Assembly: GCA_037783545.1 (NCBI GenBank)
Contig: JBBELK010000387.1
Span: 1,488,001-1,552,000 of the forward strand
Direction of reading: 5' to 3'
Source: Henricia sp. BOLD:AAB3569
Taxonomy: Eukaryota > Echinodermata > Asteroidea > Spinulosida > Echinasteridae
DNA: 64,000 nt
A model generated the notes under the pieces. It saw only the letters and a list, made by a program, of their open reading frames with translations. It did not search any database and was not told the origin of the DNA. The translations under genes were made by a program, and so were the position numbers. This document shows, one piece after another, positions 1 to 64,000 of the stretch (within the stretch, counting starts at the first letter, position 1; each line of letters opens with the position of its first letter).

Positions 1-821
1 ACCAAGATATTGAGTACACGACACTTGCTGTTTGGATATCAAAATTTCATAGTAAAATTGGCCCTGAGCATGTACATTTTATTAAGGAAAAACTGACCTC
101 TAAATTTAAATCCTGTGGCAAGTATTAAAACTAAAACAAAATTGGAATACGTGGCCAGTGACATTTAAGAAACTTGGCTTGAGAGATGAAAATTTATCCA
201 TACATAAACTGCATTTTTTGGGGTATTTTTTTTCGTATACATTGAACAAAGATTTTAAGGAAATTACCTCCTGGAATCAACACATAATGTAATTTTAAGA
301 TATACTTCCCACTTGCACTTTTGTCGCAAATGTTGCTTTTCTGTAGAAAAATCACGTTTTCTTCTTCAAAAATTGCCTTCAGTTAGTGCACGCAACGCCC
401 TCTGTTGTCGCGCTTACGCACAGACCGCCCGCCACGTCATTTTGTGCATTACTTTATACAGTAATTTTATCATTTATTTATCTCAGAAATGCAACATTTG
501 CGACGCAAGTGTCGGTGGGAAGTATATCTTAGAATTGAATAAGCTATCGATTCCATTATATAAATTCACCCAAATCCGTGTTCAATGTATATGAAAAAAA
601 ATCCTTTTTTGGAAACTATTATTTTTGAAAAGTGTTTAAACTAAGTTTTAAAATAACTAAAATATTGGCCTTTTTGCAAATTCATTGCCTGAGAAAGTGG
701 TGGCAAAATCAGTGTACACAAATTTCTGGTATCCTTCAATAATAGCGCATTTCATGTCTCTTGAGATCTCACTGCGTTTTACAGCTATCGGGAACCACCT
801 CAATATTGATACATGTATGAG
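1..821. other. No gene or repeat recognised
   Basis: AT-rich sequence with only short chance reading frames. No splice-bounded exon or tRNA-like box was found. The stretch 'cgccctctgttgtcgc' near 396 is a sequence style common in repeats elsewhere in this window, but no copy boundary could be set. Confidence 0.4.
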
Positions 822-1062
822 TGGCGGCTAAGCCAGAGACACTGGGAAAATTCCCCTTCTCTTCCAAAAGAATGTTCTAGGATCTTTAAGGTGCATTACA
901 CAACACTGGACCTAGGGCTTATTTACATCCCATCCACAGGTGGAGCAATTGGGGTCAAGTGCCTTGCTCAAGGGCACAAATACCTCAAATAGTCTGAAAA
1001 CCACAACCTTCGGGTGTTTCCACCTGAAGTTTGTGAGTGAATGACCGAAACTGCTCAGCCAT
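822..1062 (-). repeat. SINE copy, same family as 19874-20237
   Basis: Read on the minus strand this matches the body of the better preserved element at 19874-20237. Both share the 'gctcaagggcac' / 'cccaagggcac' block, the 'catccc..aggtggagcaa' block and the 'gagacac.ggg.aa.tcccc' block in the same order. The tRNA-like head is decayed and no A-rich tail is evident, so this is an old copy. The shared order of blocks is seen directly. The SINE assignment follows from the tRNA-like head of the other copy. Confidence 0.6.
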
Positions 1063-2324
1063 GATACTTATAACTCATTCTGCAAATTACCTGCACTATG
1101 CTAATGAAAGAAAATTGCATTGTATTTTTATCCGTATGAAATCTGTGCATATCAAGTTGAATTTGCGAAAAGGCTACATGAATAGGAACATTGTACAGAC
1201 TTGACCTATACTCATCTCTGTAAATAGTCGGAAGGTTCCATGTTGTGACTGCCCGAAATTTTCATTCATAAATGCTGGTAAATGTACTGCACAGAACCCC
1301 TTATTTTTGGCATGTAAGGTAAACAAACTTTACTTTTTGCATATGTGCCAAATTTACTTGCTGGAGTGGTTAAAATTGGAGGTCAGTTGAATTCCTTATT
1401 TTTAACTTGTGCTACAGACATTCCATTATGCTCTTTCCAGCCGATTACAAACTGCATGTTACAACATGAACTTATGTCGGCCATTATTCTAGCAAACGCA
1501 TCAACATTCACTTTCGGTATTGGTACCCATTTACTCCTGGGTGCTTTGCGCAATCATCTAAACACCATAAACAAATTTGTGTGCATTTTCAAAGTTTAAC
1601 TAAAATAACCTGGTTTATGACGAAAGAATTTAGTACTCAATTATCACTTAGACCTGTAGAAAACCAGAGCTGCCAACCCTCCCGGAATTTAGGGAAGACA
1701 TCTGGGAAAACAGGTTCATTCTGTGACTCTAAACACATCTAAAAATCCTCAAGGTTGTTAATTGCTGATTTGCAAAAACTTGACCTGGGCTGTGAAACAT
1801 CCAACTCGGTTTAGGGCAAGTCAATTTTTTTGGGGGGTAAATTTTAGGTTTTTCCCTTATCAAATTTCTGCACCTGATGCAATTTCTGATTGTTAAAGTT
1901 TTCTTTAAGTACAAAGTGATGATTGAGTACTAAATTCCTGCCGTTTATTGTACGGAGCTCTTTACAATTGTTTTCATTAAGCCAGATATAGGTTCAAAAA
2001 ACCAAAATTTTAGGAGTTTCAGATTTTTGTGAAAATGAAATGTTTTCTGGATAATGCGTGCTGTAACATTTTACGCTATAAGTTTAAATAAAACTAAACA
2101 GATTCCAGTTCTAAAAATTGTGGAAATTTTCTCGTCAAAGTTAGTGATCACGTAAACTCGAAAATGTATTTTTGGATAGCACATGTAAACAAAACCTATA
2201 CTTGATTTCCAGCTAAAATGCACTTTTTTTGTATAACAAGAGAATTTTAACAAACTAAATTTTCAGTTTTGGTGTGAAAGGAAAGCCATTATAAAATGTG
2301 TTGATTTTTATCATTATTTTTCAG
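1063..2324. other. No gene recognised; possible intron upstream of the 2327 exon
   Basis: AT-rich sequence with short uninformative reading frames. If the candidate exon at 2327-2402 is real, this is its upstream intron or 5' flank, ending in a pyrimidine-rich tract and 'tttttcag' at 2317-2324. Confidence 0.35.
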
Positions 2325-2326
2325 AT

Positions 2327-2402
2327 ATGGCAGCTCATGAGGCCGCAAGCAGTTCGTTCCAGATGGAATACGCGTCAAATCTTTTCGAGAATCATGTCTT
2401 TG
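2327..2402 (+). CDS. Candidate first coding exon of an unidentified gene
   Basis: A good acceptor ('tcattatttttcag', ending at 2324) is followed two bases later by ATG and an open frame beginning MAAHEAASSSFQMEYASNLF. It runs to a donor 'gtacgt' at 2403-2408, and reading on would meet a stop within seven codons. The exon would leave in phase 1 after 25 codons. Composition and splice signals look like a genuine initiating exon. I do not recognise the protein and could not find a matching second exon: sequence to the right is a tandem hairpin repeat, then a forkhead-palindrome tract. It could also be a chance ORF between two plausible splice sites. Confidence 0.3.
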
Positions 2403-2624
2403 GTACGTCGTAATCAGGAATAAATTGTTTTGTCAATTGGGTATGTAGACGGAAAACTTGAGAAAGTAAATTTTCAGCTTATCGTCGTGTTGTTACTGAC
2501 AATCTGTGACTTAATTGTGATTTACCAAGTTACAAATGTTGCCTTTTACTGATTTTTTCTTGAAATTGCAGTTGTTGTTTGTAATTATATTTTCTTGTTA
2601 AACAGTGGATGTTTAATCAACCAT

Positions 2625-2867
2625 TTTAATTGCATTTCTTTGTACACCATTTTTATTAATGTTTTCTTTAACAGGTAGAGGAGGGAAACCTCCATTTCAA
2701 TACATTAGAAAATCGGAGAGGGGGTAACCCCGGTTCGATTTTCTGTGTTTAATTGTATTTCTTTGTACACCATTTTTATTAATGTTTTCTTTAACAGTTA
2801 GAGGAGGGAAACCTCCACTTCAATACGTTAGAAAATCGGACAGGGGGCAACCCCTGTTCGATTTTCA
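2625..2867 (+). repeat. Two-unit 123-bp tandem repeat carrying GNRA-capped hairpins
   Basis: Two copies (2625-2747 and 2748-2867) share nearly all bases. Each contains a short hairpin, GGAGG-GAAA-CCTCC, then a longer one. In copy 2 the long hairpin (2831-2866) has an 8-bp outer stem GAAAATCG/CGATTTTC, one G-T wobble and a 7-bp inner stem ACAGGGG/CCCCTGT, closed by GCAA. In copy 1 the outer stem is intact, the inner stem has two mismatches and the loop is GTAA. All these loops fit the GNRA tetraloop pattern. Function is unknown: a structured RNA or the end of a transposable element are both possible. Confidence 0.75.
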
Positions 2868-3007
2868 AATTTAAATTTTGGACCACCGTGCCCTGGACTA
2901 TCTGTAAAGACAATAGCAATTAGGACCTTGCATAAATTAAGTTAATGAACATTTTACTTGAATATATTACTTGGTTTACTTATTGGAGTACAGAATAAAA
3001 TGAGACT

Positions 3008-3455
3008 TGTTTACAAATGAAACTTTTGTTGTCAGTGACTTTTATTTTGACTATATAACACTTTAAATAAGATTGTTTACAAACAACTTACTATATTTGT
3101 TAAAGTACATTAAACAATGCTACAAGAGAAATAAATACAATTGGTTGTTAAATAAGACAAGAATATTTAGTACAAGTCAATGTTTATAAACTGCAAGTTT
3201 TGGTTTGTTTACAAACAGATAGTCATTTTTTGAAAGAATAAATTGAGCAAGTTTTGGTTTGTTTACAAACAGATAGTCATTTTTTGAAAGAATAAATTGA
3301 GCAAGTTTTGGTTTGTTTACAAACAGATAGTCATTTTTGAGACACTGAAGAGTTGTGTGCTTAGGAATTGATTCAATGTTTACAAACTGTTAGTAATTTT
3401 TTGGAGAGGCTTGAACAAATTTAGGACTGTTTGTTTACAAACTGTTAGTCATTTT
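3008..3455. repeat. Tract rich in the palindrome TTTGTTTACAAAC, with a 54-bp tandem
   Basis: The forkhead core TGTTTAC and its reverse complement GTAAACA occur repeatedly, often as the palindrome TGTTTACAAACA. A unit of about 54 bp, containing 'gcaagttttggtttgtttac' followed by 'aaacagatagtcatttt', is repeated almost exactly three times between 3198 and 3340. Two diverged units follow to about 3455. Forkhead factors are known to bind RYAAAYA-type cores. Whether this tract is regulatory or just a local satellite cannot be told from sequence. Confidence 0.7.
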
Positions 3456-3502
3456 TGGAGACTTAATTGAATTACTTGAGAACTGACTGTTAGATTCAGG
3501 AA

Positions 3503-6500
3503 CTATGTGGTAGGTTGAGCAGAAGGTTCAGTCCACTTGATATCTTCAACATGTGTCACCTGTCACAATGAAGAAAATATATCATTAGAAAATTCTGCAA
3601 GTTAAAATTAAAATGTGGAGTTTCTGAATTCATAAATAAATTTAAAATTTTTGAGTTCGACTGGAAATATGCGGACAAATAAAGATTCACATCTGATTTT
3701 GTTTACAATAGTGGATTGCCTCACGCACGGTAGAGTTTACAAATAAACAATGCTTTTGAAGAAATTAACGTGAAGTGTGGAGCAAGTAAAATACAATATG
3801 AGAAGCATTTCCGCAAATACTTGAATGTGTCGTGCAATCTTCCCCAAAGTGTAGTCACTGTAAAAACTGCAGGCGAATGTTGGTAAAACATGGAATGGTG
3901 GAACGCACGCGGTGTATGCGTTCTGTGTTCCGTTCCGCGTTTTACCAACATTCACTGCAGGCTACATTCACAATCAGAGTTGATCGGGATGGTGAAGACG
4001 AACCTACATCGGTATGGATTTGCAGCAAAGATGAACAGAACAATGGACTGTGACTTACCTATACTTTAGGTCAACACTGGCCAGATTTCTTCTCCCAGCG
4101 AATCTCAAGATGATGGTTGGTGCATATGAACAGCAGCCGCAGACTGAAAGAAAGGGATCAAAAATCTATAATTTAACTCGGTTACAGTACTTAGAAATTA
4201 GAGCCGAGACTTGAAACCAAATATCCAACACTGAACAGTAAAACATAACAAAATAAATGAATCCCCATTTTCAAGTGGAATATGTGTGGAGCTATGAATG
4301 TACTTAATGCATTTTATGAAAGCAGATTTGATCCAAACAAAAATTTCAGCTAGTTCATCCACACGCCCCATGTGACACTTTGAAACTTTTATTAGCCTTA
4401 GGGGTTGCAATTTTTAATATATTAAATTTCATGTTACATAAATAACTTACATGGGGGCGTTTATATTTTTGCTCAGTGTAAATATGACGGTGCCAAATCG
4501 GCATCCAAGAATAAACAGATAACAGGCCTGAAACTTATATGGAGTTTAAGTAAAATTGGCCAAAAGATGTTTTAGTAATTGAAAAAAAATACAAAAATGT
4601 GCCTTACAAAAGTGCCCATTGTTCCAGAAGCTTGAAACATCTGCTCTAGAATACAGAAGGCTGTGGGTTCGAGTCCCACCCAAGCACAAGGCTTTTAACA
4701 TAGTTCTTGGGAAAGCTCTGGGCATGGAGTGCTGATAAATTGTGCTACCAACTGGCCCCTTTGACACCAGGGGCCAATTTCACAGCGCTGCTAACCACAA
4801 GTCAACAATTTGCTTTATAAAATTATATGCCAACTTGTGTTCTTCGCAAGAGTAGGAGAATACCTTTCAATATACATCACTTACGATTTTGGCTGGCAAT
4901 CCATTTTTGCAAAATTAAGCAAACAAAAAATTTTGTGCTTAGCAGCGCCATGAAATTGGCCCCTGCACACCGAGTTGTCGAATGGTTAAGACAACTGCTT
5001 CAGGTTCAAGTCCACCCAAGCACAGGTTTTTAACATATATTTCTTGAGAAAACTCTGAGCATAAAGTGCCGATAAATTAAGTAGGCAAAGGGATTATTGG
5101 CCCTTTGACAACTGCTCTAGAATGCAGAAGGTTGTGGGTTCGAGTCCCACCCACGCGCAAATTATTGACATAGCTCTTGGGAAAGCACTGAGCAAAAGTG
5201 CTGACAGATTATATTGGGAAAGACCAAGCTGTTCCTAATTTAGAGAAGTAATAACAAGCTGATCATTACAATACCTGAAAGCTGGTCATGGTGGCAAATG
5301 AATTCCAACAGGAGAGAGACATGTACGTGGAGTCCAATAGTCCAGATGAGGCCAAGCATGGGCAGGGGCAGCAACACAAGGGGATTCACAAACTAGTCCT
5401 GTTAAAAGGAAATCAAATGAAATGCATGAGTATGTAAAGTTTACTCCTTAAAGGTTTGGATATTTGTTTTCAATCACCTATATCTCAATTATTTGTGACC
5501 TGTTCATATCATGTAGCATATCAATGGAAAGCTCATTCATTGCCTTTCACAATGACACCACATTTGTAACAGTCACTTGTTTGAAGGCTCAACAACTCTG
5601 TTGTGAATGCGGGTGGGTCTTTAACAGAATGTGCCAATACATGTGTTCAACAGAACAATCAACTTTCTATCCGTAACAGAGAATAAGGGAAACATTGACT
5701 ATTTCTCATCCCATGCACAAATACATGTTTATAACAAATGGGACATATTGTTAGAGAAATGAACAGGCTTTCCAATGATATAACACACAATGCTAATAAT
5801 ACAGCAACAAAGACATGATCGACCAAACAAATTTTGCAAAAGTCTTTGAAAGGAGTATTTATCTCTTTCAGCTTTCTGGCTGGAAGTAAACATTTCTCAA
5901 GCTACTGTGAGTGGCATGCGGTAGTGAAAGACTTTTATCTAGAACAAATAAATTAAGCCTTTGCAGACGCAAATATATTTATGAGATAACATGTTGCAGT
6001 AATACAAGTATGAATGAGCAATTTTTTTTATTATTAAGATTTTGATTAAGGTAAGGAAAGTACACCCAATGTCAGTGTTAACTCATTTCATTTAATGTAT
6101 GGTATTGGGGCATTCTGGGTAGCATCATGATGAAACCATGGCCATTATGTGACTTCTAAAAATCAAAACTGGAACTCAGCTTCAGGGAAACACCAAACAT
6201 GAAAAAACATGAGAAAATATTGGGGCATTCTGGGTAGCATCATGATGAAACCATGGCCAGTATGTGACTTCTAAAAAAACAAAACTGGAACTCAGCTTCA
6301 GGGAAACACCATTCATGAGAAAATATTGGGGCATTCTGGGTAACATCATGATGAAACCATGGCCAGTATGTGACTTCTAAAAATCAAAACTGGAACTCAG
6401 CTTCAGGGAAACACCATTCATGAGAAAATATTGGGGCATTCTGGGTAACATCATGATGAAACCATGGCCAGTATGTGACTTCTAAAAATCAAAACTGGAA

Positions 6501-9500
6501 CTCAGCTTCAGGGAAACACCATTCATGAGAAAATATTGGGGCATTCTGGGTAACATCATGATGAAACCATGGCCAGTATGTGACTTCTAAAAAACAAAAC
6601 TGGAACTTGGCTTCAGGGAAACACCATTCATAAATAAACATGAGAAAATATTGGGGCATTCTGGGTAACATCATGCTGAAACCATGGCCAGTATGTGACT
6701 TCTAAAAAACAAAACTGGAACTTGGCTTCAGGGAAACACCATTCATAAATAAACATGAGAAAATATTGGGGCATTCTGGGTAACATCATGCTGAAACCAT
6801 GGCCAGTATGTGACTTCTAAAAAACAAAACTGGAACTTGGCTTCAGGGAAACACCATTCATGAATAAACATGAGAAAGGGCAAAAGAGTAAATTTAGCAT
6901 GCAGCGCTCAGTGACATGTAAATAAGCAGCAGATTTGCATAATTTTGATTATTAGGCAAGAATAGTGCTTTTAGATGTCAGTATTAATTAATGATGCAGT
7001 AACATGTAAATTGACCAGTATTTGCATAAATTTGAATACAAACAATTGAATATTACACAAACTATCAAAGTTAAATGCTAATTAGTAGAAAATTTTTTTT
7101 TTTTAACCACTTTAATTTGACAGGACATTTTGATTAGAGATAAGACACCAACATAATGCATAGTTCCGAGATTGCCCAATTAACCCCGCCCCCTTGGATA
7201 TTGTTGCTATGCCTCACACGCTATCGTCAAAATGTCCACACACACTGCACAAACCAATGGGACTTTCAACGGAAAGCTCAAAGGTATTCGTGTTTCAGGG
7301 TCGACAGTTACTGTACCGTAGCACTTAGTAAAAGGCCAGTGATACAGAGATGTCATATATTCATAACAATACGCTTTCCTACCTTTGAACACCGAATTGC
7401 CCGGCCTTGAAACCAAAAATTCACCCCGAACACCACATACAACTTATGGGCAGAACATCGTGTGATGTTAGTTTGTAAGGCAATGCACTTTGACCTATGT
7501 GGGCGCTGTCTGCTAGCCCCGTTGTGATTGGTCGGCGGGTTCAGTTGATTGACAGGTCGGAACTATGCATTTATTCCTAAGGGTCGATTCAGACTAAGAC
7601 TTCGGGCGTAAATTTGATGTGCATCAATTTGAGAAAAAAGCGATGTGGAGGGAATTTGGAGTAAAAATATAGAGAAAACCACAGAATGAACTTGGACAGA
7701 AAGTGTTTTTGTGATTGTGCGTCATTTTACTTCAAACTCCATCCACATCACTTTTTCTCCAAGCGACGCGCATCAAAAATTATGCATGAAAAAGCAGTGT
7801 GAATACATCCTAAATGTGGCCAAACCTTGCACCAGCCCCAGACGACTAGAGACATTGTGTCACTCCCAAAAATGAAACTCGTCCTGCAATAAATTTCACG
7901 AAAAAGTGCGTAGCTTTGACAACTTTTGAAAATGGCATAGGCCCCATAGTTTGCGTGTAATGCATAGTTCCGACCTGTCAATCAACCGAACCCGCCGACC
8001 AATCACAACAGAGCTAGCAGAGATCACATAGGTCAAAGTGCAATGTTTGCAACAACATCACGCGATGTTCTGCCCCATAAAATTTGTACAGTGTTGTATG
8101 CGATGTTCCGGGTGAATTGTTGGTTTCAAGGCCGGTCGTTTCGTGGTTCTGTACGAAAGCACGTATGTCATGATATGACATCCCTGTATTACTGGCCCTT
8201 TACTCGGTGTGTTCTAAGATAATATACTCGGTGTGATCTATTAAAGATAACTGTCGACCCTGAAACATGAATACCTTTGAGTTTTCTCCAATGAATCTGT
8301 GCTTTCCGTTAAAAGTCCCATTGCTTTGTGCGTTGTGTGTCGCCATTTTATATCCAAGGGGGCGGGGTTAACTGGGCAAAATCGGAACTATGCATTATCG
8401 CAGAAGTGTTGAGCAGCTTATGCAATAAAAAATTGCACAAGTGGGCTTAACGCAGTGAGTAAGGTTTCGTGACTCAGCTGGTAGAGCATCTGTCCGGTGT
8501 GTCAGGCGTCTTGGGCAAAACCTGAGGGAGTATACCACTGTGCCTCATAGCTCAGCTGGTAGAGCATCTGCCCGGTGTGTCAGACGTCTTGGGGGGAAAC
8601 CTGAAGGAGTATACCACTGTGCCTCATAGCTCAGCTGGTAGAGCATCTGCCCGGTGTGTCAGGCGTCTTGGGCAAAACCTGAGGGAGTATACCACTGTGC
8701 CTCATAGCTCAGCTGGTAGAGCATCTGCCCGGTGTGTCAGGCGTCTTGGGCAAAACCTGAGGGAGTATACCACTGTGCCTCATAGCTCAGCTGGTAGAGC
8801 ATCTGCCCGGTGTGTCAGGCGTCTTGGGCAAAACCTGAGGGAGTATACCACTGTGCCTTATAGCTCAGCTGGTAGAGCATCTGCCCGGTGTGTCAGGCGT
8901 TTTTGGAAAAACCTGAGGGAGTATACCACTGTGCCTCATAACTCAGCTGATAGAGCATTTGCCCGGTGTGTCGGGCGTCTTGGGCCAAACCCGAGGGAGT
9001 ATACTACTGTGCCTCATAGCTCAGCTGGTAGAGCATCTGTCTGGTGTGTCAGGCGTCTTGGGCAAAACCTGAGGGAGTATACCACTGTGCCTCATAGCTC
9101 AGCTGGTAGAGCATCTGCCCGGTGTGTCAGGCGTCTTGGGCAAAACCTGAGGGAGTATACCACTGTGCCTTATAGCTCAGCTGGTAAAGCATCTGCCCGG
9201 TGTGTCAGGCGTTTTTTTGGGAAAACCTGAGGGAGTATACCACTGTGCCTCGTAACTCAGCTGGTAGAGCATCTGCCCGGTGTGTCAGGCGTCTTGGGGG
9301 GAAACCTGAGGGAGTATACCAGTGTGCCTCATAGCTCAGCTGGTAGAGCATCTGCCCAGTGTGTCAGGCGTCTTGGGGGGAAACCTGAGGGAGTATACCA
9401 CTGTGCCTTATAGCTCAGCTGGTAGAGCATCTGCTCGATGTGTCAGACGTCTTGGGGGAAACCTGAGGGAGTATATACCACTGTGCCTTATAGCTCAGCT

Positions 9501-10164
9501 GGTACAGCATCTGTCCGGTGTGTCAGAGGTCTTGGGGGAAACCTGAGGGAGTATACCACTGTGCCTTATAGCTCAGCTGGTAGAGCATCTGCCCGTTGTG
9601 TCAGAGGTCTCGGGTTTGAATCCTGGGTGCGGAAGCTGCTGTTACCATTCGCCACAACACAGATTACACCACGAGAGGCATGTCAAACAGACACAAGGCG
9701 CGTCTAGTTTGTTTGAATAAACTAAAATGGTGCATTTACATACTTCACTTTATTGAATTGATTTCGCATGGGTGCGCTATCTTGCACTTTTGCTGCTATA
9801 TCATCTTTGAGGAAGCCCCACCCATGCATGACTATAAGCGGAAGCTAGACAAGTTTTACAACAGTGGAAAGTCACCATAAACGAGCATCGTATCTGAACC
9901 ATAACAAGCGTTTGTTTTGGTGGTGTTTGATGCGAACAAATGGAATATTTAAAATACTACAATAGTTGGGAGCCGTGAGTGATGTTCACTGTAGCAGAAT
10001 GTTCTTTATTGTGTTTATTATAGCGAATTTCCACTGTAATAAAATTGAAATGATGGCAAAAAGGCAAAAACTTACCTCTCCTGTGTTTTCAGTATCCATG
10101 GCAACACGTCCATTTTTGTAGTGTGTAATATCAAGCTCCACAGTCTGTGGGCTCCATCTCCAAT
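3503..10164 (-). CDS. Candidate gene: C-terminal exons of an unidentified single-pass membrane protein
   Basis: Three minus-strand exons chain in frame. Exon A is 10076-10164 (acceptor 'attcacag', donor gtaagt; one base short of a codon at entry, then 29 codons starting WRWSPQTVELDI, exit phase 0). Exon B is 5275-5392 (acceptor after 'ggactag', entry phase 0). It encodes a hydrophobic stretch, VNPLVLLPLPMLGLIWTIGL, followed by a Cys/His-rich segment. Its donor is either gtattg (exit phase 1) or, 5 bases on, gtaatg (exit phase 0, exon low end 5270). The terminal exon is 3503-3559 (acceptor 'attgtgacag'), VTHVEDIKWTEPSAQPTT then stop, and fits the phase-0 donor. A further possible exon at 4059-4143 is open in one frame but does not join the terminal exon. 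Exon A is the most convincing. I do not recognise the family, and upstream exons are not found between 10165 and 16750. Confidence 0.42.
3867..3961. repeat. Short imperfect inverted repeat (about 45-bp arms)
   Basis: The left arm contains 'gaatgttggtaaaacatgga' and the right arm, read in reverse complement, 'gaatgttggtaaaacgcgga'. Both are bordered by CTGCAG. The arms differ by scattered mismatches, and the central part also pairs ('cgcacgcggtgtatgcg'). It looks like a small foldback MITE. Confidence 0.6.
4610..5225 (+). repeat. Clustered tRNA-derived SINEs interrupted by a MITE
   Basis: Two or three related copies are present. Each has a tRNA-like anticodon/T-arm segment ('ctctagaatgcagaaggttg', then 'gtgggttcgagtcccaccc', an internal Pol III B-box pattern) followed by a shared tail ('aacatag.tcttgggaaagc', 'ctgagc..aagtgctgata'). 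The copy at about 4978 keeps an A-box-like head ('ttgtcgaatggttaagacaa'). A MITE with ends GGGGCCAATTTCA / TGAAATTGGCCCCTG occupies about 4766-4965, inside the cluster. The same SINE family recurs at 59327-59520. Confidence 0.7.
4766..4965. mobile_element. MITE, 'GGGGCCAATTTCA' family
   Basis: Terminal inverted repeats GGGGCCAATTTCAcagcgctg / cagcgccaTGAAATTGGCCCC bracket about 200 bp with no coding capacity. Relatives lie at about 10812-11052, 42880-43105, 43170-43296 and 45255-45480. They share the ends and internal blocks such as 'ctttataaaa.tgg' and 'gctaa.cag'. Confidence 0.7.
5226..6103. other. Unassigned sequence containing candidate exon B
   Basis: Apart from the minus-strand candidate exon at 5275-5392, this stretch shows no repeat family or reading frame I can support. 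Confidence 0.35.
6104..6880. repeat. Seven-unit satellite, 105-115 bp period
   Basis: Units begin with 'attggggcattctgggta' at about 6104, 6219, 6325, 6430, 6535, 6650 and 6765. Each continues through 'catgatgaaaccatggcc', 'gtatgtgacttctaaaaa' and 'ctggaact..gcttcaggga'. The length steps (115, 106, 105, 105, 115, 115) come from an optional 'aataaaca' insert. The last three units share the 'ggaacttggcttc' variant, which suggests recent local duplication of that subtype. Confidence 0.9.
7152..8399. mobile_element. 1.25-kb foldback element with arms of about 430 bp
   Basis: The ends are 'ataatgcatagttccgagat' and its near reverse complement, 'atcggaactatgcattat'. The arms remain complementary inward: 'aaccccgcccccttggata' at 7181 pairs with 'tatccaagggggcggggtt' near 8350, and 'gattggtcggcgggttcagt' near 7527 pairs with sequence near 7985-8005. 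The ATGCATAGTTCCGA motif also recurs at the inner ends of both arms. The middle (about 7580-7955) is non-repeated and non-coding. This is a non-autonomous foldback or MITE-like element. A fragment of its end recurs near 30765-30805. Confidence 0.85.
8469..9660 (+). repeat. Fifteen-unit tRNA-derived tandem array (mostly 78-bp units)
   Basis: About fifteen head-to-tail units each contain an excellent tRNA D-arm/A-box ('tagctcagctggtagagca') and an anticodon-arm-like segment ('tctgcccggtgtgtcagg'). In fourteen of them the T-arm is replaced by 'cttgggcaaaacctgaggga'. Only the last unit (about 9562-9632) carries a full T-arm/B-box, GGTTTGAATCC at 9613-9623. Because 78 is divisible by 3, the array is open in several frames and gives a 26-residue peptide repeat, which I regard as an artefact. 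The array probably arose by tandem amplification of the 5' part of a tRNA or tRNA-headed SINE. Confidence 0.9.
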
Positions 10165-10605
10165 CTGTGAATACATAATAAGAAATGAAAATTAGCAACT
10201 GAAAAAAATGCAACCAATCCAGGCCTTGACATTAACCAAGGCCACCGAGGTCAATGGCCTTATGTAATGCCGAGTTGGCCCTGATGCCCTATCAAGATAC
10301 ACACTTTGAGGCCAAATTTCACGAGGCTTGCCTACACCAATAACCAGTGCACATTGGAATGTTGGCCGTGGTGCCCCTCCAGTTGAAATTTTGTAGAAAT
10401 CAAACCTCAATACCCATTTGTTTCTCAGATGTTATGTTGTGTCGTGCCATTTTGAGGGTGAAAACTGTTGCTTATTTGGGGCATGTGAGAGCTGGGAATT
10501 AATATACTTTTTAAGATTCCCTTGGCCCCTACAATATCGCACATCACGTCCCCATGAAAAAAATAACGATATTTTTAGGCGTCCAAGTTACTCAGACTAG
10601 CGACT

Positions 10606-11325
10606 ATGACCCCGTTCTCACTAGAGAAATCGCTTCGTTCGACGATGATTTAACGATGATTTGATGAAGAGTTTTCCTGCTGTGAACGCACGCCTCTTCA
10701 TTCGACGATGATTAGAATCGCTTCATTCAATGAAGCAAATAGCTTCATTCGATGAAGACAATTTGTAATGAGAATGCTCCCTTCATTCGACGAAGCAATT
10801 TGGCAGGCCTGGGGCCAATTTCATTAAGATGTTTAGCAGAAACGTTTGTTTAATCCAAAATTTGTTTACTTTATAAAAATGGATTAAATAGTCAAAATTG
10901 TATGTGAACCTGTGTTTTTAGCAAGAATAGCAAAACACCAGTCAATTGTAATACACGCCAGAAGATTTTGACTATTAACCCATTTTTATAAAGCATACAA
11001 ATTTTGGATTAAGCTAACTTTTCTGCTAAACAGCTACTTTTCTGCTAAACAGCAACCCCAGGTTGCACAAGCGCGTTGTGTGTCAAGCGCCCAGCAAGCG
11101 TTGTTTTTGACTCGCCACTGGAAAACCACACAGCGCGTTTAGACGCGCGACACAACCTCCCACAGCTTAATTTGATCTTCATTAGCAATCGCTTATAATG
11201 TGTACGGTACTGCTCTTCATTTGATCTTCGTTAAGTAATATGTGAATGCACTCTTAAACTAACGATGATTAACTAATCTCCGTCAAACGAAGCGATTCTT
11301 CTAGTGAGAACGGGGTTTATGCCAA
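10606..11325. mobile_element. Foldback element with a nested MITE
   Basis: The outer ends are 'ccccgttctcactagagaa', continuing 'atcgcttcgttcgacg', and a near reverse complement, 'gaagcgattcttctagtgag' then 'aacgggg', at about 11290-11318. Subterminal 'aacgatgatt' and 'cattcgatgaag' motifs are repeated in both arms. About 10812-11052 is a copy of the GGGGCCAATTTCA MITE family, so one element appears to have inserted inside another. Confidence 0.75.
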
Positions 11326-11654
11326 CATTTACATTAAAGAATAATCACATTTTCTCCTTCAAAAAATGCATTCAGTTAAACCTCGGTCACAAATGGCCTG
11401 CAGCGTGTTGGCGGCGGCCGTATTAAAGTCCCCAAAATTGACATAACCGTGCGGTGGCCAGACAGTAGAATATGCTAGCCGTGAGGCGATCTCAAGGTTT
11501 TTTGCTCGCCGCAGGGGCTTACGATTTTTATAACTTGACATTAAACCTTTTTTCCGGAAATCGCAAGGCCTTAGGCCGCAACATGTATCATTGCAAGGAC
11601 AAGGTCACTGTACGGTGGCACAGAGACCTTGCGGCGGCCTCACGACGGAGTCAG

Positions 11655-12000
11655 GTCAACTCGACCGTTTACCAACTTGACCGTTTACCAACTCGACTCG
11701 TACCAACTCGACCGCAAACCAACTCGACCGCGTACCAAACCAACTCGACAGTCACCGCCGACAGCAACCCGGGCGCCGGCAAAGACATACCGACAAACCC
11801 GCGGCCGGATGCGTGTCATTTCAGTGTGCGAGCGAGCCAACATTTACCGGCCAAATCCAGCAACGCGACACGGCTTCTCCTGTTTTGTACATGTATGGTC
11901 GAGTTTGTTTGCGGTCGAGTTGGTACGCGGTCAAGTGGTTGACTATATTTTTTTTTCCCGGTCGAGTTGGTCCGAGTCGAGTTGGTATTCGGTTGACTTG
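11655..12000. repeat. Inverted clusters of the motif ACCAACTCGACC
   Basis: From 11655 to 11750, 'accaactcgaccg' and variants repeat with short spacers. From about 11898 to 12000 the reverse complement 'cggtcgagttggt' repeats. The two clusters could fold onto each other around a GC-rich centre. No coding gene is supported, although several frames stay open because of the repeat. Confidence 0.65.
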
Positions 12001-12392
12001 ACTGACATCCAACACGACGTCCTTGCGCGGCCGCAACAGCTGTGCGGGCGCCTTGCGATTGCCTTGCAGTTGCCGTGAGGGCGCCTCGCAGTTTGTTAAC
12101 TGGCGCCTAGCCCCGCGAGCAGTGGTGCTTCGGGCATGTCGGGTGCCCACCCGAAGCGGGGCTATTGGCGCCTTGCGATCTCCTCACGGATTTTGATTTC
12201 ATGACTTGTACGATTGCCGTGCGGACCTTGTAACATTTGTAAACTTCTCAAATCTTACCAGTATTAGCGCAAAGGACAGCTCGTCCGGCGACATGCATAG
12301 TCGAGACAACTCGACTCCAAGGCTCTGGATAGGTTGTCCGTCGATCGTTGTTCATAGTATTATTCCGGCTAGCGTATTTTTTTCCCAAGCAT

Positions 12393-12785
12393 GGTCGAGG
12401 CTAGCCCTAAAGTTAGGGCTGTAAATTGCTCGCTTTTCAAATCTGACTTATTACAGTCGCAAATTCACAGCCCTAATTGAGGTATGTACGACAATACCAA
12501 GTCTCAAACTGCTCAAATCTGACAAAGTTCCACTACAAATATCGTCCGAAGCACATCAGACCGAGCATATTCACATACACCATTGCAATCCTGAGAGTCT
12601 AGTGTTTCATAAAATAACGGTAACGCTTACGGAATCGTCAATTTGGCCATCTACGATGTCTGGAAACATTGGACAAATTTCGGACAACGTTCTGAGCCGC
12701 AATTAGGGCTGTGAATTTGCGACTGTAATAAGTCAGATTTGAAAAGCGAGCAATTTACAGCCCTAACTTTAGGGCTAGGTCGAGG
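12393..12785. mobile_element. hAT-like MITE with 8-bp target duplication
   Basis: The element is 12401-12777. Its inverted ends are CTAGCCCTAAAG / CTTTAGGGCTA, and subterminal homology extends to about 75 bp ('ttgctcgcttttcaaatctg' and its complement). It is flanked by GGTCGAGG at 12393-12400 and 12778-12785. A related unoccupied sequence at 14670-14740 continues straight through ('gtcgagggcacatcgtgctc'), which serves as an empty site. An 8-bp duplication is characteristic of hAT transposons. The element carries no transposase. Confidence 0.85.
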
Positions 12786-13211
12786 GCACATCATGCTCCT
12801 GATTGGCCTAACCACATGCGTATATGTTCAAATAGTGTTGCATAAAACATGCACGTATTTGTTGATATCTGTCACTTAACACAATTAATTGTACGCTGTA
12901 CGTGTTTCGAGATTTAGAAAGGTCTTTCACATTTAATGACAAAAATTGTGTACGAGAGCAGATTCGAAATCGGAACTCTTGATTGATAGTCCTACGTTTT
13001 ACTGTTGCAACGCGATTAGGAATCTCCAAATTGTTACGTCGAAACTAGGAATATCAATTTACATGTAGTTGTGGAATTTGTAAATCTGTTGACATGCTCA
13101 CAGTCGTGATTGTTCGTGCTTTCAAGACATTATTTTCAGTTTATCTTCCACATTAGTTGTTTACTATACTTCAATCTCCACGTCTCCGGAGACGTGGTCA
13201 CGGTGGTCACG

Positions 13212-13560
13212 GACTTGCACATTGAGGGCGTTCTACGTTTCAACTTAATTCGATACCCCCCACCCCCTTCCCCCACATTCACAACCGTCTCCGCGTCGCC
13301 GCTCCTCCAGTCCAGAGACCCTCTTACCAGGAATAATCTCGGCACGAGAGGGATATTTAAAAAAAGGTAAAATAAAGTCTGGAAATAGAGGGCGTTCTAC
13401 GTTTCAACTTAATTAGATCCCCCCTCCACAACCGTCTCCGCATCGCCGCTCCTCCAGAGACCCTCTTACCTGGAATAATCTCGGCACGAGAGGGATATTT
13501 TTAAAAAAGGTAAATAAAGTCTGGAAATAGAGGGCGTTCTACGTTTCAACTTAATTAGAA
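13212..13560. repeat. Tandem duplication, about 2.3 units
   Basis: The blocks 'gggcgttctacgtttcaact', 'accgtctccgc.tcgccgct', 'aataatctcggcacgagagg' and 'aaataaagtctggaaatag' occur twice in order. A third partial unit ends near 13560. The units differ mainly by a poly-C/T segment in the first. Confidence 0.85.
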
Positions 13561-14741
13561 GTTCTCTCCTCGGTCACTTTGTACTTCGGAGATTTGTTTT
13601 ATTACGAAGTCACGGCAAACCAAAGGGCGCCGTCTCTTCGATCACATCGTCTCCGTTCGTCTTTGAAAAGGTGCTGTCGCGTGGGCCCTGTATTCTATAG
13701 TTACTCCGTTTTGTGCACAAGGTCTGAATCCGTGACCAACTTCTCAATTTTTTCCGTGTATAAAAATAACATCAACGACAACGTACCTGATTTTGACTAG
13801 CACTCGGCTTGCCTTGGGCCTTGGCTGCGAAACTGCAGTGCACATAACTTCATAAGCATAACAGGCGCCGACTTTATCCTGGAGAGTAGGAACGCGACGT
13901 CGTTGACGAAGATGAACGAATGCAAGCAGATCGTGCCAACTTAATTGTTGTTGTCTTTGATGTTAGCAGACGAGAATCTTGTTCAAAGTCCAAAAAAGCA
14001 AAGAGAACAAACATGAAACACGTGCGTTTGTTTACACAACTTGATCAAGACTGAGTGAGTGCAGCTTTTTACTAGACTGGTTCCCGTCCACATCCGTCCA
14101 CATATTCCACACAGGAGAATATAAGGACAGGTAAAGGGCGCTTCATCTTGATCTGTAATTGGTCGTCTTTGCGCGTGCGCATTGTGTTTTTTATATTTAA
14201 AAATTGGCCAAGCCCTTTGCTTTAGGCAATGTACTTTATTTACATAATTGGATATGTTCGACACGCACGGCCAAGTTACAAATGTCAATGCAAAATCTGC
14301 GCACTTACCAAAAAATAAAAAATAAAAATAACCACGTGACGGGCAGAATTCTGCCCGTCATGGCTGCCCTTTACCGATCCCTATATTTTCGCAATAAGCG
14401 AACCAATCTATAGGGATCGGGAACCAATCTAGCTTTTTACTGGTCGATTTTGTTCAGCGCCCTCAAGATTAAGAGTTTAGACTGGTTTCCGGACCTCATA
14501 TACATGCACATTGGTACACAATCGTGTTTTGTTTGTTTTTTTTTAAAGTGGAATACGAGTTCCGGAAACAACTCTAGCAACTTTGAGTGACGTCTATCAG
14601 ACTGGTTTCATATCCACGTATTATTATCCCACGTCTAAAAAAACCCCACAATGTTCTTTGTGTGCCCCTTCCGGACAGCGTATTTTTCCCCAAGGAGAGT
14701 CGAGGGCACATCGTGCTCCTAATTGGCCTAACCAGTAACCA

Positions 14742-14842
14742 CATGAGTGGTCAGCAATGCGCGCGCGCCAAATTCGTGACACGAAATACGCAGACCATAG
14801 CAAAGGCGTGAAGCTGCGTATTTCGTGACACGAGAGCAGCTT
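14742..14842. mobile_element. MITE copy, 'aatgcgcgcgcgccaaattc' family (partial)
   Basis: Carries 'cagcaatgcgcgcgcgccaa', 'attcgtg.cacgaaatacgcag' and the complementary 'ctgcgtatttcgtgacacgag'. It matches the intact palindromic copy at 28866-29010 and the half copy at 19405-19495. It lies just beside the unoccupied hAT target described for 12393-12785. Confidence 0.7.
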
Positions 14843-15465
14843 CGAACTCGCAACTCTTGATATAGTCCTTCGTTTTACCATAGACTACTCGCTAAACCTA
14901 CTCGTTTTCTTTCTTTTTTTAACAACTCCTGAGGGCGCTGTATAGAGAATATTCATATTAGTTTGAACCAATCAGAAGCAGAGAAAATTCTCAATACCCT
15001 CAAAAGGGTGCACCCCTAAAATAGGCAGAGATCCGTGCACCGAGCTCATGAATTTGTTGTATGCCGCAAATTCTTCTTTATTCGAGTTGCGAACTGAATG
15101 AGTCTGGTCTTGTGTAGAATATGGCCATCGCCGTGATGTGTGGTATTTTTTCTTCCAACTATAAACATTTTGGACCATGTAGCTCCTAAAAGTGGCCCTA
15201 GTTTTGCCGAGTAGCGTATGTGCCTTTGTTCCAAAATGGATGCTCAAATTTAGCGGGGCGGCAGTGCTCCATTAAACGGCTTGATAAGAGACCAGCATAC
15301 TGCAGATCAGAGCGCGCGACTTGTGAAATTATTTTTCCAAACGACATTATAGACAGAGGATTCTGTGCCTTCTGATTGGTGCATTGTAAATGAATATTCA
15401 TACGATGGCGCCTTCAAGGAGTTGTTTAAATAAAGGAATAAAGGAACCAAATTGAGAGAATCTTG

Positions 15466-15546
15466 TGAGTCACTTGGTGGTCTATAAGTGGTAAAGCGTT
15501 GGACTATCAAGCGAAAGGACCCGAGTTCAATCCTCACTCTGGTTAT
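15466..15546 (+). repeat. tRNA-like sequence, probably a tRNA pseudogene or SINE head
   Basis: Shows a D-arm-like 'tggtctataagtggtaaagc' and a T-arm/B-box-like 'gagttcaatcctc' at tRNA spacing. The anticodon stem is poorly paired and the acceptor ends do not pair well, so a functional tRNA is unlikely. Confidence 0.45.
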
Positions 15547-16090
15547 ACTGTACATGTATTTGTTTCCCTTTTGTCTATGGCACGTAACTGTACATCCGAG
15601 GACAAGATAATCAGCCGATAATTAAGACTGCATAATTATAATGTTTAAATTAATTTAATAAACGTCTTTCATGTATTACGTTCATATCCAGTTATATATT
15701 TAATTCAACTGTCTGAAAGGAGTCAGCCACAACATTGTACTAGTTAGTTCCCTTTAACTGTATCAGTAATCAGTGTAATTACAATACATTTTATTTCCAT
15801 TTATTTGGAATTTAATTTAAATTTATTGTATTTTCCAACATTTCCATCAAAGATTATGCAGACAAATACATGTATGCAGACTGCATTTTTAAAAATTATT
15901 AATTCGTCGATAATTCTAAACAATTGTTTCATTTCCCGTTGATAATACCAAATAACGATTTTATACCAAAATGTTCCCTCCACCAAACAGAAATAAAGAG
16001 CGCCCTCACAGACGGGTTTGTCACTGATATTCCAAAAGTGAGGCGGTTTTGAATTTGTTTCTTCGAGATTCTGGGAGTTTTTTCTTCTTT

Positions 16091-16566
16091 AAAGGTAGAA
16101 TACATGATTGGTATCTCGAGGAATCAGAAATATTCACAGATTTACACATAACTTACACAATATAAACACGATGACGGTAGAAAACTTCCCCTGAAATGGT
16201 TTTGTCTGAAGTGCTGTAGTCTTTGAGAAATGAGCAAAAACAATTATTTTTCGTCTCGCGAGACGTAAATTCATTTCGCCCTGAAGCACTTCACCCAAAG
16301 GCCATTCCGCCCCCAAACCACTTCAAGTTCGTCCAAACACTACCTTGCCCAAATGCCACTTTGCCCCAAAACAACTTCGTGCACAGGCCGTGGTTCAGGG
16401 CTAAGTGGTTTTGGGGCGAAGTGACTGTAAACAATTTGTTGACTGTTTTCTCAAAAGTTAGACGAAGTACGGAGCTGATTTTTGCTCAGGTTGGTTTTAA
16501 TCATGTATATCTTCAATCACACAGGGGGATGAAACTATTTGTAACGGTTTACCAATCATGTAGACT
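16091..16566. mobile_element. MITE family with 'ttcgcccc' internal repeats, copy 1
   Basis: Ends are 'aaaggtagaatacatgattg' and a near complement, 'accaatcatgtagac'. Internally it has 'cgtctcgcgagacg', a palindrome, and a degenerate simple repeat of 'cacttcgcccca'/'gaagtgg'. Other copies are 33917-34420 (opposite orientation), 51335-51605 (truncated) and 52246-52712. The internal repeat differs in length and register between copies. Confidence 0.8.
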
Positions 16567-16753
16567 ACATTTAAACAGCATTTCTTCAAGTTTCCTTCAG
16601 GCTTACGAGCTACAATATCATAGTCACTTTCAAAAAATCCTTGGTTTCAGAACAAAATAAACTAAAAGTTGCATTTTCCTTCCCTTTTACGGGTCAAGCA
16701 AATTGACATGAAATCAAATAACTGTGCTAAATCTAGCGTGGTAAAGATGTGAC

Positions 16754-19700
16754 TCATTTCATAGAACAGTCGTTGGCCATATTTTGGTCTTCTGAACGTT
16801 CTTTACATCCGGGTTCATACATAGGTAGATCCTGTAAAAAAAAGTAAAATATCATTAAAAAATCCTTCGTTACATATACTAAAATAATTACAAATTTTTA
16901 CCGTTTAATTCGTCATTTCAATGTTCTTATTAAACCATGAGCTCACAGGAGCAAGAAATCCAAGCATTGTTGCACCAAGGTATACTGTTTTCAACAGTAT
17001 GCATGGGGACTGGGCATAAATTGATCATATTGAGTGAGCACAATCCTTTATCAAGGTGTCTATCAAATATCTTTTACCTTCAACAATTTTCCTGCATTAA
17101 AAAACCCTGGAATTAACGCCATTTGTTTTGTATACAAACACGCGCGTGCCTGCCAGACAATCTAAGTTTGCCGTGGAACATCTTATCCAAGCTTTCAATG
17201 GGGCTTAAAGGTGCACTTATAATTTATTTGGCTCTCTCAAAAAAGAAATTTGTGAACTTGAATTTTTTTGGCCGAAACGGACTGTGTTAAAAAATATAGC
17301 CCAGGTGTAACAAAATACATAATTTTACCTCGAGATCAGGAATTTCCTTTGTAGGGGTACCTTTCCTAGTTTTCCGATATCCAAACGGCCAAGTGCAGAC
17401 ACACCATTTAGGCATCGACACATACAACTTGGGATCAACTGATCCAGGCTGGTTTCCGCCTGGAGTGGAGAATAAAATATATTGTTAAAGCCCGTAGGCC
17501 TATACAAGATTTGCAGTGCCCCAAAATTGTAACCATTTGACCAGAACAATCTTACTCAAATGGAAGATAGAAGTGGTTCCAACTGTCAATGCAGTGATTT
17601 CACCCGAGATGATATCTTTTTGTAAGGGCGTGTTTGTTTCGGACGGATCTAGATTCAGATCGGCGCATATACAAGGTGAACTCGTTCACTTCGCGCACAT
17701 CCTGATCGAGATCTGTGATCTGTGGAATCCTTCTCGTTCAGCGCTAGATCCAAAATGGCGACGTAAACATCGCGAAGATTTTTGTGAGTAAAACCGTGTC
17801 GTTTCAATTTTCAGATGCAACACACGATGCAAACAAATTTAGAATGCTTGTTTATTTACGACGAATGTCGTGGGTGAAATTTGGAACAGAAATTTGACAA
17901 ATTTGGTAAATAAATTGCAATTAACGTGATTTGAGATCCGAGTTGAGAGCAGTTTCGTTTGTTTCTGCACGGTAAAACAACCCGGGATCTGGATTCGGAT
18001 CTGTCATGAAACAAACACGCCCTGAGAAAATGGCAATTGAAGATGAATTTATATAATGTATTTGCACCCCTGGGCACCCTTGTATGAACTAAACTAGGTC
18101 CCTGACTACCGTGTTACAATTATGGTTACAATATAGCAAGGGACCAGCCTAAATAGGACAGTGGCTTTGCACAATTTCTTGAAAGAATACACAGTTTTTC
18201 ATTAATCCTCTGAATGAAGATGAGGTACTAAGCTGACTTATACACAGGTTGGTTTTTATGGCGATTGCCTCTATTTTGTGTACGTTTTAAAAATTACCAT
18301 GCGAAAACTTACCAAATATCAACGTACTAACAACCCCAACGAAAATAGTCAGGAGACATGTGAGGGTTGGGTACCAGACGCGTGAAACGGAGTACAGAGG
18401 TCCAAAGAATGGTCTGTTAAAAAAGAAACCAAGAATACAAAATCATAGAAACGTTTTGTCAACTTATTTTTCAATTTCCTGATTTTGCAAATTAGTTATT
18501 AACATTATTTTCCTGCCAGCCAAAATTCTTATGAAATAAATATAGTCGAACTTAAGTAATTTAAAGTAAAAATGGTGCCTCAGAATTGTTGAGTAGGCCT
18601 AATAGTAATTTGGGTTTACTACTTAAACAGCTAGTATCCCCCATCCACATTTTTTTCCTTTTTATCACGGAGGTGTACGTTTCTACAACACCATTACAAC
18701 ATGTTTTCCCGCCAAAAAGCGACAGAGGAAACACAAATAAACAGATTGGACAGGCCAACGGTCCAGAGGGCGCACTGTGCGCTGCGCGTTGCAGACCGAG
18801 CACGGGAGGTCAGATTTGGGCAAGTCTACGCCTTGAATTATTGGTGAACCGCCATAATTCGAAATATTGACAGTAATTGTTCAAAAGTTGGTCGATTTTT
18901 TTAGTTGATGTCTCATTTGAAAGCGAATAATGTTTCTAGAAAATTTGGCATATCAATTCAAAATAACCTTTTATTTTTCGAGGTGCCACATCCAAAACGC
19001 ACGGACTGTATATCTACATAAAAACTGCACTGTTGCACTTTTACAATTTTATAAAATTGTGACAAGTTTTATTAATGAATTTCTTCATGGCAATCCATAC
19101 TGGGACCACTGACTTTCGCCAACCTCGGATTTGGCAAAAAGGGACGTCTTTTAACAAACCTTGTATATTCTGGTTCGCTTGATACGTTGTAAGCGTCTAT
19201 GGACACTATTTTTTGTCCGTTAGTATTGTAGACCATTGGCGTTGTTCCGATGGTTTGGTTCACGTCCATGCATTCCGCGGTTGACAACGGGAGATCTGCG
19301 TTTGTGGTCCCACCATAGATAATGTTACCAACACCAAGCCAGATGCCCACAGTTGCTCCGATCAAGTACGAAGCAAACGCAGCCTGATAAAAAGACAATC
19401 ATCGTTAAAGGCATAGGCTCGTCAATGCGCGCGAGTCCAAATTCGTGCCACGAAATACGCAGCTCCATGCCTTTGCTATGGAGCTCACGCCCTGGTAAAA
19501 ATATGTGTGTGCACACGCAATTATATAAATCGTTTTCTTTTAAAAATATATGTCGGGTGGAATCATTCTATTGGACAGTTGGAACCACTTCTAACTTCCA
19601 TTTGAGTAAGGTTTCCCGGTCAAAAAGTTGATGAGATTGTTTGGACATTACAAATCCTGTATTTGGCTTTAACGAATAAAATTGAAAGGGCCGACATATT

Positions 19701-22700
19701 TCTTTTTTTGCGACGCAAACGCGCATACCTTTGCTCCACATCTAGGGTAGAGCGCCCCCAACAGATAAAGAGCCAGGACTGGTCCGTGTGACGCTCCGCC
19801 TATGGCGAACATCGTCTAAAATAAGAAGTTAGTATTATTGTGTTAGTTTACAGCTTACTCTGTTCAAGATTTAAATTATTATTATTATTATTATTATTTC
19901 TTTCTGGTATTCATGATTCCTCAATAGTGCTCATTGCACTGTCACTCGTAAGCGTGATGAAACCCATGAAGAATTAGAATTAGAAATGGCCAGAGACACC
20001 GGGGAATCCCCTTGCTCTTTACGAAAGAATGCTCTGGGATCTTTAGAGTGCGTTACAAATTACCTAACACACTGGACCAACGGCTTTACATCCCTTCCGA
20101 AGGATGGAGCAAGTGTGGTTGAGTGCCTTGCCCAAGGGCACAGGTACCGCAGCCGTATTCGAACCCGCAACCCCAAGTTTTCACCCATGATTGCGAGTCA
20201 ATGGCCCTATATAACCACTCGGCCACGGTACGACTAGAAACATTGTAATTATTTTTTAAATAATAGACATCAAACACAATGACGTCGCAATTACGTCACA
20301 GTTTGTGTACATGTGCGTTTTTCTATGGCCGTTTGGTTTCCCTTAGATCTATGCACAAAACCATACCACGCGTCTATCGCGCAATAAAATAAACAAAACA
20401 TAAATTTAAAAAATATAAAATATGTTTGACTTTCTCATACTTACTGGAGTCACACTGCCTATATGGGGCATCAGAAATGCCATACCAAGCGTTGCCAACG
20501 AAACAACGGCCGCTGAAATAAAATAAATTTGAAACGAGTAAAATGAGTTCTGCATTAGGTTTGCAACCCGACACATCTTGTCATAATAGATCGTATCAAA
20601 TAGCTGCCATCTTGTAGGGCGGTTTATTTCTTCAGTGAGGACATGCATTGTTGCACATTTACCAATTTAAAGGAGCGTGTCCAGACCACATTTTTGAGCC
20701 CACCATTTTTCCCATGGGTGTTAAGATTTTGATACCATATCATTTGTCATATTTTTCTCATTATTCTGAGATTTCGCGTTCTCAATCCGTACATTTTTAA
20801 GGAACCACCAATGTTTTGTAAACTAATTTTTTCCAGTTACATAAAGCAGTGCAGTGACTACATCAACCTTTTTGCTTCCACAACCAAACTGGAGATTGAC
20901 TATGCCCCTCGGCTTCCGCCTCGGGGCATAGTCATGGCTTCGAGATCACCTTGGGCCTATAATCTTAACTTAGCATGCCCCTCATTGCAGTCAATATTTG
21001 TATATTATATCTGATGAGATATAATATCAGATATGCCTAATATACCTAATATGGAGAAAACATGAACATAAAATTCCGGGTCGAATTTGTTTTGAAATTT
21101 TGGAAAAGATTAGTTCGAGTGTTATATTTTTGTGAAATTGTGAGCAGTTTAACAAACTTACCAATGCCCTTTAACACGAGGGTATAATTAGCGTCGTTGA
21201 CGATTTTCCAGTACGGTTTCACGATATGTTCACCCATTAAAGCAGCCACGCCGTTGAAAACCGAAGAAAGAGTACTGACAAAAAGTAAAATCAAAAACCT
21301 AACATAGAGTTGTACATAATTGCTGTTTTCATATCAAAATATCGAAAATGCTACAAAATAAATAAAAAAAAGAAGCATGGATAATCACGTAATGCTACGA
21401 ATATGCTAAATCGGTGATATATACATGTACACATATGCGCCAATTTATTAGGTAAATATACCGTATCGAATAGCCGCCATTTCGTGGGGCACCTTTTGTT
21501 ACTAAAACTGTTCAACAATGGAAGCACAATATGTGCAACCATGCATGCATGTCCTCAAGGAACATAGAAACTGCCCCACGAAATGGCGGCTGTTCGATAC
21601 GGTCTATAGAACTGCGGTCGATTTTCTTTAATACGAGCACGGTTATACCGAGATTCTGTTCTAACGAGCACATTTCCTCAATCCGATAAAAGTATGCACA
21701 TTTCAACGAGGTATCGGCTTATGTGTAAATTGTGCGCCGTCCAATATGTGCCGTCTAAATAATTACCTCAATGCAGCTCCGAATATGCCAGACAGCAAAA
21801 TACCAGCGACGCCTGGTGCCCCTTGAAATATCTCGATGATGAAATACGGCAGTATCTACAGGAAATACCAGTGTTTATATTTCAGTTATTTCCACGCTAT
21901 ATGTTTGTATAGGCTCAAATAGACAGCCGAAGTGTGACGTGTGCAATGGTAATTGGCTCTAAACATCATGGCCGTCTAAAAAGTACCATTGCAAAAGCAC
22001 AGGGACACGGTTCATTGATTTTTAGTGTAGAGCCATTGCCTAGGCAACTTAACAAAATAATTATTTCCGCTTTGGCGTGCCATAGTATGGACACAGTAAT
22101 GGCGGATATGATAGTTGTTGACGTCACGCGTATGGCACGCCAAATTCAACACTGATAATTTTGCGCCATCAACCCTTAAAAACAAGTCTCAAAATTTGTA
22201 AAAACTTGCCAACAAAAGCACGGTATGCCAGTCGCAAACAGTCTATCAACATTTTAAAAGTCATGCCAACTTTTTTTCTTGCGCAACATTTGCGAAAATA
22301 TACTCCAACATTAAATTATCAGTGTTGAATTATTTTCGCATTTGGCGTGCCATGGTATGGACACAGTTATGGCGGATAGCAACCGGTTGTCAAGAAAGTG
22401 AAACCCAAAAATATAATTGTTAGGTTAGAACAAAATCCATTTTCTGAAAAAAATTATTTAAAGGGCTGTGACATGCTTAACAACTTTGTGCCTAAGCTTT
22501 GCTTCATAATGACGGGAAACTTGTTCAGCAAGACATACTTTGTTCGTTTGGATGTAAAATCAATAAAAGGTGGCCTTTTTCAACTTTGAAGATTTCACTG
22601 CAATAAATCACAGACAGAGGGCGCTGTTTTGAGTGCATCACATAAGGAAGACAGAAGGGAAAAGTTAGGAAAAAACATAAGACTTTAAGTTGGACTTGTG

Positions 22701-25700
22701 GCAAATTGCTGCAGTTTCTACCCCCAGTTTTGTCATGGCTTACAGCAGACAACATGTAAAACAAACTCAAACAGCCATGGATTACAAAAGTTTCAGGAAA
22801 ATTTAGAAAAAAGTGGAATCTTTTGTGCACAGTTGAATGTGATTTTCCTGTGTTTGCCTCTTGTGACATAGTGACCTTGGTCATGAATATGCATATTCGC
22901 ATTAGCATAAAAACTAAAAACCTTTGTTTTAACCCCCAAAGCAAGCTCCAAATAGGATTTTTATGACTTTAACTGAGTACAGTGGTTTTAAAGCATAGAT
23001 TTAATTGATAAAAATCATAAATAAGGGGCCCTTTAAGTAAATTTACTTCGTCTTGTTGGGTGAGCAAGCCACTTGCATGCGGATCACATCCACTGTAGTA
23101 AGCGTAGATCGTAACGCCGGCCATTACGCAGAGAACGGTGAAGATAGTTGACCCCACCATAAACCCTACCAGAGCTCTGGAGTTAAAGACAGATTACATG
23201 ATTGGAAAAGTTTTCAAAACAGGAACACAGAACTAAAGAATAACGTTGATAAACTGCCTTGTAGAAATTTCAGGAAACCTGAAAAATCCATGCATAGTTT
23301 TTGTGTTGAATGAATGGTAATGTCTGCAGACAACTTTTGTCGGGATTTGTTTTGTCAACTCGAGAAGTAAAAAAATTCTGGGTAACTGCAAATGGTGTGT
23401 TAGGGCTTTAAGATAGCGTGGAACAATGCAAAAGTATAATTTTTGTTTTCTTCAAGAAATACCAGAAATACTAAAAAATACCGAAAAAAATTCAAGATTT
23501 AATACCGAGTTGCGTATTTGTGCAGCGGTACTTTCCTTGCCTTCCACCTCTGTGGCCCATGTTACGATACTTATTCCTTACATTTTTTAACGAAAATATC
23601 CTATAATATTTAGAGTTTTAACAAAGTTTAGCAAGTTGCAACAAACCGTACGTTTTGGCCACAGTCACGCTCTTGCATGTCAAATAACGCTGCACCATGT
23701 ACTGGTTGCTGACGTGTAAGGTAGCGGCAGTGCCGAGTTGACCAATGAACAATCCCCAAACGGTGTAATATTCAGTTGGGTCTGGACTGATGCTATGATC
23801 CGAAAGGAAATGGACAATAGAAAGGTTTAATCGGACTATACGTATAAAGCCGACGTGTTAATGTGCATGAAACAGCTGTGCCTTCGGCCTCGGGAAATAG
23901 GACCCTCTTGTGGTCACTCACAGTCCCTCGGGGCCCATAGACGTGCACTAGTGACCTCATTGCCAGTCCATATGTGTATAATAGTATACCGCATGACTGA
24001 ATGTTGACATTGATAGCGTGGAGCTGTACTACATTTTTAACAAAAAAGTCGCCAAATTACGTTTTCAAGAATTCTAAACCCAGCATATGTGTAATTCTCC
24101 ACCCAAGGAAAATGCGAAATTTCGACCATCTGTGACAGGTAAAAGTGTGAACATAAATTCTGTTGCAAAATGTTTCGCTATGGCAGCATAAATTGAAATT
24201 GATAACCAGTCGTAATGCAATGAAGACGACGTCCAACCTGGGCTATAGGAGGCCTACGTACAATGATAACGCGTTGTATCAATCCTATCGGCTGTACAAT
24301 GCAGTGCGTGCTCGTTGCACATACACATATATACGCGGGTTTCTGTATTCAAATGGGGGACGTTTAACAATAGGAACAATAGGGTCCGCGATTGCCAAGG
24401 ACGTCCGCGATTTAGAATCGTGTGCAAAACAAATGAGAGCAGTCGCCCAAATGAGGAACAATGGGACGTCCGCGGTGGGAGGTGGGTTCACACCTATACA
24501 TGCGTGTGCACTCGCTACGGTTTCAAATCGTAAAGAATAAATCATGAGAGCATCTGATCTCGATCACTGATTGGCTCCCCCGACTTTTCGGGGGAATATT
24601 GGCTCAAAACAAATAACAAAGAACAAAGTTAAGCAGCCACAGAACAAATATCCAAGAACTTTGTTAAACTCTGGTCAAAATCGTAAGAATCGATACCAAC
24701 GTCACAGCAGAATCGAATACACAGCTAATCGATTAAACTACGGCGCGCTACGACGACATGTACGACGGAGAACAAACAAATGACAAGGGCCTTGCTTTTT
24801 GGAGCCAAGACTAGCCAAAGGCACCGGCTTTTGGGGCAAATTAAAAGAAAACCGATGCAGCCAATTTCAAAATAGATTTTTAAATGAATCGGGACGCGTG
24901 CCCATACAAGCTCTCAATTGTTAATTTGCAATGTTTGTTTTACATGCATCAAAACGGCATGATATTGTAACGTGGAGAGTTGTGTACAATATATACAATT
25001 TAAAAAGGAATCATTACAGTGTACTTCAGAAATTGTATACATTATCAACATTACTTCAGAAGTTGTATACGTCTCCCTTCTTCGGCGATTCTCCAGACAT
25101 TTTGGATGCCTCCCATCTCGATGTTTCCTTTAATAATGACAGTGATGACGGTGCAGAATATAACTAACATTTGGAGGGTGTCCGTCCATAGTACCGCTTT
25201 TATGCCTCCCTAATAAAATACATGAAAACCAAACATGCAAACAAACAAATATTTATGGTCGAGTGCCATGGCGGAGTGGATAATTTTCAAACCTTTTTAG
25301 CCTATTGCTCCATAGTTATGTACCTATCAATTGTTATGGGTACATGATAGGGTAGTGAATGATGATGTGTTTGATTAGCCACTGAGCGCCTAATAGGCAG
25401 CCGCGAGCTGTATACTCCACAGGGAGCTGAGATGGTGGAGTGATTTAATGGAGCCCTTGCTACACTGTAAAAAATTGTGTTGAGTCACAAGTGTTTTTCT
25501 GTTGAAAAAGTCAAAATCGAACAGTAACTTTTACTGTTTTTGTTCAGGAACAAGACACTTTGAATCTTCATCTGTTAAAATACAGCCATGTTACTGTTTA
25601 GTAACAGAGGATCTTCTGTTATCCCATCGATGTTCCCTGGTATGCGGCGGAAATTACGCGGCGTTAATAGCGAGTACCAGTACGTTGCAGTAAATTCAAA

Positions 25701-28700
25701 CTGCGCAGTGCGCTTTTTGTAGTTGTGCCGTTCGTACGAAATGACATGCAGCTTTTGGTCGGCGTTATATTTGGTCGTCGAAATATGTACTGGAGACTGT
25801 TCAGTTTAGTGCCGACTTGCTGCTCTACATGTCGTGAAAGGCAAGTCGGCATTTTCGTACATTTTTTGGTTTTTATTTGCGTGTTATTTCCCGTGCAATA
25901 CTGCCTGCACAGTGGAGACAGTGGAGATATGCGGGAGCATGTAACCTGCCTCAAAGTGTGGGAATACAATAGATTCAGGCGGAAATTTCCCATGAATTTA
26001 TCGTATTCCTGTATTTCAATGGGTCGGGTTACATTTTTGGTATACTGTACCGCCCTGTTGAAACTTCACTGCACCCCGGCATGCAAATAAAAACTAGGAA
26101 ATTGAGAGAAACACGCCGACTTATTTTCCATGAAGTGTGGTACATCTACAACACAAAAAAAGTGAACTGTAAATAAGGGCAACAAGAAACAGTCGTCAAT
26201 GACCTGGACTGCTTCGTTCAGTTACATAGAATCGTTTCTGTACAGAAGGCTTTGTTAAAGAACAAAACCATGCACAAAACGAACACTGTCGTCTGTTGAA
26301 AAACAGAAGAATCGTCTGTAAATTTAAATACAAATAACAGTAGAGTCTACTGTATGCAAACAGAGAAAACAAAAAGTAGAATGTACTGTTCAAAAACAGT
26401 ACGCTATGTAATGCCAATTGACATATGAATGTACTGTAAATGAACATAATTTTTTTTAACAGTGTATGATCAGGGGGAATAATAATGTAGGCGCCTTGAT
26501 CGGGGTTTTTCCGGATAAGTGCGCGTCGTAAGTCCATATTGTTATTAAACAAACTTAAAGTTGTCAGGCACATGCAGACCATGAACTATACGGTAAATAG
26601 GGGTTGGTATTTTATCCATGACAACAAAAGTCATGCTAATCACGTGACATATGAATGACAAATACTTACAATGACCGTGTAGATGGTGCATACACCAATA
26701 AGACAGACCACAGCGACCGCAAAACTCACGTCCATGACTAGCAAAAAGTAAGGATCAAATATCATTCATTCATTCAGAATTTATTGGCATTTGTTCACAT
26801 AAAAACGAACATAGGAATTTTCCTTGCGTAAGTTTACACAAAAACACCACCAATACAATCACAATACAACAAAATTGAATACATGTAATCAATAATAATA
26901 AAACTATTTCAGTTGGAAGCGACAAATCCTAAAATAAAACAATTAGTTGCATATATACAATTACAGCCTTGATAGGACTGTAACCGCTTGCGGGTAAAAA
27001 CTATAATTGCTAAAACGAGTTGTTTTTGTTTTCAGAGCGCAAAAACGACGACCTGACGGGAGCAATGTAAAAAGATCATTGGCTGGATGTGCTGAATCTT
27101 GTGCAATGAGCTTGGCGCGTCGAAGCAAGCACTTCTCATACACGCTTTCAAGTGAAGACAAATCTGCATTAATAATTCTAGACGCGGTTCTGACCACACG
27201 ATTTAATCTTGCTTTATCCTGTGCAGCTGAGGCACTGCCAAACCATGCATATATACAGTGATAGAAAAAGTTAACACACTCTCAATCACTGCTCTATTAA
27301 TAATAGAAGTTCGCCATAGTCTGCTTACTCACAACAAACGCTTTAAGACGTCTCACAAAATAGAGTCTCTGTTGGGCTTTCTATATAATACAATTCATAT
27401 TCTCCGCCCGTTTCAGATCGTGAGAGATAACAGTGCCAACAAGTTTAAATATCTAAGTAGCGCTCTAAAAAGGCCATTTGTACAAATGCATAAAAATGTA
27501 ACACTTAATGGCTCCTGTTTTATAGAAAGGCCCGTCCACATAAGCCAACATGTGTTGGTAAACAAGGACCAGCATTTAAATGACGATGTCAGCCGACGGA
27601 AGGTGGGGTGGATGCCACCCCATGCAGACGTCCATAAAAATGTCACACTTAATGGCTCCTCAGTTTTTATGGAAAGACCCGTGTACAAACCTGCGGTTGC
27701 TGCAACACTAGCGGCGAACGTCACCAGTCCTGCATAAAGAAGCTATCCAAAAACACGACAAAATAAAGATAAATCGAATCAGATAAAAACCAATGATGCA
27801 TGCGTTCCTTGTTTTATCATTACTAAAACCGTGCGTTCTGGCAAGAAGTCTAAAAATAACCGGCCTCCCAAAATTACAGCATTCAAAATATGTATACATC
27901 CACTTTTAATTTACACATGTACATGTTTACAATCTGATCTGCTCAAGCAGAATTATCCTTAATATGATTCATAGTGTGCACCGACTCGTAATAAACATTT
28001 TCTTGATCAGAACAGAAGTTTGTTGAATATAGTGAACTGATGGATAACAAGGCACTAATTGACCAATCACTTTGGAATCGCTTTCAAGACTGTTTCAGTG
28101 ATTTCCTCAAGGTCCAAGAGAACCCGTTTGAACAAAATTATTCCCACAGTAATGAAATGTGACATTTTCTGTTTCTGGGAGAATTTTGCAGTTAAGGGCT
28201 CTCAGAAAACCAATTTTGTTGGGTTTTCAACCCCATTAAATCTGCGTGGGATGACTCGGAGCCGACCTCTGAATCCGCGCGTCTCCCGAATAGCTTTAAA
28301 AGTATAGGAGCTCAGGGAGGCACTTCAGGCAGAGTGGCGTGCCCTGCCTCAGCGGCTCTTACGAGGGCTGGTGCGTTTAGCTTTGCCGTAAGTGACGTTC
28401 GTATATATACACGACAGTGACTCATAAAATGCTACATCCTCGATCCGTCAGGCTATAATTTGTGTTTCTTTTGCCTTTTCTCTCTCTCTTTTTTTTAAAA
28501 ACGTTATACTTACCGCGAAAAATACGAAGGCGAACACTCCGCACGCCAACACAGCCTTGTTAAACCGAACTTCCAAATACTGTTAAAACAATGCATTCCG
28601 TTAAAAAAAATGAATCTTTCACTTTAGATTATAATTTCAAATTCAATTTCAATTTATTTGTCATCTGTATAAAAACATACAATGAAATTCAGTGTGGTCT

Positions 28701-31700
28701 TGCGAGCAACAAAAATACAAGTTCAAACATACTATTACAATGACATGTACATGTATACGAGCACAATTAAACATTCAACAAACGTACTGCACTGGGGTAG
28801 AAACTATTGCGAGTGCGGTTAGAATCAGCTCGAATAATTGCTCTGTAGCTAAATGTAGCAGTACATTAAAGGCACAGGCTCGTCAGCAATGCGCGCGCGC
28901 CAAATTCGTGCCACGAAATACGCAGCTCCATGCCTTTGCTGTGGAGCTAGCTGCGTATTTCCTGGCACAACTTTGGCGCGCGCGCATTGCTGACGAGCCT
29001 GTGCCTTTAAGGGCAAATGGCCAGAGAAAACTTTGCACGATTCGACAGCATGACGAGATTCCAGGAGGTAATTTTACTGCACGCTGATTAGCCAAAGAAA
29101 AAGCTCAAAAGTAGACGCGCGCGTGATGCACACTTCGAGTGTGGTTTTTGAGGGCAGTCTGGATACCGTACCGGCGGGCGTAGCTCAGGCCAGCGCGGCT
29201 TGGTCCTAAAAAGCCAGACGCCGACTGTTCGGTGTCGTCGCATGCAAGGTCGACCTGAAGGCGGCTTTAGAAACTGCATGTTTAAGTCCTTGACTGGAAA
29301 GGTCGATAACAATTATATTCAATATGGCATCCGCAATGCGTACAGACAACATTCATCATAACCTTCAAAGACTCAAGAGGCCATATGTTTTTTTTTAATC
29401 ACGGCCAACATTTTCCAAGGTTCATTTTTACTCAGATGGCGACTCTGGCTGCGTTCGGGCGTGCAGTTCTCACTACTCCGGAGTAATGCGTGCGCATTGC
29501 ACTCGGGTCACATTACGCGAACGGCAAGTCCGAATGGCCATCAGTCAAGATGGCCCTCTCTTGCCATGACTACACAAAAAACGCCGTTTCACTGCTCACA
29601 AGAAACTGAAGAAAATACAGACGGTAAGTCGTGAGAACCTTTGATGCCGTCTGAAACAAACCTTAGTGAGTTATTGTTTCAGTTATCGAGTTGATACGGT
29701 GAGCAAATTCACAAAAAAATCCCACCCATATTCCACCATCTGCGTACAAATCACATGACACTCGTCAGGAGTAAGAGCACACTCCCCATTTGTTGGGTAG
29801 AGAGCATACTCTCATTGACCGAGTGTCGTTAATCAAGCCCGAACGCAGCCAATATGTCAAAAAGATCGCGTACAGGGAACCATCACTGTGCTCAACCATG
29901 GCGTGTCACACACCCAAAAACTGGGAACATTGCCAGTGTTGGGCCATCCTCTTGCAACAGTGCCCCTTTAACGCACTCCCTAACTCCTGCGTACAGTGGC
30001 CCTGTTGAAAAAGGCCCCATTTGGCGGTGGGACTAGCGACAGAAATCTTGTCGCCTCTGCTGGACCAATCAGGACGCTTGCAGTGCATTGTGCAGCACGA
30101 TTGCAGGCATTCAAATGTAACGCGCGCAGATTGTAAACACCGTGCATGCATGTGATACATGTACTCGGTAATGCTGGCTGTTGTCCGCGTCGGCGATTGG
30201 CTGCTATTTAAAGCATATTGGGGAATCCGTTCCATTACATTCGTCAGCATGCATCCCTGTTATTAATTTGAAAAACTGCGGAGTAAATAAGGTTCGTCGT
30301 TTGAAAGTTTGGTAGGAATGGGACAGTCATCAGGAACGGAACCCAATACAATTTCTGGAAAGTATAGAAATTGTTTCTTTTCGGCATAACATGACCGAAT
30401 TGATTAAATTACATCAAAATGACTCGGGCGTGAGTTGGCTCAAGACAACAGCCGGCTCGCTCCACAGATTTGCGTGTATTTCCTCAGGGTATTGTCACGT
30501 CGCTTTGCAGAGTAGAAATTCCCTGAGATCTCAGGATGGTGTTGGGCCGAACACAAAGGCATGGTTTTGTGTTCTTTTGACAATTTTCATTACTCGGAAT
30601 TCAAAGCGTCTCCGTATAAGTTTAAGTGACATAAAAGTTAATGGCGCACCCCGCTATGAGACACCACAGTAAACGATACTATATAAAATACAAAATATTC
30701 AAAAATCGTTTTAAAATACTTTTGTTTGCGATGGCTTGTGAGCACATAGCAACAGTATTTAAGGGCAGGGTTAACTGCAGGGCAATCTCGGAACTATGCA
30801 TTGGTGACTTCAATATTCCAGTTGACATCCCGCGGATGAAATTATAACTTATGCTGGTACTCAAATCACGAGACTAAAGTCATAAAACTGTCACAGAAAG
30901 GTGCTTGTATAAAACTATAGACTTTTTTTCTTCTTAAATCAGTCAATCAATGCTTACCATTTAAATACCAAATCATACTTTTCTTTGAATCTGTATTGTA
31001 CCCTTATATTTTTATGAAAATGCATATGAAACAGTTACACGGGTTACATTGTGTGCATACAAAATATTCAAAAATCGTTTTAAAATACTTGAAAATCCCA
31101 CAACGTATCGGGACAAAAATCAAAATACTCAAAGTCTCATCTTTCAATTCATTTCAATTTTATAGAGATAGCCCGTCAGTTTTATTCACTAATTTCCATT
31201 TGAAATAAAATACCCCGCATAAAAGTGAAAATTGCCAAACAATTTTTTTTGGGTACTTTAGGGCTACTTTTGCGAGCTATATAGATCACCCAAAATACGT
31301 ACAGTTGGAAGAAAAAAATACCTCACATCACAATGACGGGCAATTTCTACACTTAGACCACCATCGTTTAGCTCTCGACTCTCTCTAGAAAAATCAGGGC
31401 ACAGTAATACTTATGAGATCTGCGCATCTTTGCCTACGGGATGCACCCTGTAAGAATATCTCAAAGTCTTAACAAAATAAAAGGTCATTACATTATGAAA
31501 TTTCAGTCTACTCCACAAATTTCGGAAGTGGGAGTCCTTAAACCTACCTCAAAAACTGATGAAATCCGCATGTCGTAGTAAAGGGGCACGAAATAATACA
31601 AAGCTACGAATCCACTCAGAAATACAGGAGCCGCCGCCCATATGCCCATGGTCCCTCGAAAATACACATCTGACGGAATTCCTTGCAAGGAAATACCGGA

Positions 31701-31895
31701 GAAATAGCTCGCCAACAGGGAAAGCGTGACCGGCAATACGGTCATGCGACGGTTGGCCAAGACGTACTCGGCAGAACTACGTTGCCGGCCGCCGGTTAAA
31801 CTGTAATAGACGCCGATTCCCACGGAAAATAGCAAAAGGGTGCCGCAAGCGGCGTAATCTGCGGCTCGAAACACATGTCTATCCATTATCGACAA
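16754..31895 (-). CDS. Sodium:solute symporter, SLC5 family (SLC5A8/A12/A6/A5-like), complete, 15 exons
   Basis: A membrane cotransporter predicted to couple Na+ to uptake of a small organic anion or similar solute at the plasma membrane. Exons: 31548-31895, 28514-28579, 27691-27742, 26670-26737, 25055-25209, 23652-23792, 23047-23176, 21767-21855, 21162-21274, 20445-20512, 19729-19815, 19160-19383, 18313-18413, 17329-17459, 16754-16831. All have GT donors and AG acceptors, and phases join throughout to give 616 codons, usual for the family. Family hallmarks are GIGVYYSLTGGRQ (residues ~26-38), VTLSLLASYFSG (56-67), GGIKAVLWTD (179-188) and GGASHGPVLALYLLGALYP (416-434). N481-Q-T and N505-V-S lie in the loop before the last helix, where relatives are glycosylated. 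Start: the first ATG of the exon 1 frame; M4 is an alternative. The tail ends CSMK, without the PDZ-type end of mammalian SLC5A8. The substrate cannot be read from sequence. Confidence 0.93.
18090..18262. mobile_element. MITE fragment, 'cctatttaggctggtccc' family
   Basis: Read in complement this contains 'cctatttaggctggtccctt' and 'aaaaaccaacctgtgtataa'. These blocks are shared with 39765-40035, 43866-44060, 47387-47580 and 56868-57010. Several copies also carry 'gattgaggatgtgtatgata' and a 'tgattggtaaactgtta' end, resembling the 16091 family's ends, so the two families may be related. Confidence 0.6.
19405..19495. mobile_element. Half copy of the 28866-29010 palindromic MITE
   Basis: Contains 'aaaggcataggctcgtcaat', then 'gcgcgcgagtccaaattcgt' and 'cacgaaatacgcagctccat'. 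It matches the left half of the intact copy and ends near the centre. It lies in the transporter intron next to exon 12 (which ends at 19383). Confidence 0.7.
19874..20237 (-). repeat. Full-length tRNA-headed SINE with (AAT)n tail
   Basis: On the minus strand it starts with a tRNA-like head ('ccgtggccgagtggttatat', then B-box 'ggttgcgggttcgaatacgg'). It continues with a body containing 'tgcccttgggcaaggcactc' and 'aagatcccagagcattctt', and ends in an (AAT)n run at 19876-19898. The 'ttgggcaaggcact' block is also in the 61000 SINE. Bodies of this kind are, from memory, common in marine invertebrate SINEs. It sits in the intron between transporter exons 10 and 11. Confidence 0.8.
20575..20845. 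mobile_element. Two adjoining MITE fragments
   Basis: 20575-20660 is a diverged half copy of the TATAGACCGTATC family ('agatcgtatcaaatagctgc', 'aggacatgcattgttgcaca'). From 20667 ('tttaaaggagcgtgtccaga') to about 20845 it is a 5' piece of the TTAA element whose intact copy is 49953-50321. Confidence 0.6.
21457..21608. mobile_element. Palindromic MITE, TATAGACCGTATCGAATAGC family
   Basis: About 150 bp with inverted ends (ccgtatcgaatagccgccat, then ttcgtggggca, and the complement), bordered by TATA. Near-identical copies lie at 41300-41455 and 45086-45225 and a half copy at 20575. TA-type duplication and high palindromy suggest a Stowaway-like, Tc1/mariner-related MITE. It is located in the transporter intron between exons 8 and 9. 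Confidence 0.85.
22457..23036. mobile_element. TTAA-flanked MITE family, copy 1
   Basis: Begins 'ttaaagggctgtgacatgct' and ends 'aaggggccctttaa'. It is almost identical to 49236-49772 over some 480 bp (for example 'caataaaaggtggccttttt', 'cagacagagggcgctgtttt' and 'acatagtgaccttggtcat'). Ends starting TTAAAGG with TTAA duplication suggest a piggyBac-type non-autonomous element. The long minus-strand reading frame inside it is a by-product of the repeat. Its right end abuts transporter exon 7 (23047). Confidence 0.8.
23513..23575 (+). repeat. Fragment of the 'cacctctgtggccc' SINE
   Basis: 'gtacttt.ccttgccttccacctctgtggccc' matches the tRNA-like head of copies at 57670, 59615 and 60446. Nothing of the body remains. 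Confidence 0.5.
25461..26466. mobile_element. 1-kb non-autonomous element with CACTGTAAAAAA ends
   Basis: TACACTGTAAAAAA at the left and TTTTTTAACAGTGTA at the right bound 1 kb full of 'acagt'/'actgtt' motifs in both arms. No transposase frame is evident. The flanking TA fits a Tc1/mariner-type duplication. It lies in the transporter intron between exons 4 and 5. Confidence 0.6.
26766..27465 (-). pseudogene. Truncated non-LTR retrotransposon (CR1/L2-like), reverse-transcriptase C-terminus
   Basis: On the minus strand, frames with several stops encode a degraded end of a LINE ORF. YLGTVISHDLKRAEN and KAQQRLYFVRRLK are followed by a segment leading to LNRVVRTASRIIN, YEKCLLRRAKLIAQDSAHPA and ELLPSGRR-like LLPSGRRFCALKTKTTRF. 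This series is typical of the C-terminal region of CR1/L2/Rex-type elements. The intact part runs to a stop at 26961. A 3' untranslated part follows, ending at 'tgaatgaatgaatgat' (26766), a tail type used by this clade. It is 5'-truncated and dead, and sits in the intron between transporter exons 3 and 4. Confidence 0.8.
27484..27690. repeat. Direct repeats flanking a MITE piece, abutting a splice donor
   Basis: 'cataaaaatgtaacacttaa' + 'tggctcctgttttatagaaa' (about 27488-27530) recurs as 'cataaaaatgtcacacttaa' + 'tggctcct' (27636-27680). Between them lies sequence shared with 34425-34530 ('caaggaccagcatttaaatg', 'acgatgtcagccgac'). The second direct copy ends a few bases from the donor of transporter exon 3 (27691). 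Confidence 0.65.
28622..28860 (-). repeat. Probable LINE 3' untranslated fragment
   Basis: On the minus strand the sequence ends 'tgacaaataaattgaaattg' + 'aaattgaa', a short-repeat tail of the kind seen at the 3' ends of CR1-like elements. It is preceded by 'cattgtatgttttta'. No coding remnant is convincing. Confidence 0.45.
28866..29010. mobile_element. Intact palindromic MITE with TTAA-like ends
   Basis: The 65-bp inverted ends 'aaaggcacaggctcgtcagc' + 'aatgcgcgcgcgcc' and their complement are almost perfect. They are separated by a short centre 'tgcctttgctgtggagctagc'. Flanking TTAAA / TTTAA fits a TTAA target. Decayed copies are at 19405 and 14742. Confidence 0.8.
29944..30539. mobile_element. 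hAT-like MITE copy A (596 bp), with target duplication
   Basis: Ends CCATCCT / AGGATGG, flanked by TGTTGGG on both sides (29937-29943 and 30540-30546). It is about 95% or more the same as the opposite-oriented copy B at 32218-32810. Internal 'gctatttaaagcatattggg' resembles a TATA region. It has no coding capacity, and the open frame over it is shared by both copies. Confidence 0.85.
30540..31547. other. Transporter intron 1, end nearest exon 1
   Basis: Contains a repeat segment (30828-31070: 'cccgcggatgaaattataac', 'ttatgctggtactcaa', 'tattgtacccttatattttt'). Its relative is at 42199-42425. A short tail of the 7152 foldback family lies just before it (about 30765-30805, 'ctcggaactatgcattg'). 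Nothing else was recognised. Confidence 0.6.
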
Positions 31896-32217
31896 TTTGG
31901 ATGGTTTTTTAAAGTCGGACTAAACTGTAAACTGACAATGTTGCTAATCGTACTCCGAAGCGCAATTCAAGGCACGCACTTAACGTCAAATGGTTCTGAA
32001 CACTGCCAATACAGTCCGTTTGCGTTATTTTTCCGTTTGTGTGATGTGTAGGGAATACAGAGGTTTTAATTATCTGTTACAGATCACTAACTTTAACGCG
32101 TGAGAACCACTCACCCATATACACCGTCACGCACTCAAGCGTAACCACTCAGGCGAAAAACAATTGTCAGTATGGCGGCCGAACATAAAGGCTTAGCCCT
32201 GGTGTTCTATATACATG

Positions 32218-32810
32218 CATCCTGAGATCTCAGGGAATTTCTACTCTGCAAAGCGACGTGACAATACCCTGAGGTAATACACGCAAATCTGTGGAGCGAG
32301 CCGGCTGTTGTCTTGAGCCAACTCACGCCCGAGTAATTTTGATGTAATTTAATCAATTCGGTCATGTTATGCCGAAAAGAAACAATTTCTATACTTTCCA
32401 GAAATTGTATTGGGTTCCGTTCCTTATGACTGTCCCATTCCTACCAAACTTTCAAACGACGAACCTTATTTACTCCGCAGTTTTTCAAATTAATAACAGG
32501 GATGCATGCTGACGATTGTAATGGAACGGATTCCCCAATATGCTTTAAATAGCAGCCAATCACCGACGCGGACAACAGTCAGCATTACCGAGTATTGTAT
32601 CACATGCATGCACGGTGTTTACAATCTGCGCGCGTTACATTTGAACGCCTGCAATCGTGCTGCATAATGCACTGCAAGCGTCCTGATTGGTCCAGCAGAG
32701 GCGACAAGATTTCTGTCGCTAGTCCCACCGCCAAATGGGGCCTTTTTCAACAGGGCCACTGTACGCAGGAGTTAGGGAGTGCGTTAAAGGGGCACTGTTG
32801 CAAGAGGATG
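32218..32810. mobile_element. hAT-like MITE copy B, inverted relative to copy A
   Basis: Same element as 29944-30539, reverse orientation, flanked by ATATACATG at 32209-32217 and 32811-32819. The different target duplications show two independent insertions rather than one inverted duplication. It lies about 320 bp upstream of the transporter start codon, so it may overlap the promoter region. Confidence 0.85.
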
Positions 32811-32975
32811 ATATACATGTAATTCACACTCTATTTCTCGAAAAACGACAGTATAGGTCCAAAAATGTTACATTTCGTGGCAAAACGTGTTTTTCTCCTT
32901 TAAAGACAGATAGGCCTATACATGATTGGAAAACGTTAAACAGTCTTACATACTAAACAATAATGCACCTATCAA

Positions 32976-33330
32976 TTGTTCCCCCCCCCCACCCCCCCCC
33001 CCCCCCCCCCCACCCCCCCCCCCCCCCCACCCCCCCCTTCCCCGGGCTGCTCCACCTAAGAGGTGGGTATTGTCACTTTTCGCGAGACAAAATCCCCATC
33101 CCTGGGGCAACATTTGGGTGACAAAATCCCCACCCCTGGGGCAAAATTTGGGTGACAAAATCCCCACCCCTGGGGGGGGGGGGGGGGTGAGGAGAGAAAT
33201 ACGCATGTTTTTCCCCCAGGTGCGCTGAAAATTGGATTTCTATTTGTCAAAATCCCGACCCTGGGGCATGGAAATCATGACAAGATCCCCACCTAAGGGG
33301 TGGGGCAGCCCGGGGGAGGGAAGCCATTGA
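32976..33330. repeat. Foldback with long poly-C and poly-G runs
   Basis: 'attgttcccc' followed by about 65 C-dominated bases, then 'ccccgggctgctccacctaa'. After a centre holding three copies of 'gacaaaatccccaccc' and a 19-G run near 33171-33189, the right side gives the complement 'cccacctaaggggtggggca' then 'gcccgggggaggg'. A related G-run with 'gggtgacaaaatc' is at 63355-63420. The long C/G homopolymers are likely to be unreliable in any assembly. Confidence 0.7.
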
Positions 33331-33475
33331 TAGATGCATAATGTTGATAAACTGCCTTACAGAAATAACAGCCACATAGATGGAGTAATACTTCAGAAAA
33401 CCTTAAAAATCCATGCAGTCAAACACCCCGAAACGGCTTCGAAACGCAGACAAACGTTTTTGAAAACCCATAGTC

Positions 33476-36400
33476 CTACAGTCTAGTTGTATCCGTGTCT
33501 ACCGACTGCGCGGCCCGGCTATCCGTCTGAGTTCCCGAAGCATCTAGCAGAACGGCCCTCTTTTTGGTCTTTCGCCGACGTCTTGCACGCCGTCGTCCCA
33601 CCAACTCGCTAAGCTGACCTCGCACTCTCGCCGTGGTGCAGAAACTCAGGAAAATTAGAACGCCTTGGAGAGAGTTCAGAATGACGAAGATAAAACGCAT
33701 GGCGTAGCCGTCGATGACTTGAGTTAGAAACCCGAAGATCCAGGTTAAACCCATGAGAACGCACAACTGAAAAAAGGAGAGGGGAAAATAACAAATAACT
33801 GCGTCATTTCAGGAAAATTCCGGGAAGGCGCAGTGGCCGATTTCACGAAAAAGGGCAAACGAAACCACGTACACAGTATGTAATTATTTCTGAGATGCAC
33901 CAAGTTTGAAAAATAGCCTTAAAGTATACATGATTAGTAAACCGTAACAAATAGTTTCATCCCCTGTTTGATTGAAGGTATGCATGATTAAAACCAACCT
34001 GAGCAAAAATGCGCTCCGTTCTTCGTCTAACGTTTGAGAAAACAGTCAAAAAATTGTTTACAGTCACTTCGCCCTGAACCATGGCCTGGACCTGTGCACG
34101 AAGCTGATTTGGGGCGAAGTGGTATTTGGGCGAGGTAGTGTTTGGGTGAAGTGCTTCAGAGCGAAGTGCTTCAGAGCGAAGTGGTCCAGAGCGAAGTGGT
34201 CCAGAGCGAAGTGGTTTTGGGGCGAAATGAATTTACGTCTCGCGAGACGAAAAATAATTGTTTTGCTCATTTCTCATTTCTCAAAGACTATAGCACTTCA
34301 GACAAAACCATTTCAGGGGAAGTTTTCTACCGTCATCGTGTTTATATTGTGTAAGTTATGTGTAAATCTGTGAACATTTCTGATTCCTCGGGATACCAAT
34401 CATGTATTCTATCTATAGTAAGACCCGTCTACGTGAGCCAACATTGAGGCAACAAGGACCAGCATTTAAATGACGATGTCAGCCGACAGAAGGTGGGATG
34501 GTGTGGATGCCTCCCCAGACGTCCATGTAGCTGTCGCTTAACCTTGTTGGAGCTTATTGGATGAAACGGACCAATAACAGATTAGAACGCCTGTCACGTA
34601 TAGGCAGCAACCAACTGCAGTCCAGATATGTTGGAACATGTTGGTTCGCGCGGTCGAGTGCATCCATGTATCGCCCAACAAGTTCCAACTTCATGTTGAT
34701 GCTGACTTCATGTTGATGCATGGTAGAAGGACCTTTAGATATGGATTAGAACAATAGGTATATCGTCTCTTACCCTGACGTAGATGGCGAACTCGGCTTT
34801 AGCCTCTTGCAGTCTTGTTTCATTCCGAGCCATTCTCGTGGCAGCCCTTGAGATCCGAAGCTTTGTCACTGAGAAAACAAACAGGCATATACTCGTCGCG
34901 AGGGCCAACGCAACCGGGATGCCGAACGCGTACAAGTTCACCTTCGGGTTGACGATGTAGCAGCTGATCGCGTTCGTGTAGATCGGGCCAGTTCGGGTAC
35001 ACTGGCAGAAGTGCAGAGCGACACAAATGCAAACGATGGCGAACGAAATCCCCCAAGCGCATAACATAAAGAGAAGAAGTGATTTAGTTGTGGAACCGGC
35101 TGTTTTAATGATGACTTTGCTAGAGATGGTGCGCGCTACGTTCACAGATAACATTGTCATCCATAGAAAGGCTGCCAACCACGTCAAATGGGTGATGGGT
35201 GCTATGGTTAAACATAGTGTTGGCATATCGATGAAGAATCCATTCAACAAAAGTAGAAGGTTAGCCACAAAGAGCGCTACCACTAGGTTCATAATGCATT
35301 GTCCGGCAAGGTTCCGCAGACTTTGAAGGATGGAGTATATGATAAAGGTGGTTACAAGTGCTATCAATGAAAGAACGGTTAGAACTAGGTTCAGATATCG
35401 ATACACTAAATCGATTACAGTGGCTTCCGTTGGGCCAGAGGTCACGGCGTCTGCGCAAACAATCGCTCTCCCGTCCTCAAGAAGGACGTAAGTATTTACG
35501 GGCAAATTACGTCCGGATAGCACATACGTAACTACAGAAACGTTTTCTTTCTCAGATAGTACATACTCAGATTCATTCAATGTCACAATAGAAGGACACG
35601 TTAGGCTAAGGTCGAGACATACACTCTCAATCTCAGAAACCAGGTAGATTTCTTTTATGAGATCATAATCGAGCTGACGCACAAGTGTGAACACAGTTAT
35701 GTTCTCCAACTTTGGGTAGCCTTCAAAAAGTTTGGATCCCGGTACAGAATAATCAAGACAGATATCCACCGGAAGAATGCTTGCGTCTCTTAGGTAGAAG
35801 GTCACTTGTGTTGTATTGCACCAGGTTGTGTTTAAAGAACTTTTGATGATCTCGTCAAGGACAGTTTTGTTTTGGATTAAGACGTTGACAAGAAGTGTCT
35901 TCGAAGAGCCTTCTGCAATGGCCCCCTCCCAGTATATGATGGATTCTATGATTTGACCAAGAGTTGCTTTGAGACAATCCACCAAGTTAAGATTGACCGT
36001 GTTGTTGGGATTGTAGGCAAATGCAGCACTTGGTGGAAACATTCCTTTTGGTTTCATTGTAGGTGCTGGCAAAGCCCGGACGCATTTCCCATTTTGGACT
36101 TCGTATCCAGGGACACAAGTTAGAACCCGACATTTACCAAGAAACGGGTCATACACCTCGCCCGTTTGACAAGTTACCGAGCCCTCGAGCGAGCTGACTT
36201 CGCTTTTAAATTTAAAAAGCACATCAATTGTTAGGAATCCATCTAGATTCCCCGCGCACTGCGCGTGGCATATGCCCCATGGTTCCGTATCGCAGAAGGC
36301 ATTGCAGAAGTCATAACTGCAAGAATCTGCGATTGTAAATGTGATATTGTTACACCGAGCACAGTAGGGGTTACGGTAGTTAGTTATCGGCCCTGAAAAT

Positions 36401-39400
36401 GTATCCGGGCGGTAGCTTACGGCTGCAGAGTACGCCTGGCAACCCATCTCCGATTTGCTCCCACGGTGCTCCTCTAAGCATGTATCCACGACAGGAACCG
36501 AACACCTCCGAAATTCACCGTTCGGAAGTGTCGGTGCGGTGACAACGAACGCACCCGTAAAAGTGCCGAAACCAGGGGCAACGACCCCGAAGTTCCCAAG
36601 AAACTTTTCGCCTTCCGAACTTCCAGAATAACGGGCTTGCACGTCCCACGGAACGACGCGTTCGTATTTTTCACCGTGACAAACTGCACAGTAAATGTTC
36701 TTGTACTGGACAAATGTTATGTTATTATAGACGGGAACTTCGGCAAAAACATCGGAAACATTTAGTGATTGTTCACACATCCCACGCACGTAGTCCTCCG
36801 GCCACGGATCGGGACATTTACTGATTAAAAAGTATCCATCAAATTCTGTTTCAAATCCCGGGACGTCCACGCAGCCGAACCAACCAATAGGAAGGCCGTT
36901 CAGTGACGTAGCCGGGTCACGTGACTGGGGGTTGCAGTTTGTATAGTAGTCATAGCAACAGTCGTTGAAGACCACGCATGCGTCGTCGCAATGGCATGCG
37001 CGTCTAGCAAACCCGCTGACGTCCAAACGCTGGGCGCATTCCGTGCCGCACAGGTTGTCGTTCCCGCAAAGTCCAACTTCGGTGCCGTATTCGTTTGTTA
37101 CTGATAATAGAGAAATATTGAGATTATAATTTTACTTTTACATATTTAAGAAATTGGTACACAATTTCTAGGGATATCTGGACATAATGGACTTACTTTT
37201 AACCCTGAAACGGGGACCTATATATCAACGTGCAGAAGGCGTGTGACCTTCTGGTCACACAAAGAAATATACGTTGAGACGCTTTTTGCAAGCACCACCA
37301 GAAACTAACATTATGCCAAGTCAATGTCCACTTTATTCGTTGCAAATTGGCACACAGCCAGCTAAACTCAAATTATTGTTTCATTTTCCCAGTAGGGTAA
37401 AATTTGCACACAAACCTATAGAGGCATATTTTTTCCGCCAATTGTGCGACAGCCAAAATGACCCTGTGACCAAACTCCCCTCTGAAAATAGTGCCTTTGC
37501 CGTTTATCACTACGAGGTCAGGGGTCAAAATAAATAATTTTGTGTAGAGGTTTAGTCACACACACACTTTTTGTGGGTTAAATGACGTGTGAAATAGGGT
37601 TTTTATTAAATGTAATAATAGTAGAAGGTGTGTTTTACACATTTCGGTCAATTTCAGAAAATTTGATTGTTCCGTTTTGGTGTAATTGCAAGTTTTCTAT
37701 TTTTATGCTAATGAGAATTTTCATATTCATGAGCAAATCCGTGATGTCATCTCAGGACAACAGAGGAAATCTCTATTGACTTGTGTACAAACGTTTTTGT
37801 CATTTTCAGTGACTTATTGGTGTTACGATCTGTAACAGTTTACTGAGTTTGTTAAGTATGTCATTTGCAACAATCCCAACAAGTTTGTTTGGGTCAGAAA
37901 TGGATCAGTGGGCTACTGGTACTGTTTGAAATACAATGTTCTTTCTTTGTTTTTCAACTGTGGGTTCCCTCCATGACTAGCAATAAACAGCGCCCTCGTC
38001 TGTCAAGAAAATTTTGAAGTAGATAAAAGGTCACTTCTTTCTGAAATGAAAACAAAGTTCAGTTTGCCCCTTTGTCTGCAACACTTTGATCTTCTGATTC
38101 GTGTATAAAAACAAATGGTTGATAATTTTCACTTCACTAAACCTTTAAGCTAAAAATCTGGATTTTTATTTACCTCTCCCGCACGAAAGTCTTGGGACTG
38201 ACGTGCACGACGTCCGCACAAGGCCGAGCTGACACTCCATAATATCCGACTCGTCCCCGGTACACCCAAACTCGGAAATCAAGACACCTTTCGGATTTGA
38301 CTCTGAAGCCGAAATGGTCAGCCCTTGTGTGTTGACTTGAAAAGCGAATCCAAGATGGCGGCACGCTACGTCTGCATCGCGCATGTCCCAAGTGCGGGTG
38401 GAGCATACGGAAAGCCAGTTTTGGCCACCCCTACACCGGGCTTGGACGAGTCCAGTGTAGGATGATAAAGGGTCTGCTAGACGCAGTTCAAGGTCACCTA
38501 CGTCTAGAAAAGAACGATAGAAAACAGTAGTTAACACATTAACAGTTAACGAGTTGACGCCGGAAATATTTTTGGCAATAAATAATTTTTTTTGTTTGAA
38601 GGCAAATGTGATTGGCCAAAAGTTAATACCAGGTCAAGCACCACAAATACCGACTCCAAGAGTTATTTCTACGTATCCATTGTATGAATCTTCTCACCAA
38701 AAGATAATATACTCTGCAACACTCCGATGCGGCCGCCACGGAGCGAGATTTGCTATACGCTGACAAGGCCGCCACAGCCGTCAAGTTCAAGTTCAAAACA
38801 CGGTGTGTACAAATGAATGGTGGACAATGGACATGTTTACACGTCAACCGTGGAATACAGTGGCAAAGCTGACGTTTGAACTCCTCAACCGGCGCTGTGA
38901 CGGATACATTGCCAGAACGTGTTTACACGTCCTCCGGCGTCATTTGCACCGGCGGGCATGACAGGGGATGACAATAGATCCACAAGGTGCCTGTTCATGC
39001 ATGACGCACGGTGACAATAGGGACCATTACAAATGGTACGCGTACGGGAAACGTATGCGGCTTGCAAAATCTGGGTTGTTATATCACAATTTTGCGTGGC
39101 TGTTCAAGAAATGTGCGGATGTGTACTTGGTTATATTGAATGTAAAAAGTCACATTACCTATGCTGTGCAGACAAAATAACCGCACAAACTGTTGGTACA
39201 ACCATCCCGTTTTTCCCAGCCGCATATGTTTCCCGTATACGCGTACCATTTCTAATGGTCCCTAGTGTGACTGCCCCTGTCATGGCCGCACATATGCAAA
39301 AGGTCTATAATCTTACCCGATGCACAACGCAACCACAGATTGTGGCTCGTCGTCGAACACTCCATGTTTCCCGCTTGGACGCCCGTAATCACACAATCTT

Positions 39401-40363
39401 GCTCCCAAGGCGTGGGTCCCAGCTGGCACGGACCAAAAACCAATTCCTCAATTGGGCCAAGATTCGCAATCGGGCGCACGCCAGTCCCGTAGTCACATGC
39501 AATTTTGTGCCCAATTCTGGAGCATACACCAAACGCGATTGTGCGGTCTATTGCGGTGACATTGGTGCATATTGTTAACCATGGTCCATCTGGTGGGTCG
39601 GCGTGCTTGACTTGTACGTAACCCTCGTTTGGATTGGTTCCGCCTACCAGACGAAATTCGTCCGTCGATATCATACCTGTAAAAAATAAACGGTGCGTTC
39701 AGTCAATGAGACCATGGGAACGAGGTTAAACACACCATTTAATATTTTAATCACACCATTTAAGTTTACACGATTGAACATGTTCACAGATTAGGCCTAC
39801 AGGATTGGTAAACTGTTACAAACGGCGTTATCTCCATGTGTGATTGAGGATGTGTATGATAAAAACCAACCTGTGTACTACATAGGCCTATGTCAGCTAG
39901 CGCTAGCTCAGTGCCTCATATACGTTCCAAGAAAACAATGAACAAATTATGCGAAGCCGCCGTCCTATTTAGGCTGGTCCCCTTGCTATACTGCATGGAC
40001 AACTGAGCCATAACACCACGGACGTCAGGGACCTAGTTTCGTACACATGAGGACGCCCTTTTAAAATAATGTGTGTGCACATGTATGTATATAAATACAT
40101 CAGTCTTTAATTATCACTTTCCTTTAAAAAGATACCATCTCGGGCGGAATCATTGCATTGGACAGTTGTGGAACCACTTCTATCTTCCATTCGAGTAATT
40201 TTGTTTTTGGTTCATTAAGATTTGGGGACTCCAAATTCTGCAAACAGGCTTTATAAACACACTTACCCACGCTTAACGCGAATTGTGAGGTACAGGGTTG
40301 GAAGTTAAGGAAAATACAAACAATGCCAAGAATTTTGGAAAACATCTTGAAACTTGGAAGCAA
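33476..40363 (-). CDS. SRCR-SRCR-somatomedin B-7TM receptor (family B/methuselah-like GPCR), complete, 5 exons
   Basis: Exons: 40267-40363, 39317-39676, 38174-38503, 34774-37100, 33476-33766. Phases join to give 1134 residues. Order: signal peptide (MLPSFKMFSKILGIVCIFLN, hydrophobic core then Cys), SRCR 1 (~39-152), SRCR 2 (~156-261), a somatomedin-B-like Cys cluster (C274 to C318, with DACVVFNDCCYD), and a long Cys-rich ectodomain with repeated 'KNIYCAVCHG'/'RNPYCARCN' motifs. Seven helices follow from about 831, with GLTWIFGF in helix 6 and NSLQGVLIFLSFC in helix 7 (typical of family B/adhesion receptors). No convincing GPS cleavage site is visible. A basic tail RRRARRRRKTKKR follows and the end is T-R-L, fitting a class I PDZ ligand. 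The 2.3-kb exon 4 carries the SMB-to-helix-5 part. Likely a cell-surface receptor; ligand unknown. Genes of this type are expanded in marine invertebrates. Confidence 0.9.
33917..34425. mobile_element. MITE family of 16091, copy 2 (inverted), in receptor intron 4
   Basis: Shares 'cgtctcgcgagacgaaaaat', 'acttacacaatataaacacg'-complement and the internal 'gcgaagtggtccagagcgaa' simple repeat. In this copy that repeat is a clean tandem of 'gaagtg(c/g)ttcagagc' units at 34146-34215. Next to it, 34425-34530, is a fragment shared with 27540-27630. Confidence 0.75.
37101..38173. other. Receptor intron 3, no repeat boundary set
   Basis: Includes 'tatttttatgctaatgagaa' and 'tgatgtcatctcaggacaac' blocks resembling the TTAA family (22457, 49236) in general plan but not in close sequence. 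It may be a distantly related element at about 37550-38145. Confidence 0.4.
39011..39274. mobile_element. Foldback MITE in receptor intron 2
   Basis: 'gtgacaatagggaccattac' + 'aaatggtacgcgtacgggaaac' at 39011-39060 is mirrored by 'gtttcccgtatacgcgtacc' + 'atttctaatggtccctagtgtgac' at 39227-39271. The centre is non-coding. It lies between the two SRCR exons. Confidence 0.75.
39765..40040. mobile_element. 'cctatttaggctggtccc' family copy in receptor intron 1
   Basis: Contains 'ggattggtaaactgttacaa', 'gattgaggatgtgtatgata', 'aaaaaccaacctgtgtacta', 'gtcctatttaggctggtccc'. It is the most complete member of the family noted at 18090. Confidence 0.65.
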
Positions 40364-40383
40364 GTGTCGTTCTTCAAGTAATC

Positions 40384-41299
40384 TGTGAACGAAAGTTGAA
40401 AAGAAAAAAAGACGTGAGAAATTAAATGCTGAAATTATGTCGTGATATTACGCCAACTTTAGACAAGCATCCAAGTCCACATTATAGAGGGGTTAAATTA
40501 GGAGCAAATACATCAACACTGTAACAATCTCTTCAAAATATAGGAGACGCAAAATATTGTTTTAAAGGCCCAGTGGATCATTTGCAATGACCCAAAAAGT
40601 AATCGACGAGTTTACAGGGGAAAAGTTCTGAAAGTAAAGATTGAATTAATAGCAACTATCCAATGAAAGGTTTTCGCTCAAAATGATATAATTTTACCAG
40701 AAAATAATCCGTAAAGATGAAATTATTTAGATCGTTTGCAAACGATTTACTTATTTTTGGTTCGCATCTACGCGGTCCAAAATGCATGGGCGCTGTGTAC
40801 TCCGTGTGCGTGTTCCAACGCGATGCATTTTTATGGATCGCGCGCACATGTACGCAGTTTGTGCGCCACAGAGTGCATGACGCAAGCCACATAGTACCCG
40901 ATCAACTGAGAACGAATATTTGAAACCCCTCGCCAAGACCAGGAAAATGCATATGGATTTTCATGGTTTTTTTAAACGTGGTACATTTGACAAAGCTGAA
41001 ATTTCTTAGGATGAGTTTGTTGATGTCTTTCTTTTGATTTATAATGGTTTTATTCGCAGAATCGCTCAAAAACAGATCATCTACAGGGCCTTTAATGGTG
41101 CCGAGCGCGAATTTGCAGTAAAACGAGTGCTTTTTAGTAATTCTGAACACTCACAAAATTATCAAAGAAGCTTGTTCAGATTTTTCAAAAAATCTGATTT
41201 TGCTTTATCATAACAACCTAACAATCATATATAAAATACATCCCTAAAATACTATCCATGGGAAGAAAAGAGGAAATTTGCAATCTCCAATTTGGTTGG
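40384..41299. other. Receptor upstream region, no gene recognised
   Basis: Probable 5' flank or untranslated region of the receptor gene. A short palindrome 'gatcgtttgcaaacgat' lies at 40730-40746. No TATA-like or other promoter element can be assigned with confidence. Confidence 0.35.
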
Positions 41300-41455
41300 T
41301 ATAGACCGTATCGTTTAGCAGCCATTTCGTGGGGCAGTTTCTTTGTTCCTTGAGGACATGCATGGTTGCACATATTGTGCTTCCACTGTTGAACGGTTTA
41401 AGTAACAAAAGGTGCCCCGGGCCCACGAAATGGCGGCTATTTGATACGGTCTATA
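41300..41455. mobile_element. TATAGACCGTATC MITE, copy
   Basis: Both inverted ends are present ('tatagaccgtatcgtttagc' and 'tttgatacggtctata'), with the internal 'aggacatgcatggttgcaca' shared with 21457-21608. Confidence 0.85.
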
Positions 41456-42198
41456 TTCACTGCACTGCTTCATGTATACATTAGTTTACAGAACATCGTT
41501 TTTTTTTTTACACGATATCCTTGAAAATAGAGTATACAGATTGAGAGCGCAGAATAGTATGGGAATAATATGACAAATAATATAATATTAAAATCTCAAC
41601 AATCACGGGAAAAATTAAAGAAAGTGGACTTACCTCATTGAATGCAAACTCGATGTATGCGTGCAAACAAGGTCGCGGCCGCGTGTTTGTTTATACTTTT
41701 GACGGATGTGCAGTGAACCATACTACATGTAGACCTATATTTTGTTTGGTATGTTTGTGTAAAAATTACAATGACACGACCTTGCCGTATTTATCTACAA
41801 AGCGGGTGGAGGAAATTACCCATCAATTTTATACGTCAAACCGCAACAGCGAACAGGGCCGTTTTCGCGACCGTGCGCAGAAATGTTTCTGACGTACCAC
41901 TTCTTCAACCAATGAGCAACTTTGGTCATTATCAAACGAAGGTGCTCATTGGTTACGTTCACGACGACGTCGTAAACTTGTTTCTGATTGGTTGTCGCAA
42001 GAGAGGGCCGTTGTCATCGCCAAAAGTTGTTTTCAGTGCGTGAAATGGTCGAGGACAGAGAAGGCCATGGTTACTCAACGGCTGTTTCATGAATTAAAAA
42101 CGGAAGGTATTTCCGGTCATGCCACGTGACAACACACAAGGTCACTCGCCCACGGCCGTTGCATGTGACATTGAATAATTGGTGACTCAAATAATAAA

Positions 42199-42425
42199 TA
42201 GTTGACATTCCGCGGATGATATTATAACTTATGCTGGTACTCAATCACGAGATTAAGGTCATAAAACTGTCACAGAAAGGTGTATATATACAACTATAGA
42301 CTTTTTTTCCTAACGAAAAATCAGTCAATCAATTCGTACCACTTTTCTTTGAATTTGTATTGTACCCTTATATTTTTATGAAAATGCAAATTAAACAGTC
42401 AGGGACACGGGTTATATATTGTGTA
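42199..42425. repeat. Repeat copy related to 30828-31070
   Basis: Shares 'ccgcggatga.attataactt', 'cataaaactgtcacagaaag', 'tttgaat.tgtattgtaccc' and 'ttatatttttatgaaaatgc' in order. No terminal inverted repeats were found. Confidence 0.7.
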
Positions 42426-42552
42426 CACCATATACAGTAAGCCAAAATCTTACGTAACAAGCTAGTTATTGCAAAATATTACTAAAAATGATCAAAGCAA
42501 TGATACTAAATATACTCCACGAAGTTATTTGACACTCAGCGGCTAATTGATA

Positions 42553-43440
42553 TATGTACAACTGGTGAGACCCGTTACTTGATTTAAATACATGACCAGG
42601 TCTCAGTGGTTAGTTGACAATTATTTGTACTAACTGGCGAGACCTGTTACTTGATTTAAATACATGACCAGGTCTCAGTGGTTAGTTGACAATTTGTACT
42701 AACTGGTGAGACATGTTACTTGATTTAAATACATGACCAGGTCTCAGTGGTTAGTTGACAATTTGTACTAACTGGTGAGACATATTACTTGATTTAAATA
42801 CATGACCAGGTCTCAGTGGTTAGTTGACAATTTGTACTAACTGGTGAGACATGTTACCTGTTACTTTCATACATGACCAGGGGCCAACTTTATGGCACTG
42901 TTTAGCACAAAAATGTGCTTACCACAGAATTTCTTTGCTTTGTAAAATGGATTTCCAGCCAAAATTGTACGTCAAATTGTATTTTTAGAGACACCAGCAA
43001 AATACCAGTAAATACACATCACATTATACGATTTTGGCTGGCAACCCAGTTATGCAAAATAAAGCAAATAAATTCTGTGCCAAAAACAGCGCCATAAATT
43101 GGCCCCAGGTCCGAGTGGTTAGTTGATAATTTGTACTAACTGGCGAGACATATTACTTGATTTAAATATGCCAGGGGCCGATTTCACAAAGCAGTAAGAC
43201 GTGTCTTAGGAACGGTCACTCTTCTTATCTTGGGACGCTGGTATGGGAACTAGGAAGCATTGAACTCGTCTTAACTTTTGTGAAATTGATCCCAGGTCTC
43301 AGTGGCTAGTTGATATAATTTGTACTAACTGGCGAGACCTGTTACTTGATTTAAATACATGACCATGCAGGTCTCAGTGGTTAGTTGACAATTTGTACTA
43401 AGTGGGGAGACCTGTTACTTGATTTAAATACATGACCAGC
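42553..43440. repeat. 69-bp satellite interrupted by two MITEs
   Basis: Units of 'ctggtgagacatgttacttg' + 'atttaaatacatgaccaggt' + 'ctcagtggttagttgacaat' + 'ttgtacta' repeat at a 69-bp step (for example 42703 and 42772). After four units the array is broken at about 42882-43108 and again at about 43172-43298 by elements with GGGGCC.A.TT ends. It then resumes each time in the middle of the unit ('ccaggtc.gagtggttagttg'). Confidence 0.85.
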
Positions 43441-43865
43441 ATGTCTGTTTTTGAGAAAGCAGCAACTGAAGATTGCCTTTAAAACATGAATGTGCACACT
43501 AATTTTTGTAATATATTCACATACTTCGAAAACACAAGGGATATTGCAACATATAATGAATTTCCAAATTACTAATTAACTACATATTTAAACCCGAGCT
43601 TACATTTTTAGCGATTTGTTTACTAAACCTTCTCTTTAGGTGGTCGCGTACAATTTCATATAGTGGTTACAATTCAAATAGGCCTACGGTCTTAATATTC
43701 CCCCCACGTTGCGGTGCAAATGTGCCTGTTATTTTAGCATAGCGCCCTCTTTAAGTACATGCGTTCTTTTGCTGATAGAGGGCGCTACGAAATTGCGACA
43801 TGAGTAATACTCTTGGCGCCATTTTGTTTCCAGAAACTGCGCATGGTTCTGATCTGGTTCTTTTC

Positions 43866-44060
43866 GGTGCAGTATAGCCAGGAAACCAGCCTAAATAGGA
43901 CGGAACTTTGCATAATTTCTTGAAAGCATGGACACAGTTTTTCATTGTTTTCTCAGAACGTAGATGAGGTACTGAGCTGACTTATACACAGGTTGGTTTT
44001 TATCATACACATCCTCAATCACACATGAAAATAATGCCGTTTGTATAACAGTTTTCAAAA
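43866..44060. mobile_element. 'cctatttaggctggtccc' family copy (partial)
   Basis: In complement it carries 'cctatttaggctggtttcct' and 'aaaaaccaacctgtgtataa', plus 'cctcaatcacacatg'. The left boundary is uncertain. Confidence 0.55.
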
Positions 44061-44565
44061 CTAAAAGAAAATCATGCAGAAATATACATTTTAAACTTGT
44101 TTCTCACAAACTGTTACACATAATGCCTTCACCAGGGACAGGCTGGCGCGTTTTAATGCATAACCGCACGCCGATTTCCCCTAAAATTAATTTACACAAC
44201 AATGCCACATTATGTACATACAACTCAGTTCTATTTCATCGAATCGCATACAAATAAAAGACCAACATGCACCGACATGTTATGTCAATGAAAATGATGC
44301 TGAATATTAATAACAACGGGAACTCATTTTGCCGCGCAAATTTTGTTTAACCAGTTTATAATGTGGCAGGGTGATTGATTGTTCTTAATTATCATCGTGA
44401 GAAAATAAAATATCAATGTGGTGAATTTGTCTCTTTAATTGCATTCAAATGCAAACAAATGCGGCTTATTAATTTGCAAGTTCGTGTTAGACACTGCTTA
44501 TAGGATTGTCCGAGTGAATGTCCGTATTATGTATAATTTGCAGACTCGAATCCCGATTTTCACCG

Positions 44566-44745
44566 ACTTGACTTGACTTGAGACTCTAACCTCAAATGAC
44601 TTGACTTGACTTGAGACTCGAACCGCAAATGACTTGACTTGACTTGAGACTCGAACCTCAAATGACTTGACTTGACTTGAGACTCGAACCTCAAATGACT
44701 TGACTTGAGACTGACTCGAATCTCAAACGACTTGACTTGACTCGG
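44566..44745. repeat. Short satellite of 'gacttgacttgagactcgaa'
   Basis: Five units of about 33 bp ('tcaaatgacttgacttgact' + 'tgagactcgaacc') in tandem, with small deletions. The reading frame across it on the minus strand is a by-product. Confidence 0.85.
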
Positions 44746-45085
44746 GTCTACCAAAAATAACTGATGAGAGAAAATTTGGTCTTTTTGGGATTTGAACCGG
44801 GGACCTCTGAAACAGGAATAAACGATAAAGTTTAACAGGAGTATTGGCAGAAGGGTTAATTGTAGTCGAGTCCATCACAAGTCCAGAGCCGATAAAATCA
44901 CAAATCCGTGATCACAGTAACAAGAAGCAAAGGATGAACACGCACAAAAGAACGCCTTTGTTGGAGTTCATTTGAATAGCTTGTGACTTGAATTAAGACC
45001 CAGGGACTTGTGATGGACTCGACTACAACCCTCCATGATTGGTATAGGGACAATGCTGTCCTAAAAAACATGTAAATGCGCTTCT

Positions 45086-45225
45086 TATAGACCGTATCGA
45101 ATAGCCGCCATTTCGTGGGGCACCTTTTGTTAGTTAAACCATTCAACAATGGAAGCACAATATGTGTGTCCTCAAGGAACAAAGAAACTGCCCCACGAAA
45201 TGGCGGATATTCAATACGGTCTATA
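45086..45225. mobile_element. TATAGACCGTATC MITE, copy
   Basis: Ends 'tatagaccgtatcgaatagc' and 'ttcaatacggtctata'. It is 140 bp, slightly internally deleted relative to 21457-21608 (lacks 'aaccatgcatgc'). Confidence 0.85.
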
Positions 45226-45254
45226 ATTTTATACATGCAGGGCCTAGTGGTTGC

Positions 45255-45480
45255 TAGGCAACAACAAAACAATTTTTTAGCACTGAACAAAATCAGAAAA
45301 ATTTGCTTAATCCAAAATTTGTTTGCTTTATAAAAATGGGTTTTCAGTCAAAATCTTATGAGATATGTATTGCAATTGACTGGTGTTCTAAAAACACAAG
45401 TTGACATTCAATTTTGAGCAAACCAATTTTAGATTATAAGCACATTTTTTTGCTAAACAGCTTTATGAAATTGGTCCTAG
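45255..45480. mobile_element. GGGGCCAATTTCA MITE, degraded copy
   Basis: Internal 'ttaatccaaaatttgtttgc' + 'tttataaaaatggg' and the right end 'gctttatgaaattggtccta' match 10812-11052. The left end is decayed. Confidence 0.6.
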
Positions 45481-46892
45481 GCCAGCGAATGTTAAAAACA
45501 AAAAATCTTGGCCTACATATCTGCAGGAAACTGACCCCGTCCCCGGGTATCAAACTCGACAGACATGGAAACTCAAAACCGTGCTTATCTTTCCAACTCC
45601 GGGATGATTTTCATAATAATGACATCTTTCGCTCTACAACATATGCCGATTAGTTGTGACTGGGGCCTCATTTTGTTGTCCCAAAATGTCATTTGTTGAA
45701 CTAAAACAAAATTGATGTGTTTTTTTGTTTCGTGACAGATTGGGATGACGGGGTCACTCAAACATGATGGGGTCACGTGACCTGAAAGTAGAGATCATCC
45801 ATTGCAAGGAAGCGAATCTAGAATACATTCATTTGGAGGAGATTTTAAATTGCAAGCGAGCTTCTCTTGGATAGTGATGGACATCTTGGTCGATGTGATT
45901 TGGGTGAGTATACAATTTTATATATGGCAGCAAACCTTTGTTAAATGACAGCATAGGCCTACATATGACAACCTCACAAAAATGTTTGACAAAAGTCTTA
46001 AACAATATTAACTTGGCCAGATGTTTGTTTTCAAATGTGTACATAATATTGTTCATGTCTTTTATTTTCCGTTGCAAACAAAACAAGAACTTGCTATTTT
46101 GTCAGTTTTTCACCGGAAGTTAGTGAGGTCAAGCAAGGTCAACATTGAGGTCAAGCAAGGTCAACATTTAGGTCAAAATTTGCTTATAAACCATATTTGC
46201 ATATAAACTTTATTTACGAAGACGCCATTTTGAATCGCGTCCCCCGAATCAGCTGTATGAAATGTAAATTGCTCACCGAAATGATACCAGACTATTTCGA
46301 AATTAGTCTCATATATCCTCCTGATAGACAGTTCATCAATTTAAAAACGTGATTGAAATTACATTTTCGTGAATAAGGACTTTGGGACGAAAAAATCTTG
46401 TTCAGTTACAGGCAAACACAACATATAGGCCTATAGCGGGCAAAATTTAACCACATAGTCAACGGGGAGAAAACCGCGTTGCCCCCGGTATCAATCGCCA
46501 CGCTCACGGTAAACAACGATTTTTGCTCTTGCGCGGTTACGTGTACGTACAGCACTGACGTGGTGAACACACGCAAAGTAGCGGTTTGAAATTTGAAAAT
46601 ACATTAAAAGATAAGGCATGTTCTCAAATGTACTCGTGCCGTAAAATATTAATAGCTTGGTTTGATAACAATAATATTTTATAGAAGTACATTGTAATGT
46701 AAACCAAACCAAGCCAAAAGAAGCGAAGTCCAGGTGAACTCTTAAAATTTCTAAATTTGGGGGACCGGTGTATAGTTGGACCAAAGTTTGGTCCCTTTTT
46801 TGCGGAAGAAAGGTACTGAAGACAACTCTTATAGAACACGCCTTTTCCCCCAAAACAGACCTTGTAAAGAACAAAATGTTACACTTTTAAAT

Positions 46893-47118
46893 GGAAAGTC
46901 GGGCTAGCATATTTTTTAGAGGTTCTTTCCCAGCCTTTCACCTCTGGCGTCCTAGGTTCGATTCCATGGCATGTATATGTGGATTGGGTTTGCAGTTTGC
47001 AGTCCCTACTTGACCGCCTGAGTTTTCCACCGGGGGATTTCTCTGGGGGTTTTCCTCCCACTTCTAAAACTGCATCCCCTTCTTCGTCATCTCAAGTTGA
47101 TAATAAAGTATAGTTAAA
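46893..47118 (+). repeat. SINE of the 'cacctctg.cgtcctgggttcga' family
   Basis: tRNA-like head 'gcctttcacctctggcgtcc' + 'taggttcgattcc', then the shared body 'atatgtggattgggtttgca', 'cagtccctacttgaccgc', 'tttcctcccacttctaaaac' and the tail 'aagttgataataaagtatag'. Copies are 57670-57925, 59612-59815 and 60446-60690. Confidence 0.8.
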
Positions 47119-47133
47119 GCTGATATTTTACTT

Positions 47134-47352
47134 TACTGCAAAAACTGTGGTGTTAAATTGACACCAGTGGTGTTGTCTTATATAGCTACCAAGCCATGGT
47201 AGTTTTAACACTATAGGGTGTTAAAAACAAGGCCTTTATTACAATTAAGGAATAAAAACTAACACCCATGGTGTTAAACGTTAACACCAGACTTGGTATA
47301 TATATAAGACAACACCACTGGTGTTAATTTAACACCACAGTTTTTGCAGTGT
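47134..47352. mobile_element. Palindromic MITE with CACTGCAAAAACTGTGGTG ends
   Basis: 'actgcaaaaactgtggtgtt' + 'aaattgacaccagtggtgtt' at the left is the near complement of 'aacaccactggtgttaattt' + 'aacaccacagtttttgcagtg' at the right. It is 219 bp, with internal shorter copies of 'ggtgtta' motifs. Confidence 0.85.
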
Positions 47353-47386
47353 ATAGTTGATGGCAAAAAGAACCTTAGTTGCCGAA

Positions 47387-47580
47387 GATAGATTATTGGA
47401 AACTTAACGGCGCCATGTGTGATTGAGGATGTGTATTATAAAAACCAACCTGTGTATAGCCTAAGTCAGCTCAGTACCTCATATAGGCCTACGTTCCGAG
47501 AAAACAATGAAAAGCTGTGTCCATGTTTTCAAGAAATCGTGCAAATCCCCTGTCCTATTTAGGCCTGGCTATACATGTAC
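47387..47580. mobile_element. 'cctatttaggctggtccc' family copy
   Basis: Contains 'gattgaggatgtgtattata', 'aaaaaccaacctgtgtatag' and 'cctatttaggcctggctata'. Confidence 0.6.
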
Positions 47581-47599
47581 GGAAAACACAACACGGAAA

Positions 47600-49235
47600 A
47601 CGGTGCAATATTGTATATTTACGTGTATACACCAAAGAAATGACCCGAAATAACGGGCCATTTTCAGGGCCCTTCTGTATTTTTGACCATTATATGCTTG
47701 TAGCTTATACAGCAACCGGTACACGTGCTGCAAATTTCCCCCAAGTATACCGCAATTGTTGCCAGTTGTTCGACTTCTCATGATATCGATAAGAACCGCT
47801 ATTTTATTATCTCAAGATTAAGATTGGAGTCGATGAATACATAATTTTCATTCACTGCGCGCGTATTTGCTGATCTAATTGCAGAAGAAAAAAAAACCTG
47901 TGCACACTGCTGTTTTATAAAATCACTGACCTACATGAATATACAATGGATTAGTTGCGTCTCCCTGAATGAAGCAACAGTGCCCGCCATCTTACTGTAC
48001 AGGAAAACAACGCCTTGCATAGACTGGTTGTAATACATGTACTACTTTCACTGAGTACATGTTGAGTGGAATATAAACGATCGTGTGGACCGGGAAGCAG
48101 TCTAGGCAAGGCATTGTCTTTCCTGTAGCGTCTGGTGTACTGACGTACTTCCATTCACATGCACAGTTAGAGAAACCAGATGACCAGACTAAATTTGTGT
48201 TGCTATATGTAATGTGACCGGGTGCATGCACGCGACAGATGTGAAGTACAGAATCACTACGTGTTTACTGTAGGAGAGAATGGCATAAAGCAACCAGACT
48301 GTTGGCTTGGCATTGGCGTGCACCACGTAGCAACAATAACGTGAATTTTTAAACTGCATCTCTATTTGAAAGTGAGGAATTCGGGGTATGCACCAGTTAT
48401 AGTGCATAGCTTACGGTTACACGTTTTTTTTCGGTTACTTTTTTTCCCAGAGATTTAGCTTTTCGTGCTTAAATATATCACGCCCAAGTAGGCCCTACGT
48501 CTAGTAAATGACTATAGTTGTTGCCCCGCACTATTTGTTTTTGGCGCAGGACATTACTTTAAACGTGAAGAGTAACCGGGTTATTTCTATAAACTAAGTA
48601 ACAATGCGCATGTACTCAGCCGCACGCGCTAACCGGGATACGCTTTTCAATTTCCACTTTAGGCGGGAAAAAGGAGGTTAATGCACGGGGTGGAAATGTG
48701 CTAAGACTAGAGCGAGTGTTTCAGAAGCTCGTTTTTCGGTTGCCAGGTTAACGGCAATGTAGCGGGTATTTGTTAAGGAAAGAATGTTTAAGAGAAAAGT
48801 GGACATTTTCCGGATTTGAGGTGATTGAAACATTGTCGAAAGTTGAGTAATTTCACATTTCTGTCAAATGTGTTGTATAGCGTCGTGTAAAGACTGAATG
48901 TTTCCACGCAGAACAGCTGGGTGTGGGCGGCGCACTATGTACACAAGTTGCATATGGGCAAACATTGGCAGCATACCAGACAGAAGACGTCTAGGCCTAT
49001 ATGGTGATTGTTGTGGGCTTGCGGCTGATACTAGCCAATAAGTTTTGGAGACAGAAATTGGGTCCCGAAAATGCAAAGCGTATATCTTTGTTAAAATTAC
49101 TACAGCCAAATGACAGAAACTTTTAAGGGGAATTTATGAACCTTTCTATGGTTGTTGACTATTTTTTCTCGTATATCTTGCATCCGTTTTGGGAGTGTTT
49201 TTGTCTCCCCAAATCTGACATAGGCCTATTGTACC
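47600..49235. other. No gene recognised
   Basis: Unique-looking sequence. Short reading frames are present but none is supported by splice signals or family resemblance. Confidence 0.35.
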
Positions 49236-49772
49236 TTTAAAGGGCCTGTGACATGCTAAACTACTTTGTGCCTAAGCTTTGCTTCATAATGACGGATTAC
49301 TTGTTCAGCAAGACATACTATATATTGTTCGTTTGGATGTAAAATCAATAAAAGGTGGCCTTTTTCAACTTTGAAGATTTCACTGCAATAAATCACAGAC
49401 AGAGGGCGCTGTTTTGAGTGCATCACATAAGGAAGACAGAAGGGAAAAGTTAAGAAAAAACATAAGACTTCAAGTTGGACTTGTGGCAAATTGCTGCAGT
49501 TTCTACCCCCAGTTTTGTCATGGCTTACAGCAGGCAACATGTAAAACAAACTCAAACAGCCATGGATTACAAAAGTTTCAGGAAAATTGAGAAAAAAGTG
49601 TAATCTTTTGTGCACAGTTGAATGTGATTTTCCTGTGTTTGCCTCTTGTGACATAGTGACCTTGGTCATAAATATGCATATTCGCATTAGCATAAAAACT
49701 AAAAACCTTTGTTTTAACCCCCAAAGCAAGCTCCAAATAGGATTTGTATGACTTTAACCGAGTAGAGTGGTT
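49236..49772. mobile_element. TTAA MITE family, copy 2
   Basis: Starts 'tttaaagggcctgtgacatg' and follows 22457-22975 closely for about 500 bp. Its right part is replaced by the start of copy 3 at 49773, so copy 3 apparently inserted into its right arm or the two are end to end. Confidence 0.8.
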
Positions 49773-50610
49773 TTAAAGGTCCCCTGGAATGCTAAATAAC
49801 TTTATGCACAATCTTTGCTGCATGTGAAGGATTACTTGTCTAGAAATACATTACTACTGTTCATTTTGATGCCCATGAACAACTTAACTTAGGTGGCATT
49901 TTTCAACTTTGAAAATTTATTACAGAAACTCACAGAAACATGAGCATATCACTTAAAGGAGTGTGACCAGATCACTTTTTTTTACCCATAACTCCCCGGG
50001 ACTTACACCTTATGGGTCATGAGATTTTTATATCATAACATCCGTTATATTTTTCTGATTACGAAACTGAAACTCCCGCGCTTCTAGGCCGCATATTTCC
50101 GAGGATATCGTCGAAAATCCACCGATTATTTGTAAACTAATTTTCCAGTATCAACGTTTATCCGCTGAAAGCCGACTCGATAGTTTTGTTCAATTTTTTA
50201 CTGGAAATTGCGAATGTTTTCGGGTTTTGGGGACATGGGAGGTGTGTATGGGAGTTACTTGATAATATTGGTAAGTTACATCGAAAACTATTTTCCAGAA
50301 ACTCTGGTCACGCTCCTTTAAGGAGCACACAGCAGAAAAGTACAGAAAAAACGTAAGACTTCAAACTGGAATTGTAGAAATTGCTGTAGTTTCCCGCCTT
50401 AGTTTTGTTCATGGCTTACAACAGGCAACATGTAAAACAAAGGGTTACAAAAGTTTTAGCAAGTTGGAGAAAATAGTGGAAACGTTTGTGCACAGTTCAA
50501 TGAGATTTTCCTGTGTTTGCGCCTAATGTGACATCACAACTTCAGTCATGAATATGTAAATTTCATTAGCATAGATTTCATTGATTAAAATACTATTTCA
50601 GGCCCTTTAA
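49773..50610. mobile_element. TTAA MITE family, diverged copy 3 with nested insertion
   Basis: From 'ttaaaggtcccctggaatgc' to 'caggccctttaa'. It is related to copies 1 and 2 along its length ('ggcatttttcaactttgaa', 'aacaggcaacatgtaaaaca', 'ttgtgcacagttcaatg') but clearly older. It is interrupted by 49953-50321. Confidence 0.8.
49953..50321. mobile_element. Nested TTAA element 'TTAAAGGAG.GTGACCAG'
   Basis: Inverted ends 'ttaaaggagtgtgaccaga' and 'tctggtcacgctcctttaa' with TTAA on each side. Copies 1 and 2 of the host family show the uninterrupted sequence at this point ('gcatcacataaggaagacag'). A 5' fragment of the same nested element is at 20667. Confidence 0.85.
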
Positions 50611-51334
50611 TAACCTAGTGAAATTACTTTGTGCAATTTGCACTTGAAAGAACTCGAGAATGTTGCTTAATGTCAAAATACGACAGACCCTGTCCAATAA
50701 AGCTTGGTGCACGCCAGATCCCAGCGTGACACACGGATGATGAATTGTGTATACATGTACATGTATATAATTCCCCCATCTACTTGTGTAAGTGATTTGT
50801 AAGCGAATATAGTCCATTTAAATTCTTGGCCATTAAACGGGACATGCCTGGCCCTACACATTGAAGCCATCACGTCAAACTGTCACTTATATTGTGTAAA
50901 TATGACGGATGGTTGTTTTTAAAATGTCAGGCATCCATGCACGTGAATTTATAGTACGGGGTTAAATGGGGTTTTGAAACTGGCGGATGTTTTGGTTTTT
51001 TCGTTCCGGGTCTGTTTTCTTTCTCCTAAAAATCATATTAGGCCTAGTAACCGAGTGCTTCTTTAGCTAAGTTATATTCTTAGAAAAGGTACTGTCAAGA
51101 TTATATTAATACAAGTGAAAATACTCAAGTATTTTGTTGAACAATTTCAAACAAACAAACTGTCCGGACGGTCAGAATATTATTAGAAATGAATATCCGA
51201 CCGGACTGAATGTCACGGGGAAATTTTTTCCTGGGGACAATGTTTTGTGACAGAATGTCCATAATTATGATATTCTGTCCGGTGTAGGGAAAGTTGTGCT
51301 AACTTTAAGGCTATTTCACGGCCGCGGCGTGCTT

Positions 51335-51605
51335 AAAGATAGTATACATGATTGGTAAACTGTTACAAATAGTTTTATCCCCCTGTGTGATTGAAGATAT
51401 GCATGATTAAAACCAACCTGAGCAAAAAGACAGCTCCGTACTTCGTCTAACTTTTGAGAAAACAGTCAAAAAAGGGTTTGCAGTCATTTCGCCCCAAACC
51501 ACTTTGCCCTGAACCACGGCCTATGCACGAAGTGGTTTTGGGGCGAAGTGGCATTTGGGCGATGTAGTGTTTGGACGAAGAAAATCAAATTAACGCCAAT
51601 GCATG
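51335..51605. mobile_element. 16091 family, truncated copy
   Basis: 'atacatgattggtaaactgt', 'gagcaaaaagacagctccgt' and 'gaagtggttttggggcgaag' match. It stops at 'tgtttggacgaag' without the second end. Confidence 0.7.
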
Positions 51606-52245
51606 GGGGGGAAAAGCGGAAATATGTCGGGAAAATAAAAGAAGCTGAAATTAATTTAAAAAAAAGCTGAAATCAGCTTAAAATCTGACATTTTACACCC
51701 CTGATTAATGGTATTTTTCAAGGTAAAATCGCGCACAGAAAAAATAATACATCTTTAATGCGTATAGCTCCCATAAAACGGACTACTGCGCCGACCCGCG
51801 ATTTGTCAATTTATGATTAATTGCGCGCTAAGGCTAATCTTTGATATTATATTTTGGGGAACAATAAACATTAGACTTGTACCCGTATTTCGGAGTCCTG
51901 AATTCATGGAGGACCAAAGTCCTACAATATCGGACAGATAAGAGGCCAAAGATATAAATTTTATCTTTTCTGAGGGTTGTAATTTTTAAGGACAAATCAT
52001 TATTTCACCGAGTTTCACTTTGAAAATGAACGGAGTTGGCCGAGTAAAATGCGGGCAGAAACCCTTCACATTTATTGGTTTGCTTTAAAAAAAAAAGTGA
52101 AAATTGAACGACATTTTATTATATGTTCACGCACCGCCACTTTATATCTGGTGATTCTGCTGATTTGTTTTCGTTTAAAGGCCACTGTATCATTTCCAAT
52201 GACCCAAAATTTTACTTCAGGAGTTGACAAGAAAAACCTTACTTA

Positions 52246-52712
52246 AAGTCAGAACACATCATTGGTAATCTCGAAAATCAGAAATGTTCACATGCAGATT
52301 TACACATAACTTACACAATATAAACATGATGACGGTGGGAAACTTCCCCTTAAAATAGTTTTGTCTAAAGTGCTATAGGTTTTGAGAAACGAGTAAAACA
52401 ATTATTTTTCGTCTAATAAGACGAAAATTCATTTCGCCCCAAAACTATTTCGCACTGCACCACTTCGCCCCAAATGCCACCTTGCCCCCAAATCACTTCG
52501 TCCTCACACCCCCCACTTCGCTCCAAAATACTTCGTGCACAGGCCGTGGTTCAGGGCGAAGTGGTTTTGGGGCGAAATGACTGCAAACCCTTTTTTGACT
52601 GTTTTTCTCAAAAGTTAGACGAAGTGCAGAGCTGGTTTTTGCTCAGGTTGGTTTTAATCATGCATATCTTCAATCACACAGGGGGATAAAACTATTTGTA
52701 ACAGTTTATAAG
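52246..52712. mobile_element. 16091 family, full copy
   Basis: Starts 'agtcagaacacatcattggt' and ends 'ctatttgtaacagtttata'. Internally it has 'cgtctaataagacgaaaatt' in place of the perfect 'cgtctcgcgagacg' palindrome. Confidence 0.75.
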
Positions 52713-52790
52713 TAGCTGAAATTTCCGCCGGAGAGTTTACCAACAATTCGTAAAAAGTTTCACCTGCAAATGACACAAAACAACAAACAA

Positions 52791-52912
52791 GCAGCCAATC
52801 GCAACGCGCGATACAGAACTCCATTCACAACCATCCAATCACCACGCGCGATACAGAGCTCCGATCACAACCGACCAATCAAAAAGCGGGATAGAGTATT
52901 CCAGTCACTGGA
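52791..52912 (+). promoter_or_regulatory. Three CCAAT boxes at exact 40-bp spacing (putative promoter)
   Basis: CCAATC starts at 52795, 52835 and 52875. Each lies within a repeated unit 'ccaatc.caacgcgcgataca' + 'ga.ctcc.ttcacaacc'. CCAAT boxes are classic NF-Y sites, and even helical spacing is a promoter-like arrangement. The next annotated gene in this direction is the GATA factor 5.2 kb downstream, so this could be a distal promoter or part of an upstream untranslated exon's promoter. That link is an inference. Confidence 0.45.
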
Positions 52913-55900
52913 CCATTGCTGGTAGTCTGTAGTATGCTTTCAAGGTTGGGGAACCAGCGATGTTTCGTAATCGCATTGACACACGCACGAGTTGTTGCGG
53001 TTTTGTTTCTAGGGTCCAAAGTACGTATACTCCGCGGTGAATCTTTGTATAAATTTATCAGCCAACATGCCCGTAGAATCTCAACTACACACACACAACT
53101 TTTCGGCACCGCATTTTGCTCTCTGTGTGTGCTTTGGCCGATTTAATCCAAGGTTTTGAAACTTATTTTTCCGACCTGCTAGTGTCACAAGGACGCTACA
53201 AGTTTAAATATTTGCTGTTTTGAACTCTTACAAATAAGCAAACTGTCTTCGTAAAACGGACTCTTTTGGCCCGGAAACATCAAACAAGTTGACGTGCGGC
53301 TATCATCAGTTATCGCTCTATCACTATCAGCCAACCAACCAATTCGTAAGTACTGCTATTTCTAGATATAGCTCGTATCATCGGTAGAATCTTTATGGGC
53401 CATTGGGGAGACAAGGGGGAGATATGAGCGATATATCGGGGGCTATACGGGGCCGATGTTGGCCCTAGGGCCACGACAGACCGAGTTTTTTTTACCGAGT
53501 TGGTGCTTGTACGCGCGACCGGCGCCGTCCCCGTACCGTGTGCGTGGGCCGTAAGAGTACACACGCGTGGACGGTTCACAACTTCCGTCTGTCCGCGTGC
53601 ACGGTCCCTTATCACTCCAAAACTCCTTTGTCGTTTATCAGAAAGATAGCCAAGTGGATGTTTATAAATGAAAAGATATCGGGATTTTGGTCCTCAAATA
53701 TAGGGCACCAAATACCTTGGGGTGGTGACTGATATTTGTATGAGCAGTGCAATTGTATTTGACATTTTGTTTGGTTTTTCAAGTATAGGTATAAAAAATT
53801 ACTTTTTAGTCAGAACTTTCTAAAACTTTCTAAAAGCAATTTATCAGCAAAATACCTTTGGTTGTTATCATTAATCTCATTGTTCAAGATTTTGATTGCT
53901 TATGATTGTAATATTTATTAAATCTGAGTGTGATAGTAATTTTTATTGGATAATCAGGGAAAACCCAGATTACGGTTTTAATAGCCTTCGATAAAATCCA
54001 AATGCAATTAACGACACTTAAAAAATCTTGACTTTCCGAAAGATTTCACGAAACGTTTTTGTTCCAAAAGTCCCTTTTGAATATTTTGTAGAAGTTTGAG
54101 CGACATCTAGTGTCAACAAAATGAAAAATTACTACAAACTTTGCGTTCGGGCGCTTTGCCGGTTTTCCGGTCAAGCCGAGCGCAATTAACCAGACAAGCG
54201 TACCGTTAAAATCCTCGGATTAACGGTGCGAGTAAATTAGCTTTCACGCTTCATTTAACGCCCGTTATACGTTAACAAATGGTGTGTTTTTTAATGCATG
54301 CGCATCCCCTGAGGTATTTTGCCCTAAATGTCCTTGTTTTGTCATGTCAATTTCATGCTTTTTGGGGGGTTTTATCCTCGGCATCCGCAACTGTACATAG
54401 TTTTACAGACCAACCGAACATAAATTACGCTTATATATTATAGCCAAGTTGGAGTCACACCCCCATTTTGAAATGTTTTTATTCTACACAAAGCTATTTG
54501 AAGCTTGACAACTTCGGCAAAATATAACAAATTAGTAATTGATAATTTGGTCCTTAAATCACCCTTTTGATCATCTTGTGTATTACACAGTACCTATGAT
54601 TTTAATCACTTTTTTTTTCAGGCTCGAACATGTTCGTGACTACTGTGTTGTTTCATTGTGATTCTTATCACTAAATCGTAAATTTTGTTACACATAAAAT
54701 CTTTTTTGTGTGCGTTTTATCACGCTACAACCAATACAATAAAAAGCTACATTGCCCCTCCCACGTCGTGAATATCCTACCATTAGATATACCCCTAATA
54801 TCCCAACTGTTGCCGTATTGTTACCATTGTCGGGACCGGTTTAGAACACACAGAGTACTTGACTTGTGGACTTTATCGAGAATGTAGCCATAAGCCAATT
54901 TGGTTTGTATAACCACGGGCCGTCATCAGCCGACCCAGGGTTTGCACACCGGTGCCGCTGTGGCTGGACCGTCGAACGCCAGCACTGGACCGTTGGGGTG
55001 GTAACGTCGGCACGCTAAAACATCCTCTGTAACAGACTCTTCCAACTTTAATCCCCACAAAACACGATTTGTTTATTCCAAAAAGTCAACGCTCTGGCTG
55101 CCCCTAATCCCGTCTCTTGTATTTTAGATGCCGCAAAGCAACTCTTTTCATTATCAGGATAAAGAAGTTCTGGAACAAACTAAACATTGATAATTTGCCT
55201 TGATACCACGGCAAATAAATTGGGAAATAATGATGCCGCGCTAGCCGATCTGGAGTGCATGCACTCGGGGTCTATACACAAACCATAAAAACCGTTCATA
55301 ACTAATCATTTCTGCTGATAGGTTGTAGTGCGTACGAACTTTTATTTAACCCAGTTATATACAACTTAAATTTATTCAGTTGGAAATCTAGAAATAGCAT
55401 TGTCCGTTTTTGGATGTCGTTGACACAAAAGATAAAATGGCGCGAACTCGAGTTTTGACACAGTTTTCAAGTTCTTTTTACGGGTAATTTTTGGCGGGCT
55501 TTTTTGCCTTTTCGAGTGTTTTTTTTTCATAAAAAAAGAGAGTATTGATGGTAAACTGTTAAAACCGGCGTTATTTTCACTCGTAATTAAAAACCTAGAC
55601 TGTAACTGTCTTGTAGAAATTTCAACCTAAATCAATGCATGGTTTTTGTGTTTGAATGAATGGTAAAAAACATTGTCTGCAGACAATTTAAACAAAAAAT
55701 AGCAACTTCAGTTGGCAATTTCTTCCACAAAGGTACCACTTTACACTGGGGAAAAAAAACCATGCAGCGTTTGTTACCATTGCTATCAACACTTTTAGTC
55801 GGATTTTTCTTGTCAACTCGTGAAAAACATTTTTGGGTAATTATACAAATGTTGTCCTGGGCTTTAATTCTGATAAATTATTTGGTTCTTTCTATTTCAT

Positions 55901-57669
55901 TCATGAAAACTTGCGTGCCCGGCAAGCTACTGACCGCATCCTGTGTCCAGTACTACCGGACAGACACCAGGTGAATTATGTAACTACATCCCCTCTCCCT
56001 CCACCGCCAAGAGGCCTGACCGAGGCAGATTTAGGGTCCAGTCGCAAAGAACAATTGCGAAAATGTCACAAGACTTCCTTGTTGCCGAGAAGGAAACGCG
56101 TGCATTCGTGCTTAAAATCATCCAGCAAGGAAACAAAATTGTGTCCTTATATTAACCCTAACTCCCTAGGGTGTATGCACATCTTTTGTTGCATGTGATC
56201 TTGAGTTGTTATATGACACCATATTCTTCACGTACATGTAATTGAAATTTTTGCAAAATAATTTGCTTTCGACGTGTGCGACATTCGAACGAAAAGAAAG
56301 AAAGGAAGAATCAGAAAATTAATCTAAATCAAAACTTTACCATCCCATTTTAAAAATTAAGTTTGTAAGGGTATAATTGTATCCATACATTTCTCAAAAA
56401 ATAATATTTGAAGGAGAGACACGTTTTAAGACAGCTATACATATTTAGGATTATTTATTTTCTTTACGACAGTGCATGTGCGGTGCGTATATTGGAACAC
56501 TCTGCCTGGTATAACAACTGTCGACATTTTCCCGAGACAAAATATCACATACTGTAGCATTGCCGTGAAATAGCGGTGACACGGCGTTCGTGGCACGCAC
56601 GAAACAAACCGATCGTGTCACGTAAATCCGGAGAAATAGTTTATTAATTGTGGTGGCGTGTTTAAATTGGTGCCAAAGTGGCGTCGACTGGCGATATTAC
56701 ATCTGGTATACCACATTCGCTTCATACTCGCTGGAATAGGCCGTTTATATCCAAATTCATTGATGCTTCTTGTGGCATTGCCTAATGCCTATATGAGCTA
56801 TTTCATTCACCTGTTACTTTGATTTCTATGCTTGGAATTCATTTTACATACATTAGTTGTTGCTGTTTTTAAAAACAGATTACATGATTGGAAAACTGTT
56901 GGCGTTATCTCCATGTGATTGAGGATGTGTATGATAAAAACTAACCTGTGTATAAGTTAGCTTAGTACCTCATCTACGTTCTGAGAAAACAATGAAAAAC
57001 CGTGTTCATGATGCTATTAAGAAATTCTTTCGCTTTTCTTTGCGAGAAAACGTCTGCTGAATTTTGTTTGTGTAAAAGTTGTACGAATTGACAGCCAGAA
57101 TGGCTCGTATGTCTGTTGTGAAATTTCATCCTTTGATGGATCACAAAGTGACGTAAATAAATGGTTCTGTGTATCTTTCTGTCAAGTCGAGTGCACATGG
57201 CTTGTGTCGTAACCTCGTCTAGAATCTGAAAAATCTAAACACAGTTTGTCGTCTGCGGTCTGTATATAGGACTAGTAGTTTACGTTGAAGTGAGAGTTGT
57301 ACATTAGTCTTCAAGTGGCGAGGGGGTTAGGGGAGCGTGGGGGTGCGTGACCCAAGGGCGAATTGAGGGGCTAAATCCTGTCAGTCTCTCGTCGGTCAAC
57401 TCCCGGGGTTTGGTGCCAGAGTTTGGCCGTTGTGGTGTCGTGGTGTGCGGAACACGTGTGGCCACTTCGCTTTAGGCATTTATTTCACTCAAGCAATCTA
57501 TTTGAAAAGCAAGATCTGTCGGTTTTTAACTGTTGATATTGAGTGGTTATGTGTTTTATCTGAGTGTCTTACTTATCAGCTCGTAAAGTTTATATTTGTA
57601 ATTCTGCAAAAGTGAATATTTTCTGAATAGGATGATGGTGGATTGAATTCTGTAAACGACTGGAAGTTT
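52913..57669. other. Upstream region of the GATA gene, no coding exon supported
   Basis: Some stretches are less AT-rich (53450-53600, 57300-57430) and might be untranslated exons. One MITE fragment ('ttacatgattggaaaactgt', 'gattgaggatgtgtatgata') lies at 56868-57010. No reading frame here is convincing, including the one at 55660-55974. Confidence 0.4.
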
Positions 57670-57925
57670 TAGGAACCTGGTTAGAGTAGTGGTTCTTTTC
57701 TCGCCTTTCACCTCTGTGGCCCTGGTTCGAGTCCCGTCCGGGTCAGTATGTGGATTGGGTTCTCAGTCCCTGCTTGATTCCGTGGGTTGCCGAGAGGTTT
57801 TTTTCTTCTCCCACCTGAGCATTTCTTCATCGTCTTCTCTTCACAAAGGTTCTCCTTAGGCTACAGCTACTTTTCAGTCGAGATTCCCTTAGTTGGCAGA
57901 ATAAAAATTAAAGTTTCAGATTTAC
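57670..57925 (+). repeat. SINE immediately upstream of the GATA coding exon
   Basis: 'cctttcacctctgtggccct' + 'ggttcgagtcccg' then 'tatgtggattgggttctcag' and 'tccctgcttgattccgtggg'. It lies in the intron that ends at 58021. Confidence 0.75.
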
Positions 57926-58096
57926 CTAAAACCTTCTGTGTAAGTGTTGTGAGAAATCCTTGGTTTTAGCACATTAACATTCACCTAAAATCTCGTTTTT
58001 GTTCTGTTTATGTTTCTGCAGTCCTCTGGGCTAGCTCCGATCCTCCTAGCTTCTCCATCGACGGACTTGATTCTGCGGTGGTGCTTGGCTAGCCTT

Positions 58097-58120
58097 ATGG
58101 ATGTTCATGGAACAAACTGA
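58097..58120 (+). other. Short upstream ORF overlapping the GATA start
   Basis: ATG at 58097 opens MDVHGTN then TGA at 58118-58120, out of frame with and overlapping both candidate GATA start codons (58101 and 58107). Such an overlapping upstream frame could reduce initiation at the main start. This is an inference. Confidence 0.5.
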
Positions 58121-59220
58121 CATCGCCTGGTCCCATCAAGGAGCACTGGCCAAGTCTCCGTACGGCGACCACCAGCAGCAGCAAGCGGCCACCGAGACAG
58201 CAGACAGCGGCACCGAGATCTCCGGGAGTGAGTCTCAATCCAGTCCGGAAGAGCTTGATCAGAGTCCGGGATCTGAATCGCCTGATCCTCGCTCCGCTAG
58301 TGGCACCTCGTCGCATAACTCCCCAACTTCTTGGGTCTCATCACCTCACCACCAGGCCACCTCCAGTCAGCCCTGGTCACTAGCTGATCCTCGCTCCGCT
58401 AGTTGCAACTCGTCGCATAACTCCCCTACACCTTGTGTCTCATCACCTCACCACCAGGCCGCCACCTATCAGCCCTGGTCTCTAGCTGATCCTCGCTCGG
58501 CTAGTGGTACCTCGTCCCATCACTCCCCAACACACCAGGCCACCTCCATTCAGCCTCGCACCGTCTCCTCTCACAACGCTGCCGAGTTGTACCGCACAGC
58601 CTCAACTTGCCTGGCCGAGCCCTCCCAGCTTCTACAAAGCGAAGACGTGGAGGTGTTCTTCAATCATCTAGACCGTCAACCTTCGCACCACCACCAGGTG
58701 CTTCCTCAGCATCCCAACTTGCACCAATACAACCCCTCTATGATGTACCCTTCAGCCATGTCCAACCTGCCGAACGCCACGGCTGCCGGCATCCAACATT
58801 CCTACGATAACTTTCTGCATTCAGCGGGAAGCCCCGTCTACGTGCCTACAACCCGCCCGTCCGTGCTCTCCATGCCGCACACTCACTCCTCGCAGTATCT
58901 GCAACAGGCTACGCCGAGCGGATCGCCACAAGCCGCCATGCAAGCAGCAAACAACCACCAGGCCGCTGCTGCTGCCGTGTGGAGCCAGCAAACAGACGGT
59001 GGTTATACCTCCACCACGACCTCGCATCATCCATCTGTTGGTCAGCGGTTCGCATTCCCTCCTAGTCCACCGATCACGTCCCCGGCGGCTCGGCATGGTA
59101 GTACGGCACATAACGGTCTGGGTGCTTACTACGTCAGTTCTGAGATTGCTTCATGGTCTGCACCGTTCGATAGCTCAGTGGCTCTACATCCCAACATGAT
59201 CGCAAGACGACCAAGTCCAG
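58101..59220 (+). CDS. gatae: GATA4/5/6-class transcription factor, first coding exon (partial gene)
   Basis: The exon begins after an acceptor 'tatgtttctgcag' (ending 58021) with 79 bases of untranslated sequence, and ends at the donor gtaagg (59221), phase 1, after 373 codons. The N-terminal transactivation region shows the class signature AGSPVYVPTTR (near residue 244), WSQQTDGGYT, RFAFPPSPP (near 316) and ASWSAPFDSSVALHP (near 350), in the order seen in vertebrate GATA4/5/6. Residues 62-153 are a 34-residue tandem repeat (DPRSASGTSSHNSPT...). Elsewhere it is Q/H/S/A-rich, as expected for an activation domain. The start may be M1 (58101) or M3 (58107, better context). The two GATA zinc fingers must be on later exons beyond 64000. 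In echinoderms this class is an endomesoderm regulator (known biology). Class assignment is firm; the exact symbol is less so. Confidence 0.85.
58284..58559 (+). repeat. In-frame 102-bp tandem repeat within the GATA coding exon
   Basis: Units start with 'gatcctcgct' at 58284, 58386 and 58488, exactly 102 bp apart. The first two are full (34 residues) and the third is truncated to about 24. All are in frame, so repeat number can vary without breaking the protein. Confidence 0.9.
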
Positions 59221-59326
59221 GTAAGGCTTCCATCAATTTCAGACACTTCATTTATATCCGTCAAAATAGAATCGCATTGTCAGTTGCGGTACCCGCTGCT
59301 AAACGATTCGAACCGACTGCTCAACG

Positions 59327-59520
59327 CCGGCCAGCTCGGTGGTCGAGTGGTTAAAAGTCTGCCTAGTATGCAGGAGGTCGTGAGTTCGAGCCCCACCCGA
59401 GCACGCTATGAACTTTTTCTCAGTATCTCAGGGAAGCGCTAAGTATGCAGTTGCCTGTATTTAACCGCGTTACGTTGGGTATAGGGCAAAGCAAACTATA
59501 ATTAACATAGAACAAGTATT
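59327..59520 (+). repeat. tRNA-headed SINE, same family as 4610-5225
   Basis: Head: 'gctcggtggtcgagtggtta', anticodon stem 'ctgc-ctagtat-gcag' (7-base loop, nominal anticodon AGT), B-box 'gagttcgagcccc' and 'cccgagc' pairing with the start. The tail 'tcagggaagcgctaagtatg' matches the family. The head is tRNA-like enough to mislead a tRNA finder, but the tail identifies a SINE. Confidence 0.7.
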
Positions 59521-59611
59521 GTATTGCATTCCAGTTTAAAACGCCAATAGGGTTTTATATTTTCCGCAACTATCTCAACTATATTTTAGAAGATTCTGCC
59601 AACAAAATCAG

Positions 59612-59815
59612 CGGGGGTTTAGGTTGGTGTGGTATACATTCCTCGCCTTCCACCTCTGTGGCCCTGGTTGGAATCCCGTCCGGGTTCTCAGTTCATGCTT
59701 GATTTTGTGGGTTTCCCGTGTAGGCCTACATGACTGTGTACATGCGGGTTTTCCTTTCGCGTCTAAAACTGAGCATTTCTTTATCGTCTTCTCTTTACAG
59801 GTTTATTTATAAAAT
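59612..59815 (+). repeat. SINE, 'cacctctgtggccctggtt' family
   Basis: 'ccttccacctctgtggccct' + 'ggttggaatcccgtccgggt', then 'ttctcagttcatgcttgatt', 'ttttcctttcgcgtctaaaa' and an end matching 57670-57925. Confidence 0.7.
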
Positions 59816-60445
59816 GGGCGTTTATAAAAGAAAAAACGAATCCTTCTTTCAGTACAAGAAAGATATCATAAATGTTCATAATAAATATGTAATTTGTTGC
59901 GGCCAGTAAAAAAAACCGTCGATTACATTAAAATGTTTTTACGTAATCTTGAACGAGGTAAAATTTTAATAGGCCTATTCCGTGTATAAAAATGATATTA
60001 AAAGCAACATTTGACTTATTACAACATTAGTGTGGGTCAACGGCCTTTGCTTATACGAAAACCAATGAATGAATAAAGAGTGTCGGGTATTTAACAAGCT
60101 TTTTACAAAGTCATTGAACGGATCAATTTGCATGTGACTTTTTAATACCCAGTTTTATTGTCACTTTTACGATCCCATCCTGTCGCGCGCGGCCGACTAT
60201 AAAGCGCAATGGCCTATAGGGATTGGAGGAGGGCGGTGTCTTTTACGGCTTAAATTCTGCTTGGCTGGTGGTGTAAGGTTCTTAGCAAATTGATTTAATA
60301 CCCTTTTATGGCAGGTATTTGTCACTTAGTTCTCAGGATTAAATAGCTTAGCAAACGGCAATCCTAACATTGTTGACCCTTGTTGTAAACTAGTTTATTT
60401 ATTGAGAACCACTTTAATGGGCTTAACCCACGTGCTGAGGGCGGT

Positions 60446-60690
60446 CGGGTTGGCGTAGTAATTATTTGCCCGCCTTTCACCTCTGGCGTCCCGGGTTCGA
60501 ATCCGGTGCGTATATGTGGATTGGATTTGCAGTCCCTACTTGACCGCGTGGGGTTTTTCCTCCCACTTCTAAAACTGCAATTCCTTCTTCGTCATCTTAA
60601 GTTGATAATAAAGTATAGTTAAACCTAAACCGTATAGTTGATGGCGTTGATGTGATAAAGGGCCTTAGTTGCCGAAGATGCTATAAAAAT
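60446..60690 (+). repeat. SINE, best preserved member of the 46893 family
   Basis: The head has both boxes ('gggttggcgtagtaattatt', 'ccgggttcgaatccgg'). The body 'gtatatgtggattggatttg' and the tail 'aagttgataataaagtatag' are complete. Confidence 0.8.
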
Positions 60691-60994
60691 CAACAACAAC
60701 AAAATAGGCCTACTTGATCTATCCGTGGAATAAGAAACAAACACAGGCCTACCTGTATCCGTGTTCCATCCTTCGAATGTGACGTTACTATGTATCGTGT
60801 ATACATATCCTGGGACAAGTTGAAATTTTGCTAGTGATTTTGGTTTGACTGTTTAAAATCACCAGCTTTATACCCGATGGTCAACTGGAAAATAAAGAGA
60901 AAATGTTGCCATGAATACACGAAGTACTGTTCTCTCTGATGTATAATTACTACAATTTGAAAATAAGCACCCTTTTTTATAAACATATCTCATT

Positions 60995-61330
60995 GGGGCA
61001 CCATGGCCGATTGGTGTAGCGTGCTGAATCAAAGACTTTGGTAAATCCACAGGTCGTGGGTTCGAATCCCGTCCATGGTGCGTGTGCTCTTGGGCAAGGC
61101 ACTTTGCCATGAACTGCCTCTCTCAACCCAGGTGTATAAATGGGTACCATGCAGCATCATGCTGGGAAGGTAAACAGACTCGCTGTGTGGGAGGACTGGC
61201 GAACCCCACACAGCAAACTCGAAAGAGGAGTCTGGCCCCCTCGCTAATGAAAGAGAGACGGGCACTCCAGCTTGTAATTACAAGCACGACCCTTTACCTT
61301 ATTTCCATTGACCAAGTGTTCTAACGTTGT
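60995..61330 (+). repeat. tRNA-headed SINE with 'cttgggcaaggcacttt' body
   Basis: Head 'caccatggccgattggtgta', B-box 'gtgggttcgaatcccgtcca', paired ends 'ggcaccatgg'/'ccatggtgcg', then 'tcttgggcaaggcactttgc' and 'cccaggtgtataaatgggta'. The tail includes 'cttgtaattacaag', a palindrome. No A-rich tail. Confidence 0.8.
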
Positions 61331-63375
61331 TTCTTTCCTCCATGGTTCTAATAACCTTTTTCGGAATCCGGAATTTGATTATAAAATTCATCATTATCTG
61401 CAAAAGACACTGGGTCTTTCAATTCCTAAATACATGTAAATAATGTGACACGCTCTGCAAAAAAATGCCCTTATGTCGCGAATGCTAGGTCGAGTTTTCG
61501 CTCTAAAAACACAATGGAAATTCAAGGCTGTGCCCACATACTGCCTCAAAAGTGTGACGTCAGTTGCCAGTGTAATTGGGTCTAAACATTCGCTGATAAT
61601 CTGAAACGCCCATTGCTAAAGCGCAGGGAAACAGTTCACCGGTTCTATAGTGTAGAAACCCAGTAACCTTGACAACACACAGAGTATGATGTTTTTACTT
61701 GTTGTTTAGTACTTTATCTGTTTATATAAAATTATATATAATCTAAGCACGACTATCTTTCTGTCTGAAGATATCAGTGTTTCATAATATTGAGTAAGCG
61801 CAATGTTTCGACAAACCAAACACAATATTTCCACAGACTTTATTCGAAACTGGTAAATCTGGTGTTCGAAGACAATACATAGATAAAACGCGATACGAGC
61901 GATCTCCTATGAGTATGAATTTGTAATACTCCAAGGGCCGATGATAAAAATAATTTAATGACTGTTTTAGAAAAACGAAACTATAGTTTTTTGTTTGCAG
62001 TCAAAATCGATCAGAGTTAGCAAGTGGTACTAATGGCACTTGGTGCTGTAATGGAACAGTCGTATAGATGGATTTGATTATGGAATATTATATTGGCGCC
62101 GAGTAAGGGAAATATGTAATCATTAATGCCGATTGAATTCATTAGTATATATACGCATTTTGTTTTGCAAAATTTAGTTTTCGTTTTCTTTGTCGTGGTA
62201 ATTTTGCCGCGCAATTTTCGTTCTTTTGGTCGAGGAAAAATAATTTTCTGTGCTCTATACAGTAATTTCAAATTGCCAGAACGCGTGAGCCTCAGTGCTT
62301 TTTTTGTGACAACATTTGCAAATGAACATACGTGTGACGTAATACAATGGCTCAGCATCTGAAACGAGACTGCCTAATTTTAAATTTGTCAGGAATAATT
62401 TGTTATATTTTTACGACGGCGTGGCTTTCTAAATTTAGCCATAATGTTATGCATTTTTCTTATACATGTTGTAGGCTATCCATTTTTCTTGCCACGACAT
62501 GCATTCCGCACATTTAAACATACAATATACGTACACATCATTTTACGCTACAAGAGTATGCAAAGGAATGCTTCTATTTTCAAAACAGAAGTGGTGCTAT
62601 ATAGCCGTAATAAAACATTGTTAGACAAAAATTAATTTCCACATACATGTACCTATACATGTGACAATCAGCACTTAGTTCTTTTGTCATAAATTTCAAA
62701 AACGAATGCTGGTGCACAGGTAATATTACTTAGAGAGGTTTCGCACCGTCACGGATACCGATACGGATACGGATACGTCATGACTTTATGCGCTTCGTGT
62801 GACGCGTAACCGTAGTACACATGTTTTCATACGCGTGAATAACGGTTATCGGCTTCCATACGAGTAGCATAAAAACGGATACCGGTTATGCAGATTTTTC
62901 GCCTTTTCCGTGATAGATTAATAAGTTGTATGCATTTTGTTTCTTTTTTATGTATCTTCCGTGAATACAGATCGAAATTAATGAGTTATGCCCATGTGAA
63001 AGTGAGGAAAATCTGCTGAAAACAAAGCCAAGCGAAGAGCGGATTAAGCAGATACACGTATACGTACGTGTTGTTTCATGCTGCACTTTGAGTATAGATG
63101 TTTCTTCTCAACTCATCAAGTAAAATATTTGGTCATTGTATTATAATGGCCTTTAAAGCGCCGCCATTACACCAACGATTAAAGAGGGCCGAATAAAGGC
63201 CTAACCCCCTTTTAATCCGGATTAAAACTGTTTGCCTATAATAGCGTGACAAAATCCTTCTCATATGGAGGATAAAGTTCATTTTATCCGACCCAAAGTA
63301 TGTCTAATTCAAAGCTAATAGATCACCAAACCAGTTTTATTGTTTCTCTGGGAATTGGGTGACAAAATCGCGTCG

Positions 63376-63422
63376 GGGGGTCGGGGTCGGGGGTTAGGGG
63401 GGGGGGGGGGGGGGGGGAGGGG
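63376..63422. repeat. Poly-G run with G-quadruplex potential
   Basis: 'gggggg-tcgggg-tcgggggtta' then about 23 G. The preceding 'gggtgacaaaatc' matches the 32976-33330 foldback, so this is likely a remnant of the same repeat. Confidence 0.7.
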
Positions 63423-64000
63423 TGACTATAGAGGGGCGGTTCCGCGCGACCACGGCACATATAAAACCTTCAACAAACATGCGCACGGAGTCCTTGAAAG
63501 TAGGTGTATCCTTAGGTTTACACAGCGTGAACAATGCAAACTCTAGTTTTTTTGTTTTCTTCTTTTTTCTACCCCTCGATCTTCCCATTCGGTAGGCGTT
63601 GTTTACCATTGCCCCATTTTTTTTGTGGGACTAAAAATTTGAGTCAATAGTCTCACCTGAACCTCAGAGTAATTTATTATCCCTAAATCCTTTGGACAAG
63701 ACGGCCTCGTGTTGCCAAATTAACCCCTGTGTTCGTTGTTTGCTGGTCCAAATTCTACACCATTTTTTTTTCTCGGGAGTTCAATAGCTCCATGGTTCAA
63801 CAGACTAACTACCGGTACCCTGCTGGATGTGAAGTGTGGGATTTGAACGATGCTCACCAATTCAGAATTTAAAATCTTTTAGAAATTAGACTTTCATCGA
63901 GGATGTTGCACACTTTTGACATCACAAACCAATCTAAATTCAATATATTGGGTTAAAGATAGTTCAATTTGTTGGTATAATTAGTCTCAATTGGGAAAGT

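Follow-up and report, generated by a model that had tools for sequence, protein, structure and literature searches.

An SRCR-SRCR-somatomedin B ectodomain on a putative family-B seven-helix receptor of the starfish Henricia sp., and its paralogs

The window, that is, the whole stretch of 64,000 nucleotides analysed here from Henricia sp. contig JBBELK010000387.1, holds a receptor gene of five minus-strand exons, which we placed by their splice motifs and then joined (Table 1). The five exons joined in phase form a real gene: the four introns are all GT-AG, their phases are 1, 1, 1 and 0, and a single frame runs through all of the exons. Counted from the first ATG, the joined coding sequence has 3387 nt and encodes 1128 amino acids plus the stop. 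The sequence-only reading had proposed one receptor of 1134 residues; its in-phase chain of five exons was confirmed, while its length has to be corrected, because its end at 40363 lies 18 nt (six codons, none of them ATG) before the first ATG. The other two points that it made about the exons, namely one SRCR per exon with phase 1-1 borders, and a somatomedin B (SMB)-like part sharing a 2.3-kb exon with helices 1-5, were both correct for this gene, and the latter arrangement is also the rule across the paralog family described below. Phase-1 borders read by eye agree at the second SRCR of the paralogs on C316 and C250 and at the donors of both SRCRs on C1118.

Table 1. Features of the receptor gene (positions within the window)
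Feature	Position	Strand	Basis
Exon 1: ATG and hydrophobic signal-peptide-like start (MFSKILGIVCIFLNFQPCTSQ)	40267..40345	-	signal peptide by eye
Exon 2: first SRCR, degenerate, phase 1-1	39317..39676	-	under Pfam cut-off; closest relative is the first SRCR of C1118
Exon 3: second SRCR, phase 1-1	38174..38503	-	Pfam E 4.3e-13 for the exon alone; CD163 and other SRCR structures
Exon 4: somatomedin B, Cys-rich ectodomain, helices 1-5	34774..37100	-	splice motifs, Pfam, profiles
Somatomedin B domain	36928..37050	-	PF01033, exon-4 residues 17-57; vitronectin SMB by profile
Fastest-changing ectodomain stretch of the tandem subfamily, exon-4 residues 151-330	36109..36648	-	limits set after sliding plot
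7tm_2 match, helices 1-5	34792..35400	-	exon-4 residues 567-769, E 2.2e-11
Exon 5: helices 6-7, cytoplasmic tail, stop	33476..33766	-	splice motifs, Pfam
C-terminal TTRL, class-I PDZ-ligand pattern	33479..33490	-	sequence pattern

The encoded chain begins with a signal-peptide-like start, followed by a degenerate SRCR, a good SRCR, the SMB domain, a long Cys-rich ectodomain, a family-B seven-helix (7TM) domain and the tail ending in TTRL. The second SRCR matches Pfam PF00530 at residues 162-247 (E 8.8e-14), its exon alone scores 49.9 bits against a cut-off of 26.1, and a structure-database match shows its resemblance to CD163 and other SRCR structures. The first SRCR, taken alone, stays under the same Pfam cut-off (16.1 vs 26.1 bits, E 0.014); it was found over its first half only by an in-house profile of the family SRCRs that had been trained on its own relatives (E 4.3e-11), and its likeness to solved SRCR structures is only distant (MSR1, E 0.012). 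The somatomedin B match is marginal (PF01033, residues 274-314, E 6e-5; 23.7 bits vs a cut-off of 23.1), and its nearest solved relative is the SMB domain of vitronectin. The 7tm_2 match at residues 824-1070 (E 6.5e-17, 62 bits vs 20.6) covers model positions 5-250 of 250 and takes in all seven helices, whose nearest solved structures are adhesion receptors (ADGRD1, ADGRG6). The Methuselah_N ectodomain (PF06652) had no Pfam match in the window gene or in 26 family members. The proposed SRCR-SRCR-SMB ectodomain on a family-B-like 7TM is matched by Pfam in its second SRCR, its SMB and its 7tm_2 domain, with the first SRCR being weak, and it is highly probable that the SRCR-SRCR-SMB-7TM chain is encoded by one gene.

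Several other features were noticed around this gene. A poly-C tract (32981-33037) lies downstream of it, and a 15-nt tandem repeat (34148-34215) lies inside intron 4. At 31503-31919, on the minus strand, there is an exon of the sodium:solute symporter family (PF00474, E 8e-7), flanked by an inverted pair at 29945-30538 and 32218-32810 (arms of 377 and 215 nt, 98-99% complementary) that suggests a mobile element present twice. A 78-nt unit, which by eye resembles a tRNA gene start, is repeated in 14 tandem copies at 8473-9604, and a related unit of 69-73 nt is tandemly repeated at 42555-42881 and 43293-43446. An open frame of 427 residues on the plus strand (58071-59354) has a high content of Ser, Pro, His and Gln and no Pfam match; to our eye, its last part bears some likeness to the N-terminal region of GATA factors. 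Elsewhere in the assembly, contig C955 carries three cox1 copies 16,221 nt apart (L076-L079), which looks like a head-to-tail mitochondrial assembly artefact. The mitochondrial genes fit an echinoderm source: TGA is read as Trp in the cox1 frame and the 13 AAA codons listed stand at Asn positions, as expected under the echinoderm code, while ND1 and ND2 are encoded on the other strand from cox1, an order typical of starfish.

We searched the 740.7-Mb assembly (2104 contigs) with exon 4 and obtained 75 matches; manual merging left 56 SMB-7TM-like loci, a number that includes alleles and fragments. By hand count, clustering the 29 whole exons among them at 96% DNA identity gives 18 groups, and several exon-4 copies each stand in tandem arrays on C171, C266, C622 and C233. 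All 26 aligned members match 7tm_2 and 25 of them match somatomedin B (Pfam, E 0.01); matches to a phage-holin model in 7 of the 26 and to Frizzled in 2 we attribute to chance resemblance of membrane sequences. The exon for helices 6 and 7, used as a query, gave 82 matches, 56 of which were entered, and 54/56 loci have such an exon at most 6 kb downstream and in the same orientation. The second SRCR was likewise used in a genome search, in which 150 of 488 candidates were scored. Among its best 20 matches (self included), 19 are found at most 20 kb upstream of an SMB-7TM exon and on the same strand, as are 68 of the 150 scored, compared with about 0.1 of 150 expected by chance according to our arithmetic, although copies made by duplication are not independent of one another. 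With these 150 of 488 candidates scored, at least one SRCR match stands upstream at 41 of the 56 loci. The first SRCR gave six matches with E <1e-4 (self included), five of them upstream of an SMB-7TM exon. Two SRCRs precede the SMB exon also at C316, C250 and C1118, and five further SRCR matches stand in an array within 6 kb beyond the SRCR next to C171:833455. Judged by these matches, the window gene belongs to a sizeable family of echinoderm (probably starfish) receptors.

A tree of 30 rows places the 24 SRCR-bearing rows in one clade (support 97/93), and by exon 4 the window gene is sister to C1118 (99/99); the tree carries a long-branch warning, and the window row is among the long branches. 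The SRCR-upstream pattern is present on all deep branches of the main clade, where copies that arose together are not independent. The first SRCR of the window gene also has its closest relative in the first SRCR of C1118 (34% identity, E 7e-12). One SMB-7TM relative outside the main clade (L044, C917:114000-122300) has two weak SRCR matches upstream, and groups with relatives showing none in about 5.6 kb upstream (no SRCR was seen within that distance of C387:190554, C99 and C250:468993). This suggests either a second gain or a loss in the neighbours of C917. A single acquisition of SRCR was considered but not retained as a conclusion: with C105 and C691 unlabelled, two changes are required on the tree, and one change sufficed in only 14% of bootstraps.

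The C-terminal end of the receptor was compared among 26 last exons, in 24 of which the stop was reached. Class-I PDZ ligands have the form S/T-x-hydrophobic at the C-terminus, and TTRL, which fits this pattern, is a putative ligand of that class. An S/T-x-L/F/M end is found in 21 of the 24 tails with a stop, TTRL being the form in the window, and DTKL, ETKL, DTHL, ETKF, DSHM, DSQM and DSRM the forms elsewhere. The three tails without the pattern are those of C9 (VKLK) and of C171:1917858 and C715, both of which stop early. The tails of L033 and L024 end early at a stop, and the near-identical L034 reads on where L033 stops; some copies or alleles of the family may be truncated. Since the tail sequence ahead of the terminal motif differs widely between subfamilies, the motif itself seems to be kept for a reason. 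The suggestion of PDZ scaffolding, made before from the T-R-L end, gains from the presence of a PDZ-type pattern kept in most readable tails, and docking of the receptor to a PDZ scaffold through its tail seems likely.

As the window gene lacks a close paralog, the rates of change given here come instead from the largest tandem subfamily, in which 14 exons were examined and 12 counted, the near-copies L035 and L072 being dropped; L070, with a broken frame, was excluded. In this subfamily the Cys-rich core next to the SMB domain evolves fastest and the SRCR is conserved. Pooled dN/dS over the 12 genes was 0.42 for helices 1-5, 0.67 for the membrane-near ectodomain, 1.28 (CI 1.02-1.63) for exon-4 residues 61-330, and 1.48 (1.14-1.96) for residues 151-330, the limits of which were chosen after the sliding plot. 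For the SRCR, a value of 0.37 (CI 0.21-0.70) was obtained from 17 sequences of the same subfamily that are not paired one-to-one with the exons. In the three parts of exon 4, pN exceeded pS in 58/66, 4/66 and 1/66 pairs, and the loops of the Cys-rich core differ in length among the tandem copies. Positive selection on the core was not retained as a conclusion. When columns at most 4 positions from a gap were removed, dN/dS of residues 61-330 was 0.95 (0.63-1.48); with three gappy genes excluded it was 1.13 (0.78-1.72), and 1.49 (0.97-2.50) for residues 151-330. Because the CI crosses 1 under most of the stricter gap filters for residues 61-330, we claim only fast change for the core; the values suggest selection for change in a manner that depends on alignment filtering. 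The same residues gave 0.72 and 0.26 in two other subfamilies.

Could the SRCR exons come from a neighbouring gene, which would make the joined model an artefact? The many SRCR-only arrays elsewhere in the genome (C949, C46, C248 and C317 among them) would allow for it. However, the paralogs repeat the same order and strand, the phases match, no other SRCR was found in the 64-kb window, and kinship by the first SRCR agrees with kinship by exon 4 in pointing to C1118, which makes such an origin very improbable. The linkage of 19 out of 20 best matches, the single supported clade and the pairing of the window gene with C1118 by both of its parts argue that the SRCR and 7TM exons almost surely belong to one gene. 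A different question is whether this is an ordinary adhesion receptor (class B2, defined by a GAIN domain with GPS) whose GAIN/GPS region has drifted past sequence recognition. The kinship of its helices to ADGRD1 and ADGRG6 would fit this, as would an H-x-[STC] triplet before helix 1 in 7 of 37 exons, five of the seven being HLS. Against it, Pfam finds neither GAIN nor GPS in any of the 26 members at E 0.01, the C-x-C-x-H motif is absent from all 37 exons, and profile matches to adhesion receptors begin only a little ahead of helix 1, also in cases where the chain includes more of the ectodomain. Single-sequence structure prediction of exon 4 reached a mean pLDDT of 37, and the GAIN/GPS call is therefore made by sequence only. 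We consider the drifted version unlikely, and a receptor without GPS cleavage quite probable, in line with the missing clear cleavage site in the sequence-only reading; by sequence, the B2 hallmark of GAIN with GPS was not found.

The sequences show the domain architecture, a conserved tail end and no GPS that can be recognised; from these we infer how the receptor might make its contacts, choose its ligand and signal. The SRCR and SMB modules would tether it to a partner that varies little, be it matrix, glycan or protein, and which ligand is bound would depend on the Cys-rich core and its variable loops. The 7TM domain would signal via G proteins with no self-cleavage at a GPS, and binding of the tail to a PDZ scaffold would anchor the receptor at a particular membrane. 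As a whole, this GPS-free SMB-7TM family-B cell-surface receptor, with the ligand picked by the core and the tail on a PDZ scaffold, is our best explanation and has about an even chance of being right; ligand choice by the core, taken alone, falls slightly short of that. Echinoderm immunity employs large SRCR, TLR and NLR repertoires. An immune pattern-recognition GPCR, the idea raised in the sequence-only reading and taken here to mean that the SRCRs bind microbes and the 7TM domain signals in coelomocytes, would suit the many tandem copies in this genome, the expanded and coelomocyte-expressed SRCR genes described in sea urchin (PMC7308585, PMC3308324) and a starfish SRCR protein cited as an opsonin (PMC13409769). 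Nevertheless, it is fairly unlikely: the SRCRs would then be the variable recognition part, but in the sole subfamily that could be compared they are conserved, not diversifying, and the Cys-rich core is what changes fastest. A chemosensory family, with tandem copies sensing environmental or conspecific molecules through a variable core, would be consistent with the arrays on four contigs and with a fast core next to conserved helices; SRCR and SMB modules are not known to have a chemosensory role, however, and we consider this less likely still. Going beyond our best explanation, one may picture a tandem-expanded echinoderm repertoire of GPCR sensors for microbes or chemical cues, with constant SRCR/SMB modules, a hypervariable Cys-framed core whose loops differ by substitutions and indels, and one PDZ scaffold, an idea that we put forward as possible but doubtful. 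If true, recognition and G-protein signalling would be united in one molecule, which bears on fast signalling in echinoderm immunity. The family supplies concrete genes to test, and if the ligands turned out to be chemosensory, it would be an equally testable sensory repertoire.

All component parts of the receptor are already known, and SRCR with SMB together on a 7TM is apparently new within the open-licence literature searched, where we found no description of this combination, of the PDZ-type tail or of the fast core. Methuselah-like receptors have been counted in sea cucumbers (PMC7042368), and an Mthl expansion is reported in Strongylocentrotus purpuratus (PMC4768249). Mth/Mthl receptors with SMB are given for N. 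vectensis (XP_001628572), B. floridae (XP_002608881) and S. kowalevskii (XP_006821924); like the window gene, they place SMB before a family-B 7TM and have no Mth ectodomain, but SRCR is not mentioned in what that source says of them, and the likeness drawn here is one of domains (PMC4768249). Amphioxus adhesion GPCRs carry SMB, Kringle or SRCR, so that both of our modules occur on its family-B receptors; SMB is described there with Kringle in a ten-gene group, SRCR and SMB together are not stated in the account, and many of the receptors have a GPS (PMC2246102). The Amphimedon adhesion GPCRs Aq712029 and Aq715659 share with the window gene repeated SRCRs on a family-B 7TM but belong to a sponge, and the text has no somatomedin (PMC4302439). 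The closest parallel comes from another starfish, Acanthaster planci, where SRCR with 7tm_2 is tabulated among the five commonest SRCR partners (PMC10855680, Table 1). That report is a domain tally whose main text is without somatomedin, and the comparison covers SRCR and 7tm_2. The combination, earlier called unusual, is thus less so than supposed: it forms a family in this genome, and in A. planci, as here, SRCR and a family-B 7TM are found in one starfish protein (PMC10855680).
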